Below the pieces are notes generated by a model. It made no database searches, was not told the origin of the DNA, and saw nothing but the letters and a program-made list of their open reading frames with translations. A program made the translations under genes and the position numbers. 64,000 nucleotides of DNA. Origin: Bacteroidetes bacterium UKL13-3 (GTDB lineage Bacteria > Bacteroidota > Bacteroidia > UKL13-3). Positions 1 through 64,000 of this stretch are shown in pieces. The stretch lies in the NCBI GenBank assembly GCA_001602415.1, contig CP012155.1, positions 620,001-684,000 of the forward strand. The letters are read 5' to 3'. Each line of letters opens with the position of its first letter. Position 1 is the first letter of the stretch.

Positions 1-1104
1 GAAAATTTACCCCTAACATTATTACATCAAATAGCCATTACGCTCATTCCAGGTGTTGGAGATGTTCTCGCCAAAAACTTAATTAGTTATTGTGGCAGTG
101 TAGAAGATGTTTTCAAAGCTAAAAAATCACATCTTCTTAAAATTCCTGGGGTGGGAGAAAAAGTAGCATCAGCCGTAGTTAATTTTAATGGTTTTAACCG
201 TGCGGAGCAGGAAATTGTATTTATTGAAAAACACAACGTAAAACCGCTTTTTTATTTGGAAAAGGGTTATCCAATACGACTTAAACAGATAGAAGACGCG
301 CCTGTGTTACTTTATTATTTGGGTGAAGGAGATTTGAATAATTCCAAAATTGTGGGAGTTGTTGGAACACGCAAAGCCAGTGAATACGGTAAAGCATGTG
401 TTGACAATTTGGTTGAGCAACTGGCCGAAACAGGTTGTTTAATACTAAGTGGGTTGGCTTATGGAATTGATATTCATGCACACCGTAATGCACTCAAATT
501 AAACTTGCCAACGGTTGGTGTACTGGCTCATGGTTTCGATAGAATATACCCTAGTCAACATTCAGCAACGGCAAAAAAAATGATAGAAACAGGGGGCCTA
601 CTAACAGAGTTTATGAGTGGAAGCAATCCCGAACGTGAGAATTTCCCTAAACGAAACCGAATTGTGGCTGGTTTATGTGATGTATTGGTAGTTGTTGAAA
701 CTGCGGACAAGGGTGGCGCTATGATTACAGCCGAATTGGCAAATGGTTACAACAAAGATGTGGCGGCTTTTCCGGGAAGGGTTAATGATGAATACAGCAA
801 AGGATGTAACAAGTTAATCAAATCAAACAAGGCAACACTTATTACTAATGTAGATGATTTGTATTATTTGATGGGATGGAATAATACACGTCCAAAGCCT
901 AAAGTGCAACAAACACTCCCATTGGATCTTTCGCAAGCAGATCTTGAAATCTATTCTTTTATTAAAAACAAAACCAAAGCAGGTATAGATGAGATTGCCT
1001 ATGCTTTGCAAATTGATTCGGGGAATCTTTCGCTGCAATTGCTCGAAATGGAGTTTAAAGGATTGATACGAACATTGCCGGGTAAGTATTATGAGTTAAC
1101 TTAA
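1..1104 (+). CDS. dprA: DNA-processing protein DprA (5' end outside window)
   Basis: DprA binds incoming single-stranded DNA and loads RecA during natural transformation, in the cytoplasm. The frame is already open at base 1, so the start codon lies upstream of the window; the first internal ATG is at 151. Bases 1-150 encode a helix-hairpin-helix region with two 'IPGVG' turns. The Rossmann-type DprA core follows ('VGVVGTRKASEYG', 'LSGLAYGIDIHAH', 'FPKRNRIVAGL'). The last 60 or so residues look like the C-terminal winged-helix domain. Family assignment is firm; only the extreme N-terminus is missing. Confidence 0.95.
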   Translation, partial: ENLPLTLLHQIAITLIPGVGDVLAKNLISYCGSVEDVFKAKKSHLLKIPGVGEKVASAVVNFNGFNRAEQEIVFIEKHNVKPLFYLEKGYPIRLKQIEDAPVLLYYLGEGDLNNSKIVGVVGTRKASEYGKACVDNLVEQLAETGCLILSGLAYGIDIHAHRNALKLNLPTVGVLAHGFDRIYPSQHSATAKKMIETGGLLTEFMSGSNPERENFPKRNRIVAGLCDVLVVVETADKGGAMITAELANGYNKDVAAFPGRVNDEYSKGCNKLIKSNKATLITNVDDLYYLMGWNNTRPKPKVQQTLPLDLSQADLEIYSFIKNKTKAGIDEIAYALQIDSGNLSLQLLEMEFKGLIRTLPGKYYELT

Positions 1105-1373
1105 GATCAATGTGAAATATGTGCAGATATGAAAATTTGTAGATGAATAGCAGATGAATTGATTGATTTAGTTAGATGTTTTGTTGCGAACTTTAAGCGT
1201 AAAAGTAAGAATAGCTCCGATATTCACTTTCATCTTCAGTCATACACTATTTGATGAAACATAAACCGAATGATGCTTTTCATATTTTAGTACCTATCGT
1301 TCATTCAATCGTAAATAATGGATTAACCCGATAACAAATAACTACACAATGAATAATCCACCCAAAACTTTTC

Positions 1374-1381
1374 TATTTTTG
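1374..1381 (+). promoter_or_regulatory. TAnnTTTG -7 box of the alkaline phosphatase gene
   Basis: The octamer TATTTTTG matches the Bacteroidota -7 consensus TAnnTTTG. It ends only 4 nt before the ATG at 1386, so transcription would begin at or next to the start codon, giving a leaderless or nearly leaderless mRNA. No clear -33 TTG was seen. Confidence 0.5.
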
Positions 1382-1385
1382 CAGC

Positions 1386-2474
1386 ATGAAAAAAAAGATA
1401 TTTCTTTCTATTTCTCTTATTGCTCTTTTAGCAATTGGAATGATTTCTGTTTCGTTCACACAAAAAAAAGGTAACAAACCTAAAAAAGTTATATTCCTCA
1501 TTGGCGATGGAATGGGGCTTACACAAATATCGGGGGCGATGAGCGAGTATAACGGACAAAATGCATTCGAGCGTTTTAAGGTGATAGGATTAAGTAAAAC
1601 CCATTCGGCTGATGATTATGTTACCGATAGTGGAGCAGGCGCAACGGTTTTTTCTATTGGTAAAAAAACATTTAATGGGGCCATTGGTGTTGGAGCTGAT
1701 ACCGTTGCCTACGAAAACATATTTGAAAAACTAAAAAAGAAAAATATTGCTACAGGCGTTGTTGCAACCTCCTCCATAACACATGCAACACCTGCCACAT
1801 TTTATGCACATGTTGGTAGCCGAAACAGTGAAGATGATATTGCTGCCTTCTTACTAAAAGGGAATTGTGATATCGCTATTGGCGGAGGCTTCCAGTTTTT
1901 TAAATCGAGAGCAGATAAAAAGGATTTATTTGCCGAGCTAAATAAACAAGGATTTGTAACCATTGGCGATACGGTTAACACATTTAAACCACAAACGGCC
2001 ACACGCCTTATTTATACTTTGGCAACCGATGGAATGAAAACGATGTTGGACGGTCGTGGTGGTTTTTTAAAACAAGCTACCTTGAATGCAAGTGATTTAT
2101 TGGCGAAAAACACAAATGGTTATATGCTGATGGTAGAAGGTTCCCAAATTGATTGGGGAGGTCATGCCATGAATTATGAATACATGAAAACGGAGTTGCA
2201 TGATTTTAATGAAACCATTAATGCTGTATTGGATAAAGCAGAAAAAGAAGGGGACATTCTTGTTGTTGTTACTGCCGATCATGAAACAGGTGGATTAGCA
2301 TTAACCGTTAATAAAGAGAATCGTAAATCGTTCATTCCTAAATATACCTACAACAAACATACGGGTGTTATGGTTCCAGTTTTTGCGTATGGACCAGGAG
2401 CGGAGGAGTTTGCAGGTGTGTATGAAAACACAGAAATATTTTACAAGTTTGTTAAGCTTTTGGGATTGAAATAA
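1386..2474 (+). CDS. Alkaline phosphatase, PhoA family, exported
   Basis: Hydrolyses phosphomonoesters outside the cytoplasmic membrane. Residues 1-25 form a signal peptide (MKKK followed by a hydrophobic core). Family motifs are in order: 'IFLIGDGMG' (first metal ligand, about 35-43), 'VTDSGAGAT' with the nucleophilic Ser (about 80-88), 'HATPATFYAH' (about 133), 'MVEGSQIDWGGH' (about 251) and 'TADHETGG' near the C-terminus. At 362 residues it is short for PhoA but usual for the compact Bacteroidota form. Its stop TAA overlaps the next ATG by one base, so the two genes are probably cotranscribed. Which substrate it uses in vivo is not visible. Confidence 0.92.
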   Translation: MKKKIFLSISLIALLAIGMISVSFTQKKGNKPKKVIFLIGDGMGLTQISGAMSEYNGQNAFERFKVIGLSKTHSADDYVTDSGAGATVFSIGKKTFNGAIGVGADTVAYENIFEKLKKKNIATGVVATSSITHATPATFYAHVGSRNSEDDIAAFLLKGNCDIAIGGGFQFFKSRADKKDLFAELNKQGFVTIGDTVNTFKPQTATRLIYTLATDGMKTMLDGRGGFLKQATLNASDLLAKNTNGYMLMVEGSQIDWGGHAMNYEYMKTELHDFNETINAVLDKAEKEGDILVVVTADHETGGLALTVNKENRKSFIPKYTYNKHTGVMVPVFAYGPGAEEFAGVYENTEIFYKFVKLLGLK

Positions 2475-2725
2475 TGGAAATAAGTAAAGCAATTTTATTG
2501 GCAGGTTCGGTATTGGTTATTGTATTGTTTTTTTATGTTGTGTTGCCAAAACTAAATCTCAAACATCAATCGAATATTATTTTTAAAGGATTACTATTTT
2601 TTGGAATGATGGGCTATTTGGCCTTTGATTTTTACATAAAAGAAAAGTATTGGTACATATTGGTATTAGCGGGAGGAAGTGTAGCTTTTCTGATGTTGCT
2701 TTTTGCCCGCAAAAGTGAAGACTAA
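2474..2725 (+). CDS. Small three-helix membrane protein, unknown function
   Basis: 83 residues. Three hydrophobic stretches are visible (about residues 5-26, 36-57 and 60-78), so this is probably a small inner-membrane protein. The ATG shares its first base with the TAA of the upstream phosphatase gene (TAATG), which supports this start and suggests translational coupling. No recognised domain; role unknown, possibly tied to the phosphatase only by operon. Confidence 0.7.
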   Translation: MEISKAILLAGSVLVIVLFFYVVLPKLNLKHQSNIIFKGLLFFGMMGYLAFDFYIKEKYWYILVLAGGSVAFLMLLFARKSED

Positions 2726-2796
2726 TTAAAACGTTGTTGGTAAATGACAATAGTTTTATCTTTTAACCGTAAACAGCATACCGAGAACCGATTCAA

Positions 2797-3267
2797 CTAA
2801 AGTAATTCTAACTCTTTGCGATAGTCGTATTGAATATCCTCGTGTAGTTTGGCTAACTCTTTATCAATTTTTTTGAGTTGGGCAGCAAATAAGTTGACCA
2901 TAGCCGTGCTGTTATCAAAGCGGATGGGGTTACGTTTGTATTGTTGTAAAAAATGGATGAGGAGTTCAACTGTAATCTCAGGTTTCGCTGCATACTTAAT
3001 ATGCTTGTTTACGAATCGCAATACTTTACGAACACTCTTTTTAGTAAAATATAGGTTGGTATAATTAATCGATTTAAATTGTTCCTCTACTTCTTTTTTG
3101 ATAGCATCAATATACGATTGGTCATCGTGTGCTTCAAACAAAAAGTAATGCAATAACTCTTTGTTTTCCTTTTTGTATTTGGCTAAACGTATTGCTATGT
3201 CTACCAGTTTCGGGTAGGGTAAGGTTTGCAATTCTTTTTTGAGTTCGGAGAGGGAGGAGGTGTCCAT
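2797..3267 (-). CDS. Conserved-looking helical protein, unknown function
   Basis: 156 residues, no signal peptide or membrane segment, rich in Lys, Leu and Glu, predicted largely alpha-helical. The N-terminus 'SELKKELQTLPYPKLVDIAI' resembles small Bacteroidota proteins of unknown function whose family I cannot name securely. Its ATG lies one base after the stop of the flavin reductase-like gene, so it is the second gene of a two-gene operon. Possible roles (adaptor, regulator) are not supported by any motif. Confidence 0.75.
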   Translation of the reverse strand: MDTSSLSELKKELQTLPYPKLVDIAIRLAKYKKENKELLHYFLFEAHDDQSYIDAIKKEVEEQFKSINYTNLYFTKKSVRKVLRFVNKHIKYAAKPEITVELLIHFLQQYKRNPIRFDNSTAMVNLFAAQLKKIDKELAKLHEDIQYDYRKELELL

Positions 3268-3268
3268 A

Positions 3269-4153
3269 CTAGCTCAGTAATACTTTCCAGGCATCCACCG
3301 GTTTATTGTTTTCTAAAAACTGATGTGCCAGTTGGTGGAGCGCTTTTTGTAATGCACTTTCATCTGCGTTATCTGCGTGAATTTTTTGCAAGTCTTTATT
3401 CATCCGCTTAAACACTTCAATGCTATCTGCATCCGGAAGAATTTGTTCGTTGGCCAACATTCCCAAATCATTTCCAGTTAAGATTCTACTTAATCTGATG
3501 GATTCAGGTAATTGATCTACACCCATTCCCAAATTACGGTTGGGTTTTGGAACTTCAAACAGTCCTTTGTTGGCACGCACATAATAATCATATCCTGCAC
3601 GTGCTACTAAATCCAATTTCTCCTGATCAATTCCACCTGTTGCTGTCAATACTTCATCAGCAACGTGCATCAATAACATTTCACAAATGATTAAATTTCC
3701 GGCACCACCTTCTTCTCCTGTATATATAATGTCGCGAACCTTACATTCAAATTGTACGGGTGATTCTTTTACACGGAAAGGTTTTACAACATCCGATGCC
3801 AATGGTGTGAACCCTGATTTTGTAAACTCATTCACACCTTTGGGATATTCGCAACTTGATAAACTCATTTGTTGAACCATTGCATAGTTAACTACGTTGA
3901 TCACAACTTCACCGGTTTCCAAAACATTTTCCAAAGTATGTTTGATGGTATTATCACGCACCCTGCGTGCTGGAGAAAATATAAGCGTGGTTGGGTTGCT
4001 CCCAAAAATATTGAAAAAGCTAAACGGACTTAAATTAGGATTTCCATCTTTATCAATTGTACTGGCAAAACAAATTGGGCGAGGTGCTATGGCCGTAAGC
4101 AACATATTGTGAAACTCGGCAAGTGGTTTATCTTTTGGTACTATTGTTCTCAT
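3269..4153 (-). CDS. Flavin reductase-like FMN-binding protein
   Basis: 294 residues, cytoplasmic. The N-terminal half fits the flavin reductase-like/flavoredoxin split-barrel fold that binds FMN: 'TAIAPRPICFASTIDKDGNP' (about residues 18-37) followed by 'LSPFSFFNIFGSNP'. The last 80 or so residues are helical and lie outside the core domain. Such proteins transfer electrons from NAD(P)H to FMN or to partner enzymes; the partner is not evident here. It is the first gene of the pair with the helical gene one base downstream. Confidence 0.85.
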   Translation of the reverse strand: MRTIVPKDKPLAEFHNMLLTAIAPRPICFASTIDKDGNPNLSPFSFFNIFGSNPTTLIFSPARRVRDNTIKHTLENVLETGEVVINVVNYAMVQQMSLSSCEYPKGVNEFTKSGFTPLASDVVKPFRVKESPVQFECKVRDIIYTGEEGGAGNLIICEMLLMHVADEVLTATGGIDQEKLDLVARAGYDYYVRANKGLFEVPKPNRNLGMGVDQLPESIRLSRILTGNDLGMLANEQILPDADSIEVFKRMNKDLQKIHADNADESALQKALHQLAHQFLENNKPVDAWKVLLS

Positions 4154-4258
4154 GTACGTTTTATAATTTCGCGTTGATTATTGCGGTTTTTTAATTGGGC
4201 GGGCTTCGATGAACTCGTTCAGTATGCTAATTTTACACATCTACAAATTTGCACATCG

Positions 4259-4696
4259 TTATTCGCCTTTCGGAAATACATCTATCTCATGCATTTCTTT
4301 AATAAATTCTCCGTAGGTTCCTAAAAACTTAGTTGCTTTTACGGTGCGGTCGTCTATCCAATGGTAGTTGCCACCCCTAGGTTTACCAAACATTATTCCG
4401 TGGTATTTGAAGCCATGTTCTTTTAACCAAATTTCAGTATTCTCTCGGTGCGCTTCCAAACGCGAGGTGAAGAAGGTAATGATATGTCCTTCATTATACC
4501 ATTTGTTTACATATTCTTTTGCATGTGGAATTTCCTCGCAAGTTAACATGCGTTCTGGTTCTTCGTTGGGAACATCTTCACAAATAGTTCCATCAATATC
4601 AATCAAATAATTTTTGATATGCTCGGGTAATAATGGACTTGCATTTTTTCCATTGGCATCCAAATGTGCCTCTAATTTAATTTCGTTGATGTCCAT
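4259..4696 (-). CDS. HAD-superfamily small-molecule phosphatase-like protein
   Basis: 145 residues, cytoplasmic. HAD motif I is 'LIDIDGTICED' (nucleophile D33, acid D35), motif II is 'TFFTSRLEAH', the Lys of motif III is probably in 'GKPRGG', and motif IV is 'WIDDRT'. No large cap domain is present, as in the capless BT0820-type proteins of Bacteroidota. It follows tyrS with a one-base gap, so it is probably cotranscribed with it. Substrate unknown. Confidence 0.85.
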   Translation of the reverse strand: MDINEIKLEAHLDANGKNASPLLPEHIKNYLIDIDGTICEDVPNEEPERMLTCEEIPHAKEYVNKWYNEGHIITFFTSRLEAHRENTEIWLKEHGFKYHGIMFGKPRGGNYHWIDDRTVKATKFLGTYGEFIKEMHEIDVFPKGE

Positions 4697-4697
4697 T

Positions 4698-5981
4698 TTA
4701 TTCGGCTATAATGAGGTAATGATTTTTTTTGCCTTTTTGTGCGATAATATATTTCCCATTTATTAAAAGACTTTCGTCAACAGTAGACTCTGGGTCGGTA
4801 TACTTTTGTTTGTTAAGGTAAGTTCCTCCACCCACAATCATTTTACGTGCTTCACCGCGTGAAGGGAAAATTTGTGTTTTATCTGAAAGCAACTCAACAA
4901 TATTAATGCCCGCTTCCAATTCGCTTATGCTGATTTTAGATTGTTGAACACCTTCAAATACATCCAAGAAAGTTGCTTCATCCAAACTATTTAATGCATC
5001 CGATGTACTTGCACCAAATAAAATGGTGGAAGCTTCAACCGCAGTATTGTATGCTGTTTCTCCATGCACACGAATCGTAATGTCTTTTGCTAACATTTTT
5101 TGTAAGGCGCGTAAATGAGGCGCAGCAGCGTGTTCAACCTCTAGTCCTTCAATTTCAGTCTTGGATAATAACGTAAAAATACGGATCCAATTTTTTACAT
5201 CATCATCACTTGCATTCAACCAAAACTGGTAAAATTTATATGGAGATGTTTTTTTCGGATCTAACCAAATAGCGCCACTTTCTGTTTTTCCGAATTTGGT
5301 TCCGTCACTTTTTTTGATGAGTTGTGTTGTTAACGCAAAGGCTTCTCCACCATCTTTTCTGCGAATTAACTCTGTTCCCGTTACAATATTTCCCCATTGA
5401 TCGCTGCCTCCCATTTGGATTTTGATGCCATGGTGTTTCCACAAATAATAGAAGTCGTAACCCTGAACCAACTGGTAGGTAAATTCCGTAAACGACATTC
5501 CGGTTTCGCCTTCCAATCGTTTCTTCACACTATCCTTGGCCATCATGTAATTTACCGTAATGTGTTTGCCCACATCGCGGATAAAATGCAAAAAGGAGAA
5601 TCCTTTAAACCAATCATAATTATTCACCATCACGGCACTGTTGTCTCCGGTATTAAAGTCTAAAAATTTCTCTAATTGAGCCTGCAATCCTGCAACGTTT
5701 TTATTGAGCGTTTCTTCATCCAACAAATTACGTTCAGCACTTTTACCGCTGGGATCACCCACCATTCCGGTTGCTCCTCCAACTAGGGCATAGGGTTTAT
5801 GTCCTGCCCGCTGAAAATGAATCAACGTCATTACCTGCATTAGGTGACCAACGTGCATGGAGTCGGCAGTGGGATCGAACCCAATATAACCGCTACACAT
5901 TTCTTTGTTCAATGTTTCTTCCGTTCCCGGCATTATATCCTGGAGCATGTTTCTCCAGCGCATTTCTTCTACAAAATTCAT
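4698..5981 (-). CDS. tyrS: Tyrosyl-tRNA synthetase
   Basis: Charges tRNA-Tyr with tyrosine in the cytoplasm. 427 residues, a normal bacterial TyrS length. The class I 'HIGH' motif appears as HVGH at residues 43-46, and the KMSKS-type loop as 'KFGKTESG' around residue 230. The C-terminal 80 residues fit the S4 RNA-binding domain ('[15 protein letters not shown]'). It is first in a two-gene operon with the HAD gene. A TATTTTCG box lies 23 nt upstream of the ATG. Confidence 0.97.
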
Positions 5982-6241
5982 CTTGTTTCGTTCTCTAATG
6001 GTCGCGAAAATAAGGAAGGTTTTTGGTTTTCGGTTGACTGTTTTGGGTTTTTGCTGAGACGAAGTGTTTTCATCAGATTTCGCAGATGGACGCAGATTAG
6101 GTTAACATAGCTAGAGCTTCGCATTTTCCCATCTTCAAATTTTCTAATCTACACATCCGCACATTTCGCATCTCACATTTGCGCATCCTCCTGCTATAAT
6201 CTCACAAAAAGCCTTATTTTCGCCCCACTAAATTTACATAC
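5982..6241. promoter_or_regulatory. Divergent tyrS/gcvT promoter region with low-complexity repeats
   Basis: Both genes have a TATTTTCG box (variant of TAnnTTTG): 6005-6012 on the minus strand for tyrS and 6215-6222 on the plus strand for gcvT. Between them, 6067-6105 holds cgcagat-type repeats and 6126-6190 holds cacatc/cgcattt-type repeats, both resembling dispersed intergenic sequence common in Bacteroidota. No glycine riboswitch was recognised. Confidence 0.45.
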
Positions 6242-7321
6242 ATGAAACACGTTGCATTAAATGATTTACACGCTTCGCTTGGCGCAAAAATGATTGAATT
6301 TGCAGGATACAATATGCCTGTTTTATATACGAACCTTATACAGGAACACCTTGCCGTGAGAAACTCGGTGGGAGTTTTTGATGTAAGTCACATGGGCGAG
6401 TTTATGCTTAAAGGAGAGAAAGCTTTGGATTTAATTCAATTGGTTACGTCAAATGATGCTTCTAAATTGGTGGATGGAAAAGTGCAATACAGTTGCTTGC
6501 CGAATGATGAAGGCGGAATTGTGGATGATTTATTGGTATACCGCTTTTCGGCTGATGAGTATTACTTAGTAGTAAATGCTTCCAATATTGAAAAAGATTG
6601 GAACTGGATTAGCAAGCACAATACGTTTGGTGTGGAAATGAAAAATATGAGCGATGATTTGAGCTTATTTGCAGTGCAAGGTCCGAACGCCATTAAAGTG
6701 GTTCAGAAATTAACAAACGTTGATTTATCAACTTCTGAATATTATACGTTCACCACCGGAACAGTTGCCGGATGTGAAGATGTGATTATCTCCAATACCG
6801 GATATACCGGAGCAGGAGGATTTGAATTGTATGTGTGGAACAACGATGCCCGTAAATTGTGGGATGCCTTATTTGAGGCAGGTTCAGAGTTTGATATTAA
6901 ACCGATTGGCTTAGGTGCTCGTGATACCTTGCGTTTAGAAAAAGGTTTCTGTTTGTACGGAAATGATATCAATGATACCACTTCACCTATTGAAGCCGGT
7001 TTAGGTTGGATTACCAAGTTCACTAAAGACTTTATTAAATCGGATTATCATAAAGGTTTAAAAGAAAATGGAGTGGCTAAAAAGTTGGTAGGATTTGAAA
7101 TGTTGGAGCGTGGCGGTATTCCTCGTCAACACCATACCATAAAAGATGCTTCAGGAAATGTAATTGGTGAAGTAACTTCCGGAACACAATCGCCATCGTT
7201 GAACAAAGCTATTGGTATGGGATATGTAGCTACGGCACATTCAAAAGTTGACAGTGAAATTTTCATTGAAATTCGTGATAAACAAATTAAAGCTAAGGTT
7301 GTAAAAATTCCTTTTTTATAG
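6242..7321 (+). CDS. gcvT: Aminomethyltransferase (glycine cleavage system T protein)
   Basis: Transfers the methylene group from the aminomethyl-lipoyl H protein to tetrahydrofolate and releases ammonia. 359 residues, typical for GcvT. The N-terminal GCV_T domain includes '[13 protein letters not shown]' and '[11 protein letters not shown]'. The mid-protein substrate-binding segment '[14 protein letters not shown]' and the C-terminal barrel with '[20 protein letters not shown]' are clear. Other glycine cleavage genes (gcvH, gcvP) are not in the window. Confidence 0.97.
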
Positions 7322-7342
7322 AATTTTGTCTATTTTCTTAGT

Positions 7343-7678
7343 ATGAAAAAACTTCTTTTATCGGCAAGTCTGTTTGTTGTTTCGGCAGTTGCCATCGCAC
7401 AATTACCTAAAGTAAAAGTTCCCACGAAAGCCACTTTAGAAAAACAGGCGGAAGCTCAGAAAGATGCGATGTATACTCAACTTATTGGGAAAGATGTAGC
7501 ATCCGTAATGAAAACTTTTAACATGAAGGATTCCATCGGTAAAACAAAGTATGCTTATATACCGCAAGTAGAAAAAGGTACTCGCTATCTGTTGTTGGCC
7601 ATTCCTAATGGAGATGAATTAGCCTTTAAAAACAATAAGCTAGCAGCCATTTTACCTAAACAAAATCCATACAAATAA
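7343..7678 (+). CDS. Small exported protein of unknown function
   Basis: 111 residues with a clear signal peptide (about residues 1-19, cleavage after 'AIA') and a mature part rich in Lys and Ala. It lies 21 nt downstream of gcvT on the same strand and is followed by a strong terminator, so it may be the last gene of the gcvT unit. No family recognised. Confidence 0.7.
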   Translation: MKKLLLSASLFVVSAVAIAQLPKVKVPTKATLEKQAEAQKDAMYTQLIGKDVASVMKTFNMKDSIGKTKYAYIPQVEKGTRYLLLAIPNGDELAFKNNKLAAILPKQNPYK

Positions 7679-7703
7679 TATTTAAAGACATTGCTTAAGA
7701 ATT

Positions 7704-7735
7704 AAAATGCTGTTTCAAAAGAAGCAGCATTTTTT
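7704..7735 (+). terminator. Rho-independent terminator
   Basis: A ten-base-pair stem (7707-7716 pairs with 7721-7730, including one G-U pair) with an AAAA loop is followed by a T tract. It ends the transcript of the small exported-protein gene and probably gcvT. Confidence 0.85.
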
Positions 7736-7767
7736 ATGTGATTCTTCTGATAATCTGTCAAACGGCT

Positions 7768-7775
7768 TATCTTTG
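7768..7775 (+). promoter_or_regulatory. TAnnTTTG -7 box
   Basis: TATCTTTG, a perfect match to TAnnTTTG, 19 nt upstream of the ATG at 7795, just after the preceding terminator. It is the likely promoter of the small secreted protein and comB. Confidence 0.55.
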
Positions 7776-7794
7776 GTTTTTCTGCAATTAGGTT

Positions 7795-8148
7795 ATGCTT
7801 AAGTATATAATTTTATGCATGTATGTCTTACTCTCTAACAACTATCTTAGGGCGCAATCCATTGATGCAAAAGATAAATGGAAGTTGGTAAAACCTGGGA
7901 TGAGTGAACCGCAACTAAAACAACTCATAGGGGAGCCTACGCGCTTTGAACCCTATACCACCGTTCGTTACAATACTTTTGATACATCTGTATATTGGCG
8001 CTATCCCGATGAGAAAATAGTTGTGGTCACCAATCATTTAGTGGAAAGAATTGAACACAACCGACAACAATTGCTTATCTTCATACAACAACACGCGTCC
8101 AAAAAAGATAAGGACGGGTTAATCATTATCAGCCATGGAACAAAATAA
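7795..8148 (+). CDS. Small exported protein, BamE/SmpA-like motif
   Basis: 117 residues. A hydrophobic signal peptide spans about residues 1-20 (ending 'LRAQ'). The mature part carries 'WKLVKPGMSEPQLKQLIGEP', which matches the W-x-V-G-M-x-x-x-x-V/L-x-x-L-x-G-x-P pattern of the small SmpA/OmlA/BamE-like fold. The last 14 bases overlap the start of comB (ATG at 8135), indicating an operon. Whether it takes part in outer membrane assembly cannot be told. Confidence 0.75.
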   Translation: MLKYIILCMYVLLSNNYLRAQSIDAKDKWKLVKPGMSEPQLKQLIGEPTRFEPYTTVRYNTFDTSVYWRYPDEKIVVVTNHLVERIEHNRQQLLIFIQQHASKKDKDGLIIISHGTK

Positions 8149-8869
8149 ACTCGAAGTTGTACTCACACCCGCATTGTTGCCATTGTATGAAGCACATGGA
8201 AAAATAGTTGTGGTGATTGATATTTTGCGAGCTACTTCATCTATGTGTGTAGCTTTTCATACGGGTGTCACAAAAATTTTACCCGTTTCTACTCCCGAGG
8301 AATGTCGCTTGTTTAAAGACTTTGATTTTTTGTGCGCGGCCGAACGAAATGCCATTAAAGTACAAGGTTTTGATATGGGAAATTCACCGTTTGAGTTTCA
8401 AAATCCATTAATCAAAGATCGCAATATTGCCTTTACGACTACCAACGGAACGAAGGCCATTAAAGCAGCCAAAGAGCAAGGTGCAGCAGTAGTTGCCATT
8501 GGTTCCTTTCTTAATTTAAATGCAATGGCTAAGTGGTTGGTAAAACAACAAAAGTCGGTGTTGTTGGTATGTGCGGGTTGGAAAGATAAATACAATTTGG
8601 AAGACACCTTATTTGCCGGAGCGCTGGTGAATTTGCTGAAGAACGATTTTACGATTGAATGTGACTCCGCATTATCGGCCGGATTATTATACGAAACAGC
8701 TTCTGCAAACCTGGAAGCAGTTGTGCGCAAATCTTCGCATGCACAACGATTCAAATTAACATCCATTCATGAGGACGATGTGCAGTTTTGTTTGCAACAC
8801 AATACCATGAATCTAGTGCCTGTGATGCAAGGAGAGTATATTGTTTGCCCGAGCCAGGTGGCGGTGTAG
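8135..8869 (+). CDS. comB: 2-phosphosulfolactate phosphatase
   Basis: Dephosphorylates 2-phosphosulfolactate to sulfolactate; first known from coenzyme M synthesis, and widespread in bacteria where the pathway is less clear. 244 residues, full length. Family segments include 'VVVIDILRATSSMC', 'LCAAERNAIKVQGFDMGNSP', 'TTTNGTKAI' and 'CAGWKDKYNLEDTLFAGAL'. The last 28 codons (8786-8869) are present again at 9536-9619 as a detached copy differing only at synonymous positions, so the 3' end of this gene has been through recombination. Confidence 0.93.
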   Translation: MEQNKLEVVLTPALLPLYEAHGKIVVVIDILRATSSMCVAFHTGVTKILPVSTPEECRLFKDFDFLCAAERNAIKVQGFDMGNSPFEFQNPLIKDRNIAFTTTNGTKAIKAAKEQGAAVVAIGSFLNLNAMAKWLVKQQKSVLLVCAGWKDKYNLEDTLFAGALVNLLKNDFTIECDSALSAGLLYETASANLEAVVRKSSHAQRFKLTSIHEDDVQFCLQHNTMNLVPVMQGEYIVCPSQVAV

Positions 8870-8879
8870 GGGGAATTCG

Positions 8880-9401
8880 CTATTCAACAATTGTTATTCG
8901 AAATTTGCTTAATCTAACGGGAGGGGTTAATGATTGTAAGATTACACCTCCTACTTCGGTTGAAACATAAAATACGGGTAATAATAAAAAAGCAGAGCCC
9001 AATAGCAAAAATTGATCGCGTGAAGAGTTGTTTATGAATACTCCGGTAAAAACGAGTGAGAGTTCTGTTAAAGCAGATGCAGTATAACCAATTTGTTTGA
9101 AGACTCGTTTTGCATTGTTTGGACGAAAACGAATTTCTTGTATATTATTAATGTTCAAATGTTCATGTCTTTCTGTAATCAGAATTGAATCCGATTGATA
9201 GGCAATGATTCTATCCTTTTTTATAGTTGAATCAAGGTTTGTTTTGATGAATACGTTTTTGATTTTTAAGCGATAGATTTTCTTTGAAATAGAGTCTTCT
9301 ATTTCAAGATAAGGCTTATTCCTGTAGTTCTGCGCATAAGTACTACTTGATTTTATAATAAGTAGGATGGAAAATAATATACACCAAGGAAAAAGTTTCA
9401 T
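8880..9401 (-). CDS. Exported protein of unknown function, inserted downstream of comB
   Basis: 173 residues with a signal peptide (about residues 1-23, ending 'STYAQ') and a hydrophobic segment around residues 130-155. The N-terminal mature half resembles a small beta-rich domain ('SILITERHEHLNINNIQEIRF'). No family recognised. It runs opposite to comB and its stop is 10 nt from the comB stop. A duplicated comB 3' end lies beyond its 5' side, so it appears to be cargo of a small insertion. Confidence 0.7.
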   Translation of the reverse strand: MKLFPWCILFSILLIIKSSSTYAQNYRNKPYLEIEDSISKKIYRLKIKNVFIKTNLDSTIKKDRIIAYQSDSILITERHEHLNINNIQEIRFRPNNAKRVFKQIGYTASALTELSLVFTGVFINNSSRDQFLLLGSAFLLLPVFYVSTEVGGVILQSLTPPVRLSKFRITIVE

Positions 9402-9535
9402 GGTTAGAATTTTGTTAGTAATGAGGCTGAGAATTATATAGAGAAAGGTAATAGATTATTCGGATTATGCAATGTTGAATCAGAATCTGATCCTAATTTA
9501 TTTTCTCTCAATATCCGATCTTTGACATGATGTAA

Positions 9536-9619
9536 TTTTGTTTGCAACACAATACCATGAATTTGGTGCCTGTGATGCAAGGGGAGTATATTGTTTGTCC
9601 GAGTCAAGTTGCGGTGTAA
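9536..9619 (+). pseudogene. Detached second copy of the comB 3' end
   Basis: 28 codons including the stop, translating to exactly the same last 27 residues as the intact comB (8786-8869). The 84 bases differ at 8 positions, all synonymous (for example CTA/TTG for Leu, TAG/TAA stops). The similarity also extends weakly a few bases outward on both sides. This is a remnant of another comB allele, left behind or brought in when the 8880-9401 gene was inserted. It has no start codon of its own. Confidence 0.9.
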
Positions 9620-9913
9620 AAAGCAATTCGAATATGAAAATTCGAAACTCGAAAATCAGGAAAACCTAGCTTGGGAAATGCATTCCTTACTTTGGTAGCG
9701 TAAATTTCAGATGAATAGTGTCTTTGGTAATAGGTATGGATAGGGCGAATATTAAACAATTATCTACGTCCAATATCTCTGCGATTTTGATAATCTGATT
9801 TACTTTTTTAGGAAGTAAATTTTCTGATTAAGTTGGTTTAAGTTGTTACAGGTGTAGTTTTAGAAAAGTAATAATTTTAACATTCAAGGTATCAACTCCA
9901 TCAACCAATCAAC

Positions 9914-9921
9914 TATATTTG
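9914..9921 (+). promoter_or_regulatory. TAnnTTTG -7 box of mfd
   Basis: TATATTTG, a perfect TAnnTTTG match, ending 21 nt before the TTG start codon of mfd. It supports the TTG start, because the box lies just upstream and an in-frame TAG sits directly before the TTG. No clear -33 element. Confidence 0.55.
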
Positions 9922-9942
9922 CCCTGCAAATTATTAGTGTAG

Positions 9943-12900
9943 TTGAATATACAGCAGTTATTAGGGATTTACAGCGAAAGTGATCGCTTTAAAACTATTG
10001 CAGGAAAGCTCGGTTCCCTCTCCCCGGTTAAGCTTCGCCTGACGGGATTGTTGGGTTCCATCGATGCCATTTTAGCCGCCTCATTATATACATTGCAACC
10101 ACGAACCAATGTGTTTGTGTTTAATGATGTTGATGAGGCGCGTTACTTTCATGCCGATTTAGAAAACCTGCTGGAAGGAAAAACAGTATTATTTTTTCCA
10201 TCTTCGTATCGCAGACCGTTTCAAATTTCGGGATTGGATAATGGTCTGGTGCTGGAACGTGCCGAAGTGCTCAATCGGTTAAACCAACATGCGCTCAATG
10301 GTGAGTTGGTCGTAACAACAGCCGAGGCATTAGCAGAGCTGGTGATTACCGAAAAAGATCTTTCGGCCAATACCTATGAGTTAAAAGTGGGTCATCCATT
10401 CGATTTGGAATTTTTCATCGACTTCCTCACTGAACATCATTTTGAACGCAGCGATTTTGTGTATGAAGCGGGACAGTTTTCAATACGAGGAGGTATTGTG
10501 GATGTATTCTCGTTTAGCAACGATATGCCCTACCGTTTGGAGTTGGATGGCGAAATGATTGAAAGCATCCGAACGTTTGATCCCAACACGCAGTTGTCTG
10601 TAAAAAGAGTAGATCGTTTTTTTATTATTCCCAACGTTCAAAAAGGAATAGATGATCATACCCGGCAAAACTTTTTTCAATACTTACCCAACGATACTAT
10701 TTTTTGGGCAAAGGATGTAAAATTATGCATCGAACAAATAGAAAAAGGTAGAGAGAAGGCACAAGTCATTTACGAAAAGTTTGAGCCTATGCCCGATCAG
10801 GAGGCATTGCAACCTGTAGATAGTATTTACGAAAACGAAAAGGTCATTCTCGATACCTTTAAAAAAAATAAGTTTGTAGAGTTTGGAACACGTTATCATT
10901 TTAAGGTTGATGAAACAATATCTTTTGCTACTTCGCCTCAACCGCTCTTTCATAAAAACTTTAAATTATTAATCCTTAATTTAAAAGATAATCAGCGCCA
11001 GCAACTCACCAATTTAATTTTTTCGGAGAGCAGCAGGCAAGTGGAAAGGCTGTATACCATTTTTGAAGATTTGGACAGAGAGGTGGAGTTTGATCCAATT
11101 TACTATGGTCTTTCCAAAGGGTTTATCGATCATGATTTGAAATTAGCGTGCTACACTGAGCACCAAATATTCGATCGTTTTTACCGCGGGCATACCAAAA
11201 ATTCTTATAGCAAAAGTCGCATCATTACCTTAAAAGAATTGAGGGATTTAAAACCCGGAGATTTTGTAACCCATATAGATCATGGGGTGGGAAAGTTTGC
11301 GGGTTTAGAAAAAATGGAAGTGAACGGACACATGCAGGAAGCTGTTCGCTTAATTTACCGTGATAATGATTTGTTGTATGTGAGCATAAACTCGTTGCAC
11401 AAAATTTCGAAGTATGTTGGTAAGGATGGAACAGAACCTCGCGTAAACAAACTAGGAAGTGATGCTTGGGAAAAACTTAAAACCAATACCAAGAAAAAAG
11501 TAAAAGATATTGCCCGCGATTTGATTAAGCTGTATGCCAAACGCAAAGCCCAAAAAGGCTTTCAATTTGCGCCCGATAACTATATGCAAATTGAGTTGGA
11601 AGCATCTTTTATGTATGAAGATACACCCGACCAAAGCAAAGCCACAGCTGATGTGAAGAAGGATATGGAAACGGATCAGCCAATGGATAGGTTGGTTTGT
11701 GGAGACGTTGGATTCGGTAAAACGGAGGTGGCTATTCGTGCAGCTTTTAAAGCCGTATGCGATAGTAAGCAAGTAGCCGTGTTGGTACCAACAACTATTT
11801 TGGCCAACCAACATTACCGAACGTTTAAGGAGCGGTTAAAAGATTTTCCGGTTACGGTAGATTATATCAACCGATTTAGAAGTGCAGCCGAACAAAAGGA
11901 AACGTTGCAAAAAGCCAAAGATGGTAAAGTGGATATTTTGATTGGAACACATAAGTTATTAAGTAAAGATATTAAGTATAAAGATTTAGGGTTGCTCATT
12001 ATTGATGAAGAGCAAAAATTTGGTGTAGCAGCTAAGGAAAAACTGAAAGCCATTAAAACGAATGTGGATACACTCACCCTTACAGCTACGCCCATTCCGC
12101 GTACATTACATTTTTCGTTAATGGGTGCTCGCGACTTGTCAATCATCAACACGCCTCCTGCCAACCGCCAACCTGTAACAACTGAATTACATGCATACAA
12201 TGATGAGTTGTTGCGGGAAATTGTAATGAATGAAATTGAGCGTGGCGGACAGGTATTCATGGTGCACCACCGTGTAAAAGATATTTACGAAATAGCCGAT
12301 AGGATTATGCGTATTTGTCCGGGAGTAAAAGTGGGTGTTGCACATGGTCAATTAGAAGGTGATAAGCTCGAAGACGTGATGATTAAGTTTATTGAAGGTG
12401 ATTATGATGTGCTGGTAGCAACTACCATTATTGAAAGCGGATTGGATATTCCAAATGCCAACACCATCATCATAAACAATGCGCAGATGTTTGGGTTGAG
12501 TGATATGCATCAGATGCGCGGACGTGTGGGTAGAACCAACCGAAAAGCATTTTGTTACTTGATGGTTCCAAGCATGCAAATGTTAACATCGGAAGCCCGC
12601 AGACGCTTACAAGCCATCGAAGAGTTTAGCGATTTAGGAAGTGGATTTAATGTAGCGATGCGTGATTTGGATATTCGCGGTGCCGGAAATTTATTAGGTG
12701 GCGAACAAAGTGGTTTCATCTCTGAAATTGGATTTGAGATGTACCACAAAATTTTAGATGAAGCCATTCAAGAACTGAAAGAAGATGAGTTCACCGAACT
12801 ATTTAAGGATGAACAAATGCACAAACTCGAATCGAAGGATTGTACTATCGAAACCGATTTTGAAGCATTGATACCTGATGAGTATGTGCGCAGTGTAAGT

Positions 12901-13293
12901 GAGCGCGTGAGTTTATATGGCGAGTTATCACGCTTGGAAACAGATGATGAATTGCTGGCTTTTGGTAACCAATTGCGTGATCGTTTCGGCTCCTTGCCAC
13001 AAGCAGTATTGGATTTATTAGAATTAATTCAATTGCGAACTGTTGCCAAAAAAATTGGTTTTGAAAAGTTGATTTTAAAGAATGCATCAATGGCGGCATA
13101 CTTCCCCGATGAGAAAAAACAGTCGTATTACCAGAGTGAGCAATTCAGTAAAATACTATTATTTGTGCAGCAAAATTCTCAACGGTGTAAAATGAAACAA
13201 ACACCTAAAAATTTGATTTTGGGTATTCAACATGTTTCGGGAATCGGGCATGCGAAGGGAGTGTTGGAGGACATGGTAAAAGCAATAAGCTAG
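9943..13293 (+). CDS. mfd: Transcription-repair coupling factor
   Basis: Displaces RNA polymerase stalled at DNA lesions and recruits UvrA. 1116 residues, full length. In order: UvrB-homology N-terminal region; CarD-like RNA polymerase-interacting domain ('LKPGDFVTHIDHGVGKF', about residue 435); superfamily 2 helicase core with Walker A 'GDVGFGKTE' (about 588) and 'IIDEEQKFG'; TRG and C-terminal UvrA-binding domains. The start is TTG at 9943: TAG precedes it immediately in frame, and the next in-frame Met is inside the conserved UvrB-like part. Confidence 0.97.
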   Translation: MNIQQLLGIYSESDRFKTIAGKLGSLSPVKLRLTGLLGSIDAILAASLYTLQPRTNVFVFNDVDEARYFHADLENLLEGKTVLFFPSSYRRPFQISGLDNGLVLERAEVLNRLNQHALNGELVVTTAEALAELVITEKDLSANTYELKVGHPFDLEFFIDFLTEHHFERSDFVYEAGQFSIRGGIVDVFSFSNDMPYRLELDGEMIESIRTFDPNTQLSVKRVDRFFIIPNVQKGIDDHTRQNFFQYLPNDTIFWAKDVKLCIEQIEKGREKAQVIYEKFEPMPDQEALQPVDSIYENEKVILDTFKKNKFVEFGTRYHFKVDETISFATSPQPLFHKNFKLLILNLKDNQRQQLTNLIFSESSRQVERLYTIFEDLDREVEFDPIYYGLSKGFIDHDLKLACYTEHQIFDRFYRGHTKNSYSKSRIITLKELRDLKPGDFVTHIDHGVGKFAGLEKMEVNGHMQEAVRLIYRDNDLLYVSINSLHKISKYVGKDGTEPRVNKLGSDAWEKLKTNTKKKVKDIARDLIKLYAKRKAQKGFQFAPDNYMQIELEASFMYEDTPDQSKATADVKKDMETDQPMDRLVCGDVGFGKTEVAIRAAFKAVCDSKQVAVLVPTTILANQHYRTFKERLKDFPVTVDYINRFRSAAEQKETLQKAKDGKVDILIGTHKLLSKDIKYKDLGLLIIDEEQKFGVAAKEKLKAIKTNVDTLTLTATPIPRTLHFSLMGARDLSIINTPPANRQPVTTELHAYNDELLREIVMNEIERGGQVFMVHHRVKDIYEIADRIMRICPGVKVGVAHGQLEGDKLEDVMIKFIEGDYDVLVATTIIESGLDIPNANTIIINNAQMFGLSDMHQMRGRVGRTNRKAFCYLMVPSMQMLTSEARRRLQAIEEFSDLGSGFNVAMRDLDIRGAGNLLGGEQSGFISEIGFEMYHKILDEAIQELKEDEFTELFKDEQMHKLESKDCTIETDFEALIPDEYVRSVSERVSLYGELSRLETDDELLAFGNQLRDRFGSLPQAVLDLLELIQLRTVAKKIGFEKLILKNASMAAYFPDEKKQSYYQSEQFSKILLFVQQNSQRCKMKQTPKNLILGIQHVSGIGHAKGVLEDMVKAIS

Positions 13294-13309
13294 GAGAGCA
13301 CCAAATTTG

Positions 13310-13446
13310 GAGTTTCAAATTCGAAATTCGAAAACGGTTTAGAGAAAATTCGTTGTTCAGAAAGACGTATGTTCTCTTATTTAAATCGCTCAATCGATCT
13401 TCTCATTATCAAACTCTTTTCGAATTTCGTGCTTTAGTATTCGATT
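13310..13446. repeat. Inverted/dispersed TTCGAAATTC repeats between convergent mfd and cinA
   Basis: CGAAATTCGAAAA near 13322-13334 is the exact inverse of TTTTCGAATTTCG at 13417-13429, able to form a long hairpin between two convergent genes. The right arm lies inside a 30-base sequence (13415-13444) that recurs at 52431-52460 with 2 mismatches. It looks like a REP-type intergenic element; a role in bidirectional termination is possible. Confidence 0.6.
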
Positions 13447-14688
13447 TTATTCCTCCAATAACATCTTTCTCAACATATCCAATCCTTGCAATGCTGTTCG
13501 GTGAATAGTACGTTCGCGGTTATCGCCCATGTTAAATTGTTGCGCAATGGTTTGGGTTTTACTGCTCACCGCAATCCAAACAGTGCCAATAGGCTTTTCT
13601 GCCGAGCCTCCATCGGGGCCGGCAATTCCGCTTGTTGAAATAGCGTAATCAGTATTCAATTTTTTGCGCACGCCTTCGGCCATTTGTTTCACACAATCTT
13701 CACTTACCGCTCCAACTGTTTTGAGTGTTTCGGGTGAAACATTCAATTCATTTATTTTTATTTCATTAGCATAACTAATTACACTTCCTTGGTAATAATT
13801 CGAACTGCCCGGAACAGAAGTTATTAAATGAGCCAAGTATCCTCCAGTGCAACTTTCGGCAGTAGCTAATGTTTTTTCTTTTCCTTTCAACAGTATACCA
13901 ACAACTTTTTGCAGTGAATCATCTTCTTCTCCAAATATGTATTCACCAATACGTTCATATAAATTTGCGATGATCGTATCCATCTCTGCTTTGAGGATTT
14001 CTTGATTAGAATGATAGCCACTAAACCGCAACCTTACTTGTCCAACATTCGGAAGGTAAGCCAGTTTAATGTGCTTGGGCAAGTTATTTTCAAGATCTTC
14101 TATCTTTTTGGCAAGAAACGATTCTCCAATGGAACATGTTTGAATGGTGCGGTGGATGATAGCGGGAAGATTAAATCTTTTTTGCAAGCGCATAACACAG
14201 TGCTCTTCAAAAATTGCTTTCATTTCAAACGGAACACCTGGCATGCTAATAAAAATTTTCCCATCTACATCAAACCACATTCCCGGAGCTGTTCCACTGC
14301 TGTTAAATAATACATCACAATTTGCAGGCACCATTGCTTGGTTTCTATTCGAGTCAATCATGGGTAATTTTCGCATTCTAAAAATCTTACTCACCCATTC
14401 CAATACTTCATCATTCAAAATTAATTCAGATCCAAAATAGTTGGCAAGTGTATGTTTGGTTACATCATCTTTTGTTGGTCCCAAACCACCGGTCATAATA
14501 ATAATGTCGGCACGTTTTGTTGCATCATTCAATGCTTGTTTAATATGTAGTTGTTGATCGGATACTGATGCCCGATGCACTACGGAAATGCCCATCTTGC
14601 CAAGTTCTTGTCCAAGCCATGAAGAGTTTGTGTCAATAATTTGGCCAATTAATATCTCGTCTCCTATAGTAATAATTTCTGCTTTCAT
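13447..14688 (-). CDS. cinA: CinA family protein (nicotinamide-nucleotide amidohydrolase type)
   Basis: 413 residues, full two-domain CinA. The N-terminal molybdopterin-binding-like/COG1058 domain has 'IGDEILIGQIIDTNSSWLG' and 'TGGLGPTKDD'. The C-terminal PncC-type deamidase domain has 'ATAESCTGGYLAHLIT' with the catalytic Ser and 'STSGIAGPDGGSAEKPIGTV'. It recycles nicotinamide mononucleotide in pyridine nucleotide salvage and is often linked to competence. It is convergent with mfd. Confidence 0.95.
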   Translation of the reverse strand: MKAEIITIGDEILIGQIIDTNSSWLGQELGKMGISVVHRASVSDQQLHIKQALNDATKRADIIIMTGGLGPTKDDVTKHTLANYFGSELILNDEVLEWVSKIFRMRKLPMIDSNRNQAMVPANCDVLFNSSGTAPGMWFDVDGKIFISMPGVPFEMKAIFEEHCVMRLQKRFNLPAIIHRTIQTCSIGESFLAKKIEDLENNLPKHIKLAYLPNVGQVRLRFSGYHSNQEILKAEMDTIIANLYERIGEYIFGEEDDSLQKVVGILLKGKEKTLATAESCTGGYLAHLITSVPGSSNYYQGSVISYANEIKINELNVSPETLKTVGAVSEDCVKQMAEGVRKKLNTDYAISTSGIAGPDGGSAEKPIGTVWIAVSSKTQTIAQQFNMGDNRERTIHRTALQGLDMLRKMLLEE

Positions 14689-15225
14689 AATTTGAAATTT
14701 CCGTTTGTTGCAAATGCGTATTCAATAATATGCATTCACTTTGTATGATGATGTAAAATTTTATGATGAACCATTATTGAGAGATACAAAAACGAATCAT
14801 ATATTTTTTTATGTACAAAAAAATATACTCTAAAAATCTTTACGAATACATCTCAACTAATTTCGATTTTTCTTTTTTTCTTTTTGCATAAAACTTATAT
14901 GCTACGAATTTTAAATCGCCAAAATGCTGAAGATTACTGTAAAATTAAGCTCTTACAAGCTTTTGTGTTTAAGTATGTATGATAATTTAATTTGCGAATT
15001 TCAAAAAAGGTATAACTGTTTGCATTTCAGGTAAAAGAAAATAATCACATTTTTGTTGATTGTATGATTGGTGGAGATGCCAATAAAATAAGGTGTTTAC
15101 ATGTTGTGTTTGCAGTTATCAACAGTTTTATGTTGTAAGTTTTTAGTGCTGATACTGAACAAGTACTTGAATATTATAAACACTCTTATAACTTTGTTTT
15201 CGTAATCAATCAAATTTTTAAAAAC
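14689..15225. other. AT-rich intergenic region upstream of the H1-like gene
   Basis: 537 bases with no credible reading frame. The right end carries the H1-like gene promoter (15167-15196). The rest is AT-rich with T and A tracts (for example 14866-14884). A structured RNA or long leader is possible, but no known fold was recognised. Confidence 0.4.
15167..15196 (+). promoter_or_regulatory. TTG-N19-TAnnTTTG promoter of the H1-like gene
   Basis: TTG (15167-15169), a 19-nt spacer and TAACTTTG (15189-15196) form a complete Bacteroidota-type promoter, the clearest in the window. It gives an AT-rich leader of about 25 nt before the ATG at 15226, typical of a strongly expressed gene. Confidence 0.75.
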
Positions 15226-15504
15226 ATGGCAACTAAAAAAACAACCAAAAAAGCAGCTCCTACAAAATCAGCTGCTCCAAAGAAGGCTGCTCCTAAAAAA
15301 GCTGCTGCTCCAAAAAAGGCTGCTGCTAAGAAAGCTGCTCCAAAGAAAGCTGCTCCTAAAAAAGCTGCTCCTAAAAAAGCTGCTGCTAAGAAAGCTGCTC
15401 CAAAAAAGGCTGCTGCTAAGAAAGCTGCTCCTAAAAAGGCTGCTGCTAAGAAAGCTGCTCCTAAAAAAGCTGCTGCTAAGAAAGCTGCTCCTAAAAAGAA
15501 GTAA
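15226..15504 (+). CDS. Histone H1-like Lys/Ala/Pro-rich DNA-binding protein
   Basis: 92 residues made almost only of Lys, Ala and Pro. The sequence is a run of AAPKK and AAAKK pentads after a short Thr/Lys-rich N-terminus, as in the C-terminal tail of eukaryotic H1 and bacterial Hc1/Hc2-like proteins. Such very basic, disordered proteins bind and compact DNA. The repeat also exists at DNA level (15-base units, often paired as AAAKK-AAPKK), so copy number could change by slippage. It has a strong promoter and its own terminator, consistent with high expression. Confidence 0.85.
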   Translation: MATKKTTKKAAPTKSAAPKKAAPKKAAAPKKAAAKKAAPKKAAPKKAAPKKAAAKKAAPKKAAAKKAAPKKAAAKKAAPKKAAAKKAAPKKK

Positions 15505-15523
15505 TCTTTTAGGAAACGAAATC

Positions 15524-15559
15524 AAAAGTCCTGCATCTTGTTTGCGGGACTTTTTTTTT
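15524..15559 (+). terminator. Rho-independent terminator of the H1-like gene
   Basis: Stem 15524-15534 pairs with 15544-15554 (one G-U pair), with a nine-base loop and a run of T to 15559. It lies 20 nt after the H1-like stop codon. Confidence 0.85.
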
Positions 15560-15585
15560 ACCTTTACCTCACTAAAAATATTCGG

Positions 15586-15765
15586 ATGAAAAAGATTTGT
15601 ATTGGTTTATTATCCATCTCAGTAGTTGTTGGCAATATGGCCTGCAAAGCTAAAAAGTGTGCAAGTTTCTCAGATCCCAAAAATAACTCTCACGTGAATT
15701 ACAATAAGAAGGGATTGGTGAAAAGTAAAAACAAACGCACCACAAGTTGGACAGATAAATACTAA
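15586..15765 (+). CDS. Small exported protein (possible lipoprotein)
   Basis: 59 residues. The ATG at 15586 starts a good signal sequence (MKKIC then hydrophobic). A longer frame from 15538 would begin inside the preceding terminator, so it was rejected. 'GNMAC' could be a weak lipobox; the mature part is Lys/Ser/Asn-rich. The stop TAA ends 3 nt before the GTG of the next gene. Function unknown. Confidence 0.6.
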   Translation: MKKICIGLLSISVVVGNMACKAKKCASFSDPKNNSHVNYNKKGLVKSKNKRTTSWTDKY

Positions 15766-15768
15766 CGG

Positions 15769-16434
15769 GTGAATTATCTTTCTCATTTTATAATTGATTT
15801 TAAACCAGGGGAGCACTATTTTAACGGAGCTCTTATTTTGCCAGATATAGCTAAGCGTTGGATAAAAACATTTCACCATCCCAATCCATCACCTTTTTTT
15901 ACACCCAACCAACAATTATTATTACAAGGTTGTTTAAGTCATTATGCACGCGACAAGCAATTTCATGCATCTTCTTTTTTCGAAAGGTATCAGCATATTG
16001 CAAACGAAACACTCAGGTCAATGCCTTTTTCAGAAAATGTTCAACGCAAATGGTTTATTGCGCATGTATTAACAGAGTTGATGATTGATCGGGCTTTTGT
16101 GAAAAAATTCCCGCACCTTGTTGATTCATTTTATGAATCATTGAACCTCATAGATGATATTCAACTTTCTGGCTTTTTAAACCACTATGGAATGACGGAT
16201 ACAAACGATTTTTTTACTTTTTTTAATCATTTTCGATCGGTAAAGTATATTTATTACTATGCAGATAATAACAAGTTCTTATATTCGTTAGGTAGAATTA
16301 TGATGAGGGTAGGGCTAAACGATTTTAATGATGAAGATGGCCAATTAATGCTAAATGCTATTACCCAAATAGAATCTAATAACCTGAGTGATGGAGAAGC
16401 ATTGCTCACCGAACTGAAGGAAGTATTTAAGTAA
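15769..16434 (+). CDS. Acyl carrier protein phosphodiesterase-like protein (AcpH family)
   Basis: 221 residues. The N-terminus 'MNYLSHF' and 'GCLSHYARDKQFHASSFF' (about residues 54-71) match the conserved His/Asp pattern of the AcpH/DUF479 family, whose E. coli member removes the phosphopantetheine group from acyl carrier protein and which uses an HD-like metal centre. The start is GTG at 15769, four bases after the stop of the small exported gene; no ATG fits the conserved N-terminus. Similarity is moderate, so the exact substrate is uncertain. Confidence 0.75.
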   Translation: MNYLSHFIIDFKPGEHYFNGALILPDIAKRWIKTFHHPNPSPFFTPNQQLLLQGCLSHYARDKQFHASSFFERYQHIANETLRSMPFSENVQRKWFIAHVLTELMIDRAFVKKFPHLVDSFYESLNLIDDIQLSGFLNHYGMTDTNDFFTFFNHFRSVKYIYYYADNNKFLYSLGRIMMRVGLNDFNDEDGQLMLNAITQIESNNLSDGEALLTELKEVFK

Positions 16435-16437
16435 CAC

Positions 16438-17505
16438 ATGAAACAAATTCTGATTAGCATACTAAGTGCGTTAACTTTTGGAGTAAATGCCCAAATATTA
16501 AAATACAGCAACGAGTTTTTATCTATTGGGGTTGGAGCAAGAGCTGCCGGTATGGGCGGAGCATTGGTTGCTAGTGTTGATGATGCCACAAGCGCTTATT
16601 GGAATCCTGCGGGGCTAATGCATATTCAAGATAATGTTCAGGTAGCCTTAATGCACAATGAACAGTTTGCAGGTATTGTAAAACATGATTACGGAACAGT
16701 ATCCTTTAAGTTCAATGATAAAAGTGCTGTGGCATTATCAATGATTCGTGTTGGCGTAGATGATATTCCCAATACGTTAAACTTATTTCAAAACGGGCAA
16801 CTTGATTACTCGCGCATTAAAAGTTTTTCATCGGTTGATTATGGTTTTATTGGATCCTATGCGAGAAGTATGCCAATCAACGGATTAACAGTTGGAGGGA
16901 ATGTTAAAGTAATTCGCAGGGTTGTGGGGGAGTTTGCCAGTGCCTGGGGGTTTGGTTTTGATGTTGGTGCTCAATACCGATTTAATAAATGGCTAACTGC
17001 CGTATCCATTCGCGATATCACAACAACTTTTAATGTTTGGAACTACTCTTTTTCTGAACAAGAAAAGCAAGTTCTATTGCAAACCAATAATGCATTGCCA
17101 AGCAATACACTTGAGCTAACTGCACCAAAAATGATATTGGGCGTAGCTCGCAAGTTTATGTTGTTTAAAAATAAGGTGAGTGTTATGCCTGAACTGAACA
17201 CAGAATTAACTTTTGATGGAACCAAAAACAATATTATTCAAAGTAAATATTTTAATGCGGATCCGAAGTTTGGTTTAGAGTTGGGCTACAAAAATTTAGT
17301 GTTTGTAAGAAGCGGTGTGATGAACATTCAATCCATTAAACAAATTGACGGGAAAAAGGAATTGTCTTATATGCCATCGGTAGGTGTTGGTCTCAAAATC
17401 AATAACCTCTCCATAGATTATGCCCTGTCTAATTTTAGTACCGGTGCCGATTTGCCGTATTCAAATATCATTTCCCTCAGGTTAGGAATTAACAAAAAGG
17501 GATAA
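16438..17505 (+). CDS. PorV/PorQ-family outer membrane protein
   Basis: 355 residues with a signal peptide (about residues 1-18, ending 'VNAQ'). The N-terminal mature part 'LSIGVGARAAGMGGALVA' and 'ATSAYWNPAGL' are the hallmark of the PorV/PorQ (UPF0164) branch of FadL-like barrels. PorV shuttles T9SS cargo to the attachment complex and PorQ helps in surface anchoring; which of the two (or another paralogue) this is cannot be told by eye. T9SS cargo genes elsewhere in the window fit this role. It starts three bases after the AcpH-like stop. Confidence 0.85.
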   Translation: MKQILISILSALTFGVNAQILKYSNEFLSIGVGARAAGMGGALVASVDDATSAYWNPAGLMHIQDNVQVALMHNEQFAGIVKHDYGTVSFKFNDKSAVALSMIRVGVDDIPNTLNLFQNGQLDYSRIKSFSSVDYGFIGSYARSMPINGLTVGGNVKVIRRVVGEFASAWGFGFDVGAQYRFNKWLTAVSIRDITTTFNVWNYSFSEQEKQVLLQTNNALPSNTLELTAPKMILGVARKFMLFKNKVSVMPELNTELTFDGTKNNIIQSKYFNADPKFGLELGYKNLVFVRSGVMNIQSIKQIDGKKELSYMPSVGVGLKINNLSIDYALSNFSTGADLPYSNIISLRLGINKKG

Positions 17506-17534
17506 ACCGCATTTTTATTGTTGATTGCAGCGTG

Positions 17535-17542
17535 TACTTTTG
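17535..17542 (+). promoter_or_regulatory. TAnnTTTG -7 box
   Basis: TACTTTTG matches the consensus and ends 18 nt before the ATG at 17561. It argues that 17561, not the upstream TTG at 17525, is the start of the next gene. Confidence 0.45.
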
Positions 17543-17560
17543 ATGCTTAATCAACTAGGT

Positions 17561-18361
17561 ATGCGTAACATCTTTTTTATAGTTTTCCTTTTTTGGGGTT
17601 TGTTGCTTGAAGCACAATCACGCGATAAGCTGTTCTTTTCAGCAAGTGTTAATCCAACAATAACAATGGCTTTCAATAGTTCATCTTCCTCAAAACTAAC
17701 CGGATCATACCCTCCTCAAACCCTTACGCAATACCAGGACTCAATTGCATCATCTGAAAGCTACAAACTTTCTGTAGGTGCAACCGTATGGGTAAATTAT
17801 ATGCTCAATCAGCGATGGACTGTGCAGGCTGGTTTGGGTTATAGCGAAGTTGGATTTTCGCGCCAGCAAAAAAGTATTCAGTTTAATGATAAGTTGTTTC
17901 CAGGTATTGGAGCAAACGGTAAATTGATAGAGTTTTCGAATACAGAAAAAAATATTGACTACCGCATGCGTTATCAGTATATCACGTTACCTATTTTGTT
18001 TAATTACTATGGTAAACGAAGTGGTGATTTTAAATGGACGTATTATTTTACTGCAGGAATTGGTTTAAATATGTTGGTAAAGCATGAAATGAAGGCGGTT
18101 TTAGATCAGTTTGTGGTTGAAGGACAAAAGGTGTTTCATATTGATTCAACTGGTTACGAAGGAAGAACATTTGCCACAAACCTTTTTATAGGAGGCAGGA
18201 CCGATTATAAAATTGATAAAAGCTTAAGTGTTTTTGTACAGCCCTTGCTTACTGTATTTCCAATGTCGGTTTCTAAAACCGATATGAAATCATACCCAAT
18301 AGGGCTGCAAGTTAATTTGGGAGTTTCGTATGTTTTGGGTAAGGATAAAAAGGATGAATAG
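17561..18361 (+). CDS. Outer membrane beta-barrel protein (PorT-like)
   Basis: 266 residues from the ATG at 17561, which gives a clean signal peptide (MRNI then hydrophobic, ending 'LEAQS'). Alternative starts in the same frame are 17543 and the TTG at 17525. The mature part shows alternating beta strands and 'WTVQAGLGYSEVGFSRQQ', typical of the Bacteroidota outer membrane beta-barrel (PorT-like) family. Its stop overlaps the next ATG (ATGAATAG), so it is cotranscribed with the NUDIX gene. Confidence 0.8.
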   Translation: MRNIFFIVFLFWGLLLEAQSRDKLFFSASVNPTITMAFNSSSSSKLTGSYPPQTLTQYQDSIASSESYKLSVGATVWVNYMLNQRWTVQAGLGYSEVGFSRQQKSIQFNDKLFPGIGANGKLIEFSNTEKNIDYRMRYQYITLPILFNYYGKRSGDFKWTYYFTAGIGLNMLVKHEMKAVLDQFVVEGQKVFHIDSTGYEGRTFATNLFIGGRTDYKIDKSLSVFVQPLLTVFPMSVSKTDMKSYPIGLQVNLGVSYVLGKDKKDE

Positions 18362-18809
18362 TATACATCGTTTTACAGTAAGAGTTTACGGTTTGTTGGT
18401 TAACAATAACAACGAGATTCTATTATCAAAAGAAAAGATTGGAGCATTCCATTTTACCAAATTTCCAGGTGGTGGTTTAGAGTTTGGTGAAGGCATCAAA
18501 GATTGCTTGGTGAGAGAATTTAAAGAAGAAATGAATATTGATATTGTTGTTGAAGATCATTTTTACACTACAGATTTTTTTCAAAAAAGTGCTTTTAGGG
18601 AGAGTGATCAGTTGCTCGCTATTTATTATAAGGTAACCTCACTTGATCAATTATCTGCTATCAGATTAGATGAGTTTGATATTGAGAATAATGGACGAAT
18701 AGAGCAGCAGCAATTTGTGTGGGTTCCAATACATCAGCTTACTACCGAAATAGTAACTTTTCCGATTGATAAATTAGTTGTGAATATGTTAATAGCAACG
18801 TATAACTAG
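18354..18809 (+). CDS. NUDIX hydrolase
   Basis: 151 residues from ATG 18354, chosen because it overlaps the preceding stop; a longer frame from 18330 would run through the previous gene. The NUDIX box begins 'GGGLEFGEG' and continues to '[10 protein letters not shown]' (G-x5-E-x7-R-E-x2-E-E-x-G-like, the last Gly replaced by Asn). Hydrolyses a nucleoside diphosphate linked to another group; substrate unknown. Its TAG stop lies in a CTAG palindrome shared with the stop of the convergent pdxJ gene. Confidence 0.88.
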
Positions 18810-19522
18810 CTCAGTTTTCGTTTGTATAGCTGAACGGTGTTTTCCAAACCATAATAAATGGCATCGCAAACGAGTGCATGCCCAATACTCACTTCCAGCA
18901 AGCCATTTATTTTTTGGCTAAAAAACTGCAAATTTTCTAAATTCAAATCATGTCCGGCATTTAAACCAATGCCCAATTCGTTTGCCTTATTTGCAGCAGC
19001 AATAAAAGGTTGAATGGCCTGCTCTTTATTTTTGGGATATTGTGCGGCATATGACTCGGTATAAAGTTCAATTCTATCGGTACCTGTTTCTTTAGCACCT
19101 TCTATCATCTTTACATCTGCATCCACAAAAATTGAGGTGCGAATGCCATGCTCTTTAAACATCGAAATAGTATCAATTAAATAATCTCTGTATGTAAGAG
19201 TATCCCATCCATGATCGGAAGTTAATTGTCCTTCGGTATCGGGAACCAATGTTACTTGAGTAGGTCTGGTATCTAAAACAAGTTTTATAAACGCCTTCTC
19301 TAATGGATTTCCTTCAATATTAAATTCTGTTGTTAGGTGCATTTTAAGTTCCCTCACATCCGAATAACGGATATGTCGTTCATCAGGACGAGGATGCACG
19401 GTTATTCCTTCGGCACCAAAACGTTCAATGTCTAAAGCTGTTTTGAGTACATCAGGGTTGTTACCTCCTCTTGAATTTCTTAGGGTGGCTATCTTATTAA
19501 TGTTTACAGAAAGTTTGGTCAT
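18806..19522 (-). CDS. pdxJ: Pyridoxine 5'-phosphate synthase
   Basis: Condenses 1-deoxyxylulose 5-phosphate with 3-amino-2-oxopropyl phosphate, the last ring-forming step of DXP-dependent vitamin B6 synthesis. 238 residues, normal length. Motifs: '[17 protein letters not shown]' at the N-terminus, '[14 protein letters not shown]', '[15 protein letters not shown]' and '[13 protein letters not shown]'. It converges with the NUDIX gene with a 4-base overlap. Confidence 0.96.
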
Positions 19523-19575
19523 TTATGAAAGCGTTGAAGCGCAAGTTTATTGTTTAATTCATCTTTACCCAAATT

Positions 19576-20298
19576 TTATGGCGCAATGATAATATCATGT
19601 TCATCTAATAGGGCTTCTTTTCTAAATCTAAGAATAAGTTGAGCCACGGTTACAATATCTTTTTGGCAATAGTGCCGAATGCGTTCCACATCTTTATCTT
19701 TCCAATATACCTCACCCACCATACTTCCGTCAATGTCATCTTTTGGCGTTTTGATGTTGAACGCGGCAGCTAATAACTCAAGTGATGTATAGGATTTATA
19801 ATCTCCAAATTTCCATAAGTCCATCGTATCAAGTAAGGTTACTTCCCAAGGTTTTTTGCCGGCAATGTTAAGTATGCGTGGAATGTCTATTTGCTTAATA
19901 AGGCACCTCCGGGAGATGTAAGGATAATCAAATTCTTTTCCATTATGTGCGCACAATAAATGATCGGGATCGTCAAAATGGCGGTCGAGCATTTGGGTAA
20001 ATTCTTGCAACAACAATTTCTCATCATCACCATAAAAAGATTTAATACGAAACTGCCAACTGTTTCCGCTGCGGGTAAAATACCCTGCCGAAATACACAC
20101 TATTTTACCAAACTCGGCATAAATAGCAGCACGTCCATAGATACTATCGGGAGTTTGGTCGCCTTTGCTGTTAAGAATATTGGCTTTTTTGTTCCATAAA
20201 TATTGCCATTTTTCATCAAGCATTTCATAAGATGGTTGTTGCGAAACAGTTTCAATATCAATAACAAGTACTTTGGTTAAATCAAGTTGTTCGAGCAT
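19576..20298 (-). CDS. 3'-5' exonuclease (DNA polymerase B-like exonuclease domain)
   Basis: 240 residues, cytoplasmic. DEDD-type nuclease motifs are present: ExoI 'LVIDIETVSQQ' (about residue 11), ExoII 'CAHNGKEFDYPYISRR' and ExoIII 'YCQKDIVTVAQL', whose spacing fits the stand-alone B-family polymerase-like exonuclease group. No polymerase domain is attached. Probably acts in DNA repair or proofreading; partner unknown. It is divergent from prmC across 78 bases. Confidence 0.87.
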   Translation of the reverse strand: MLEQLDLTKVLVIDIETVSQQPSYEMLDEKWQYLWNKKANILNSKGDQTPDSIYGRAAIYAEFGKIVCISAGYFTRSGNSWQFRIKSFYGDDEKLLLQEFTQMLDRHFDDPDHLLCAHNGKEFDYPYISRRCLIKQIDIPRILNIAGKKPWEVTLLDTMDLWKFGDYKSYTSLELLAAAFNIKTPKDDIDGSMVGEVYWKDKDVERIRHYCQKDIVTVAQLILRFRKEALLDEHDIIIAP

Positions 20299-20376
20299 GG
20301 GTTATTTTTTAATAGGTACAAGCAATTTACACATTCAAAACTCAAATAAACAATAATTTAGTTTCTTTGTGCAAGT

Positions 20377-21243
20377 ATGACATTGCCCAATGTAAAAGAG
20401 TATATTATTCACTCGCTTGAAAATTTGTATGGTAAAGAAGAATCGCTGGCTATTGCTAATTCACTTCTCAGCCATATACTGAGTGCTTCTGTTTTGCAGT
20501 CGTTTGATAATATAGCTCCATCCAATATTGCACAAAACGATTTATTAAAAATAGAAGCAGTAGTTAAGCGTTTAGTCAAAAGTGAACCCTTACAATATGT
20601 GTTGGAAGAAGCATGGTTTTATGATGTACCTTTTTATGTAAACAAATACGTATTGATTCCTCGTTCCGAAACAGAAGAGTTAGTTGATTACGTTTTGAAA
20701 TCACATCCAAGAATTGAGTCTAAATCAGATCTGTTTATTTTAGATATTGGAACAGGTTCGGGCTGCATACCTGTTACGCTTAAAAATAATTTACCATATG
20801 CTAGAGTATATGGGTTGGATGTTTCTGAAGAGGCATTGAAGGTTGCAAACAAAAATGCGCAGAAGTTGAATATTGATGTAACATTCATACAAGCCGATAT
20901 TCTCAATGATGAACTAGCAGCGTTGCCTGATTTTGATATTATTATTAGTAATCCTCCATATATTACCGAAACCGAAAAGAACGAAATGCATTCCAACGTA
21001 ATAGCCCATGAGCCTCATTTGGCTTTATTTGTGAGCGATGGAAATCCCCTTCAGTTTTATGAAGCAATAGTGAAAGTTGCAGGTAAGAACCTAAAAAAAG
21101 GAGGGTATCTGTATTTCGAAATCAATTCAGCTTTTGGTAGTGAGGTAAAGAAAACCATGGAAAAAAATGGTTTCAGTAAGGTTGCTATTACAAAAGATAT
21201 GCAGGGTAAAGATCGCATCGTAGCAGGTTTAAAACACCGATAA
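20377..21243 (+). CDS. prmC: Release factor glutamine methyltransferase
   Basis: Methylates the Gln of the GGQ loop of release factors using S-adenosylmethionine. 288 residues. The SAM-binding motif 'ILDIGTGSGCIPVTL' (about residue 123) and the catalytic 'IISNPPYIT' are clear, and the N-terminal helical substrate-binding region ends with 'PLQYVLEEAWFYD'. The start codon follows the TTTCTTTG sequence that may be a weak -7 box. Confidence 0.95.
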   Translation: MTLPNVKEYIIHSLENLYGKEESLAIANSLLSHILSASVLQSFDNIAPSNIAQNDLLKIEAVVKRLVKSEPLQYVLEEAWFYDVPFYVNKYVLIPRSETEELVDYVLKSHPRIESKSDLFILDIGTGSGCIPVTLKNNLPYARVYGLDVSEEALKVANKNAQKLNIDVTFIQADILNDELAALPDFDIIISNPPYITETEKNEMHSNVIAHEPHLALFVSDGNPLQFYEAIVKVAGKNLKKGGYLYFEINSAFGSEVKKTMEKNGFSKVAITKDMQGKDRIVAGLKHR

Positions 21244-21320
21244 TCTCCTTAATTACCCGCTTATACAAGGGGTGTATTTTTTACACTCTAATTTACTTTC
21301 TTTGAACAAATTCTTAATGC

Positions 21321-24251
21321 ATGAAAAAGTACTTATCATTTATGGCGTTTGTGTTTATGGCTGCAATTGTATTTGCACAAACGGGTTACGAACAAAAAAC
21401 ATCACCTGACGGAAAGTTTACCTACCTCACAGTTCCCAGAGATCCATTGGGTGTGCGCATTTATAAACTTAGCAACGGACTTACCGTAATGCTTTCTGTT
21501 AATAAAAGCGAACCTCGTATTCAAACCTTAATCGCAACCAAAGCAGGTAGCAAAAATGATCCGGCTGATAATACCGGTTTGGCGCATTACCTAGAGCACA
21601 TGTTGTTTAAAGGAACCGATAAATTTGGATCCAAAGACTGGCCAAAAGAAAAAGAGCAATTGGATAAAATTGATGCCTTGTACGAACAATACAACAAAAC
21701 AACAGATGAGGCTAAACGCAAAAAAATCTATCGCGAAATTGACTCATTATCGGGTGTAGCATCTAAGTATGCGATTGCCAATGAGTATGATAAAATGCTT
21801 TCAACCATCGGGGCAACCGGCACCAACGCTTTTACTTCATTAGAGCAAACGGTTTATGTAAATGATATTCCCCAAAACCAAGTTGCCAATTGGCTTTCTA
21901 TCGAAGGTGAGCGTTTTCGCAATCCTATTTTGAGGTTATTTCATACAGAGTTAGAAGCTGTTTATGAAGAAAAAAATATTTCATTGGATAACGATGGTCG
22001 CAAAGTTTTTGAAGCCATGATGAGTAATTTATTTACCAAACATGCATACGGAACACAAACTACCATAGGCACAGTTGAACACCTAAAAAATCCATCGTTG
22101 GTAAAAATCAGAAACTATTACAACACGTATTATGTGCCAAACAATATGGCTATCATCATGGCTGGAGACTTGGATCCTGATAAAACCATTAACCTCATTG
22201 CCGATAAATTTGGGTACATGCAATCTAAACCTGTTCCCGAATACGTTTTTGCCCCCGAGCCGGTAAAGGCAGCTCCAACTGTTGTTAATGTATATGGTCC
22301 TGATGCCGAAAACCTCATGATTGGTTTTCGAATGCCTGGTGCGTTAACGCGTGAAGCCAAATACATGGCGTTGTGCGATTACATGATGGCAAACTCAAAG
22401 GCAGGATTTATTGATTTAAATTTGGTTAAAAAACAAAGAGTCTTATCGGCTTCATCATCTACTTGGCCCAACAAAGATTACAGCATTTATTTCTTATCGG
22501 GTAAACCTAAAACAGGACAAACACTTGAGGAGGTAAAAGACTTATTATTGGCACAAATTGAGTTGATAAAAAAAGGAGATTTTGATGATGCCACCTTAAA
22601 AGCAATTATCAATAATTTTAAGGTTGATCAAATTAAAAACAACGAAAGCAATGCAGGAAGAGCCTATACGATGCTTGATGCTTTTACGGTTGGTGCTGAT
22701 TGGAAAGATAACGTTTCATTTTTAAACGACTTATCTAAAATTACTAAGCAGGAGATTGTTGATTTTGCCAATAAGTATTTTACCAATGAGCAGGTAATTG
22801 TATACAAACGCACCGGTGAAGATAAAAGTGTTGTAAAAGTGCCTAAGCCTGAGATAACTCCCGTGGATGTGAACCGTGATGATATGAGTCCTTTTGTTAG
22901 AGGTATCGTTGATAGTAAGGTAGAGAATATTAAACCAGTATATATTGATTTTAACAAGGACGTTATTATTCGCAATATTGGAGCAGACAATAAAGTGTAC
23001 TACGTTCAAAATAAAGACAATGGATTGTTCTCGATGTTTTATGTGTTGGATATGGGTAAGTTCCACAACATAAAATTACCTACTGCAGTTAACTTACTGC
23101 AATACTTAGGGACAGATAAATACTCTGCCGAGCAGTTGAGTAAAGAATTTTTTAAGATTGCATGCGATTTTAGTGTGTTTAGCAGCGATGAACAAGTATA
23201 TGTTTCGTTAAGTGGATTGGACGAAAACTTCGAAGCAGCAACTAAATTGTTTGAGCATGTTTTAGCCAACGCCAAACCTGATGATGCTGCATTGCAACAA
23301 ATGGTTGAACGCACATTAAAAAGTAGAATAGATGCGAAATTGAGTAAGCAAGCTGTGTTTGGAGCGTTACGTCAGTATGCCATCTTTGGAAAAAACAGTC
23401 CATCAACTTACTTATTAAGTTCCGATCAGTTAAAAGGTCTTAATTCGGCCGAGTTGGTTGAAATGGTCAAATCGCTTACTTCTTACAAACATAAAATATA
23501 TTATTACGGTCCGCGTAAAACGGATGACTTGGTCACCTTTTTAACAAAAGAACACAAGATGGCTAAAAAGCCGCTAACGTATCCAGCTCCGGTAGTATTT
23601 ACACGCAATGAAACAGTAAAAAACACTGTGTATTTTACCAATTACAAAATGGTTCAGGCTGAAATTATGTGGTTAAATAAACAATCGTTAAAATATGATA
23701 CCACTATACATCCTTATGCCACGATGTTTAATGAATACTTTGGTGGGGGCATGTCGAGTATCGTATTTCAAACCATTCGTGAATCAAAGGCATTGGCATA
23801 TTCAACCTATTCACGTTTTCAATTGCCTTCTAAAAACACAGATCCAATATATGTGATTGCTTATGTTGGCACCCAGGCAGATAAGATTAACGATGCTATT
23901 CCGGCAATGAATGAGTTACTAACCAATATGCCAATAGCCGAGGTAACGTATAATGCCGCGAAAGATGCATTGAAAAGTCAGTTGGAAACCGAGCGTATTA
24001 ACAAAGAGGATATTATTTTTAGAATGGAAAGTGCTAAGAAATTAGGATTGAATCACGATGTGCGAAAAGATGTGTATGAAGCGTTAGATAAAATGTCGAT
24101 TACCGATTTGCAACGTTTTTTCGATCAACATTACAAAAACAAAACATACAATTATGCCATTATTGGCTCAGCCGATAAAGTTAAAAAAGAGGATCTTCAG
24201 AAGTATGGGAACCTAGTTGAGGTTTCGTTAGAGGATATTTTTGGCTACTAA
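21321..24251 (+). CDS. M16-family zinc metallopeptidase, exported
   Basis: 976 residues with a signal peptide (about residues 1-19, ending 'VFAQ'). The inverted zinc motif HxxEH is 'HYLEH' at residues 89-93, and the downstream Glu ligand is probably in 'ELEAVYEEKN'. Two M16 halves are present: the first active, the second (from about residue 560) without an HxxEH, as usual for pitrilysin/PqqL-type proteins. The Gly-rich 'YFGGGMSSIVFQTIRE' is the second-half signature. Probably degrades peptides in the periplasm. Followed by a terminator. Confidence 0.93.
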   Translation: MKKYLSFMAFVFMAAIVFAQTGYEQKTSPDGKFTYLTVPRDPLGVRIYKLSNGLTVMLSVNKSEPRIQTLIATKAGSKNDPADNTGLAHYLEHMLFKGTDKFGSKDWPKEKEQLDKIDALYEQYNKTTDEAKRKKIYREIDSLSGVASKYAIANEYDKMLSTIGATGTNAFTSLEQTVYVNDIPQNQVANWLSIEGERFRNPILRLFHTELEAVYEEKNISLDNDGRKVFEAMMSNLFTKHAYGTQTTIGTVEHLKNPSLVKIRNYYNTYYVPNNMAIIMAGDLDPDKTINLIADKFGYMQSKPVPEYVFAPEPVKAAPTVVNVYGPDAENLMIGFRMPGALTREAKYMALCDYMMANSKAGFIDLNLVKKQRVLSASSSTWPNKDYSIYFLSGKPKTGQTLEEVKDLLLAQIELIKKGDFDDATLKAIINNFKVDQIKNNESNAGRAYTMLDAFTVGADWKDNVSFLNDLSKITKQEIVDFANKYFTNEQVIVYKRTGEDKSVVKVPKPEITPVDVNRDDMSPFVRGIVDSKVENIKPVYIDFNKDVIIRNIGADNKVYYVQNKDNGLFSMFYVLDMGKFHNIKLPTAVNLLQYLGTDKYSAEQLSKEFFKIACDFSVFSSDEQVYVSLSGLDENFEAATKLFEHVLANAKPDDAALQQMVERTLKSRIDAKLSKQAVFGALRQYAIFGKNSPSTYLLSSDQLKGLNSAELVEMVKSLTSYKHKIYYYGPRKTDDLVTFLTKEHKMAKKPLTYPAPVVFTRNETVKNTVYFTNYKMVQAEIMWLNKQSLKYDTTIHPYATMFNEYFGGGMSSIVFQTIRESKALAYSTYSRFQLPSKNTDPIYVIAYVGTQADKINDAIPAMNELLTNMPIAEVTYNAAKDALKSQLETERINKEDIIFRMESAKKLGLNHDVRKDVYEALDKMSITDLQRFFDQHYKNKTYNYAIIGSADKVKKEDLQKYGNLVEVSLEDIFGY

Positions 24252-24273
24252 CAATCTATGTATAATCGAATAC

Positions 24274-24308
24274 AAAAAAGGCTACACTTTTCAGGTAGCC
24301 TTTTTTGT
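24274..24308 (+). terminator. Rho-independent terminator of the M16 gene
   Basis: Perfect twelve-base stem (24274-24285 with 24295-24306), nine-base loop and T tract, 22 nt after the M16 stop. Confidence 0.9.
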
Positions 24309-24578
24309 TAAATATTGTTTTTAGCCATCATGCAAGTCAACCAATACTTTTTGCCTCATATATATCTATATATATATCAATTTATAGAGCATACTATCCC
24401 CATCAAATTAGAGAGCGTAAAAGATCCGAAACAGCAATTGGATAATTGGAATTCATTGAACCAGGGCATACATCCTTTTCATTTTCTGAATGAATGGAGC
24501 TCCTCAATCATTCTTTTGGATAAGCCCCCACCGGTGAAACGGATTCCTGAGAACCCAAGCGGCAGGGGCAGTTTTTTG
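24309..24578. other. Intergenic stretch with AT microsatellite
   Basis: Between the M16 terminator and the 3' end of the SPFH gene. It holds a tata-type microsatellite (about 24357-24380) and a 90-codon open frame on the plus strand (24315-24587, with an internal ATG at 24330) whose translation matches nothing I know and which runs into the stop of the convergent gene. Treated as probably noncoding. Confidence 0.35.
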
Positions 24579-25445
24579 CTAGTCTAATCCAATTATTGGA
24601 GTTTTTCCATCAGTAATAATCACTTTGGTATTGTTTGATCGCGACAAATTTTGGAAAGCTTCGATTTGCCTATTTTTTAATACTACAGGAGTTAAACTCT
24701 TGTTTAACATATCATTTGCCTTCGCTTGCGCATCCGCTTCTAATTTTACAGCATTGGCTTTACCCTCTGCTTCTATTTCAATGGTTCTTCGGTTCCCCTC
24801 TGCAGCCACAATTCTTGATAGCTTGTCGCCTTCGGCTTGAATAACTTTACGTTCAGCTTCACGTTTTTCCCGATCCTTAATAAACTCCATACGCTGTGCA
24901 TCCTGTTCAGCTTGTAATTTTTCCTCAATACTTTTTGCCAATCCATTTGGCAATACGATGCTTTTTAACAGCACTTGTTCAATTATAAAGCCTTTTCCTT
25001 CAAGTACTTCAGTCATGCGTTGGAGTATTTCTTTCTCTATCATTCCTCGTTTGGCGCTGTGCATATCCTTTGCATCAAACTTCGCACACACATCAGCTGC
25101 AGCACTTCTAAATACTGGTTTTATCAAGATGTCTTCAAATTGCATTCCTGTATTTCTTAAAATATTAGGCACTTCATTTGTTTTAATTTTATACAAAATT
25201 GAAATCTCTGAATTTACGGTGAGTCCTTCTTTGGATGGTAAACCTAAACTCAATTCTAAATTGACAGTGCGAATAGGAACAGTGATTATTTTAGAAATGA
25301 TCGGATTAAATCCTCTCGGTCCCGATTCTAAAATTTCGGGATTTACCCTGCCTAAGGTGCGCTTCACACCCACCTCATCTTGAACAATAACTTGACATGA
25401 AGTTGCTAGCATAATGATTCCCGAAAGTGTAATAAATGTTTTCAT
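24579..25445 (-). CDS. Prohibitin/SPFH-domain lipoprotein
   Basis: 288 residues. The N-terminus 'MLATSC' is a lipobox after a short signal sequence, so Cys17 is probably lipidated. The SPFH/Band 7 domain follows (about residues 20-190), then a coiled-coil of Glu/Ala/Lys-rich heptads ('AERKVIQAEGDKLSRIVAAE'), as in prohibitins. Members assemble into large membrane-associated rings affecting protein quality control. A lipoprotein form is frequent in Bacteroidota. No partner gene is adjacent. Confidence 0.88.
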   Translation of the reverse strand: MKTFITLSGIIMLATSCQVIVQDEVGVKRTLGRVNPEILESGPRGFNPIISKIITVPIRTVNLELSLGLPSKEGLTVNSEISILYKIKTNEVPNILRNTGMQFEDILIKPVFRSAAADVCAKFDAKDMHSAKRGMIEKEILQRMTEVLEGKGFIIEQVLLKSIVLPNGLAKSIEEKLQAEQDAQRMEFIKDREKREAERKVIQAEGDKLSRIVAAEGNRRTIEIEAEGKANAVKLEADAQAKANDMLNKSLTPVVLKNRQIEAFQNLSRSNNTKVIITDGKTPIIGLD

Positions 25446-25791
25446 ATGTTTATTGATTTGATAAAATAGTTACGACAATTATTTTGCCATTTTATGTTTT
25501 TCAGTTTATATAAGTGTCATAATATTGCAATAAATAAACTTGTTGATATAATCAGCGGTAACTTGTTTGCTTGCGTGTCGCCTATTGGAATATAAAAATG
25601 AAGCAATTGATAACAAAAGATTCATTCAAGGCTTCGACAACCAATCTGAGAACAACATGTAAAATGAAGAGGTAATCTCCGCCAGAGGAGAGCTTGGCTT
25701 GCATACGATGATGAATATGAACAAAAGGTAGGTCAAGTCTTGCAGCCTTTTCTATTGCCCGATTAATAAGGAACAGCTATCTTCGCCCGTA
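25446..25791. other. Intergenic region between the SPFH gene and queG
   Basis: 346 bases with stop codons in all frames at short spacing. The only element seen is TATCTTCG at 25778-25785, a variant -7 box 6 nt before the queG TTG start. Nothing else is recognised. Confidence 0.4.
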
Positions 25792-26724
25792 TTGATATCC
25801 GCTGCACAACATACCTTTCTCATTAAACAAAAAGCAGCCGCATTAGGATTCTCTTTTTGCGGAATATCCAAAGCAACGTTTCTGGAGCAAGAAGCACCAC
25901 GTTTGGAAAAATGGCTAAAAGAAGGAAAGAATGGACAAATGCAGTACATGGAAAATTATTTCGATAAAAGATTAGATCCACGTTTGTTGGTTGATGGCGC
26001 CAAATCAGTCATCTCTTTTTTGTATAATTACTACAGTGAGATAAAACAAGACGATACCGAAGCCCCGAAAATTTCGAAGTATGCGTATGGAGAAGATTAC
26101 CACTTTGTGCTAAAGGATAAGTTACAGGAACTACTGCAGTATATTAGGGAAACAATTGGAGAAGTGAATGGTCGTGCATTTGTAGATTCAGCTCCGGTGT
26201 TGGAAAGGGCATGGGCTGTTCAGAGTGGATTGGGGTGGGTAGGGAAAAACTCTAATATCATAAATAAGGGAAGTGGTTCATTCTTTTTTTTGAGTGAACT
26301 GATTTTAGATTTAGAACTGGAGTACGATAAACCGGCAACCGATCATTGTGGAACCTGCACTGCTTGTATTGATGCCTGTCCAACAGATGCTATTGTGCAA
26401 CCGCACACAGTTGACGGAAGCAAGTGTATTTCCTATTTTACCATTGAGTTAAAAGATGCTATTCCTACTCAAATGAAAGGTACATTTGATAATTGGATGT
26501 TTGGTTGCGATGTGTGCCAAGATGTTTGTCCGTGGAACCGATTTTCAAAACCTCACCACGAACCCCGATTTGTTTCCAATGAAAGCTTATTGAGTATGAA
26601 AAAACAAGACTGGCTTGATATTACCGAGGATGTATTTAGCCAGGTTTTCAAAAATTCGCCTGTAAAACGAACAAAATACAACGGTTTAAAAAGAAATATT
26701 GACTTCTTATTTAACAACGATTAA
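25792..26724 (+). CDS. queG: Epoxyqueuosine reductase
   Basis: Reduces epoxyqueuosine to queuosine in tRNA, using cobalamin and two 4Fe-4S clusters. 310 residues, the short form without the C-terminal HEAT-like extension. Motifs: '[12 protein letters not shown]' near the N-terminus, '[15 protein letters not shown]' (catalytic Asp), '[16 protein letters not shown]' and '[11 protein letters not shown]'. The start is TTG at 25792: no upstream ATG exists in frame, and the conserved N-terminus begins about ten residues in. Confidence 0.95.
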
Positions 26725-26754
26725 CTATACTTGAATTTGCAAATGAGGCTTTAC

Positions 26755-27969
26755 ATGATGCCAATTAAACATACAATTCTTTTTATTGTGATAACCATTT
26801 TGGGTATTTCAACTGTTTCTGCTCAGCTTAAGCAGGGCGATTCAGACCCTTTAGGCTATGGAATAAAGTTGGGTATTAATTACTCTATGAATGGAACCAG
26901 ATACTCCAATTGGAGCGGTTTGGCAGGTGCTAATTTAGGTGTGTTTTTTTCTAAACCCATTAACAATAGGTTTCGCTGGTTTGTTGAACCATCTTACTCT
27001 TCAGTATCATTTAGAGAACGTGAAAAAGATATTCGTTACAACAATCACTACATAGACGCGAATGCGTTCGTGTATTTTTATCCGTCACCTATCAATACTG
27101 ATTTTGCTTTCATTGGCGGAATTCGCCCTACTTATTTAATGGCTCATAATTCAGAAGTTTTTGAAACGGGTGCTTATACTACTAGGCCTTTGGATATCAA
27201 CCAAAACAAGAATGGGCGTATTGATATGGGGTTAATGTTAGGATTGAGTGTTGCTCTTTCGCCTGTTGTAAATCTTGAAATGTTATACAATCAATCGCTC
27301 ACAGATAAAAACGAATTACAATTGGTTCAAGGCCGTTCATCTGCATTTGAAGTAAACCTGCGTTTAAATGCTGTGGCTTTGCGCAAAAGCTTGGAAAGTA
27401 AAAACCAATCGATAGAAGAACAGGTGCTACATTACCATAAAGGAGCATTGTTAGTAATGCTAACCACCACCAACGAGAAAGAAATAAAACGTTTGCGTGA
27501 GGAAGGAAGAGGTGCAGATATTAATTTGTTGGAAACGGATGTTATGATTAGGAATAATAAAGTGATTAAGGAGTTTAACAAGAATTTCACTTTTTGCCCG
27601 GTTTATTATTTTCTAGATACGAGTATTTACAAAGTAATGTCGGGAAGCACAAAAGGTATTTTCGTGAATTACAACCTTCAACTCGACACTAGTATCATTT
27701 TAAACACTGAAAACTATTTTATAGCGTCCTTTTGTGAAGATATATCCGAATACACCAAACGCAAGCACTTTGGATTGTTTGTGTATGATAAACAAATGAA
27801 TCAATTGGAAAATCCGTTTAATGCTCCCAACCAGCTAGCTGCACCCGTTTTTGATTACGTGGTTGTAAAAGCTACCGAAAACAAAACACGCAAACCATCA
27901 TACATAACGGTTCCATTTGAGAAGTTGGTGAGTAAATTTAATACGCGTTTATTCCGTTATATTAATTGA
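26755..27969 (+). CDS. Exported protein with N-terminal beta-barrel-like domain
   Basis: About 404 residues from ATG 26755, which yields the best signal peptide (MMPIKHT then hydrophobic, ending 'TVSAQ'); ATG 26743 and TTG 26731 are in-frame alternatives. Residues about 25-220 look like an outer membrane beta-barrel (alternating strands, 'GIKLGINYSMNG'). The C-terminal half contains 'LVMLTTTNEKEIKRLREEGR' and no recognisable family. It starts about 30 nt after queG, probably the same transcript. Function unknown. Confidence 0.7.
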   Translation: MMPIKHTILFIVITILGISTVSAQLKQGDSDPLGYGIKLGINYSMNGTRYSNWSGLAGANLGVFFSKPINNRFRWFVEPSYSSVSFREREKDIRYNNHYIDANAFVYFYPSPINTDFAFIGGIRPTYLMAHNSEVFETGAYTTRPLDINQNKNGRIDMGLMLGLSVALSPVVNLEMLYNQSLTDKNELQLVQGRSSAFEVNLRLNAVALRKSLESKNQSIEEQVLHYHKGALLVMLTTTNEKEIKRLREEGRGADINLLETDVMIRNNKVIKEFNKNFTFCPVYYFLDTSIYKVMSGSTKGIFVNYNLQLDTSIILNTENYFIASFCEDISEYTKRKHFGLFVYDKQMNQLENPFNAPNQLAAPVFDYVVVKATENKTRKPSYITVPFEKLVSKFNTRLFRYIN

Positions 27970-28008
27970 TGCAAGTTGAATCGTATAACTGATTTACCAT
28001 TTTAAATA

Positions 28009-28590
28009 TTAATGTATTCTGGATCCTTGAGGAGTGAGTTTTCGCATGATGTCGGCTTCACCGTCCAAAATTTCTTGCCAACGTTTTTTTACATATTCTT
28101 CTCCTTTATACACTTTGGCTAAATCAATAAAGGTTTTGTAATGACCGGCCTCACTTACCATAAACTCATGGTAAAACTCCTTTAAATAGGCATCATTAAT
28201 GTTTAAGGAAAGTACCCGAAATCGCTCACAACTGCGGGCTTCAATCATGGCAAGCAATAATAATCTTTCGGCTACTTGCTCGTTGCGATCGCCACCCCGA
28301 GTAATCAGTTTCATCAATTCGTTCACATAAACATCTTTGCGTTGGGGGCCGAATTTGAATCCTCTTTTCTCGAGTTCTTTCAAAACTTTACGGAAATGGC
28401 CCCACTCTTCGGCAACAATTGCTGTGCATACTTTTACCATCTCCTCAAATTCGGGGTATTGCACAATTAATGATATGCCTGTTGTAGCTGCTTTTTGTTC
28501 GCAATAAGCATGGTCAATTAAAATTTCGTCAATTGATTTTTCGGCAGCATTGGCCCAGCGAGGATCGGTGGCAAGTTTAAGTCCTAACAT
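28009..28590 (-). CDS. miaE: tRNA-(ms2io6A)-hydroxylase (MiaE-like)
   Basis: Di-iron enzyme hydroxylating the isopentenyl group of 2-methylthio-N6-isopentenyladenosine in tRNA. 193 residues. Carboxylate/His ligands sit in 'DHAYCEQKAA', 'VAEEWGHF', 'IEARSCERF' and 'VSEAGHYKTF', the ferritin-like pattern of MiaE. A TACATTTG box (28596-28603, minus strand) ends 5 nt before the ATG. Confidence 0.93.
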   Translation of the reverse strand: MLGLKLATDPRWANAAEKSIDEILIDHAYCEQKAATTGISLIVQYPEFEEMVKVCTAIVAEEWGHFRKVLKELEKRGFKFGPQRKDVYVNELMKLITRGGDRNEQVAERLLLLAMIEARSCERFRVLSLNINDAYLKEFYHEFMVSEAGHYKTFIDLAKVYKGEEYVKKRWQEILDGEADIMRKLTPQGSRIH

Positions 28591-28595
28591 GAAGG

Positions 28596-28603
28596 CAAAT
28601 GTA
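28596..28603 (-). promoter_or_regulatory. TAnnTTTG -7 box of miaE
   Basis: TACATTTG on the minus strand, perfect consensus, 5 nt before the start codon. Implies a leaderless or very short-leader transcript, as for the gene at 1386. Confidence 0.5.
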
Positions 28604-28749
28604 ACAAGTTATTATAAAATATATGAGCTTGTTGTCTGTTATAAGCAATAATAAATCATATCTAATTAAAGTTTGGCAAGATTATTTTTTATATGTGGTA
28701 GCTTGTAGCTTTTACACGCTCAAAAGGAATCAGTTGTAATAGTACAAAC

Positions 28750-28786
28750 AAAAAAACGGGAAGAGCAAATGAGCCTTCCCGTTTTT
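28750..28786 (-). terminator. Terminator of the giant T9SS cargo gene
   Basis: Stem AACGGGAAG / CTTCCCGTT (28756-28764 with 28774-28782) flanked by A and T tracts, about 20 nt beyond the stop at 28807; on the minus strand it ends in a run of T. Confidence 0.85.
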
Positions 28787-28806
28787 GATGCAATAAGCGA
28801 ATTGTG

Positions 28807-31800
28807 TTAATGAATAACTACAAGTTTTATCTTATCAGACTTTCCATTTGAAGTTAGTGAAACAAAGTAAATTCCATCTTGAACATTAGCGGTTGGTAAT
28901 TCAATTTCATTCATACCCGAAACACCATTTAAATTTATTTTATCTAAAAGGAGTTTTCCTTGAATATCTGCTACGGAAATGATAAGCTCTTCGGAAGTTT
29001 GCAATGTAAATGATAGCGTACTATTACCGTTGGTAGGATTTGGGTATAATTTCATAAACCTATTTGTGTTTATCTCACCTAGTCCAACTGCCTTTTTGCG
29101 TAAAACTAATAAGTTAAATGTTTGCGAAGCTTGCAGAGAATCAGCCTCCTCATATGCTCTAACTGTCCATTTTAACAAAATAGAATCTCCATCAGGTATT
29201 GACTTAGACGACAGTAAATCATCTATTGCTCCTGCCGTTAAGGTAAGTTTGTTATCAGATCCTGCATTATCTGCATTAAGGCTTATCCAAGGATTTACGG
29301 AGGTTCCAGACGTTTGGTCTAACAACCATTTATATGTAGCACCAGTTGCCGAGGCCGACCAATTAATAACTACAGGAGTTGTTTGGTTTTGTTCTACTTC
29401 AAGACGTGTGTTATTTGCAGGAGAGGTTAATGCAAATGGCTGTAGCTTACGTTTACGAACAATATTAATATTGAAATCTTGCGAAGCCTTTAATGAATCA
29501 CCATTGAGTTTGTAAGCATAAACAGTCCATTTTAATTGCGCTGAATCACCTTTTTTAACAGAGAGTGAAGCAAGAATATTATCTACATATCCCGATGTTA
29601 AGGTTAGCATATTGTCATTTCCATTATTGTTTGATGGCACTCGTAAAAGAGGAGCAGCGAAGCTTCCTGTTGGAGTTGTTGCAAACCACATGTATTTGGC
29701 GGAATTTGAAGATGCACCCCAATTGATATTGATGGCAGCAGTGCTGTTTTGTTCAACCTCAACTCTAGCGTTGTTTGCAGGTGAAACGAGGTTGAAAGAT
29801 CCAAGTACAATAGGTGCTGGTGTGCGAACAATCCAAATATTATGCGACTGAGATGCAACCATTGAATCGTTACCTAAGTATGCATAAGCAGTCCATTTAA
29901 GTAAAATAGAATCGCCTCTTACCACACCTTTTGTTGCTGCTAATGTATCAAATTGACTGTAACTATAAACAAATGCGGTATCTGAATTTTTAGGTCCTAC
30001 TGCCCAAGGAGTATTGTAATTACCTGTTGCAGTCGTTACAAACCATTTGTGCGAAGTTGCATTCAATGCTTTATTCCAGTTAAATATTATAGAAGCACTG
30101 CTTGCTACTGAAGTTACAATTTTGCTATTGTTTGCAGGATTTGCCAAGTTAAAAGAAGATAATTGTGGTATGATTTCTTTTTTTCGCAAGCCTTGCAATT
30201 GATAACCTAACGTACAGCCAGCAGCCGGAGACGAACAAAATTGAATTAGTGTTCCTTCAAAGGTAAATGGTCCGCTAGGTATAGCTGTTGCCGGAGCATC
30301 ATCTAATTCAGTATCTTGAGCAGCAATTACTCTCAGTACCATTGTATCTCCTAGAGTGGTTCCATCCCAAATAGTATAGTTGGTGCCGGCAGCAAAATTT
30401 CCGGTTGCAACAGTTCTCAAGTTGGCAACACGTACCAGTTTGCTTTCATATTGCTCACCGGCTGTGTTAATTTGCTTTAATGTAACCACAACAGGAGTAG
30501 GTAAGGTTACGTTTTTTGCGAGTATGGTAACACGGTTGTTTCCATTGTATGCTCCACTAGTTAGTTGAATTTGTGCATAGTTGCTAAAATCATTACGAGT
30601 ACCAATAATTTCTACACTGTCACCTTCCTTTAAACCACCCGATAAAATTGAGTCAACCATGGAGCCTATACTTTGTCGAACTGCTATTGCACCTGTTGCA
30701 TCCTGTATGTAAATGAATCTTCCCCATGCTCTTGTAACAATTCCACGTGTTCTTAAAATAGTAGCTTGTGATACCTGTCTGGCTTGAGCAACAGTTAGTA
30801 GAGGGTATTCAAAAATAATTGAATCGGCACGAGCATTTAACAATTGAATGCGCTTATCGCCTTGTAAGGTTGTATCTCTGGCTGAATATGCTGAGGTTGT
30901 TGTATTGTGACGAGCTAGCATGTATTCGGCAAAAGCATCTTGCTCGCTTCCTTTAGCAGCAAAAGTTGCTGTTCCATTTACTTTGATTGCAGTATCTAAA
31001 TTTACCTGAGCAGTTACCACTTGAGGGAAAGGATAATTATCGCCACCAACTAGTGAACCTGGAGCAGAGGCATTCGCCAAAAAATTTAAGGTTACTATTT
31101 TATATATTCTTGTTGTATCTCCGAATAATTTTCCATCGCGAACAATTGTATCTTGCTTGTTACCCAATGAATCAATTATTACCAATGAAACAATTTTATT
31201 GTTTGCTGAGCGAGTGCTGTCGTAACTAAACGTCACCCCGCCTACTTGAGGGAATTGTCCTGGAGTTGTGTTTGGCACTGTTGCTGAAATTCCATGCTCT
31301 AATAATTTTTTTAATCCAAATGCATTTGTTGTTACAATTACCAATCCGTTATTAAAGCGCAAGGAGTTTTCAATATCCAATTGCGAAATATCTCCTCTGG
31401 CTTTTCCTGCAGATGGGTTTGCTAAAGTGTTTTCTAAAATTGTAGTAGAACCAACAGCATTTACATATCCAATGGCTGAACGAATACCGCCACCATTTTT
31501 TATAGATACACGCACCTGAGGGTCTATTTGCCTTGCATACCACAAATTTGCATCGCTTGATAGGTTGCCTAAGTTTGTTTCTTCTGTTCTTACAAGGCTT
31601 CTTCTTCCTTCAAGAAAAACTGTTGATTTTCCAGAAATATTACCATCTTTTGTATTGATAACAGTTGAAATAGCAGCAGTTAATGTGCGAACAGCGTTAC
31701 CTTTTGTGCCATTTACAAATGCTGCACTGTACGACCCCCATAAACTGGTTACCATTGCTGTATCTGCGGCATATGCTCCGTTAATGGTTGAGTCTAATAA

Positions 31801-34800
31801 GTTGGGTAATAATCTTCCTAATGAATCAAAATCACATACAAAACGACCAACATATTTCCATTCACTTGTTGTATTTAAAATGGCTAATGGCTCATTGTCA
31901 AAATTGGTTGTTAAAATCGGATACTTGTCGGTAACCGGAATTCCAGGTCTTATTCTGTCGTTACCATCGGCACACAAACTATGTGAACCTCCAGCAATTA
32001 TAATATCAACTCCTTTTAACAATGGAGCAAGTGCTTTTTCATTAGCTAATTGTTGCAAGTGACTCAATAGAATAATTTTGTTGATGCCCATTAATCTTAA
32101 CGAGTCGATGGCTGGTTGCAAAACAGCAGCCAAAGCAGGCATATTATCCGAACCGCCTGAAATTACATTAGTAGCTCCTATTGAAGAGATGGTTGCTAAT
32201 ACTTGTGTAGTTGCACCCACAATACCCACTCGCTCTCCATTCATTAAAATTACTGCTGACGGGGCAATACCTTTTTTCTGATTATTATTCGTTATGTTTA
32301 CAGGGGTTTTAAAACTATCAACCAATAAGCGTTGTGTAGTTGTTAAATAATTTAAATTTATGTCTGCTGAAAAATTAAGATTAGCACTAAGGAATGGAAA
32401 CTGAGCGCCTATCCAACGTTTATCAACTCCATTTGATCTGATATCAACACCTATAATGCTGTTAATTTCAGGTGTTCCCAAATCAAACTCGTGATTTCCA
32501 AAGGTCGAACCTTGGAAACCCATTATATTCATCATAGCAATATCTGTTCTGCCTATTGCTGCTCTTAAACCTGCTGTAGTTCCTTGATAATAAGTTGATG
32601 CAGTATTTCTAAGAGGTGCTTGCATACTTGGGTCTTCGCCAGCCGATAAAAATGGGCTAGGAATAAAACAATCACCCGATGCTAAACGCACGGTATTTAA
32701 ATATGTATCTTCTAAATTATCCATTACAGCAGCAAAGTTGGGAGCATCTATTGGAGCATCCAACCCAGATTCCATATCGGATGCGTGCAAGATTTGCAAC
32801 CGGAAAGCACTAAGATTGGAGGGAGGGGTATAATTTGTTAGCTTCTTGGTATTACTTAAACGATATGTAATTACTTGACTTGTGTTACCCGTTGCAGTTG
32901 CAATACCATTTGCAAGTGTCGATTTTTGTCCAAAATCATTATCATTTCCAATAGCAATGGTGCTGTCATTTATGATGGCTAAACCTTCTGCTTTATCTAA
33001 TGTTGCAGGCCAGCCGCTGGCTAGCAAATCCATCACCAATGTTTTAGTAACAGCTTTAATTCCGTTGTTTGCCAAGCCTGTTGAATCAATTAATCCTTCT
33101 AGAGTTAAGCTTCCATATAAACCAGAGGTAACACTAGTAGCCTGATTGATATTAATTCGGTAAAGACGCTTGATGTCGGATGCTCCGCGAGCGGCTGATT
33201 CTAATACAAGAAACGTGCTATCGTTAATTGCTGCCATATCACCTATTTTCCAGTCGCTCGTTCTTATCTGGTTGGCACCACTGGCTCCAATAATACCATC
33301 GTTTAAATAGGCAAGCATGCGTTGGTTACCGCTAGTGGGGTCTATTTCTAATATACGGTGAACTCGTGAGTTATCGCCAATAGTTTGAGTAGGATATAAA
33401 ATAGGACTTTGAATCATTGCATAAATTTTTCCATTTGGAGCAATAGAGATGCCTTCAAATCCGCGATTGTTTTTGCGGTATTTAAATACGGTATCAATTT
33501 GCATATCTATCGTTTGCGCTCCAGCTAAGTTTGCATAAGGAGTATATCTTTTTGTAACTACACCAGTTAAATCAAGCTTCCAGATGGTAGCTCCGCCTTC
33601 TTCGCACAACCAGAAGTTTCCATTTTTATCAACAACCAAACCTTCAGGGTCTATACCAAATGTGTCTTTTGGTGTAGTTTTTAAATTAAAGTTCGAACAG
33701 TTTAATACTGTATCTGTTGATGCTATCTCGCTTGCGGTACTACCTAAACCTGTTGGATTAATAATGCCTGACGCACCTGTTCCATTAGGACGTTTGATGG
33801 TTATTGTTTGTAAAATGTGTATCGAATCGCCTTGAATACGGATACGATGAATTTTTGGGGTGTATGATGGGAATGCATACATTTTATCATATGTAGGACG
33901 GCATCCTGCAAGGTTTGCATTTGCACAGTCAATGTTTACACCTCTATCCGAACAGGTCCAAAATTCTGTTCCGTTTGTATTTGGAATTGGAAATAAGGTA
34001 GAAAAGCCAGCCTCTCTATAATTAATACCTTGAAAGGTTCCAATAGGTGCTGAGGTATTATTTTTATATTCCTGCAATTTGGTAATTCCTTGTGTTTCTG
34101 GAGTAGTAATGCTAAATAAAGCTACAGTTGCACTTACCTCATTGGAAAGCATAATCATATTTTGACCGTTAGGACTTTCGGAAGCAGGAATAAATACAAT
34201 TCCTTCTGGACCTAAGTCGCCAACAGTTGCAATATTTGCCTGGTTTGGTGTTACATTAAAATTTCTTGAATTTATATATTGTACAAAATATGGAGCCATG
34301 GGATTGGTGATATTGTAAATCATGATTCCACCTATTCTCTCTAAAGCAACAAATGCATATGTGCTGTCTTTTATTTTACCAACCGTTACCGATTCTGGTT
34401 CCGGACCTTTGTTATCGCTCCTATCATCTAAGGCATTAGTATTATGTCCTGCGTTGAAATTAGCAGGGAACCGGGCAAGTGTATTTCGTTCAAAGTCATC
34501 TTTACTATCCCATACCAATGCTCCAGTTGTGGCATTCCAAATAGTAAAACTACGACCACCATAAGTGAAAATACTATCAAATTTTCCATCATTATTAAAA
34601 TCACCAAAACGGTTTGTAACATTTAAGCGACCTAAAGCAGCGTTGGCTTTTAGAGTAGCAACATTACTTGCTAAACCGCCAAATTTTGCAGTATCTAATA
34701 CATATGACGCATCACTTAAACGAACCTCTTCATTATTTGCAGAACCCCAATCAGCACGGGCATCACCTTCATTTGCTGTTACCAAGTATTGTTGTCCGTT

Positions 34801-35745
34801 TGCTTTGTAGGATGAAATTCCATCAGGTAGAAACAAACCGAATACTGGCCAGTTGTTGATATTGGCTAAAGCTGTACTTCCTGCTCCATCTCTGTCTGAT
34901 GGGTCTAAGCCGGCACCTGTTACATTATAATTTTTAAATCCTAAAGGCAATAAACTTGTTACAGTTGCGGTGTTAATATTAACTACTGCAATGCAATTGT
35001 TTTCCTGACAAGTAACCCAGGCTGTTGCTCCATCGTCTGAAATTGTGATGTATTCTGGTTCTAAATCCTCTGCTACTGTGGAGTTACGAAGAAACGTTCC
35101 ACCTAATTGAATCCGACCATACACTCGAATAAGCGGATGAAGAATAGTTGGAGCATTAAATGCTGTGAAGTTTGCCGTTTGAACATTGGCTTGTGTTAAA
35201 GATGCTGCGCCACCTGAAAGATCAATAATTGAAATAGAACCTTCGGGATCAATAGTGTAGCCAACATTTGGTTCACCTTCATTTGCTACCAATAGTTTTG
35301 AACCATCAGGAGTGAACACAATATGATCAGCATTGGCACCAACTTTTACTTTGCTGATAAAGTTTCCATTGATGTCCAAAAAAACAATTGAACTTGGATT
35401 TGTTTTTCCGTTTGAGTCAATTACAGCAACGGCTACTAATCCATTTTTGCAAGCCACAGAAGTCAAGTCAATACCATAAGGTTTGATAGAAATCTTAGAT
35501 ATTTGTGACGGAAGTGCAGGGTTACTAGCGTTTACAATTCGAAGCGAACTGTCTGGTCCATTTGTTACAAACATTCGTTTAGATGTTGGATCAAATGCTG
35601 CGATTTCTGCAGCACCTCCATCTGAAGTATAATTACCGATGGAATAACGACCCAAAAATTGAGCATTGATTTGTGCTTTTGCTTCAAACTGCAACAGCAG
35701 CATTGCAATCCCACTAAAAAATAAATAAGTTAATTGTTTTTTCAT
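28807..35745 (-). CDS. Giant multi-enzyme T9SS-secreted protein (phytase-like plus 5'-nucleotidase modules)
   Basis: 2312 residues. Signal peptide at 1-25 (ending 'AKAQ'). Residues about 30-555: choice-of-anchor I/LVIVD-type beta-propeller. About 560-975: esterase-like-activity-of-phytase domain ('PTGLGSTASEIAS', 'GIDPEGLVV', 'GFEGISIAPNGKIYAM'). About 980-1640: metallophosphoesterase and 5'-nucleotidase C-terminal domains ('LQILHASDMESGLDA', 'TFGNHEFDLG', 'NLGNLSSDANLWYAR'). About 1645-1860: OB-fold/DUF5689-like. About 1865-2215: three SusE-like repeats starting 'F(N/A)L.(N/S)PANN'. About 2225-2312: T9SS type A sorting domain ('KLYPNPTNGNSTLSF'). It probably releases phosphate or nucleosides at the cell surface. 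All modules look intact; the usual metal-binding DxH of the nucleotidase is changed to 'HASD', so activity needs testing. Confidence 0.9.
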   Translation of the reverse strand: MKKQLTYLFFSGIAMLLLQFEAKAQINAQFLGRYSIGNYTSDGGAAEIAAFDPTSKRMFVTNGPDSSLRIVNASNPALPSQISKISIKPYGIDLTSVACKNGLVAVAVIDSNGKTNPSSIVFLDINGNFISKVKVGANADHIVFTPDGSKLLVANEGEPNVGYTIDPEGSISIIDLSGGAASLTQANVQTANFTAFNAPTILHPLIRVYGRIQLGGTFLRNSTVAEDLEPEYITISDDGATAWVTCQENNCIAVVNINTATVTSLLPLGFKNYNVTGAGLDPSDRDGAGSTALANINNWPVFGLFLPDGISSYKANGQQYLVTANEGDARADWGSANNEEVRLSDASYVLDTAKFGGLASNVATLKANAALGRLNVTNRFGDFNNDGKFDSIFTYGGRSFTIWNATTGALVWDSKDDFERNTLARFPANFNAGHNTNALDDRSDNKGPEPESVTVGKIKDSTYAFVALERIGGIMIYNITNPMAPYFVQYINSRNFNVTPNQANIATVGDLGPEGIVFIPASESPNGQNMIMLSNEVSATVALFSITTPETQGITKLQEYKNNTSAPIGTFQGINYREAGFSTLFPIPNTNGTEFWTCSDRGVNIDCANANLAGCRPTYDKMYAFPSYTPKIHRIRIQGDSIHILQTITIKRPNGTGASGIINPTGLGSTASEIASTDTVLNCSNFNLKTTPKDTFGIDPEGLVVDKNGNFWLCEEGGATIWKLDLTGVVTKRYTPYANLAGAQTIDMQIDTVFKYRKNNRGFEGISIAPNGKIYAMIQSPILYPTQTIGDNSRVHRILEIDPTSGNQRMLAYLNDGIIGASGANQIRTSDWKIGDMAAINDSTFLVLESAARGASDIKRLYRININQATSVTSGLYGSLTLEGLIDSTGLANNGIKAVTKTLVMDLLASGWPATLDKAEGLAIINDSTIAIGNDNDFGQKSTLANGIATATGNTSQVITYRLSNTKKLTNYTPPSNLSAFRLQILHASDMESGLDAPIDAPNFAAVMDNLEDTYLNTVRLASGDCFIPSPFLSAGEDPSMQAPLRNTASTYYQGTTAGLRAAIGRTDIAMMNIMGFQGSTFGNHEFDLGTPEINSIIGVDIRSNGVDKRWIGAQFPFLSANLNFSADINLNYLTTTQRLLVDSFKTPVNITNNNQKKGIAPSAVILMNGERVGIVGATTQVLATISSIGATNVISGGSDNMPALAAVLQPAIDSLRLMGINKIILLSHLQQLANEKALAPLLKGVDIIIAGGSHSLCADGNDRIRPGIPVTDKYPILTTNFDNEPLAILNTTSEWKYVGRFVCDFDSLGRLLPNLLDSTINGAYAADTAMVTSLWGSYSAAFVNGTKGNAVRTLTAAISTVINTKDGNISGKSTVFLEGRRSLVRTEETNLGNLSSDANLWYARQIDPQVRVSIKNGGGIRSAIGYVNAVGSTTILENTLANPSAGKARGDISQLDIENSLRFNNGLVIVTTNAFGLKKLLEHGISATVPNTTPGQFPQVGGVTFSYDSTRSANNKIVSLVIIDSLGNKQDTIVRDGKLFGDTTRIYKIVTLNFLANASAPGSLVGGDNYPFPQVVTAQVNLDTAIKVNGTATFAAKGSEQDAFAEYMLARHNTTTSAYSARDTTLQGDKRIQLLNARADSIIFEYPLLTVAQARQVSQATILRTRGIVTRAWGRFIYIQDATGAIAVRQSIGSMVDSILSGGLKEGDSVEIIGTRNDFSNYAQIQLTSGAYNGNNRVTILAKNVTLPTPVVVTLKQINTAGEQYESKLVRVANLRTVATGNFAAGTNYTIWDGTTLGDTMVLRVIAAQDTELDDAPATAIPSGPFTFEGTLIQFCSSPAAGCTLGYQLQGLRKKEIIPQLSSFNLANPANNSKIVTSVASSASIIFNWNKALNATSHKWFVTTATGNYNTPWAVGPKNSDTAFVYSYSQFDTLAATKGVVRGDSILLKWTAYAYLGNDSMVASQSHNIWIVRTPAPIVLGSFNLVSPANNARVEVEQNSTAAININWGASSNSAKYMWFATTPTGSFAAPLLRVPSNNNGNDNMLTLTSGYVDNILASLSVKKGDSAQLKWTVYAYKLNGDSLKASQDFNINIVRKRKLQPFALTSPANNTRLEVEQNQTTPVVINWSASATGATYKWLLDQTSGTSVNPWISLNADNAGSDNKLTLTAGAIDDLLSSKSIPDGDSILLKWTVRAYEEADSLQASQTFNLLVLRKKAVGLGEINTNRFMKLYPNPTNGNSTLSFTLQTSEELIISVADIQGKLLLDKINLNGVSGMNEIELPTANVQDGIYFVSLTSNGKSDKIKLVVIH

Positions 35746-35751
35746 AATGTA

Positions 35752-35768
35752 TTGTTGTTTGACAACAA
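35752..35768. promoter_or_regulatory. Small hairpin in the leader of the giant gene
   Basis: TTGTTG and CAACAA (35752-35757 and 35763-35768) with a five-base loop lie 6-23 nt upstream of the start codon of the giant gene. Could be an operator or a translation-affecting hairpin; no protein partner is known. Confidence 0.35.
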
Positions 35769-35832
35769 ATCACAAGCTGCAATATTATCTTATTGCATTA
35801 GGTGTATTAACGAAATGTAATTAAATCATTAA

Positions 35833-36815
35833 TTTATATCCGCTATATTACCAGTAAGTTTTAGCAACGGCAAGAGTTAGTCTATCAAAGAGTTTATCTC
35901 CAAAGTATCTTCTATTGAGTTTATAGCAAAACTCGTTGAGATAATTTTGCAGGTATAGACCTTTAATTTTGTGATAAATTCCGAGTAGCATTTTTTTGGC
36001 GTTTGCAATTGCAATATGCACCCATTTAAGTGTAGTGTTGGTTGTAATCTCAGTTGATACTTCACTTACATGAACCTCAACATAATCAGCAATATCTACG
36101 TAACTCGTGCTTTTATCGGTAAATACAATACTGCTATCTTCAATGTTGTTAATGAACAAGCTATTGATTGCATCAGACTTATGATTATTTAAAACCTGCA
36201 TCTTAAAGTACCTGCAATGTTTCGATGTAATACCTGTATCCAAATTTTCAAGTGGTGTTGATTCTGCTAAAACCGCTACGTTTTGTTGCTTTTGGCTTCC
36301 TTTTCCTCGCTTTAACTTTGTTCCTTCAGGAGTGGCTTTTTCAAAATAGCCCTCGTCCATTTCTATCATTCCTGTAAGTGTATATAAAGAATCTCGTTTA
36401 CCCATTGCTTCTCTTATTTTATGCATCAAGTTCCATATGCTTGCATAACGTGAGTGATCCATTTGCTTTTGGAGTTCCGTTGCAGATATTCCTTTTTTAG
36501 TTAAACTCATAAAAGCCATCGCCATGTACCATTTTTGAAAAGGTAATTTGGCATGCTCCATAATTGTTCCGCTACGCAGTATAGTTCTAAAATCACAGCG
36601 GCTGCACTGCCATTGATACTTAGCTTTTAGCCAATAATGTTTTGTACATCTACACTCTTTACAACTGATACCTTCTTGCTCGCGTTTAAGCCTAAAATGT
36701 TCCTTGCAACTTTGCTCATCAGGAAATTGTTTGATAAAGTTTATTAATTTCATGTTGCAAAGTTCTGCCCTTTGTCCGCATCCTATCTGCGGAGTGGTAT
36801 ATTTGCGGATATACG
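35833..36815. mobile_element. Complete IS1595-type insertion sequence
   Basis: About 983 bases. Imperfect inverted ends: TATATCCGC near 35835-35843 and its inverse near 36805-36813, with matches continuing to TACCA inside (about 16 of 20 positions). The 10-base sequence TAAATCATTA lies just outside both ends (35822-35831 and 36816-36825), consistent with target-site duplication (IS1595 elements usually make 8 bases). The single transposase gene is intact, so the element could be active. It lies 86 bases upstream of the giant gene start. Confidence 0.85.
35848..36753 (-). CDS. IS1595 family transposase
   Basis: 301 residues. N-terminal zinc-ribbon with 'CKECRCTKH' and 'CSRCDFRT' Cys pairs (about residues 34-57), a helical linker with 'WYMAMAFMSLTKKGISATEL', then the ISXO2-like DDE-type catalytic domain: first Asp in 'GMIEMDEGYFE', second in 'SIVFTDKSTSY', and the C-terminal segment 'WVHIAIANAKKMLLGIYHKI'. 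Full length with no frameshift. Confidence 0.92.
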   Translation of the reverse strand: MKLINFIKQFPDEQSCKEHFRLKREQEGISCKECRCTKHYWLKAKYQWQCSRCDFRTILRSGTIMEHAKLPFQKWYMAMAFMSLTKKGISATELQKQMDHSRYASIWNLMHKIREAMGKRDSLYTLTGMIEMDEGYFEKATPEGTKLKRGKGSQKQQNVAVLAESTPLENLDTGITSKHCRYFKMQVLNNHKSDAINSLFINNIEDSSIVFTDKSTSYVDIADYVEVHVSEVSTEITTNTTLKWVHIAIANAKKMLLGIYHKIKGLYLQNYLNEFCYKLNRRYFGDKLFDRLTLAVAKTYW

Positions 36816-36825
36816 TAAATCATTA

Positions 36826-37453
36826 GTTAAAAAATAACTGATGGCGTTTTTTGATGAAGCCTTGTTGATGCTAAGTTCTTCAACCCTTTAGGAATGTTTT
36901 TATATTCTTTGGCATAATGAATTAAAATGGTTTGGCTGTAATAACTGTGCTCACTGCATTCAAACTCTTTTTAACATTGTTCATACTCTGCCTAAAAGTA
37001 TGGTGTAATTTTATGGCACCATTATTCTCGTTTACATCAAATTGAGTAAGCACTAAAATGTTTAAGCAGTAACTCAATGGTTTGGAAGAATTGAAATAAT
37101 GAAGACTCATAGGATAAATATGGCGAATCAAGGTTTGTAGTTTTGACAAACACATTACCATAATTGTATATTTAACACCAAAGTGTTTGTGTGTTGGTTG
37201 AAGTTTTGTACATGATAAAAATGGAAAAGATATATAAAATGACTGCAATGATGATTGACGAGTATACTATTCTACTGCTATTGAATTTTAGCTGCCATAT
37301 ATTTAATAATATTTAATAAACAGAAAACATGTTTTTATGCGGCTTTCGATAGAGTTATATTTCAGGTTATACCTTGGTAATGATTTATTAATGTTAATAA
37401 AACAGAATCATTATATAGCACACAGTTATTTGCATTTCAAATAAATAAAGAAA
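36826..37453. other. Gene-poor region between the IS and the PhoX-like gene
   Basis: Holds a 108-codon open frame on the minus strand (36922-37248) matching nothing I know and with no clear start context, possibly a decayed gene. Nearer the PhoX-like gene an inverted repeat AATGATT / AATCATT (about 37379-37385 and 37405-37411) might be an operator. No clear promoter box. Confidence 0.35.
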
Positions 37454-37503
37454 ATGAAAAAAAATTACTTCCTGCCATATTTCTTGCTTCGTCAATAGCA
37501 ACA
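37454..37503 (+). other. Out-of-frame signal peptide at an A8 tract (5' end of PhoX-like gene)
   Basis: ATG at 37454 is followed by eight A (37457-37464). As written, the frame from this ATG stops after 14 codons. With one more A, the start would read MKKKLLPAIFLASSIATMAQ, a textbook signal peptide that joins in frame to the PhoX-like protein at 37504. So the gene is one base short in a homopolymer: sequencing error, phase-variable tract, transcriptional slippage or a recent mutation. Confidence 0.8.
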
Positions 37504-39336
37504 ATGGCGCAAATTCCTTTTCCAGTAAAAATTGACACTTCATGGAACATCAAAACTGTTTGGATGCCGAAGTCACCTTTAAAACAGCAAGTTGTATTTG
37601 TTGGTGGGGTTGATACCGTTCAAACTACAGCAACTTATGGTAATGCTGCTGGTTCAACAGTAGCTAAGCAATGGCATGATTTTATTGGATTTACTCCCGA
37701 AACGGATGCTGTTAAAATTGCATCAGGTGACTTAGGATGGGTAATCGTTAATCATGAGATGGTAGAAAAAAATGATAAAGTTGGTGATGGCGGAGGTATG
37801 ACAACTTTTAAATTACGCAGAATAAAAGGGAACGTTTTAGAGGTTGTGCCGCAAACATTAACAGATGGTCGTTCGGGTAAGTTTTTTAATGTTGATTTTG
37901 TGAATACTGTTGGTGAAACAGGTATGAATTGTGGTGGAATATCTGGCGATCATGGTCGTATTTGGACTGCTGAAGAGTGGTTTCAATCTAGTAATACGCA
38001 GATTGCGGCTGGTGTTCGTGATACATCAGATTTTGTTATTGGAACTACAACTCCTGCAGGTTTTCCTGGGTTTAATGGTAAAAAATTAAAAAAATACCAG
38101 AATTTAAATTGGATGGTAGAAGTTGATCCTAAAACGGGTAAGGCTATTAGAAAGCAATATAATTGGGGTCGCGCGGGGTATGAAGGAGGTGTTTTAATGA
38201 ATGATAACAAAACAGTTTATTTGTTTGAAGATGGTACTCCAGGCTTATTGATTAAGTTTGTTGCAAATGTAGCAGGCGATTTTACCTCTGGCCAATTGTA
38301 TGCCCACAAAGCTGATGCCCAAAATAAATGGATTCCAATTGAGAATGATTTAGATACATTAATTAACTTAAGAACCATAGCATTTAAGCGCGGTGCAACA
38401 ATGTATACCCGTTTAGAGTGGGGAGCTGTTAATAAAAGTAATGGTAAGATTTATATCACTGAGACTGGTAATGATAACCCGGGTACTGCCTTCAAAACAG
38501 GTATAGGAGCAACGGGAAATATTGCAAATCATTTGATTGCAGCGTATAAAAATAGATATCAGATTGTGAATGGTACTTCATTCCCTGGTACCGATGCTGC
38601 GGCTAGTGATTCAGTTCGCAATGGTGCTTTTAAAGATTACTATGGTAGAGTTTTGGAGTTTGATCCAATTACAGGTGTAGTTCGCACCTTTTTAGAAGGT
38701 GGTCCTTATCATACAGCATCAGCATCACAAGCGGTTAATAGCTACCCAAATGTTCATTTTTCAAATCCTGACGGATTAAACTTCGCATACATAAAAGGTA
38801 AAACGTATATGATTATTCAAGAGGATTTAAATGGACGTACTTGGAACAGAATGCCCGCAGAATATCAAGCTGGAAATCAAACTATATGTGAATCATATTT
38901 ATTGGATATGGATATCGCTAATCCAACATACAGTGATTTGATGCGTATTACAGCATGCTCACCTGGTGCTGAAATTACGGGTGGTATTGCAATTGATAGC
39001 AGAACAATGTTGTTCAATGTGCAACATCCTGATGGAGCCAATACTTTTCCTTACAACAACTCATTAACTTATGCAATTAGTGGTTGGGATGGAATAACAA
39101 CCGCGGTTGAAGAATACTTTAAATCAAAAAACAATTCACTATTCTCAGTATATCCTAATCCGGTTGCAAATGAATTAACGCTTAATAAAGTTAGTGATAT
39201 TGCAATATATGACATGACCGGAAAGCGTGTTAAAGTATATCGTGATGTTGAAGTGGTAAATGTTTCTGACTTAACATCCGGTGCCTACATTATCATGAAT
39301 GCAGACGGAGATAAGGTTAAAATTATCGTTCAGTAG
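37504..39336 (+). CDS. PhoX-like phosphatase (DUF839) with T9SS sorting domain
   Basis: 610 residues from the first in-frame ATG; the true start is probably 37454 (see that entry), with a one-base deficit in an A tract. The DUF839/PhoX beta-propeller covers about residues 15-530: 'LGWVIVNHEMVE', 'GMNCGGISGDHGRIWT', 'YEGGVLMNDNKTVYLFEDG', 'LEWGAVNKSNGKIYITETG'. PhoX enzymes release phosphate from organic esters using iron and calcium. The C-terminal 75 residues are a T9SS type A sorting domain ('SVYPNPVANELTL'). Without the signal peptide it could not be exported. A terminator-like hairpin follows. Confidence 0.85.
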   Translation: MAQIPFPVKIDTSWNIKTVWMPKSPLKQQVVFVGGVDTVQTTATYGNAAGSTVAKQWHDFIGFTPETDAVKIASGDLGWVIVNHEMVEKNDKVGDGGGMTTFKLRRIKGNVLEVVPQTLTDGRSGKFFNVDFVNTVGETGMNCGGISGDHGRIWTAEEWFQSSNTQIAAGVRDTSDFVIGTTTPAGFPGFNGKKLKKYQNLNWMVEVDPKTGKAIRKQYNWGRAGYEGGVLMNDNKTVYLFEDGTPGLLIKFVANVAGDFTSGQLYAHKADAQNKWIPIENDLDTLINLRTIAFKRGATMYTRLEWGAVNKSNGKIYITETGNDNPGTAFKTGIGATGNIANHLIAAYKNRYQIVNGTSFPGTDAAASDSVRNGAFKDYYGRVLEFDPITGVVRTFLEGGPYHTASASQAVNSYPNVHFSNPDGLNFAYIKGKTYMIIQEDLNGRTWNRMPAEYQAGNQTICESYLLDMDIANPTYSDLMRITACSPGAEITGGIAIDSRTMLFNVQHPDGANTFPYNNSLTYAISGWDGITTAVEEYFKSKNNSLFSVYPNPVANELTLNKVSDIAIYDMTGKRVKVYRDVEVVNVSDLTSGAYIIMNADGDKVKIIVQ

Positions 39337-39363
39337 TAATAATAACACATAATTAGAATGATG

Positions 39364-39400
39364 TAACGCCTGTGGCTATATTAGTCATGGGCGTTATTTC
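39364..39400 (+). terminator. Terminator-like hairpin after the PhoX-like gene
   Basis: AACGCC (39365-39370) pairs with GGCGTT (39390-39395), with extra pairing inside the loop, then a T-rich tail. Might attenuate rather than fully stop transcription, since the peroxidase gene starts only 15 nt later. Confidence 0.55.
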
Positions 39401-39414
39401 TTAAATATATTGTA

Positions 39415-41340
39415 ATGCCAAAAAATACAATTCATGTTGCTTTAGCAAGTATTGCCTTCGTATTTGTTATATTCTCTTTCACTCAATCTGTTAAATCCGA
39501 TAAGGTCATTTTTGATACATATAAATTTAACTATAACAAACTAAAAATTGAAGCAAATCAGTTTTCAAGTCGTTTACATTTAGTTGAACCAACCTCTGTT
39601 AATAAAAAAGATATTATTTTAGCATACCATCAACTAAGGGATGCCTTTAAAGCTATAGAGTTTATATGGGAGTATACAGATCCTAATTATGTAAAGGAGT
39701 ATATAAATGGTGCTCCATTACCTAAGTTAGATAAGTCTGCACCCGGTATTTTAATCTTACAACCACAAGGTTTTCAGGTTATCGATGAGTTACTCTTCGA
39801 GGAGCATTGGAACATTGAAATTATTCGTGAACAAGCAACACTATTATCTCAGGCTATAAACAACTATCATTTTCCTGCTAAAATTAACGACAGGATAGTT
39901 TTTGAGGCTTTACGGGTAGAACTTATCAGGTCTTTTAATCTTGGTTTAACAGGGTTTGATGCCCCTGCATCAGATAGATCAGTGATAGATGCAAGGGTTG
40001 TATTTAAACAACTTAAACAAACTATTGAAAGCTATAAAACACAAATTCAACATGTAGATTCCAATTTATATAAAAACATCGAACTTAAATTTAATCTTGG
40101 TTTAAAGCAGCTTAACTCAAATATTTCTTTTGAAGAGTTTGATCGGTTGGGGTTTTTGAAAGAGGTGGTAAATCCGTTATTTTCAGATGTATTAACAGCA
40201 CAGCATTTATTGGGTATTGAAACAATTTACGAATCTACTTCAGGAACTAAATTTGCGTTAAATTTTGAGGCAACTAACTTGTTCTCTAATCAAATACTAA
40301 ATGCAGACTATTATGTAAATATTCCTCAAAATGTGCCATCATCAGCATTAGCAAACCTTGGAAAGTTATTGTTTTACGACCCTATTTTATCTGCATCAAA
40401 CGAACGTAGTTGCGCCAGTTGCCATAATCCGTTAAAGGGCTTTGCAGATGGAGAATCTAAAAGTTTAGCATTTGGGATGAAAGGTCGTGTTGAGAGAAAT
40501 TCTCCTACGTTAATCAATAGTGTGTTTAGTGAGCGATACTTTCATGATTTAAGAGCTGATGCTTTAGAGGATCAAATGGAGCATGTAGTAGTGAGTGAGA
40601 GGGAGTTTAACACAAATATAATTGAAGTTATTTCTAAACTTAATCAAAGTAACGAGTATGTAACCTTGTTTAAAGATATATATCAAAATGAACCAGCACC
40701 AATAAATAAACATACTATTGCGTTTGCAATTACTGCTTATGTTAAATCATTACATGGTTACAACTCATTGTTTGACAAGTATGTTAGAGCTGAATCGAAT
40801 GAATTAACCCCCTCCGCTAAGAGAGGCTTTAATTTATTCATGGGAAAGGCCGCTTGCGGTACGTGTCATTTTGCACCAAATTTTAATGGTACAGTTCCCC
40901 CACTATACAACGAAAGCGAAAGTGAGGTATTAGGGGTGCCTGAAAACCCATATAGTAAGATATTAGTTATTGATAATGATGAAGGACGTATTGCTGCTAA
41001 ATTAAAGGAGAGTGTTCCTTTTTACCGCTATTCGTTTAAAACAGCTACCATTCGCAATGTGGCTTTAACAGCTCCTTATATGCACAATGGGGCATATAAA
41101 ACGTTACAGGATGTAATGGATTTTTACAATAAAGGTGGAGGAAGTGGTATAGGAATTAACGTTCCCTTTCAAACATTATCAGTTGACCCATTAAAGTTGA
41201 ATAAAAAAGAAATTACAGATATCATTTCATTCATGGAATCGTTAACAGACACATCGGGTTTAACAAGTGTTCCCAATTCATTACCTAAGTTTAGTACAAA
41301 AAATGATTGGAATGATAGAAAAATAGGAGGTGTATATTGA
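39415..41340 (+). CDS. Di-heme cytochrome c peroxidase (MauG/CcpA type) with N-terminal helical domain
   Basis: 641 residues. N-terminal hydrophobic signal/anchor (about 7-25). Residues about 35-290: helical domain that may be imelysin-like (inference from its pattern and helix content). Residues about 300-620: bacterial di-heme peroxidase with haem sites CASCH (about 332) and CGTCH (about 481), and the distal 'NVALTAPYMHNGAYKTLQDV' near the C-terminus. Such enzymes reduce hydrogen peroxide or, as in MauG, oxidise a protein partner. Its TGA overlaps the next ATG by one base, so the two are coupled. Confidence 0.9.
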   Translation: MPKNTIHVALASIAFVFVIFSFTQSVKSDKVIFDTYKFNYNKLKIEANQFSSRLHLVEPTSVNKKDIILAYHQLRDAFKAIEFIWEYTDPNYVKEYINGAPLPKLDKSAPGILILQPQGFQVIDELLFEEHWNIEIIREQATLLSQAINNYHFPAKINDRIVFEALRVELIRSFNLGLTGFDAPASDRSVIDARVVFKQLKQTIESYKTQIQHVDSNLYKNIELKFNLGLKQLNSNISFEEFDRLGFLKEVVNPLFSDVLTAQHLLGIETIYESTSGTKFALNFEATNLFSNQILNADYYVNIPQNVPSSALANLGKLLFYDPILSASNERSCASCHNPLKGFADGESKSLAFGMKGRVERNSPTLINSVFSERYFHDLRADALEDQMEHVVVSEREFNTNIIEVISKLNQSNEYVTLFKDIYQNEPAPINKHTIAFAITAYVKSLHGYNSLFDKYVRAESNELTPSAKRGFNLFMGKAACGTCHFAPNFNGTVPPLYNESESEVLGVPENPYSKILVIDNDEGRIAAKLKESVPFYRYSFKTATIRNVALTAPYMHNGAYKTLQDVMDFYNKGGGSGIGINVPFQTLSVDPLKLNKKEITDIISFMESLTDTSGLTSVPNSLPKFSTKNDWNDRKIGGVY

Positions 41341-42674
41341 TGAGATTTAGTTTGTGGATAATTGTATTCGTATTTTTTTATTCTACAGAAAACCTCATCG
41401 CTCAGGATACAACATACTACGGATCAATTCAATCAATAATAAATAAAAAGTGTGTTAGTTGTCATAAGGCAAATGGATATGCACCGTTTGATTTATCTAA
41501 CTACGATGATGTTAAACAACGGGCTAGTTTTATAAAATATGTAGTACAGAATCGTATAATGCCGCCTTGGAAAGCAAATAATAATTATCGTGATTTTGCG
41601 GATGATAAATCGTTAAATGATGATGAAATAGCACTCATAGTGAAATGGGTTGATAGTGGTTGTATGAAGGGCAGGGGCGATATAAATTCAGTTCCAATAG
41701 CAAGTCTGTCAGACGTTAATAAGCCCGATTTGGTTTTAACAATGTTAGATACTTTTAGTGTTCCTGGTAACAATAAAAATACTTATATCTGCTATAAAAT
41801 TCCTTTCGAGATAAATCATGATACCTTCGTTAAAGCTGTTGAGTTTTTTCCTGGAAACAAATCGGTTGTTCATCATGCCAGTTATCAGATTTTAGAGGTA
41901 GCTGATGATGTTGATGTTTTTAAAGGGCCGTATTATTTTATGTATGATGCAGATACATTAAATCGTGTGAACGATAAATATGATTACAAATATTTACATC
42001 TAATAGGAAATCATGGGGAGTTACCAGTAGAGTTATACCATAATGGTTGGCTGCCTGGATCATCTCTTCAAAAATATCCATCAGACATAGGATTTCGACT
42101 ACCTAAAAAGGGAGTTTTACTGATTCGTAATTTTCATTATTCACCTACTCCAATTATACAAAAAGACTTATCTGGCTTTAATATTTATTACAGTTCAACT
42201 TCACCTTCAAGAAAGATTGGCTTTGCAGCATTTAAACCTAAAAATCCGAAACCAGATGGCAAGTGGGTTATTGAAGCAGGGGATAGCAATTTTAAGTCAG
42301 TTATCAATATTAGATTTCACAATGATGTTTCTTTGCTTAATATTAACCCTCACATGCATCGATTAGGAAGATATTTTAAGGCTTATGCAATAACACCTAA
42401 TCAGGATACCATTAAACTGGTAGAAATTTTAAACTGGGATTTTAATTGGCAGGAGTTTTATCGGTTTAGACATATGTTAAAAATACCCGCAGGTTCAATA
42501 TTACATGCAGAAGCAATTTATGATAATTCAGCCAATAATCCCGAAAATCCAAACAACCCTCCAAAGGATATTTTATTTGAGTGGGGTATGAATGATGATA
42601 GTGAAATGATGCGATTAGTTTTATTGTATTTGCCTTATAAAAAAGGTGATGAAAATATAAGTTTGGAACACTAA
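41340..42674 (+). CDS. Monohaem cytochrome c fused to copper monooxygenase-like domain
   Basis: 444 residues from ATG 41340 (the TTG at 41337 is less likely). Signal peptide about 1-22 (ending 'LIAQ'). One c-type haem site CVSCH (about residue 38). From about residue 125: a fold resembling the copper type II ascorbate-dependent monooxygenase (PHM) family, with 'VVHHASYQ' (about 177) and 'NPHMHRLGRYFKAY' (about 336), the expected His ligands for two copper sites, and a late Met in 'WGMNDDSEMMRL'. Electron supply from the haem to copper is a reasonable inference. It is translationally coupled to the peroxidase gene. Confidence 0.82.
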   Translation: MRFSLWIIVFVFFYSTENLIAQDTTYYGSIQSIINKKCVSCHKANGYAPFDLSNYDDVKQRASFIKYVVQNRIMPPWKANNNYRDFADDKSLNDDEIALIVKWVDSGCMKGRGDINSVPIASLSDVNKPDLVLTMLDTFSVPGNNKNTYICYKIPFEINHDTFVKAVEFFPGNKSVVHHASYQILEVADDVDVFKGPYYFMYDADTLNRVNDKYDYKYLHLIGNHGELPVELYHNGWLPGSSLQKYPSDIGFRLPKKGVLLIRNFHYSPTPIIQKDLSGFNIYYSSTSPSRKIGFAAFKPKNPKPDGKWVIEAGDSNFKSVINIRFHNDVSLLNINPHMHRLGRYFKAYAITPNQDTIKLVEILNWDFNWQEFYRFRHMLKIPAGSILHAEAIYDNSANNPENPNNPPKDILFEWGMNDDSEMMRLVLLYLPYKKGDENISLEH

Positions 42675-42844
42675 AAAAGTAGGGGTTAAACTATAATAGC
42701 TGTTTGTTTTATAGCGATTATTTAACACAAATAGATACTTCTTCAAGCAGCCTTTGGCGTTTATGGATAAGTAGAGGTGCTGTTCTGGTATACCGAAAGC
42801 ATATCTGTTTTTGTCTGATGTAATTGACCTAAACATCTATTTTC

Positions 42845-42858
42845 CGAAAGCTTTCGGG
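42845..42858. repeat. Perfect 14-base palindrome
   Basis: CCGAAAGCTTTCGG, lying between convergent genes, 15 nt beyond the arginase-family stop. No T tract follows on either strand, so it is not an ordinary terminator. Similar palindromes occur as dispersed intergenic units in Bacteroidota. Confidence 0.5.
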
Positions 42859-42872
42859 AGCATTAACTAATA

Positions 42873-43952
42873 CTATTCGGACTGTTTTAACATTACAATT
42901 GGTAATACTCCATTAGATACCAAACACATGTTACTTAATTTATACAACAAACGAGCACCTACGTTTGCATCCCATTCGTTTTCACCTGGGGCTACTTCAT
43001 TAATGTCAAACCCAATAATTTGTTTTTTAGATTCCACCAATTTTTGGATTAAATAAACTACTTGTTCAAATTCAAATCCTCCTGGCACTGGAGTTCCGGT
43101 GTTTGGACACAATTTCGGGTCTAATCCGTCAATATCTAAACTAAGGTATATTTTATCGGGCAGGGTTGAGACAATTTGGTTGCAGATATCTTTCCATGTT
43201 TTGCCCTCATACTGCTGATGTTTAATATCGCTATCGAAGAATGTTTGAATTCGGTCGGATGAGTCGATAAGATTTTTTTCATCTTCACAATAATCTCTAA
43301 TTCCAACCTGAATTAGTTTGCTTACTTGAGGTATTTTTAAAGCATTAAACATGATGGATGCGTGCGAAAATTCAAAACCTTCATAGGCATCACGTAAATC
43401 GGCATGTGCATCAATTTGTAATATCGCATATGATTCGTGTTTAGTGGCCAAAGCTTGCATCAATCCCAGCGGAGTGCTATGATCTCCGCCTAACAATGCT
43501 ACTACTTTATTTTTCTCAAGCTGCTTGGTTGCTTCTTTTTTGATATGATTATTTAACTCCTTACACGCTCTATCAATTTCCTTTTTGATAGCTTTCATCT
43601 CTCCATTTTTTGCAGCTGTTTTACCCTGAGCATACATGTCAATATACTTCTCAGCTTTTTTACGAAGTTTCTTACTGGTTTGTTTAATCTCCGTATTCAC
43701 TTCTTGCATGGCTACGCCCAATTTCCAAGCATCTTTTACAAACGGGTCGTACAAGTCAACTTGATACGATGCTTCGTAGATAGCTTCCGGTCCTTTAGCT
43801 GTTCCGGCACTATACGAAACAGTTACTTCCCAAGGCACAGGAATAATAACCAGATTTGCCTCAGAAGGGGCAAATGGCAATCCGAAAATATTGTGGTCGG
43901 CACTTCCGATATCATTCGGATTAAAAGTTGTAAGGATGTCTTTTTTATTCAT
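42873..43952 (-). CDS. Agmatinase/arginase-family ureohydrolase
   Basis: 359 residues from ATG 43952; a longer frame from 43973 would overlap the TATTTTCG box at 43962-43969. Binuclear manganese motifs: 'VVALLGGDHSTPLG', 'LQIDAHADLRDA' and 'YLSLDIDGLDPKLCP'. It hydrolyses a guanidino compound such as agmatine or arginine, or formiminoglutamate. An insertion of about 50 charged residues (about 95-145) lies between the first strands and the GGDHS motif, longer than in SpeB. Confidence 0.88.
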   Translation of the reverse strand: MNKKDILTTFNPNDIGSADHNIFGLPFAPSEANLVIIPVPWEVTVSYSAGTAKGPEAIYEASYQVDLYDPFVKDAWKLGVAMQEVNTEIKQTSKKLRKKAEKYIDMYAQGKTAAKNGEMKAIKKEIDRACKELNNHIKKEATKQLEKNKVVALLGGDHSTPLGLMQALATKHESYAILQIDAHADLRDAYEGFEFSHASIMFNALKIPQVSKLIQVGIRDYCEDEKNLIDSSDRIQTFFDSDIKHQQYEGKTWKDICNQIVSTLPDKIYLSLDIDGLDPKLCPNTGTPVPGGFEFEQVVYLIQKLVESKKQIIGFDINEVAPGENEWDANVGARLLYKLSNMCLVSNGVLPIVMLKQSE

Positions 43953-43961
43953 AATTGAAGG

Positions 43962-43969
43962 CGAAAATA
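43962..43969 (-). promoter_or_regulatory. TAnnTTCG variant -7 box of the arginase-family gene
   Basis: TATTTTCG on the minus strand, 9 nt before the ATG at 43952. The same octamer precedes tyrS and gcvT. It favours the shorter start. Confidence 0.4.
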
Positions 43970-44021
43970 GCAAGTAAAAGTGGGATTCAATATTAAGTTT
44001 GAATGGTTTAACTAAACCATA

Positions 44022-44255
44022 TTAATCTGTCTTTTTATGTTGTTTAAACTCAATTTTATACATAATCCAACCGATGCCACCAATAAGATGCAGCATCACA
44101 ATTCCAACTATTGCGTATGGTAAAATTATACAGCAAAGGAATGAACCCACATTGAAAAATAATATGATGCTCTTATGGATTTTAAACAAAAAAGGATTGG
44201 TGATGCACTTAATCTTTATAAAATTATGTATGGTATTCAATCCATTTTCGTGCAT
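44022..44255 (-). CDS. Possible small membrane protein downstream of purL
   Basis: 77 codons, overlapping the purL 3' end by 32 bases. A hydrophobic region spans about residues 28-64 ('FFNVGSFLCCIILPYAIVGI'), which could be two membrane helices, and the C-terminus is basic. The start is uncertain. No family recognised; could be chance. Confidence 0.35.
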   Translation of the reverse strand: MHENGLNTIHNFIKIKCITNPFLFKIHKSIILFFNVGSFLCCIILPYAIVGIVMLHLIGGIGWIMYKIEFKQHKKTD

Positions 44256-47200
44256 TCACAAAGGCTTCAATCCATGGCGAAACTTCATCGTTTCTTTCAG
44301 GATAATGTGCCCAGTTCCAAGGAAAGATAGAGCGTTCAATATGTGGCATCATCACTAAATGTCGTCCTGTCTTATCGCACATCATGGCGGTGTTAAAGTC
44401 TGATCCATTTGGGTTAGCTGGGTAACTTTCATAACCGTATTTAGCAACAATATTGTATTGTTCTTCGGTATAAGGTAAGTTAAATTTACCTTCGCCATGC
44501 GATACCCAAACGCCTAAGGTTGTTCCCTCTAAAGTAGAAAGCATTACTGAACTATTTTTTTGAATCGTTACTGATGTAAAAACACTTTCGTGTTTTTGCG
44601 AAACATTATGATGCATTTTACTGTGTATTTCATGCTCAGGGTTAATCAACTCTAACTCCATTAACAATTGGCAACCGTTGCAAATTCCTACCGATAAGGT
44701 ATCTTCTCGTTTAAAGAAATTCTTTAAAGCCGTGTTGGCTTTTTCATTGTATAAAAATGCACCTGCCCAACCTTTGGCTGAACCCAATACATCCGAGTTG
44801 GAGAATCCACCAACTGCACCAATAAACTGAATCTCTTCCAATGTTTCTCTGCCCGAAATCAAATCGGTCATGTGTACATCCTTTACTTCAAAACCTGCCA
44901 GGTACATTGCGTTCGCCATTTCACGCTCGGAGTTACTTCCTTTTTCGCGAATGATGGCCGCTTTAGGACGAGGTTTAGTGATATCAATACTTGGTTTTTT
45001 GCCAGTAAAGTGTTTAGGAAATGTATATTGCAACGGCTGGTTTTTATAGTTGCTGTAACGCTCCTTTGCCATTCCGTTTTTAGATTGTTTAGAGTCCAAT
45101 AGGAAGGAAGTTTTGTACCAGGTATCGCGTGTTGTGCTTACATCAAAGCTGAATACATCTGCATTGTTTTTAATGCTTACGGTATTGCCTTCAACTATGG
45201 TTCCAATATTAAATGCCTCAATTCCGTTTTGTTCAAACTCTGCTTCTATACTCGCATCTGCTTGAAACACTACCGCTATATTTTCATTAAAAAATGCTTT
45301 TACAGTATCAATCTCTTTTAGCAATGATAAATCAAATTTGGCACCAAGGTTTACATCAGCAAAACACATTTCTAACAACGTGGTAATTAAACCACCGCTT
45401 CCAACATCATGTCCGGCTTTAATTTTACCAGTTTTAATTAACTCTTGTAGTGTGTTAAATGCATTTTTAAAGTATGCTGCATTTTTTATAGTTGGTACAT
45501 CAACCCCAACTTTATTTAAAATTTGTGCAAATGATGAGCCACCTAATTTAAAAGTATCTTGAGATAAGTTGATGTAGTAAATATTACCGCCATTTCTTTT
45601 TAAAACTGGCTCAATAACTTGGCTAATATTGTTGCAGTTTGCGGCAGCCGAGATGATAACAGTACCCGGAGCAATCACTTCATCGTTCGGGTATTTTTGT
45701 TTCATCGATAAAGAATCTTTTCCGGTTGGAATATTGATACCTAATTCGATGGCGAAATCAGAACAACTTTTTACAGCTTCATATAAGCGAGCATCTTCAC
45801 CTTCATTTTTACAAGGCCACATCCAGTTTGCAGATAACGACACCGAATGTAAACCGTCTTTCAATGGAGCCCAAACAATATTGGATAATGCTTCAGCAAT
45901 GGCAGTTCGTGATGCAGCAATAGGATCAATCAAAGCCGAAACAGGTGAATGACCAATGGTAGTGGCAATTCCTTCTCTACCTTTATAATCTAGAGCCATT
46001 ACGCCCACATTGTTTAGTGGCAATTGTAACGGACCAGCACATTGTTGTTTAGCTACACGTCCGCCCACACAACGATCTACTTTGTTTGTTAACCAATCTT
46101 TACAAGCCACCGCTTCTAACTGCAATACTTGCTTTAAATAGGTTGGTATATCTTGGGTTGAATAGGACAAATCAGCATACTTAGTATGAACGGTTTTATC
46201 CGTCATGATGGTTTTAGGGGAGCTTCCAAAGAAATCTTCTAATGCATAATCCATTGGCTTGGCTCCCGTTGATTTTGATTGGAATGTAAACCGATGATCA
46301 TTGGTTACATCCCCAACAGCATACATTGGCGAGCGCTCTCTGTCGGCAATACGTTGGAGGGTATCTATATCGTTTTCCCCAATCACTAATCCCATGCGTT
46401 CTTGTGATTCGTTACCAATAATTTCTTTGGCTGATAAGGTTGGATCGCCCACCGGTAATTTGTCCAAATCAATTAATCCACCTGTTGCTTCTACTAATTC
46501 TGATAAACAATTTAAGTGCCCACCTGCACCGTGATCGTGAATGGAAACGATTGGATTATGATCGCTTTCTACCAAACCACGAATGGCATTGGCAGCACGT
46601 TTTTGCATTTCGGGATTCGAACGTTGAATGGCATTTAACTCAATACCTGAACCAAAGGCTCCTGTATCGGCCGATGAAACTGCAGCGCCACCCATTCCGA
46701 TACGGTAGTTTTCTCCACCTAAAATCACAATTTTATCACCAGCTTTAGGTGTGTGTTTAATAGCTTGATCCAGTTTGCCATATCCAATACCTCCGGCTTG
46801 CATGATTACTTTGTCGTAACCAATTTTACGGTTGTTTTCTTGGTGTTCGAATGTTAATACCGAACCGGTAATTAAGGGCTGACCAAATTTATTTCCGAAG
46901 TCAGATGCTCCATTGGATGCTTTGATTAAAATATCTATTGGTGTTTGGTACAACCAAGGTCTTTCAGCCATTCCATTTTCCCATGGTCGGTTGGAACCAT
47001 GAGCGGATTCGAATGATTCCAATCGTGAATAGGACGTCATGTAAACAGCCGTTCCTGCCAATGGTAACGATCCTTGTCCACCGGCCAAACGATCGCGTAT
47101 TTCTCCTCCCGAACCGGTTGCTGCACCGTTAAAGGGTTCAACAGTAGTTGGGAAATTATGTGTTTCAGCTTTTAGGGATAATACCGATTCAAATTCTTTT

Positions 47201-47904
47201 TCTTCGTAGAAGGCAGGTTTATCAGCACTTTTAGGTGCAAACTGGGTAACCTTCGGACCTTTCAAAAATGCAACATTATCTTTGTATGCAGATACAATTT
47301 CGTTCGGATTTGTTTCCGATGTTTTTTTAATCAACTTGAACAATGAGGTAGGTTTTTCAATACCATCCACGACAAATGTTCCATTGAAAATTTTATGTCG
47401 GCAGTGTTCTGAGTTGGCTTGCGAAAACGCAAAGATTTCAGAGTCGGTTAACTTACGTCCAAGTTTGATGGAGAGATTATTGAGGTAGTCAACTTCTTCA
47501 CCACTCAGAGCCAAACCTTCCGATTTGTTGTAAGCATCAATGTCCGATATTTCTAAAATCGGTTCCAGTATGATGTTAATGGTAAAGATATCCTGATTTA
47601 GTTCCGCGTACTTTTGCGAAAGCATTGGATCAAAATCAGTAAAATCGGCTATCACTTTTTCAAATTCCTCAATGCGTATAATGCCCGTAATGCCCATGTT
47701 TTGGGTTATTTCAACGGCATTAGTACTCCAAGGGGTAACCATTGCAGCACGTGGACCAACATAATAATCTGTTAGTACTTGATTGTTCAGTTTTTGAGCG
47801 TTATCAAAAAGCCAATTGAGTTTTTGGGTATCCTCGGATGAAAGCTCTTGTTGTGACTGAACTGCAAAAACAGTGTTGTGTTGGTTTACAAAAAAATGAA
47901 TCAT
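44224..47904 (-). CDS. purL: Phosphoribosylformylglycinamidine synthase
   Basis: Converts FGAR and glutamine to FGAM in purine synthesis. 1226 residues, the large single-chain form. Start ATG 47904 gives 'MIHFFVNQHNTVFAVQ', the conserved N-terminus; a frame from 47961 adds 19 unlikely residues. In order: PurS-like N-terminal domain, linker ('FSQANSEHCRHKIFNG'), two AIRS-like halves ('VSIHDHGAGGHLNCL'), and C-terminal glutaminase with catalytic Cys in 'VGICNGCQLLMEL'. A TACCTTCG box lies at 47939-47946. Confidence 0.97.
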   Translation of the reverse strand: MIHFFVNQHNTVFAVQSQQELSSEDTQKLNWLFDNAQKLNNQVLTDYYVGPRAAMVTPWSTNAVEITQNMGITGIIRIEEFEKVIADFTDFDPMLSQKYAELNQDIFTINIILEPILEISDIDAYNKSEGLALSGEEVDYLNNLSIKLGRKLTDSEIFAFSQANSEHCRHKIFNGTFVVDGIEKPTSLFKLIKKTSETNPNEIVSAYKDNVAFLKGPKVTQFAPKSADKPAFYEEKEFESVLSLKAETHNFPTTVEPFNGAATGSGGEIRDRLAGGQGSLPLAGTAVYMTSYSRLESFESAHGSNRPWENGMAERPWLYQTPIDILIKASNGASDFGNKFGQPLITGSVLTFEHQENNRKIGYDKVIMQAGGIGYGKLDQAIKHTPKAGDKIVILGGENYRIGMGGAAVSSADTGAFGSGIELNAIQRSNPEMQKRAANAIRGLVESDHNPIVSIHDHGAGGHLNCLSELVEATGGLIDLDKLPVGDPTLSAKEIIGNESQERMGLVIGENDIDTLQRIADRERSPMYAVGDVTNDHRFTFQSKSTGAKPMDYALEDFFGSSPKTIMTDKTVHTKYADLSYSTQDIPTYLKQVLQLEAVACKDWLTNKVDRCVGGRVAKQQCAGPLQLPLNNVGVMALDYKGREGIATTIGHSPVSALIDPIAASRTAIAEALSNIVWAPLKDGLHSVSLSANWMWPCKNEGEDARLYEAVKSCSDFAIELGINIPTGKDSLSMKQKYPNDEVIAPGTVIISAAANCNNISQVIEPVLKRNGGNIYYINLSQDTFKLGGSSFAQILNKVGVDVPTIKNAAYFKNAFNTLQELIKTGKIKAGHDVGSGGLITTLLEMCFADVNLGAKFDLSLLKEIDTVKAFFNENIAVVFQADASIEAEFEQNGIEAFNIGTIVEGNTVSIKNNADVFSFDVSTTRDTWYKTSFLLDSKQSKNGMAKERYSNYKNQPLQYTFPKHFTGKKPSIDITKPRPKAAIIREKGSNSEREMANAMYLAGFEVKDVHMTDLISGRETLEEIQFIGAVGGFSNSDVLGSAKGWAGAFLYNEKANTALKNFFKREDTLSVGICNGCQLLMELELINPEHEIHSKMHHNVSQKHESVFTSVTIQKNSSVMLSTLEGTTLGVWVSHGEGKFNLPYTEEQYNIVAKYGYESYPANPNGSDFNTAMMCDKTGRHLVMMPHIERSIFPWNWAHYPERNDEVSPWIEAFVNARKWIEYHT

Positions 47905-48131
47905 TTTGTACGTGTTTGAGTGGTTGCTTTTGAAAGCGCGAAGGTAATTGAATTCACTCAATATGTTTGTTCGAATGATAGGAAATGAGGCTTAAAGGGC
48001 AGTTAAAGAATCCCCAATCTTTCAACATTGTTGATGCGGATTGTTGTATAAGCACTTAAGAGCAAATTGCTTACAATCAGCCATGACTTTTCTCAAAGAT
48101 TTTAGTTTTTACAAAAAAGCGGTGTATGAAT

Positions 48132-48743
48132 CTACTTTACCAATGAAAATACATACAAACATTCGCGAGCAATTTGTTTGGAGCGTTCGTCATACGTAGC
48201 CTCTTGTTCGGGCGTATTATCAGACGCTTTAGGGTCGTTGTAGGTTGTGCCAATGCGCAGTTCCACTCCCGGAATAAACGGACAGTTTTGTTCTGCATCA
48301 CCGCAGGTCATAATAGCAGCAAAACCTTGTTGCGGATTGGCAGCATCATTGTATACTTTCGAAAAACATACAGTTTGTAAGTTCTCGCCAATGGCTACAG
48401 TATATTTAGGATTGCTGGTTTTTCCATCATCGGTTATCACAAAACCTGTTCTTTTGAGTGAATTGATAGCATTGATATTAAATGCAGTTGCTTCGGTACC
48501 TCCCGAAAAAGTAAGCACATTTGGTATTTGGTAATAAGCTCCGGCAACAGCCGCCCATACTTGCCCAAAATGACTCCTACGCGAGTTGTGTGTGCACACA
48601 TAAACCAGCTGAACAGGTTCTCCGTTGTCTTTTTTCTGTTGAATATAGGCACTTATTTTTGACAAAAGTTGTTTACGTTCTTCAGGAATGGTATTGAATG
48701 ATGCTGCTATATTGTTGCAAAACTGTTGAATGGCTGCAAACAT
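48132..48743 (-). CDS. arsC: Arsenate reductase-like low-molecular-weight phosphatase
   Basis: 203 residues. The phosphatase loop C-x5-R is 'VCTHNSRRSHFG' (about residue 50), matching the thioredoxin-coupled/LMW-PTP-type arsenate reductases; additional Cys residues ('MTCGDAEQNCPF') may serve as the resolving pair. It reduces arsenate to arsenite for export by the Acr3 pump, whose gene lies 12 bases upstream. Last gene of the ars operon. Some homologues are annotated only as protein-tyrosine phosphatase. Confidence 0.87.
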   Translation of the reverse strand: MFAAIQQFCNNIAASFNTIPEERKQLLSKISAYIQQKKDNGEPVQLVYVCTHNSRRSHFGQVWAAVAGAYYQIPNVLTFSGGTEATAFNINAINSLKRTGFVITDDGKTSNPKYTVAIGENLQTVCFSKVYNDAANPQQGFAAIMTCGDAEQNCPFIPGVELRIGTTYNDPKASDNTPEQEATYDERSKQIARECLYVFSLVK

Positions 48744-48755
48744 GATTGTATAAAA

Positions 48756-49787
48756 TTATTTGGTAAACGAGGATTGTTTTTTGAGTGCAAATTGTACGAG
48801 TAGGATAAGAATAGGAACCTCAATAAGCGGCCCGATAACAGCAGCAAATGCGGCTCCTGAGTTTATTCCAAAAATGGCTATGGCAACAGCAATTCCCAAT
48901 TCAAAATTATTACTACCTGCAGTAAAAGAAATGGTGGTTGTTTCTTTATAGTTTCCACCCAATTTTTTGATTAGATAAAACGTGCTCAAAAACATGAATA
49001 AGAAAAATATAGTGAGCGGAATGGCAATCTTTATCACATCAAAAGGAATAGCTACAATCATTTCTCCTTTTAAACTGAACATTACAACAATAGTGAAGAG
49101 TAATGCCACCAAGGTTAGCGGACTGATAGCAGGAATAAATTTGCGGTTAAACCAGTCAGCTCCTTTGATTCTTATTAAGGTGTAACGCGAAATCATTCCA
49201 CCAAAAAATGGAATGCCCAAATAGATGAGTACACTTTGCGCAATTTCGCTTATACCAATATTTACTTCATAACCTTGTATTCCTATAAGGTTTGGAATAT
49301 ACGTTACATAAAACCAAGCATAGGTGCTGTAAAAAAGAATTTGCATAATACTATTGAGGGCAACCATGCCTGCGCACAATTCATTATCGCCTTTGGCTAA
49401 ATCGTTCCAAACCAAAACCATTGCAATACATGGAGCTAAACCAATAAGCAACATACCCGCCATATAATCGGGATGGTTGCGCATAAATACGTATGCCAAG
49501 CCAAACATTAATGCAGGTCCGATAATCCAACTTTGAAACATTCCAATGGCCAATATTTTCGGATGTTTTAAAATCTTACCTATTTCTTCATACTTTACTT
49601 TTGCCAGAGGCGGATACATCATCACTATCAAACCAACGGCAAGTAACACATTGGTACTTCCGTTTTGAAATCCACTCAACGCATCTTTGGATGATGGAAT
49701 AAAATAACCGATACCCACGCCAACTATCATGGCGAGAAAAATCCATAAGGTTAAAAAGCGATCAAGAAAAGCGAGTCGTTTATTCAT
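48756..49787 (-). CDS. acr3: Arsenite efflux permease, Acr3 family
   Basis: 343 residues with ten hydrophobic segments, as expected for the bile acid/arsenite transporter superfamily. Family signatures: 'IGLAPCIAMVLVWNDLAKGD' (conserved Cys) and 'SFTAGSNNFELGIAVAIAIF'. It exports arsenite across the inner membrane. It starts three bases after the DinB-like gene in the same operon. The gene is often named arsB in annotations. Confidence 0.94.
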   Translation of the reverse strand: MNKRLAFLDRFLTLWIFLAMIVGVGIGYFIPSSKDALSGFQNGSTNVLLAVGLIVMMYPPLAKVKYEEIGKILKHPKILAIGMFQSWIIGPALMFGLAYVFMRNHPDYMAGMLLIGLAPCIAMVLVWNDLAKGDNELCAGMVALNSIMQILFYSTYAWFYVTYIPNLIGIQGYEVNIGISEIAQSVLIYLGIPFFGGMISRYTLIRIKGADWFNRKFIPAISPLTLVALLFTIVVMFSLKGEMIVAIPFDVIKIAIPLTIFFLFMFLSTFYLIKKLGGNYKETTTISFTAGSNNFELGIAVAIAIFGINSGAAFAAVIGPLIEVPILILLVQFALKKQSSFTK

Positions 49788-49790
49788 ATG

Positions 49791-50252
49791 TTAAGTATTA
49801 GGTTGTCCGTATTTTAAAATGATCCCAATTTGTCCAGCATGATAATCCGTGTGCGAAACAATACGACCCAATGCAGCTGCTTTGGTTCTCGTTCCAAATT
49901 CTTTAGTCGTAATTTCTTCGTTCCATTCTAGTGCATCTACATTTTGTATTGCTTGTTGCAGAGATATTAAAGATTCATTAAGGTATGCAGTTAACTCAAC
50001 AAGTTTGGTGTATTGTCCTTTATCTCTCCCTGCACCTAATGTTTCGATGGAAGCTTTGATATCCAATCCGAATACATTGCGAGCAAATAATTGTTCTACT
50101 TCGCCAATGTGTTTTAATAAAAAACCAATGCAATTCGATTGAGGATGCAATCGTTTCAATAAATCAGTTTCTCTAATGTTTGGAAGTTGATTGGTCAATC
50201 TTGTTCGGGCTTCAAGCCACAATGCAAGTAATACTTCTGTTTGATTCATCAT
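49791..50252 (-). CDS. DinB-like protein in the ars operon
   Basis: 153 residues from ATG 50252 (MMNQTEV); a longer frame from 50321 would overlap the previous gene. Four-helix DinB/YfiT-like fold with metal-ligand His residues in 'NCIGFLLKHIGEVEQLF' and 'IVSHTDYHAGQI'. DinB-like proteins often act as thiol S-transferases; here possibly on an arsenic or thiol species (inference from context). Confidence 0.82.
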   Translation of the reverse strand: MMNQTEVLLALWLEARTRLTNQLPNIRETDLLKRLHPQSNCIGFLLKHIGEVEQLFARNVFGLDIKASIETLGAGRDKGQYTKLVELTAYLNESLISLQQAIQNVDALEWNEEITTKEFGTRTKAAALGRIVSHTDYHAGQIGIILKYGQPNT

Positions 50253-50274
50253 TTGAAAATTAGGTTTATCTTTG

Positions 50275-50757
50275 CTAGCAACATCCTCCTCCGGGAGTGC
50301 AACTATCAGGAGTAGCCACAACGGTTAAGTCGACTAAGTTGCGCTTAATTTTTTCGGGTGGAATTCCACATTTATCTTGTGCTAAACAGTTGGTTATTTT
50401 AGTAGTTAATTCGAAGCAACTCGTAGCAGCATTAAAATATAATCCGTACTTCCCGATGGTTTCTGCTTGATATTCTACTTCTATTCCGGCATCGGGTAAA
50501 CGCAACACACGTTCTGATAAATCAATAATATCAGCTAATTTTTGAGGGGCCAAACGATGGTCGAAATCGTTGGCTTCCCACAACTGAAAATTAACTACTT
50601 GCTCGTTTCTTAACGTTCCACCGCAATCAATAAATTGTTTCGTAATTACACCCACTTCGGTAACGTGGAAGTGAGCAGGAACCATTGTACCATTTGGTAA
50701 TTTGAATTGTACTTCGTTTAATGAAGGAAGTACTTTTTTGATATCTGATAGTTTCAT
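50275..50757 (-). CDS. DUF6428-like protein of the ars operon
   Basis: 160 residues, cytoplasmic. Resembles the DUF6428 family, which I recall as frequent in arsenic operons of Bacteroidota. The C-terminus ends 'CTPGGGCC', a Cys-rich tail suited to binding arsenite or a metal, and two more Cys occur in 'CLAQDKCGIPP'. Arsenic chaperone function is an inference. Sits between arsR and the DinB-like gene. Confidence 0.8.
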   Translation of the reverse strand: MKLSDIKKVLPSLNEVQFKLPNGTMVPAHFHVTEVGVITKQFIDCGGTLRNEQVVNFQLWEANDFDHRLAPQKLADIIDLSERVLRLPDAGIEVEYQAETIGKYGLYFNAATSCFELTTKITNCLAQDKCGIPPEKIKRNLVDLTVVATPDSCTPGGGCC

Positions 50758-50849
50758 CTTTAAGTTGATATGTTAATTAGGTTAAATGTGCTAGGGTATA
50801 GTTTTAAAAAGGCTAACAGCCAAAAGCCAATAGCGAATTTTCCACCAAA

Positions 50850-51188
50850 TTAGCAACAAGTTTTGTTAGGTCGTAATGCCATTAAATCATTGGTCATTTT
50901 GTTAAAGTCGGTCATGTACTGTTTCAATACATCCCAGTTGATGCAATAGCAGGATTTGGGTCCGTTTAATGTTCCCTGAATCAATCCCATGTTTTTCAAC
51001 TCTTTCAAATGTTGCGATACCGTTGATTGCGCCAGCGGCAATACTTCTACAATTTCTCCGCAGATACATTCTTCGCGCTCTGCTAGTGTTTTTAAAATAG
51101 CAATACGAGCGGGATGCCCTAGTGTACGTGCAAAATCCGATAAACGAATTTCGTCTATCAGGAAATCTCCTTTTTTGTTGATAGCCAT
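50850..51188 (-). CDS. arsR: ArsR-family arsenic-responsive repressor
   Basis: 112 residues, winged-helix ArsR/SmtB fold: 'LGHPARIAILKTLAE' then the recognition helix region 'LPLAQSTVSQHLKELKNMGL'. Candidate arsenite ligands are 'ECICGE' (about residue 38-43) and the C-terminal 'KTCC'. First gene of the ars operon, with a palindrome overlapping its own -7 box, fitting autorepression relieved by arsenite. Confidence 0.92.
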   Translation of the reverse strand: MAINKKGDFLIDEIRLSDFARTLGHPARIAILKTLAEREECICGEIVEVLPLAQSTVSQHLKELKNMGLIQGTLNGPKSCYCINWDVLKQYMTDFNKMTNDLMALRPNKTCC

Positions 51189-51197
51189 ATATTAAAT

Positions 51198-51214
51198 GTA
51201 TATCGCAAATATAC
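51198..51214 (-). promoter_or_regulatory. ars operon promoter and probable ArsR operator
   Basis: GTATAT and ATATAC (51198-51203 and 51209-51214) form a palindrome with a five-base centre. It overlaps TATATTTG on the minus strand (51206-51213), a perfect TAnnTTTG -7 box located 17 nt before the arsR ATG. Binding there would block transcription of the whole operon. Confidence 0.65.
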
Positions 51215-51386
51215 GATTAATTATAAATTATAAAGTGATATTTAAGCCTTAACGATGCAAAAAGAATTAGGTTATTAAAAGAAATCTAAAACAAATGTAG
51301 TAAGGTGCTATGATTTTTGAAATGGGGGATGGGATTGATGCAAAGATTGGAGATAAGCTGTATTCAAGCATAAACAGATAACAAAA

Positions 51387-52313
51387 CTACGCTTGTTGCC
51401 CAGCCAATAAATACATTACAGCCATGCGCGTAGCCACACCATTCTCCACCTGATCCAGAATGATTGCATTTTTGGAATCGGCTACCTCACTTGTAATCTC
51501 AACTCCGCGGTTAACTGGGCCAGGATGCATAATTACAATTTCTTTGTCTAAACTATCCAAACGATATTTGTTTACTCCATACAACATACTGTACTCTCTT
51601 AGTGAAGGGAAATATTTTATATCCTGGCGTTCGAGTTGTATGCGTAACATATTGGCCACATCACACCATTGAAGGGCTTTCATTAAATCATGTTCCACTT
51701 TTACCCCGAGACTTTCAATGTATTTTGGAATGAGCGTTGTTGGTCCGCAAACCATCACTTCGGCTCCTAATTTTTGCAAGCAGTAAATGTTAGATAGAGC
51801 CACACGTGAGTGTAAAATATCTCCCACAATCACTACTTTTTTCCCTTTTACGCTTCCTAATCTTTCACGAATAGAGTAGGCATCCAGCAACGCTTGAGTA
51901 GGATGTTCATGCGTTCCATCACCGGCATTGATGATTTGTGCATCAATATGTTTAGCCAAAAAGATACAAGCACCTGGAGCAGGGTGACGCATCACCACCA
52001 TATCCACTTTCATGCTCAGAATATTTTTTACAGTATCAATTAAGGTTTCCCCTTTGGAAACGGATGAAGAAGATGCCGAAAAATTAACGATATCGGCACT
52101 TAATCTTTTTTGGGCAAGTTCAAAGGAGATACGTGTACGAGTTGAGTTTTCGAAGAAAATATTGGCAACCGTTATATCGCGCAACGATGGAACTTTTTTA
52201 ATCGGTCGGTTAATGATGGCCTTAAAATTATCGGCTGTTTCAAATACCAATTCAATGTCGTCTCTGGTGAGATCTTTAATTCCAAGTAAATGTCGTTGAC
52301 TAAATTTTTTCAT
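51387..52313 (-). CDS. pyrB: Aspartate carbamoyltransferase catalytic chain
   Basis: Forms carbamoyl-aspartate, the first committed pyrimidine step. 308 residues. Motifs: 'FFENSTRTRISFELAQKRL' (carbamoyl-phosphate binding), 'HPTQALLDAYSIRERLG', 'ADSKNAIILDQVENGVATRM'. No pyrI beside it. The pyrR gene lies upstream in the same direction with 191 bases between. Confidence 0.96.
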   Translation of the reverse strand: MKKFSQRHLLGIKDLTRDDIELVFETADNFKAIINRPIKKVPSLRDITVANIFFENSTRTRISFELAQKRLSADIVNFSASSSSVSKGETLIDTVKNILSMKVDMVVMRHPAPGACIFLAKHIDAQIINAGDGTHEHPTQALLDAYSIRERLGSVKGKKVVIVGDILHSRVALSNIYCLQKLGAEVMVCGPTTLIPKYIESLGVKVEHDLMKALQWCDVANMLRIQLERQDIKYFPSLREYSMLYGVNKYRLDSLDKEIVIMHPGPVNRGVEITSEVADSKNAIILDQVENGVATRMAVMYLLAGQQA

Positions 52314-52504
52314 TTGTTAGCTGTTAGCAATTGGCTGTTAGCTTTTGGCTTTTGGCTTTGGCTAGTCTGTTTTTATTAATAATACTAATGGTCAAAATTC
52401 TTCATCCTTAATATCTTAATTCCTTAATTTTCTTTTCGAATTTCGTGCTTCATTATTCGAATTTCTTTACTCATTTACACATTTAGTCATCTACTCATTT
52501 TCCT
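52314..52504. repeat. Repeat-rich spacer between pyrR and pyrB
   Basis: 52317-52365 is a series of ttggctgttagc/ttggctttt units whose inverted counterpart occurs at 50811-50834 in the ars operon. 52431-52460 repeats the 30-base element of 13415-13444 with 2 mismatches. Tcattta-type repeats follow. A PyrR-dependent attenuator was looked for and not recognised. Confidence 0.55.
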
Positions 52505-53044
52505 TCAATTCGTAACAATATGCACTACATCATTTTTAGATGTTTCTTTCCACTCCACTTTCACCTTATCGTTTGCACGCGAGTCTACTGCCATTCCTAC
52601 GTAATCGGGTTGAATGGGCAAGTGACGACTAAATCTTCGGTCAATTAAAACAAGTAGTTCAACTTTAGAAGGGCGACCAAAATCCGTTAAGGCATCCAAT
52701 GCAGCGCGAATGGTTCTTCCTGTATACAACACATCATCAATGAGTACAATATTTTTATCTTGAACACTGAAGTCCATTTTGAGTTCACTTGGAATTATTT
52801 GTTCATTACCCCTGCGAAAATCATCGCGGTAAAAAGCAATATCCAATTCTCCGTAAAGGATTTTTGATGTATTCAGAATTTCACTGATGCGTGCATGGAT
52901 TCTGCGCGAAAGATAAATGCCACGAGGCTGCAAGCCAATTAATGCAGTTTCGGAAAAGTTGCCATGCTTTTCTATCAGTTCGAAACACAGGCGGTCAAGC
53001 GTGATGTCGAATTGTTTTTTTTCGAGAATTACTTTTCCGTTCAC
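52505..53044 (-). CDS. pyrR: Pyrimidine regulator / uracil phosphoribosyltransferase
   Basis: 179 residues. The PRPP-binding motif is 'VLIDDVLYTGRTIRAALDAL', and 'TALIGLQPRGIYLSRRIHAR' is also typical of PyrR. Members bind pyr mRNA leaders and may have UPRTase activity. The start is GTG at 53044 (MNGKVIL...), overlapping the TGA of the upstream 55-residue gene by four bases (GTGA). Confidence 0.93.
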   Translation of the reverse strand: MNGKVILEKKQFDITLDRLCFELIEKHGNFSETALIGLQPRGIYLSRRIHARISEILNTSKILYGELDIAFYRDDFRRGNEQIIPSELKMDFSVQDKNIVLIDDVLYTGRTIRAALDALTDFGRPSKVELLVLIDRRFSRHLPIQPDYVGMAVDSRANDKVKVEWKETSKNDVVHIVTN

Positions 53045-53208
53045 TTAGTTGATTGCTCTTTTAAGTTGATGAATTCAATATTCTTTCCATCCTTGCTAAC
53101 AGCAATAATCGGATTGGATGAATCTTTAATTTTATCCAAAGCTTTTTTTACTGCAAGCTGAATGCCGCTGGTCAGTTTTTCGAATAGTTGTTTATCGTGA
53201 TTCGACAT
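53041..53208 (-). CDS. Small protein upstream of pyrR, unknown function
   Basis: 55 residues beginning MSNHDKQLFEKL, hydrophilic and Lys-rich, with a possible helix followed by two strands ('NPIIAVSKDGKNIEFI'). The ATG is at 53208. The TGA overlaps the pyrR GTG by four bases, strongly suggesting a real, translationally coupled gene. Function unknown. Confidence 0.7.
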   Translation of the reverse strand: MSNHDKQLFEKLTSGIQLAVKKALDKIKDSSNPIIAVSKDGKNIEFINLKEQSTK

Positions 53209-53326
53209 ATTTCAAAATCGATTGATAGGTTTCATTATCATAAATTTTTAATTCGCCTTTAGCTCCCCAAAAAATAGGTTTGGGTTCAGATTCTGAGTTG
53301 TTATAGATACTCCAATGATTACACAA
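53192..53326 (-). CDS. Possible very small gene, upstream of the 55-residue gene
   Basis: The frame is open from about 53420 to the TAA at 53192 without an ATG; TTG at 53324-53326 is the only standard start and would give 44 residues (LCNHWSIYNNSESEPK...). The composition looks protein-like ('PIFWGAKGELKIYDNET'), and the 17-base overlap with the next ATG fits an operon. Could instead be the tail of a broken gene. Confidence 0.35.
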   Translation of the reverse strand: MCNHWSIYNNSESEPKPIFWGAKGELKIYDNETYQSILKYVESR

Positions 53327-53397
53327 ATGTATGAAATGATTTAACAGGTTGTGTATTCCTCTCGAATATCTTAATACGATACCCTTATATCTAAGAG

Positions 53398-53808
53398 CTA
53401 TTTTGTTTCCGACAACGCCAAAATATGATCAAATTCCTCCGGTCTCACTACTCCCACACTTAACCTCGCTAATCGCACCAAATCCATTTGTTGCAATTTT
53501 TTATCTGCCTTAATTTGTTCAAGCTTAACAGGCTTTTTCAGTTTTTTGAATGGCTTTAATTCTACAACACTCCAGTCGCCCTCAGTAGCTGTTGGGTCAG
53601 GATAGAATTCCTTTACAACCTTTGCAATGCCTACAATTTCCAAGCCTTCGTTACTGTGGTACCAAAATACCAAATCGCCTTTTTTCATGGCGCGTAGGTT
53701 GTTTCGTGCAGCGTAATTGCGTACACCATCCCACACGGTTTGTTTGTCTGTTACAAATTGATCCCAACTGTATTTGTAGGGTTCTGATTTTACTAGGAAA
53801 TAATTCAT
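53398..53808 (-). CDS. EVE-domain protein
   Basis: 136 residues. 'MNYFLVKSEPYKYSWDQF' and 'VRNYAARNNLRAMKKGDLVF' mark the EVE (PUA-like) domain, whose members bind modified bases in RNA or DNA. Cytoplasmic. Its function in this organism is unknown. No nuclease or methylase partner is adjacent. Confidence 0.9.
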   Translation of the reverse strand: MNYFLVKSEPYKYSWDQFVTDKQTVWDGVRNYAARNNLRAMKKGDLVFWYHSNEGLEIVGIAKVVKEFYPDPTATEGDWSVVELKPFKKLKKPVKLEQIKADKKLQQMDLVRLARLSVGVVRPEEFDHILALSETK

Positions 53809-53926
53809 GGTTCAATAATAAAGAAATTCGGAATGCGAAGTGAACAAAATTGCGAAAGGTAAAAACTGAAGTCGTTTATACTAAACCTAAGAATGCAATT
53901 TGAGCCATCCCTAAGACTTCAAAAAA

Positions 53927-53963
53927 GTAAAAAAAAATCCCGACCTGTGTGGTCGGGATTTTA
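53927..53963. terminator. Bidirectional terminator, copy 1 of an identical 37-base pair
   Basis: A9 tract, hairpin TCCCGACC/GGTCGGGA with a short loop, then TTTT. Identical over 37 bases to 55882-55918. It serves the exported-protein gene ending at 53977. Confidence 0.85.
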
Positions 53964-53976
53964 TGATTTTACATTG

Positions 53977-54600
53977 TTAGCGTAAAGTTCTGCTTTTACT
54001 ATTAGTATCAAATAGACTAACACTTTTCACATAAACATACTTTTTTTTAGAACTAACCTGAGTGCAATTTCCAAGCAAAAACATATTGTGCTTTTTTGTT
54101 GGGACTATGGAAATCATATAGGTATTCCAATGTGCCTTTTTATGTTTTGTTCTTTTGCTATTTGACAAATCAAATAGTTCATAAGAACTACTTAAGGATG
54201 AGTTTAATTGTTTAATTGTAAACTCGTCTATGTAATTTACTTGAGAAGTGTCGAACAGCAGAAAACTTAGGGCATAGTCTTTTATATTACCGAATAGAGT
54301 TATTGAAAAATTATAACTGTGCATCGGTTGGGTTTCCGTATCAAGGTTACAGTAAATATATTCAAATACCATATCAGTTGTTAAGCCAACAATATCAATA
54401 GTATCTAAGGCTTTTTGATAATAATCTACTGTATTAATAGCTTTCCAACTCGTTACATTATTAATTCCACTAGAATGTCTATCTCGATATTCTTCTGACC
54501 TTATAGAAAAACAATTATTTGGAATTAACTGATTTTGTGAAGTTGCTACTTTTGTGAAAAAGATAAAGAAGATAAAAAGTAAAACTTTTTTTTTATTCAA
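53977..54600 (-). CDS. Exported protein of unknown function
   Basis: 207 residues from a TTG start at 54600, which gives a strong signal peptide (MNKKKV then hydrophobic, ending 'VATSQ'). The ATG at 54663 or 54633 would place the signal sequence internally. The TTG lies just before the stop of the upstream gene (overlap of 8 bases), suggesting coupling. Mature part hydrophilic, Ser/Asn-rich; no family recognised. Lower GC than neighbours by eye. Confidence 0.65.
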   Translation of the reverse strand: MNKKKVLLFIFFIFFTKVATSQNQLIPNNCFSIRSEEYRDRHSSGINNVTSWKAINTVDYYQKALDTIDIVGLTTDMVFEYIYCNLDTETQPMHSYNFSITLFGNIKDYALSFLLFDTSQVNYIDEFTIKQLNSSLSSSYELFDLSNSKRTKHKKAHWNTYMISIVPTKKHNMFLLGNCTQVSSKKKYVYVKSVSLFDTNSKSRTLR

Positions 54601-55174
54601 AAAGAACAGCCCCTGTTTTGCTAAATTGTTCATTAAAGCGAACATTATAACTGTATAATCCATTTGTAATGTCTAAATCTCTATTATTCGTAGTATTATT
54701 TGTCACATTTTTAACAATGACGTTGCCTTGTTGATTTACGAATGTAATACTTATGTTAGTGACTTGCGGTAGGTTGCTTGAATTAGGAGTAATATTAACT
54801 GCATATGAGTCACTAATTGGATTGGGTGATAACTTAACAGTGTAGTCGGTTTCGAACAAAAGTCTAGGAATACGATGCGTAGAGACTAGTGTTTGGTTCG
54901 TATTTGGGATTTGTAGGGGATTTTCATTTGAAAATGAATATGAAATAGATTCGCCAGTAACTGATAGAATTGGAAATAAACCTTCATTTGTCAAATTTTC
55001 AATGTCTTGCGTTGATACAAGGATTTCTGCTAGCTCGGTTTTTTTGTTCTTAAAAACTACCGACAAATTGCTAAAATTAACTTCAGAAAAATTATCAGTA
55101 TAGACTACTGGTGGTTTAGGGATAGTTTTACCTTCATTCCAACAATCTTCAATTGTAACTCCTGGTGCTGGCAC
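54593..55174 (-). CDS. T9SS sorting-domain protein, N-terminus disrupted
   Basis: The open part is 193 residues from GTG 55174. The C-terminus is a T9SS sorting domain ('TVKLSPNPISDSYAV', then 'GNVIVKNV' and 'ITNGLYSYNVRF'). Upstream in the same frame lies a good signal peptide (ATG at 55321) but a TGA at 55223-55225 interrupts it. The piece between reads better in another frame (see 55175-55321). Probably a pseudogene or a sequence error; if intact it would be about 242 residues and secreted. Confidence 0.55.
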   Translation of the reverse strand: MPAPGVTIEDCWNEGKTIPKPPVVYTDNFSEVNFSNLSVVFKNKKTELAEILVSTQDIENLTNEGLFPILSVTGESISYSFSNENPLQIPNTNQTLVSTHRIPRLLFETDYTVKLSPNPISDSYAVNITPNSSNLPQVTNISITFVNQQGNVIVKNVTNNTTNNRDLDITNGLYSYNVRFNEQFSKTGAVLFE

Positions 55175-55321
55175 AAATTTACTACAATCAATATTGGCTG
55201 AGGTAACTGTCCAATAAGTACGTCAGTTGATTGTGTAGATAAAGTAAGTTTTAGAGTGGGCAACTGTCATGGTGCAAAAGAATAAAGTGCACATTGTCAA
55301 TATTTTTTTGGTTAGTGTCAT
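55175..55321 (-). pseudogene. Detached N-terminal part of the T9SS protein gene
   Basis: ATG 55321 begins MTLTKKILTMCTLFFCTMTV, a signal peptide. The frame ends at TGA 55223-55225, then continues open in the same frame into the T9SS gene. The middle stretch translated in the +1 frame gives 'LKLTLSTQSTDVLIGQLPQ', which looks more protein-like, so two compensating indels are an alternative to a nonsense mutation. Confidence 0.6.
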
Positions 55322-55534
55322 TTTTGTTTTGCGGTTTTGAATTAAAACCTGCTGAAAATTTAGGTTAAAAATGATGAAATGTTTGGCTATTTGAATTAGT
55401 ATAAAGATCTTCTTAATCTATATCAGAAGCCATACCAACGTTTAAATGGTTTTTCTAAAAAAGCAATTATTAGAGTTATTTTAGCAACTATTAGTTCCTA
55501 ACCAATTGATAGACAATCATAAAAATTTGCAACT

Positions 55535-55885
55535 ATGAAAAAGTTGCAAGAAATTTTAAGGCTAATGAGAGTTGAAAAAAAATTAAGTCAGGAAAATTTA
55601 GCAACAGATTTAGGAATTTCGATTACCGGATATGCTAAAATTGAAAGAGGTGAAACGGATATAAATTATTCTCGTTTGGAACAAATCGCTTCTTACTATG
55701 GATTGAATGTAGTGCAGTTGTTAAGTGTAGGAAGCGGAATTAAAACAAATGCTACAGAGGAGTTTAAGGATAAAGAAATAGCGCACCTAAAAGAAATTAT
55801 TAAACTACTTGAACAAAAACTAGAATTGATAAATGAAATAAAAGCAATCAAAACCAGGAAGAAGATTAATCCAAGTAAAAGGTAA
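55535..55885 (+). CDS. XRE-family HTH transcription regulator
   Basis: 116 residues. An HTH of Cro/XRE type spans about residues 6-62 ('KKLSQENLATDLGISITGYA', then 'RLEQIASYYGL'). The C-terminal 40 residues form a probable coiled coil, suggesting dimerisation. Divergent from the two exported-protein genes (213 bases to 55321), so it may control them. It shares a bidirectional terminator with rpsA. Confidence 0.85.
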   Translation: MKKLQEILRLMRVEKKLSQENLATDLGISITGYAKIERGETDINYSRLEQIASYYGLNVVQLLSVGSGIKTNATEEFKDKEIAHLKEIIKLLEQKLELINEIKAIKTRKKINPSKR

Positions 55886-55918
55886 AAAAAAATCCCGACC
55901 TGTGTGGTCGGGATTTTA
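55882..55918. terminator. Bidirectional terminator, copy 2 of the identical 37-base pair
   Basis: Same 37 bases as 53927-53963. Lies between the convergent XRE and rpsA genes and can stop both. The first two bases of the stem overlap the end of the XRE gene. Confidence 0.88.
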
Positions 55919-55943
55919 CATTTTTCAAAAAGACAAACAAATA

Positions 55944-57746
55944 TTATTTGGTTCCTTTTTCTAATTGAGCTTTTAATGCAGCTAAACCTTCAACATCAGC
56001 AAAAGTTGATTTCTCTTGTGATTCGTTTGATTTTTTAACAGCTTTAGCTGTTTTCTCTTTTTCTTCAGTTTTAGCTTTTACTTCTTCAACTTTTTTCACT
56101 TCGTTGTCTGCTTTCCATACTGATGTATGTGAAACTACAATACGTTTGTTCTCTTTATTGAATTCGGTTACTTTAAACTCAAGACCTGAATCTTCTTTCG
56201 CAATTGATTTATCTTCTTTCGTTAATTGTTTGATTGGAGCATAACCTTCAACACCGTAAGGTAGAGCGATTGTTGCACTCTTCTCATCCACTTTCATAAC
56301 AGTACCGGTATGCACCGATCCTACTGTGAAAATAGTTTCAAAAGTATCCCAAGGGTTTTCGTCTAATTGTTTGTGGCCAAGGCTTAATCTGCGATTTTCC
56401 ATGTCCATTTCCAATACAATTACATCCAACTCTTGGTCTTTTTTCACAAATTCATTCGGATGTTTGATTTTCTTAGTCCAGCTCAAATCTGAAACGTGAA
56501 CCAATCCATCAACACCTTCTTCTAATTCTACGAATAAACCGTAGTTAGTCATGTTGCGAACAACACCTTTGTGTTTAGAACCTACAGGATATTTAGTTGC
56601 GATATCTGTCCAAGGATCAGGTTGCAATTGTTTAATGCCCAAGGACATTTTACGCTCGTCTTTATCCAAAGTCAATACTACCGCTTCCATTTCGTCACCC
56701 AACTTCATAAAGTCAGAAGGGTTGCGTAAGTGTTGGCTCCAGCTCATTTCTGAAACGTGGATTAAACCTTCAACACCTGGAGCGATTTCCAAGAATGCAC
56801 CGTAATCAGCGATGTTTACAATTTTACCGGTTACTTTAGCACCTACCTCAAGATTGGTGTTTAAGCTATCCCAAGGGTGTGAGCTCAATTGTTTTAAGCC
56901 AAGAGAGATACGTTTCTTCTCATCATCAAAATCAAGTACTACTACGTTGATTTTCTCATCCATTTTCAATACTTCTTCTGGATGATTGATACGTCCCCAT
57001 GAAATATCAGTAATGTGCAATAAACCGTCAACACCACCTAAGTCGATGAACACACCGAATGAAGTCATGTTTTTAACGGTACCTTCCAATACCTGACCTT
57101 TTTCCAATTTAGAAAGGATATCAGATTTTTGCGCTTCGATATCTTCTTCAATTAGAACTTTATGCGAAATTACTACGTTTTTGAACTGGTGATTTACTTT
57201 TACCACTTTAAATGGCATTGTTTGTCCCACGTACACATCGTAATCTTTAATAGGTTTAGTGTCAATTTGTGAACCTGGTAAGAACGTGTCAATACCCATC
57301 ACATCTACAACTAAACCACCTTTTGTGCGTGTTTTAACGTAACCGTTAACGATTTCGTCATTTTCCTGAGCCTTCATGATGTTTTCCCATGCACGTTCGC
57401 TCACGGCTTTTTTGCGTGAAAGTACAAGCTGACCATTCATGTCTTCTTTGTTTTCAAGCAATACTTCTACAACGTCTCCAATTTTCAAATCCGGAGTGTC
57501 GCGGAATTCTGTTCTTTGGATCAAACCATCCGATTTAAATCCAATGTTAAGAACTACTTCTTTTTCGGTGAAACCTACTACAGTAGCTTTAACGATTTCT
57601 TTTTCAGCAATCGTACTCAATGTTTTTTCGTACAATCCTGAAAGTGTTTCTTGTTCTGCTGGCGAGTAACGGCTAAAGCCTTCCTTGTCCATGCTCCAGT
57701 CAAAGTCAGCTGCTGGTACTGTTAAGTTGTTGTTAGTTTGTGTCAA
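55944..57746 (-). CDS. rpsA: 30S ribosomal protein S1
   Basis: 600 residues with six S1 (OB-fold) repeats, for example 'NMTSFGVFIDLGGVDGLLHI' and 'NMTNYGLFVELEEGVDGLVH', and a Lys/Glu-rich C-terminal tail. It helps mRNA binding to the 30S subunit. The start is TTG at 57746, preceded by AGGAG at 57757-57761, a real Shine-Dalgarno site, unusual in this phylum. A 665-codon frame from 57941 was rejected since it overlaps the HTTM gene. Confidence 0.95.
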   Translation of the reverse strand: MTQTNNNLTVPAADFDWSMDKEGFSRYSPAEQETLSGLYEKTLSTIAEKEIVKATVVGFTEKEVVLNIGFKSDGLIQRTEFRDTPDLKIGDVVEVLLENKEDMNGQLVLSRKKAVSERAWENIMKAQENDEIVNGYVKTRTKGGLVVDVMGIDTFLPGSQIDTKPIKDYDVYVGQTMPFKVVKVNHQFKNVVISHKVLIEEDIEAQKSDILSKLEKGQVLEGTVKNMTSFGVFIDLGGVDGLLHITDISWGRINHPEEVLKMDEKINVVVLDFDDEKKRISLGLKQLSSHPWDSLNTNLEVGAKVTGKIVNIADYGAFLEIAPGVEGLIHVSEMSWSQHLRNPSDFMKLGDEMEAVVLTLDKDERKMSLGIKQLQPDPWTDIATKYPVGSKHKGVVRNMTNYGLFVELEEGVDGLVHVSDLSWTKKIKHPNEFVKKDQELDVIVLEMDMENRRLSLGHKQLDENPWDTFETIFTVGSVHTGTVMKVDEKSATIALPYGVEGYAPIKQLTKEDKSIAKEDSGLEFKVTEFNKENKRIVVSHTSVWKADNEVKKVEEVKAKTEEKEKTAKAVKKSNESQEKSTFADVEGLAALKAQLEKGTK

Positions 57747-57756
57747 TTTTTTTGAT

Positions 57757-57777
57757 CTCCTTTCGCTTAAAAAAGCG
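57757..57777 (-). promoter_or_regulatory. Shine-Dalgarno site and hairpin upstream of rpsA
   Basis: AGGAG (57757-57761 on the minus strand), 10 nt before the TTG, with CGCTT/AAGCG (57764-57777) forming a five-pair hairpin just upstream. Most genes in this window have no such site, so this may be a control point for S1 levels. Confidence 0.5.
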
Positions 57778-57832
57778 GGCAAACATACAAAAAAGATGTG
57801 AATAGCAAATAGAATATGATAAAAAAATGGAA

Positions 57833-59584
57833 CTATTTTACAGATATACTGTCTTTTACCACAGGCACATATCTGAAAGTATCGTTTTGCCAAAAGGCTA
57901 TTCCTGCGGTATCCCAAGGTAATCGCTCCATTTTTTGCCAATATTGGTGTTCAAAATGATTGCTTTCGGGGTAATCTCTCTTTAAAATAATAAAATGAGT
58001 ACCCGTTAGTGTTCTTCTATTTTTGGAACTCCAATACCGCAATATTTTTTCTAGCCCTGTTAATGAAAGAGGATTGTTTTGGTATAAATAATGAGTGTAG
58101 GTTTTAGTCCAAGCTCCTTTGCCACTGGTGTGGTAACCTTTTAAATCCGTAAGCGGGAGCAATGTCGTTTCTCGGATTGTAGAATCATAGCAAGCAATGG
58201 CAATCATGGTACGTTTTGCTGCAATGCCGTTATCTAAAAATAACCCTCTGGAGTTTATTCCAAAAAGGGATCGGGCAATTTGGGATGGCCGTGAAAAATT
58301 GGTTGACTGATTGGATTGCTTTTTAGGCATAAAATGAACAGCCTTTTCGGTAGTTAGTTGTTTTATGAAAAAACGTGTTGATACAAAAGACTGCACCGCT
58401 GTTGCAAAAAGGGTAAAGCACACTAAAGCATATATTTTAAATTGTGGAGTAACGCGCAGTGGGGCATTTGTAATGCTGGGTGATAACGAAAAATGCAATA
58501 GTTTCAGGATACCTCTGTGCGCTCCCGATGCAACAAAAAATGCTAAAGTCTTATACAGCCAATAAGAGTTTAATAGCTGCACAAAAACTTGTTGGTTATT
58601 TAAGTTGAGTGCGCTCTCTTTATCATCAGTTACTTTTTTAAACTTATGTCTGAAATCAAGTCCCGAAAAAAATGCCCAAGCCCTGTTTGCTATAATAGTA
58701 TTTTCACTTACAAAAATATTTTGAGGATTCGGAACTCGGATTTTTCTTGACAGCATGTTCCAAAACAAATCAGGGATAAATAGCAGGTAAAATATAAGTG
58801 TTGCTAATGCGATTTCCGGGAAATAAAACAAGGTTGCTATACCCACGTGAAAAGCAATTCCAATAAATATGGTCAGTTTTTTGAACCTTTTGGAGAATAT
58901 GAGAAACACAAAAAGAATCTCCCAAATAATAACAAAATAGTTTATTGCTTTCAATGGCCATTCAAAATCGGCAATATAGTTAGCCAACCCGTGCCATTTA
59001 AAAAAAGGCATATTTAATGGAATCCACAAACCAATACCTTGCTGCCATATCGGAGAACCAATTTTAGTAATGGCAGATCCAACATACATCAATCCTAAAG
59101 TGAGGAAAATAAAAATAGTGTATTGGTATTTGGGAGTGGTTTTGGGCGATGCATCAGCACACATCACGCGACTAACCATCGCATCAATTGAATAAGATTT
59201 TGAAATAGGGAAGAAGATACACAGAAAACTGCCCATCAGCATTAAATCACTGTAGTAAGATGCAATTCCACTTCGGTTAAAAAGTTGGTACGCAAAAACA
59301 ATACAAATATATTGCACAATGGAAATGTATTTGGTGAACCATCCCATCATCATCATGGCTGCACAAATTGCCCAAACCCATAGAAAGGTGTTAAAAGGGA
59401 AAGGGTTTTTGGTTATTCCCGAAATGGAATCGAAAATGAGTCCTTTGTAAACATTGGTAGAATAAATAGTAAACAGTATATGACCAAAAAACAAGATACG
59501 AAACAGCGCAAAATTGATTGAAACAGACGGCAAGTTGTTTAGATCAATGTATTGTGTAACACGATTAATGAGTTTGGTTATCAT
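57833..59584 (-). CDS. HTTM-domain membrane protein (gamma-carboxylase-like)
   Basis: 583 residues, many hydrophobic segments in the first 300. The HTTM region resembles the membrane part of vitamin K-dependent gamma-glutamyl carboxylase ('SINFALFRILFFGHILFTIY', 'GLMYVGSAITKIGSPIWQQG'). A soluble C-terminal part (about 400-583) is of unknown role. Last gene of the exosortase operon; its start overlaps the previous gene by 20 bases. Confidence 0.82.
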   Translation of the reverse strand: MITKLINRVTQYIDLNNLPSVSINFALFRILFFGHILFTIYSTNVYKGLIFDSISGITKNPFPFNTFLWVWAICAAMMMMGWFTKYISIVQYICIVFAYQLFNRSGIASYYSDLMLMGSFLCIFFPISKSYSIDAMVSRVMCADASPKTTPKYQYTIFIFLTLGLMYVGSAITKIGSPIWQQGIGLWIPLNMPFFKWHGLANYIADFEWPLKAINYFVIIWEILFVFLIFSKRFKKLTIFIGIAFHVGIATLFYFPEIALATLIFYLLFIPDLFWNMLSRKIRVPNPQNIFVSENTIIANRAWAFFSGLDFRHKFKKVTDDKESALNLNNQQVFVQLLNSYWLYKTLAFFVASGAHRGILKLLHFSLSPSITNAPLRVTPQFKIYALVCFTLFATAVQSFVSTRFFIKQLTTEKAVHFMPKKQSNQSTNFSRPSQIARSLFGINSRGLFLDNGIAAKRTMIAIACYDSTIRETTLLPLTDLKGYHTSGKGAWTKTYTHYLYQNNPLSLTGLEKILRYWSSKNRRTLTGTHFIILKRDYPESNHFEHQYWQKMERLPWDTAGIAFWQNDTFRYVPVVKDSISVK

Positions 59585-60008
59585 GCTTTGTATACAAAGT
59601 AAAAGATGCCAATAAGAAAAGTGTTAAAAGGGGTGAGTGAAAATAGCGATTAATTTTAGGCACAACATGCACAATTGAAAGGGTATTCCCACTGTAAATA
59701 AAAGCATATTCAACTAAGCAGGCTGCCAATAAAATATAAAAGCTAACAATAGCCATTTCTTTGTTTACTAAAAAATTAATAATGCCTGAAGGAACAATTA
59801 TAAAGAGTAAACTGTAAACATATGCAGTTAGCCAAAAAGTAGGGTGAGATAAATGAGATGACAAGGCGGTGGAGTATTGAGGATATGCAGGGTTCATGAA
59901 TGAGGCCGCTCGAGTATTCAAATAATCAGGGGTAATCATATCTTTAAAAATACTCAATCCAAATAGGATGAATAATAACATGATTCCGTATGTTTTTTTT
60001 TTTGTCAT
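59565..60008 (-). CDS. Exosortase-associated multi-pass membrane protein
   Basis: 147 residues, four hydrophobic segments, no charged catalytic motif. Directly after the exosortase gene (ATGA overlap). Small membrane partner proteins of this size accompany XrtF and XrtX exosortases in Bacteroidota, so it probably assists sorting. Identity with a named family needs a profile search. Confidence 0.72.
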   Translation of the reverse strand: MTKKKTYGIMLLFILFGLSIFKDMITPDYLNTRAASFMNPAYPQYSTALSSHLSHPTFWLTAYVYSLLFIIVPSGIINFLVNKEMAIVSFYILLAACLVEYAFIYSGNTLSIVHVVPKINRYFHSPLLTLFLLASFTLYTKHDNQTH

Positions 60009-60532
60009 TTACTTATCCTGCCATATTTGGTTGCCCAATATTTCCACATCAGAAAAACCAATCCGTAAATTAGGAAAATAAAAATGTATCGGTGAAAAAA
60101 ATTATAGTAGTGAGATTTGTTGTATGCAAGCATTACTAAACTAAAGGTGCGCAAAACATTGGCTACATGAATAATAAGTAATCCTATTAAAATAAAAGGA
60201 ATTTTCACCTTCCATTTCCCTGGATAGGCACAAATAAATAGAGTGAATAGTACAAATAACTCTTGCCCATTGCATGAAGCGCCAATGCGCACTATTGGTT
60301 TCTCGATTGGAGGAATAAACATGAGTGTATTTCCTACTTTTGGGGCGGGCAAATAGTAAGAGTTAAAGCCAAATAAATGGAGTAACATATTTGTTCCCTC
60401 AGATACCCAATTGGTAAGATAATGATCGAGTGTGCCTTCGGGTTTGATAAAAAATTCATAACTAACAAACCAAACTGCACATAACGACAGAAAAACGGAA
60501 AGAAATAAGATGAGCTGCGACTGTTTGAGCAT
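60005..60532 (-). CDS. Exosortase (XrtX/XrtF-like)
   Basis: 175 residues, several membrane helices. The exosortase triad is visible: Cys in 'VRIGASCNGQELF' (about residue 82), Arg in 'HVANVLRTFSLVML' and His in 'FFHRYIFIFLIYGL'. These transpeptidase-like membrane enzymes cut a short C-terminal sorting signal. The neighbouring 64-residue gene has such a signal, so this pair is a complete enzyme/substrate unit. Sub-type (X or F) is uncertain. Confidence 0.88.
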   Translation of the reverse strand: MLKQSQLILFLSVFLSLCAVWFVSYEFFIKPEGTLDHYLTNWVSEGTNMLLHLFGFNSYYLPAPKVGNTLMFIPPIEKPIVRIGASCNGQELFVLFTLFICAYPGKWKVKIPFILIGLLIIHVANVLRTFSLVMLAYNKSHYYNFFHRYIFIFLIYGLVFLMWKYWATKYGRISK

Positions 60533-60596
60533 GATGAAAAGGTTGTAAGTAAAATTTTACCCTTTCAAAGATAATAGGATAAGAAAAACAACGGGC

Positions 60597-60791
60597 TTAT
60601 TTTTTGGAATACAATTTTTTGATGCCATAACCCACTCCGGCAACAATTAAAAAACCTAGTCCACCATCAACAGAGGCATTGTCATTAACATCATCAGCAT
60701 TGTTGTCTCCTAAAAAACCAGATGGGTCCTGCGCAGATACACACAATGAGGTGAAAATTATAATGATTAGAATTGTGAGATGTTTTTTCAT
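60597..60791 (-). CDS. PID-CTERM-like exosortase substrate
   Basis: 64 residues. Signal peptide (about 1-20, ending 'VSAQ'), a short acidic middle, then a tripartite C-terminal signal: 'SVDGGLGFLIVAGVGYGI' followed by the basic 'KKLYSKK'. This matches the PEP-CTERM/PID-CTERM layout (short motif, helix, basic tail). It lies just upstream of the exosortase and is its probable substrate. The function of the released acidic peptide is unknown. Confidence 0.82.
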   Translation of the reverse strand: MKKHLTILIIIIFTSLCVSAQDPSGFLGDNNADDVNDNASVDGGLGFLIVAGVGYGIKKLYSKK

Positions 60792-60888
60792 TTGAAATTG
60801 TAGAACAAAAATAGGTGTTTTACGTAATTATCCAAATGAGTATTGCACAAGCAGTAGATTTTGCGGTATGAACAAACAATAACTAGCA

Positions 60889-61797
60889 CTAAATTGATTT
60901 ATATCCTTTTAAGAAATCGACAACATGCATGCGTTTTTTACCTTCCAACTGTATTTCTTCTAAGTTAACAAATCCATCTGCTGCTCTAAAAGATAGGGTT
61001 TTACGGTGGTCAGTTCTCACTTCTCCGCTGGTTAATGCACTCGTTTCAATTGAAAAAGTAGCGCTGTAAATTTTAAGTATTTTGCCATTAAGCTTGGTAA
61101 TGGCACCCGGGTAGGGAGATAAACCTCTAATTTTATTGTAAATAGTTAGACATGTTTGGTTCCAATCAATCAAACAATTTTGGGTAAAAATTTTAGGGGC
61201 AATTTTTTTGCTGGAGTTTTCCTGAGGAATTGGTTTATAATTTCCAGACGCTATGGCTTGCAAACTTTTTACGATTACTTCAGCACCCACTTGCATCAAT
61301 TTATCGTGGAGTTGGCCTGCATTCATGTAGGTAGCTATGGCAACTTTCTCACTCAAAATCAAATCTCCGGTATCAATTTCATGTTTTAATAAAAACGTAG
61401 ATACCCCTGTTTCTGTTTCTCCATTAATAATTGCCCAATTAATTGGCGCTGCGCCTCTGTAATCGGGTAGAAGAGATGCGTGTAAATTAATGGTTCCTTT
61501 AGGAGGCATATTCCAAACTATTTCGGGTAACATCCTAAAGGCAATTACAACCTGAATATCAGCATTAAAACTTTTGAGTTGCTCAATAAAAATCGGGTCT
61601 TTCAATATTACCGGTTGCAATAAAGGTATATTATTAGCAAGAGCATATTTTTTTACAGCTGATTCTTGTAATTTCATTCCTCTTCCGGCCGGTTTATCGG
61701 GTGCGGTAACTACTGCAACAACGTTGAATCCCGCTTTGATAATTGCATCTAAAGAAGGAACAGAAAAATCTGGTGTGCCTAAAAATATTACGTTCAA
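60889..61797 (-). CDS. fmt: Methionyl-tRNA formyltransferase
   Basis: 303 residues. 'NVIFLGTPDFSVPSLDAI' is the conserved N-terminus and 'NLHASLLPDYRGAAPINWAI' holds the catalytic signature (H-x-S-L-L-P-x-Y-R-G). The start is TTG at 61797; a frame from 61863 would extend into ccmB. Formylates the initiator Met-tRNA. It starts 17 nt after the ccmB stop, probably cotranscribed. Confidence 0.95.
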   Translation of the reverse strand: MNVIFLGTPDFSVPSLDAIIKAGFNVVAVVTAPDKPAGRGMKLQESAVKKYALANNIPLLQPVILKDPIFIEQLKSFNADIQVVIAFRMLPEIVWNMPPKGTINLHASLLPDYRGAAPINWAIINGETETGVSTFLLKHEIDTGDLILSEKVAIATYMNAGQLHDKLMQVGAEVIVKSLQAIASGNYKPIPQENSSKKIAPKIFTQNCLIDWNQTCLTIYNKIRGLSPYPGAITKLNGKILKIYSATFSIETSALTSGEVRTDHRKTLSFRAADGFVNLEEIQLEGKKRMHVVDFLKGYKSI

Positions 61798-61813
61798 GTT
61801 GATGGTTTTAAGT

Positions 61814-62467
61814 TTAGTCTTTCCAAAGGAAAGGGAATAATAAATAGGCCAGTGCCATAACAATAAAATTTATGGCAAGCACAACAAGTAGATCAGGAAT
61901 AATGAGAGAAGTATCAATTCCGTCCATTGCTTTTTTTGAGGCCTTAATCAATACCAACAACAGTGGAATAATTATAGGGAAACTAAGTACGGGCATTAAT
62001 AAATGACCATTTCCACTTTTAGCCGCAATAGATGATAGCAAAGTGAAGATGGTTGAAAACCCTAAACAGCCTAGTATAAGAGTAAGAAAATATATTCCGG
62101 GCGATTGGGCCATATTCCCTAGTAAAGTGTTATAAACAGCAAAACAAATGAAGGCGATAAATACCATAAAAATGCTGTTGTAAATTAATTTGGCGATAAT
62201 GATTTGTTGTGGTGAAGCTATATTGTAATAGTACAAAGAACGCCCGCGGCTCTCGCCCATAAAACCTTTTGCTACAGCACTAATGGAAGAGAATAATAAA
62301 ATAATCCAGAACAAGGCATTCCAAGTAGGAGCATTTAGTATTTTTACGGCTAAAAAAACCAAAAAAACGGAAGACACAACATGCAATAAAATGCCGTTCA
62401 ACGCATATCGCATGCGCCATTCCGTGGTAAGGTCTTTTTTTAGTAATGCAATAATTTGTGTGTTCAT
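61814..62467 (-). CDS. ccmB: Heme exporter protein B
   Basis: 217 residues, six hydrophobic segments, 'ESRGRSLYYYNIASPQQIII' is a CcmB hallmark. Permease of the CcmABC complex used in cytochrome c maturation (system I). The window also holds c-type cytochrome genes, although no other ccm genes are adjacent. Confidence 0.9.
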   Translation of the reverse strand: MNTQIIALLKKDLTTEWRMRYALNGILLHVVSSVFLVFLAVKILNAPTWNALFWIILLFSSISAVAKGFMGESRGRSLYYYNIASPQQIIIAKLIYNSIFMVFIAFICFAVYNTLLGNMAQSPGIYFLTLILGCLGFSTIFTLLSSIAAKSGNGHLLMPVLSFPIIIPLLLVLIKASKKAMDGIDTSLIIPDLLVVLAINFIVMALAYLLFPFLWKD

Positions 62468-62473
62468 CGAGCC

Positions 62474-63664
62474 TTATTTATAAAAATATACAAAGTCGGT
62501 GTACAATAAATATTTTTTTCGTGTTACTCTAAATTCGTTTAGCTTAGGTTGCCAGCTTGCCCTAATTTCTGCTTCTGTTTTACCGGCAATAATCTGTTTT
62601 TTTAGTTCATCTGTTCCAGCAAGTGTTGTGAAAAAATCAGTAAAAAAGGTCGCTTTTGAAGTGTCTTCTTGGTAAGCATTCATAATCCAATCTAAATATA
62701 AACGGGGCTCTTTGTTGAATATGTTATTCACAAAATTAGTAACCAAACGTCCTCTACATAATTTATCTTTATAAGGTGGATTTTCGGCAACACCTGCAAT
62801 AGCTTTTGGGGTAAAAGTGTAATCTCCTTTAGTGTTTTCCGGCTTTCCAAAACATTCAAACGGTTTGTCAGTTCCTCTGCCTAGGCTGTAATTAGTGCCT
62901 TCGAAAAAGCACATACTTGGATACAACGCAATCGACTCGGCTGTTGGTAAATTAGGTGAAGGTTTTACTGGAAGTGAATAGCGATCGTTGTGCGTATATC
63001 CTTTCATTTTAATGATTTTGATATTGCAAGTCATTCCATCTTTTAACCATTTTTCACCATTAATCATCTGCGCGTATTCGCCAATAGTCATTCCATGAAC
63101 AACAGGTACCGGATGCATTCCTACAAACGATTGGAATTTTTTATCGAGCACAGGTCCATCAACATAAAATCCATTTGGATTGGGTCTATCCAAAATAACA
63201 AGTTGCTTTTTTTGCTCAGCACAAGCTTCCATAACGTAATGAAGTGTGGATATATAGGTGTAAAAACGAGCACCCACATCTTGAATATCAAACACTACAA
63301 TTTGAATATCTTTCAAGTCGTCTTTAGTTGGTTTTTTATGAGTGCCGTATAATGAGATTACTTTTAAGCCTGTTTTAGCATCTTTGTTGTTTTTAATGTG
63401 AACACCGGCCCCGTGATTGCCTCTAAAACCATGCTCGGGTGCAAAAATTGCTTTAATGGAAACCGGTAGTTTCTGCAACGAATCAACCAAATGAGTTTGC
63501 CCAATGGTTGATGTTTGGTTTACTACCAACCCGATTTTTTTTGCTTTTAACAATGGTAAATATTCATTCACTTGCTCGGCACCTGTTGTTAATTTTGGTT
63601 GAGCATACGTTACCTGAAACAAACAAAGCATAAAAAAACCAAGGAGCTTCTTATATTCGGACAT
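62474..63664 (-). CDS. DUF1343 protein, exo-beta-N-acetylmuramidase (NamZ type)
   Basis: About 396 residues from ATG 63664 (MSEYKK, then a signal peptide ending 'VTYAQ'); ATG 63688 adds eight residues but overlaps the divergent gene. Motifs: 'GLVVNQTSTIG', 'APEHGFRGNHGAGV' and 'DIQDVGARFYTYISTLHY'. NamZ-type enzymes remove terminal N-acetylmuramic acid from peptidoglycan fragments. Exported. It begins 5 nt from the divergent permease gene. Confidence 0.88.
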   Translation of the reverse strand: MSEYKKLLGFFMLCLFQVTYAQPKLTTGAEQVNEYLPLLKAKKIGLVVNQTSTIGQTHLVDSLQKLPVSIKAIFAPEHGFRGNHGAGVHIKNNKDAKTGLKVISLYGTHKKPTKDDLKDIQIVVFDIQDVGARFYTYISTLHYVMEACAEQKKQLVILDRPNPNGFYVDGPVLDKKFQSFVGMHPVPVVHGMTIGEYAQMINGEKWLKDGMTCNIKIIKMKGYTHNDRYSLPVKPSPNLPTAESIALYPSMCFFEGTNYSLGRGTDKPFECFGKPENTKGDYTFTPKAIAGVAENPPYKDKLCRGRLVTNFVNNIFNKEPRLYLDWIMNAYQEDTSKATFFTDFFTTLAGTDELKKQIIAGKTEAEIRASWQPKLNEFRVTRKKYLLYTDFVYFYK

Positions 63665-63669
63665 TCTAA

Positions 63670-64000
63670 ATGGGTTCAAGTTTTTCATATATTATAGCAA
63701 GACGACTTTCGCTGCAAAAAGGTTCCGGAACTTCGCGATTAATTATTCGCATTGCTACCGGAGCAGTTGCTTTGAGTATTGCAGTGATGATAATTTCGAT
63801 TGCAATTGTAAAAGGTTATCAGTCTGAAATACGCAGTAAAATTATCGGTTTCAGTACGCATATACAAATATCGAGTTTGGATATGAACAATTCCTTTGAA
63901 ACAACTCCCATTTATAGAGATACAGTTTTAGAGAAATTGCTCAAAAAAAACAGTCATGTAACTCACCTTCAACCTTTTGCTATTAAAGCTGGTATTTTTA
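63670..64000 (+). CDS. LolC/E or MacB-type ABC permease (3' end outside window)
   Basis: 110 codons visible from ATG 63670, beginning MGSSFSYIIARRLSLQ. A membrane helix spans about residues 27-48 ('ATGAVALSIAVMIISIAIVK'), followed by a periplasmic part, the layout of lipoprotein-releasing LolC/E and MacB permeases. TATATTCG at 63652-63659 is the likely -7 box and lies in the opposite-strand gene. Continues past the window. Confidence 0.82.
   Translation, partial: MGSSFSYIIARRLSLQKGSGTSRLIIRIATGAVALSIAVMIISIAIVKGYQSEIRSKIIGFSTHIQISSLDMNNSFETTPIYRDTVLEKLLKKNSHVTHLQPFAIKAGIF

Follow-up and report, generated by a model that had tools for sequence, protein, structure and literature searches.

Diverged 3' ends of comB on either side of a small gene in a Bacteroidota genome, and similar layouts at three other genes

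How does a gene come to be followed, beyond a single small gene, by a second copy of its own 3' end that differs from the first only at synonymous sites? The question is raised by comB in the 64-kb window analysed here (G000:C1:620001-684000), part of a single-contig genome of 3.24 Mb that was compared with relatives from the Bacteroidota, mostly metagenome bins. The gene, encoding 2-phosphosulfolactate phosphatase (PF04029, Pfam E 6.7e-70), is intact at window positions 8135-8869 on the plus strand, and comB was found in 61 of the 64 genomes of the family. Its functional 3' end, with the stop codon TAG (allele A, 8786-8869, plus strand), recurs on the same strand at 9536-9619 as a headless remnant with the stop codon TAA (allele B). 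The initial annotation had described 84 bp repeating the last 28 codons of comB with eight differences, synonymous throughout, and the alignment confirms both points: the copies align from stop to stop with 0 gaps, all 8 of the 8 differences, TAG/TAA included, are synonymous, and both ends translate to FCLQHNTMNLVPVMQGEYIVCPSQVAV followed by the stop. The gap-free match is slightly longer than this (8781-8868 against 9531-9618, 90% identity) and ends there; its leftmost 27 bp are identical between A and B. Chance is ruled out as its origin by the blastn E value of the pair, 1e-30 to 1e-31, and this is the longest two-copy direct-repeat family found within the window. A repeat of another kind, a 15-bp tandem array, is located at 15211-15527 (reported as 15 overlapping 104-nt copies).

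Between the two ends lies a gene on the minus strand (8880-9401) for a predicted exported protein of 173 aa, signal-like at its N-terminus and with hydrophobic segments in its C-terminal part. Its GC content is 0.316, against 0.415 for comB. The protein has no Pfam family and no relevant NCBIfam family, and a profile search recovered remote relatives only, in 10 other genomes of the taxonomic family. Since it is thus a member of a small family of exported proteins, sparsely distributed (11 of the 64 genomes, including this one), the single exported-protein gene noted in the initial annotation can be regarded as real. A single-sequence search at E 1e-4 gave no match in 394 other genomes of the class, searches of plasmids and viral contigs gave 0 matches, and the gene is absent from the same-genus genome, G001. 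In genus g2, a gene of similar size that lies downstream of comB, close to rng/OmpA, was considered as a source and rejected: its pairwise similarity to the inserted gene is not significant (shuffle Z about 3), and it is also not adjacent to comB. The whole insert of 0.75 kb holds a single ORF, which is not an integrase or recombinase, and RNA families, terminators and promoters were sought in it with nothing notable found. The spacer at 9402-9535, with the far (illegitimate) junction, is unrelated to the comB sequence upstream of the repeat; past the repeat, the sequence upstream of the right copy has no similarity to comB. The similarity that the two comB copies share downstream, an AATTCG motif, is not significant.

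The divergence of the two ends, judged from their sequences, supports the view that they are alleles from different lineages, at roughly the distance that separates one species from another. Between A and B the Nei-Gojobori dS is 0.58 and dN is 0, and the excess of synonymous change is significant (Fisher P 5.6e-6); either copy differs from G001 by a dS of 1.0-1.6. The eight differing sites were polarised with one outgroup genome, G001, whose ComB is 79% identical. It matches B at four sites, A at two, and neither at two, which places four changes on A and two on B with two sites ambiguous (six informative sites, one outgroup); changes therefore fell on both branches. If B had been unselected since the split, about 20-30 changes per 84 bp would be expected, as derived from the synonymous rate of the A branch, and the observed number is only 2-4 (predictive P 1e-4 to 9e-3); B has therefore mostly evolved as a working comB end, like A. 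Together with the three parallel loci described below, these results uphold the earlier claim of two alleles rather than a local duplication. An old tandem duplication of the comB end and its neighbour, after which the second copy decayed, is improbable: a neutral copy should show the larger number of changes, and the bias towards synonymous differences recurs at typA and at a DUF5103 gene, although the tandem duplication of a gene end with a small gene does happen in this genome (C1:1161587-1164325). There, three related genes of a lipoprotein-like type (72-83% over the first ~211-240 bp) stand in tandem, and the end of the preceding 171-aa ORF is repeated between two of the array genes (66 bp, 95%).

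Which of the two ends is the resident one was approached through the downstream neighbour, mfd, which is intact at 9943-13293 on the plus strand, so that it is B that faces mfd. The order and orientation of the two genes are the same in G001, where polysaccharide-related genes fill the 19.7 kb between comB and mfd; in genus g10, where mfd is also downstream of comB, the two are 4.1-4.2 kb apart and other genes separate them. Because these genomes differ in both spacing and gene content, the interval is evidently variable. No remnant of a comB end was found before mfd in G001, and no second comB end was found 1-13 kb downstream in the comB loci of the relatives. B is probably the resident end and A, probably the incoming allele, would have come in with the inserted gene, since B is slightly nearer to G001 and adjoins a gene that follows comB in the congener too; that G001 lacks the inserted gene, and that few genomes of the family have a member of its protein family, points the same way. 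The initial annotation had proposed that a foreign comB end arrived with the gene and the resident end was left behind, and this direction has gained indirect support in three ways: B differs from the congener at 13 sites and A at 15 (four against two of the polarised sites), mfd lies next to B, and the right end of typA, discussed below, carries the same ASA ending as the congener.

That the locus is an artefact, two strain haplotypes joined end to end during assembly, is hardly credible. Many of the related genomes are metagenome bins, but this genome is one contig of 3.24 Mb, the divergence between end copies (dS 0.3-1.5 across the loci found) is far above that of strains that co-assemble, the right junction offers no shared sequence to join on, and the downstream order is backed by the congener. 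On the other side of comB, gcvT (window 6242-7321) shows 83-88% identity to other genera against 76% to G001, a pattern that suggests either that the gene was replaced or that the G001 copy evolves fast.

The same layout, an intact gene followed by one or more unrelated genes and then by a headless 3' end, was found at three more genes when repeats and gene ends were scanned in 1.66 Mb of the 3.24-Mb genome, in stretches of 1264 kb and 400 kb; the repeats there are 86 to 209 bp long. The end of typA (C1:522301-524118) recurs at 521361-521479, on the far side of a RAYT-like gene with a Y1_Tnp domain, with six synonymous differences to one other. The left copy terminates in NASSQVTA, the right one in NATASA and the congener's typA in NMMASA, and behind both ends stands the same terminator, GCCTCGC...GCGAGGC, which is significant by comparison with shuffled sequence. 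The gene at 517250-518146, on the side of the right copy, is found downstream of the congener's typA as well. Directly upstream of typA lies a tandem repeat array of ~78 bp units (C1:524262-525500), readable in several frames. A second gene, at 1561058-1562326, which we assign by eye to the DUF5103 family, is followed by two stacked spare ends: the first, at 1558106-1558314, is preceded by HipA/HTH and PIN-type toxin-antitoxin genes, and the second, at 1556860-1557059, is separated from it by a 179-aa gene and has YefM-YoeB after it. The copies differ from one another by Sd:Nd of 13:2, 10:3 and 16:5, and the stacked ends look like the outcome of repeated arrivals at one gene. The third gene (854715-855242), located in a sugar locus, has no Pfam family and was taken by eye to encode an HTH protein; its end is repeated at 853204-853289, beyond an SLFN_AlbA_2 gene, with synonymous and other differences at 10:10 (dS 1.45, dN 0.15).

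That four genes share the layout, with allelic ends and unrelated cargo, is a wider result than the one in the initial annotation. Since the layout is present at comB and three other genes, it seems to be a repeated way of adding small genes while the target gene stays unbroken. This genome has four target genes among about 1470 ORFs, against no clear case among 332 congener ORFs and 484 ORFs of other relatives, so that it may be enriched in such scars, but the difference is not significant. A 5' mirror image of the layout is seen at hpt (1032852-1033391; region 1032852-1034471), preceded by a broken copy of its first ~100 codons that is 92% identical over 299 bp and carries a stop and a frameshift; four 3' cases against this one 5' case are too few for a claim of bias. 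Other repeated gene ends were also seen. An ORF at C1:726111-727043 resembling a transposase, which we take by eye to be IS982-like, has its 3' terminal 128 bp repeated identically 12 bp downstream. In G001 (C14:158-6079), tandem small genes come after a T9SS-like gene of 902 aa, together with an ORF of 90 aa in which the 5' end of that gene is joined to its 3' end; this ORF is a collapsed copy of the gene.

The history that we favour, with somewhat better than even confidence, is an additive recombination, homologous inside the gene and illegitimate on the far side, which brought in a foreign comB end and a gene while the resident end was kept. A fragment from a related species, comprising the 3' part of its comB and the gene for the small exported protein, would have paired homologously within the resident comB on its left side, and on its right side would have been joined illegitimately at a point about 28 codons short of the stop of the resident comB. 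The product of this putative single step would be the resident 5' part of comB with a foreign 3' end encoding an identical protein, then the new gene, the headless resident end, and mfd. Such an insertion would be tolerated because comB stays intact. Similar additive events seem to have taken place at typA, the HTH gene and, twice, the DUF5103 gene. As to the route of uptake, comEC and dprA are present in this genome; as most bacteria have both, they do not prove competence, and they allow natural transformation without showing it. The genome also contains an Rhs-type array (C1:1902357-1912573) of partial copies with a common Rhs-like core, differing C-terminal parts and small genes after each, likely an orphan Rhs-CT/immunity array; as displacement of gene ends is already accepted for Rhs, this array was counted in favour of the additive reading.

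The main rival to this single additive step is a history in two steps, in which the insertion exactly duplicated the comB 3' end and the left end was later replaced, through ordinary homologous recombination, by the allele of a related species, the right copy remaining frozen; we regard it as rather unlikely. Allelic exchange is common in bacteria, which supports such a sequence of events, and the same pattern of purely synonymous differences would result. It also has a named precedent in restriction-modification genes (Nobusato 2000, as cited in PMC3031569). However, two events would be needed at each of the four loci, and the 27 identical bp at the left of the comB repeat show no sign of a separate exchange boundary, although one may exist. 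Much less probable is a site-specific integrative element, or its remnant, that used the comB 3' end as an attachment site and carried its own synonymous 3' end. It would produce the same outcome, a target restored by a synonymous variant of its end, and to this extent the earlier comparison with integrating elements that restore their target stands; the likeness goes no further than the outcome, as an integrase-borne element is made unlikely by the absence of an integrase or recombinase from the 0.75-kb insert and by the other loci, where different targets are followed by unrelated cargo (Y1 transposase, AlbA_2 and toxin-antitoxin genes).

Many genes gained by bacteria lie in small insertions without a recombinase, and how they enter harmlessly beside their neighbours is mostly unexplained. 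A headless gene end matching another allele is a directly readable scar of one route of gene gain: it marks the point of insertion and gives the divergence of the donor (the dS of 0.3-1.5 here), and such ends are searchable in any collection of genomes. More speculatively, and as a tentative suggestion only, small and often selfish genes (toxin-antitoxin pairs, RAYT-like transposase genes and single exported-protein genes) might travel between species joined to the 3' end of a conserved gene of the host; this end would serve as a portable homology arm and heal the gene on arrival. Repeated arrivals would stack the old ends, amounting to a recombinase-free, cassette-like gain of genes beside housekeeping genes.

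The scar can be compared with several known systems. Prophage e14 and phage 21 at icd require an integrase and a fixed att site; there, as here, a synonymous version replaces the 3' end of the target and the old end is found at the far side, whereas the insert at comB has neither an integrase nor a fixed att site. Homology-facilitated illegitimate recombination (HFIR), described in S. pneumoniae, A. baylyi and P. stutzeri, usually deletes recipient DNA of about the size of the inserted DNA (PMC3240628). It resembles the comB case in that one homologous anchor and one illegitimate junction add unrelated DNA beside an allelic exchange, and the allelic sequence expected on one side of the foreign DNA is represented by the left comB copy (dS 0.58, dN 0); it differs in that a recipient segment is lost there, while here the comB end is kept as a second copy and mfd is intact. 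Insertion with long target duplication (Nobusato et al. 2000, from the Kobayashi group, as cited in PMC3031569) likewise leaves small, often selfish genes that lack their own recombinase flanked by long direct repeats of the target. Such repeats flank the insertions here too (84-88 bp at comB, 86 to 209 bp at the other loci), but they are diverged alleles rather than copies of one resident target, unless one copy was replaced later. In the 2000 study the repeats were reportedly interpreted as target duplications made at insertion. For T6SS effector-immunity arrays and for Rhs, the proposal is that recombination in the conserved upstream part admits a new module and displaces the old 3' end downstream as an orphan (PMC5361080; for Rhs C-terminal displacement, Jackson 2009 as cited therein). 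An old 3' end downstream of the added genes is found at comB, typA, the HTH gene and the DUF5103 gene, and repeated events stack the remnants there as they appear to have done at DUF5103. The targets in those arrays are polymorphic toxins with immunity genes, whose ends differ in function, whereas at comB, typA, DUF5103 and HTH the ends specify identical or almost identical residues, and target and cargo have no relation to each other. The additive recombination favoured here would be akin to HFIR, to long target duplication and to T6SS/Rhs displacement.
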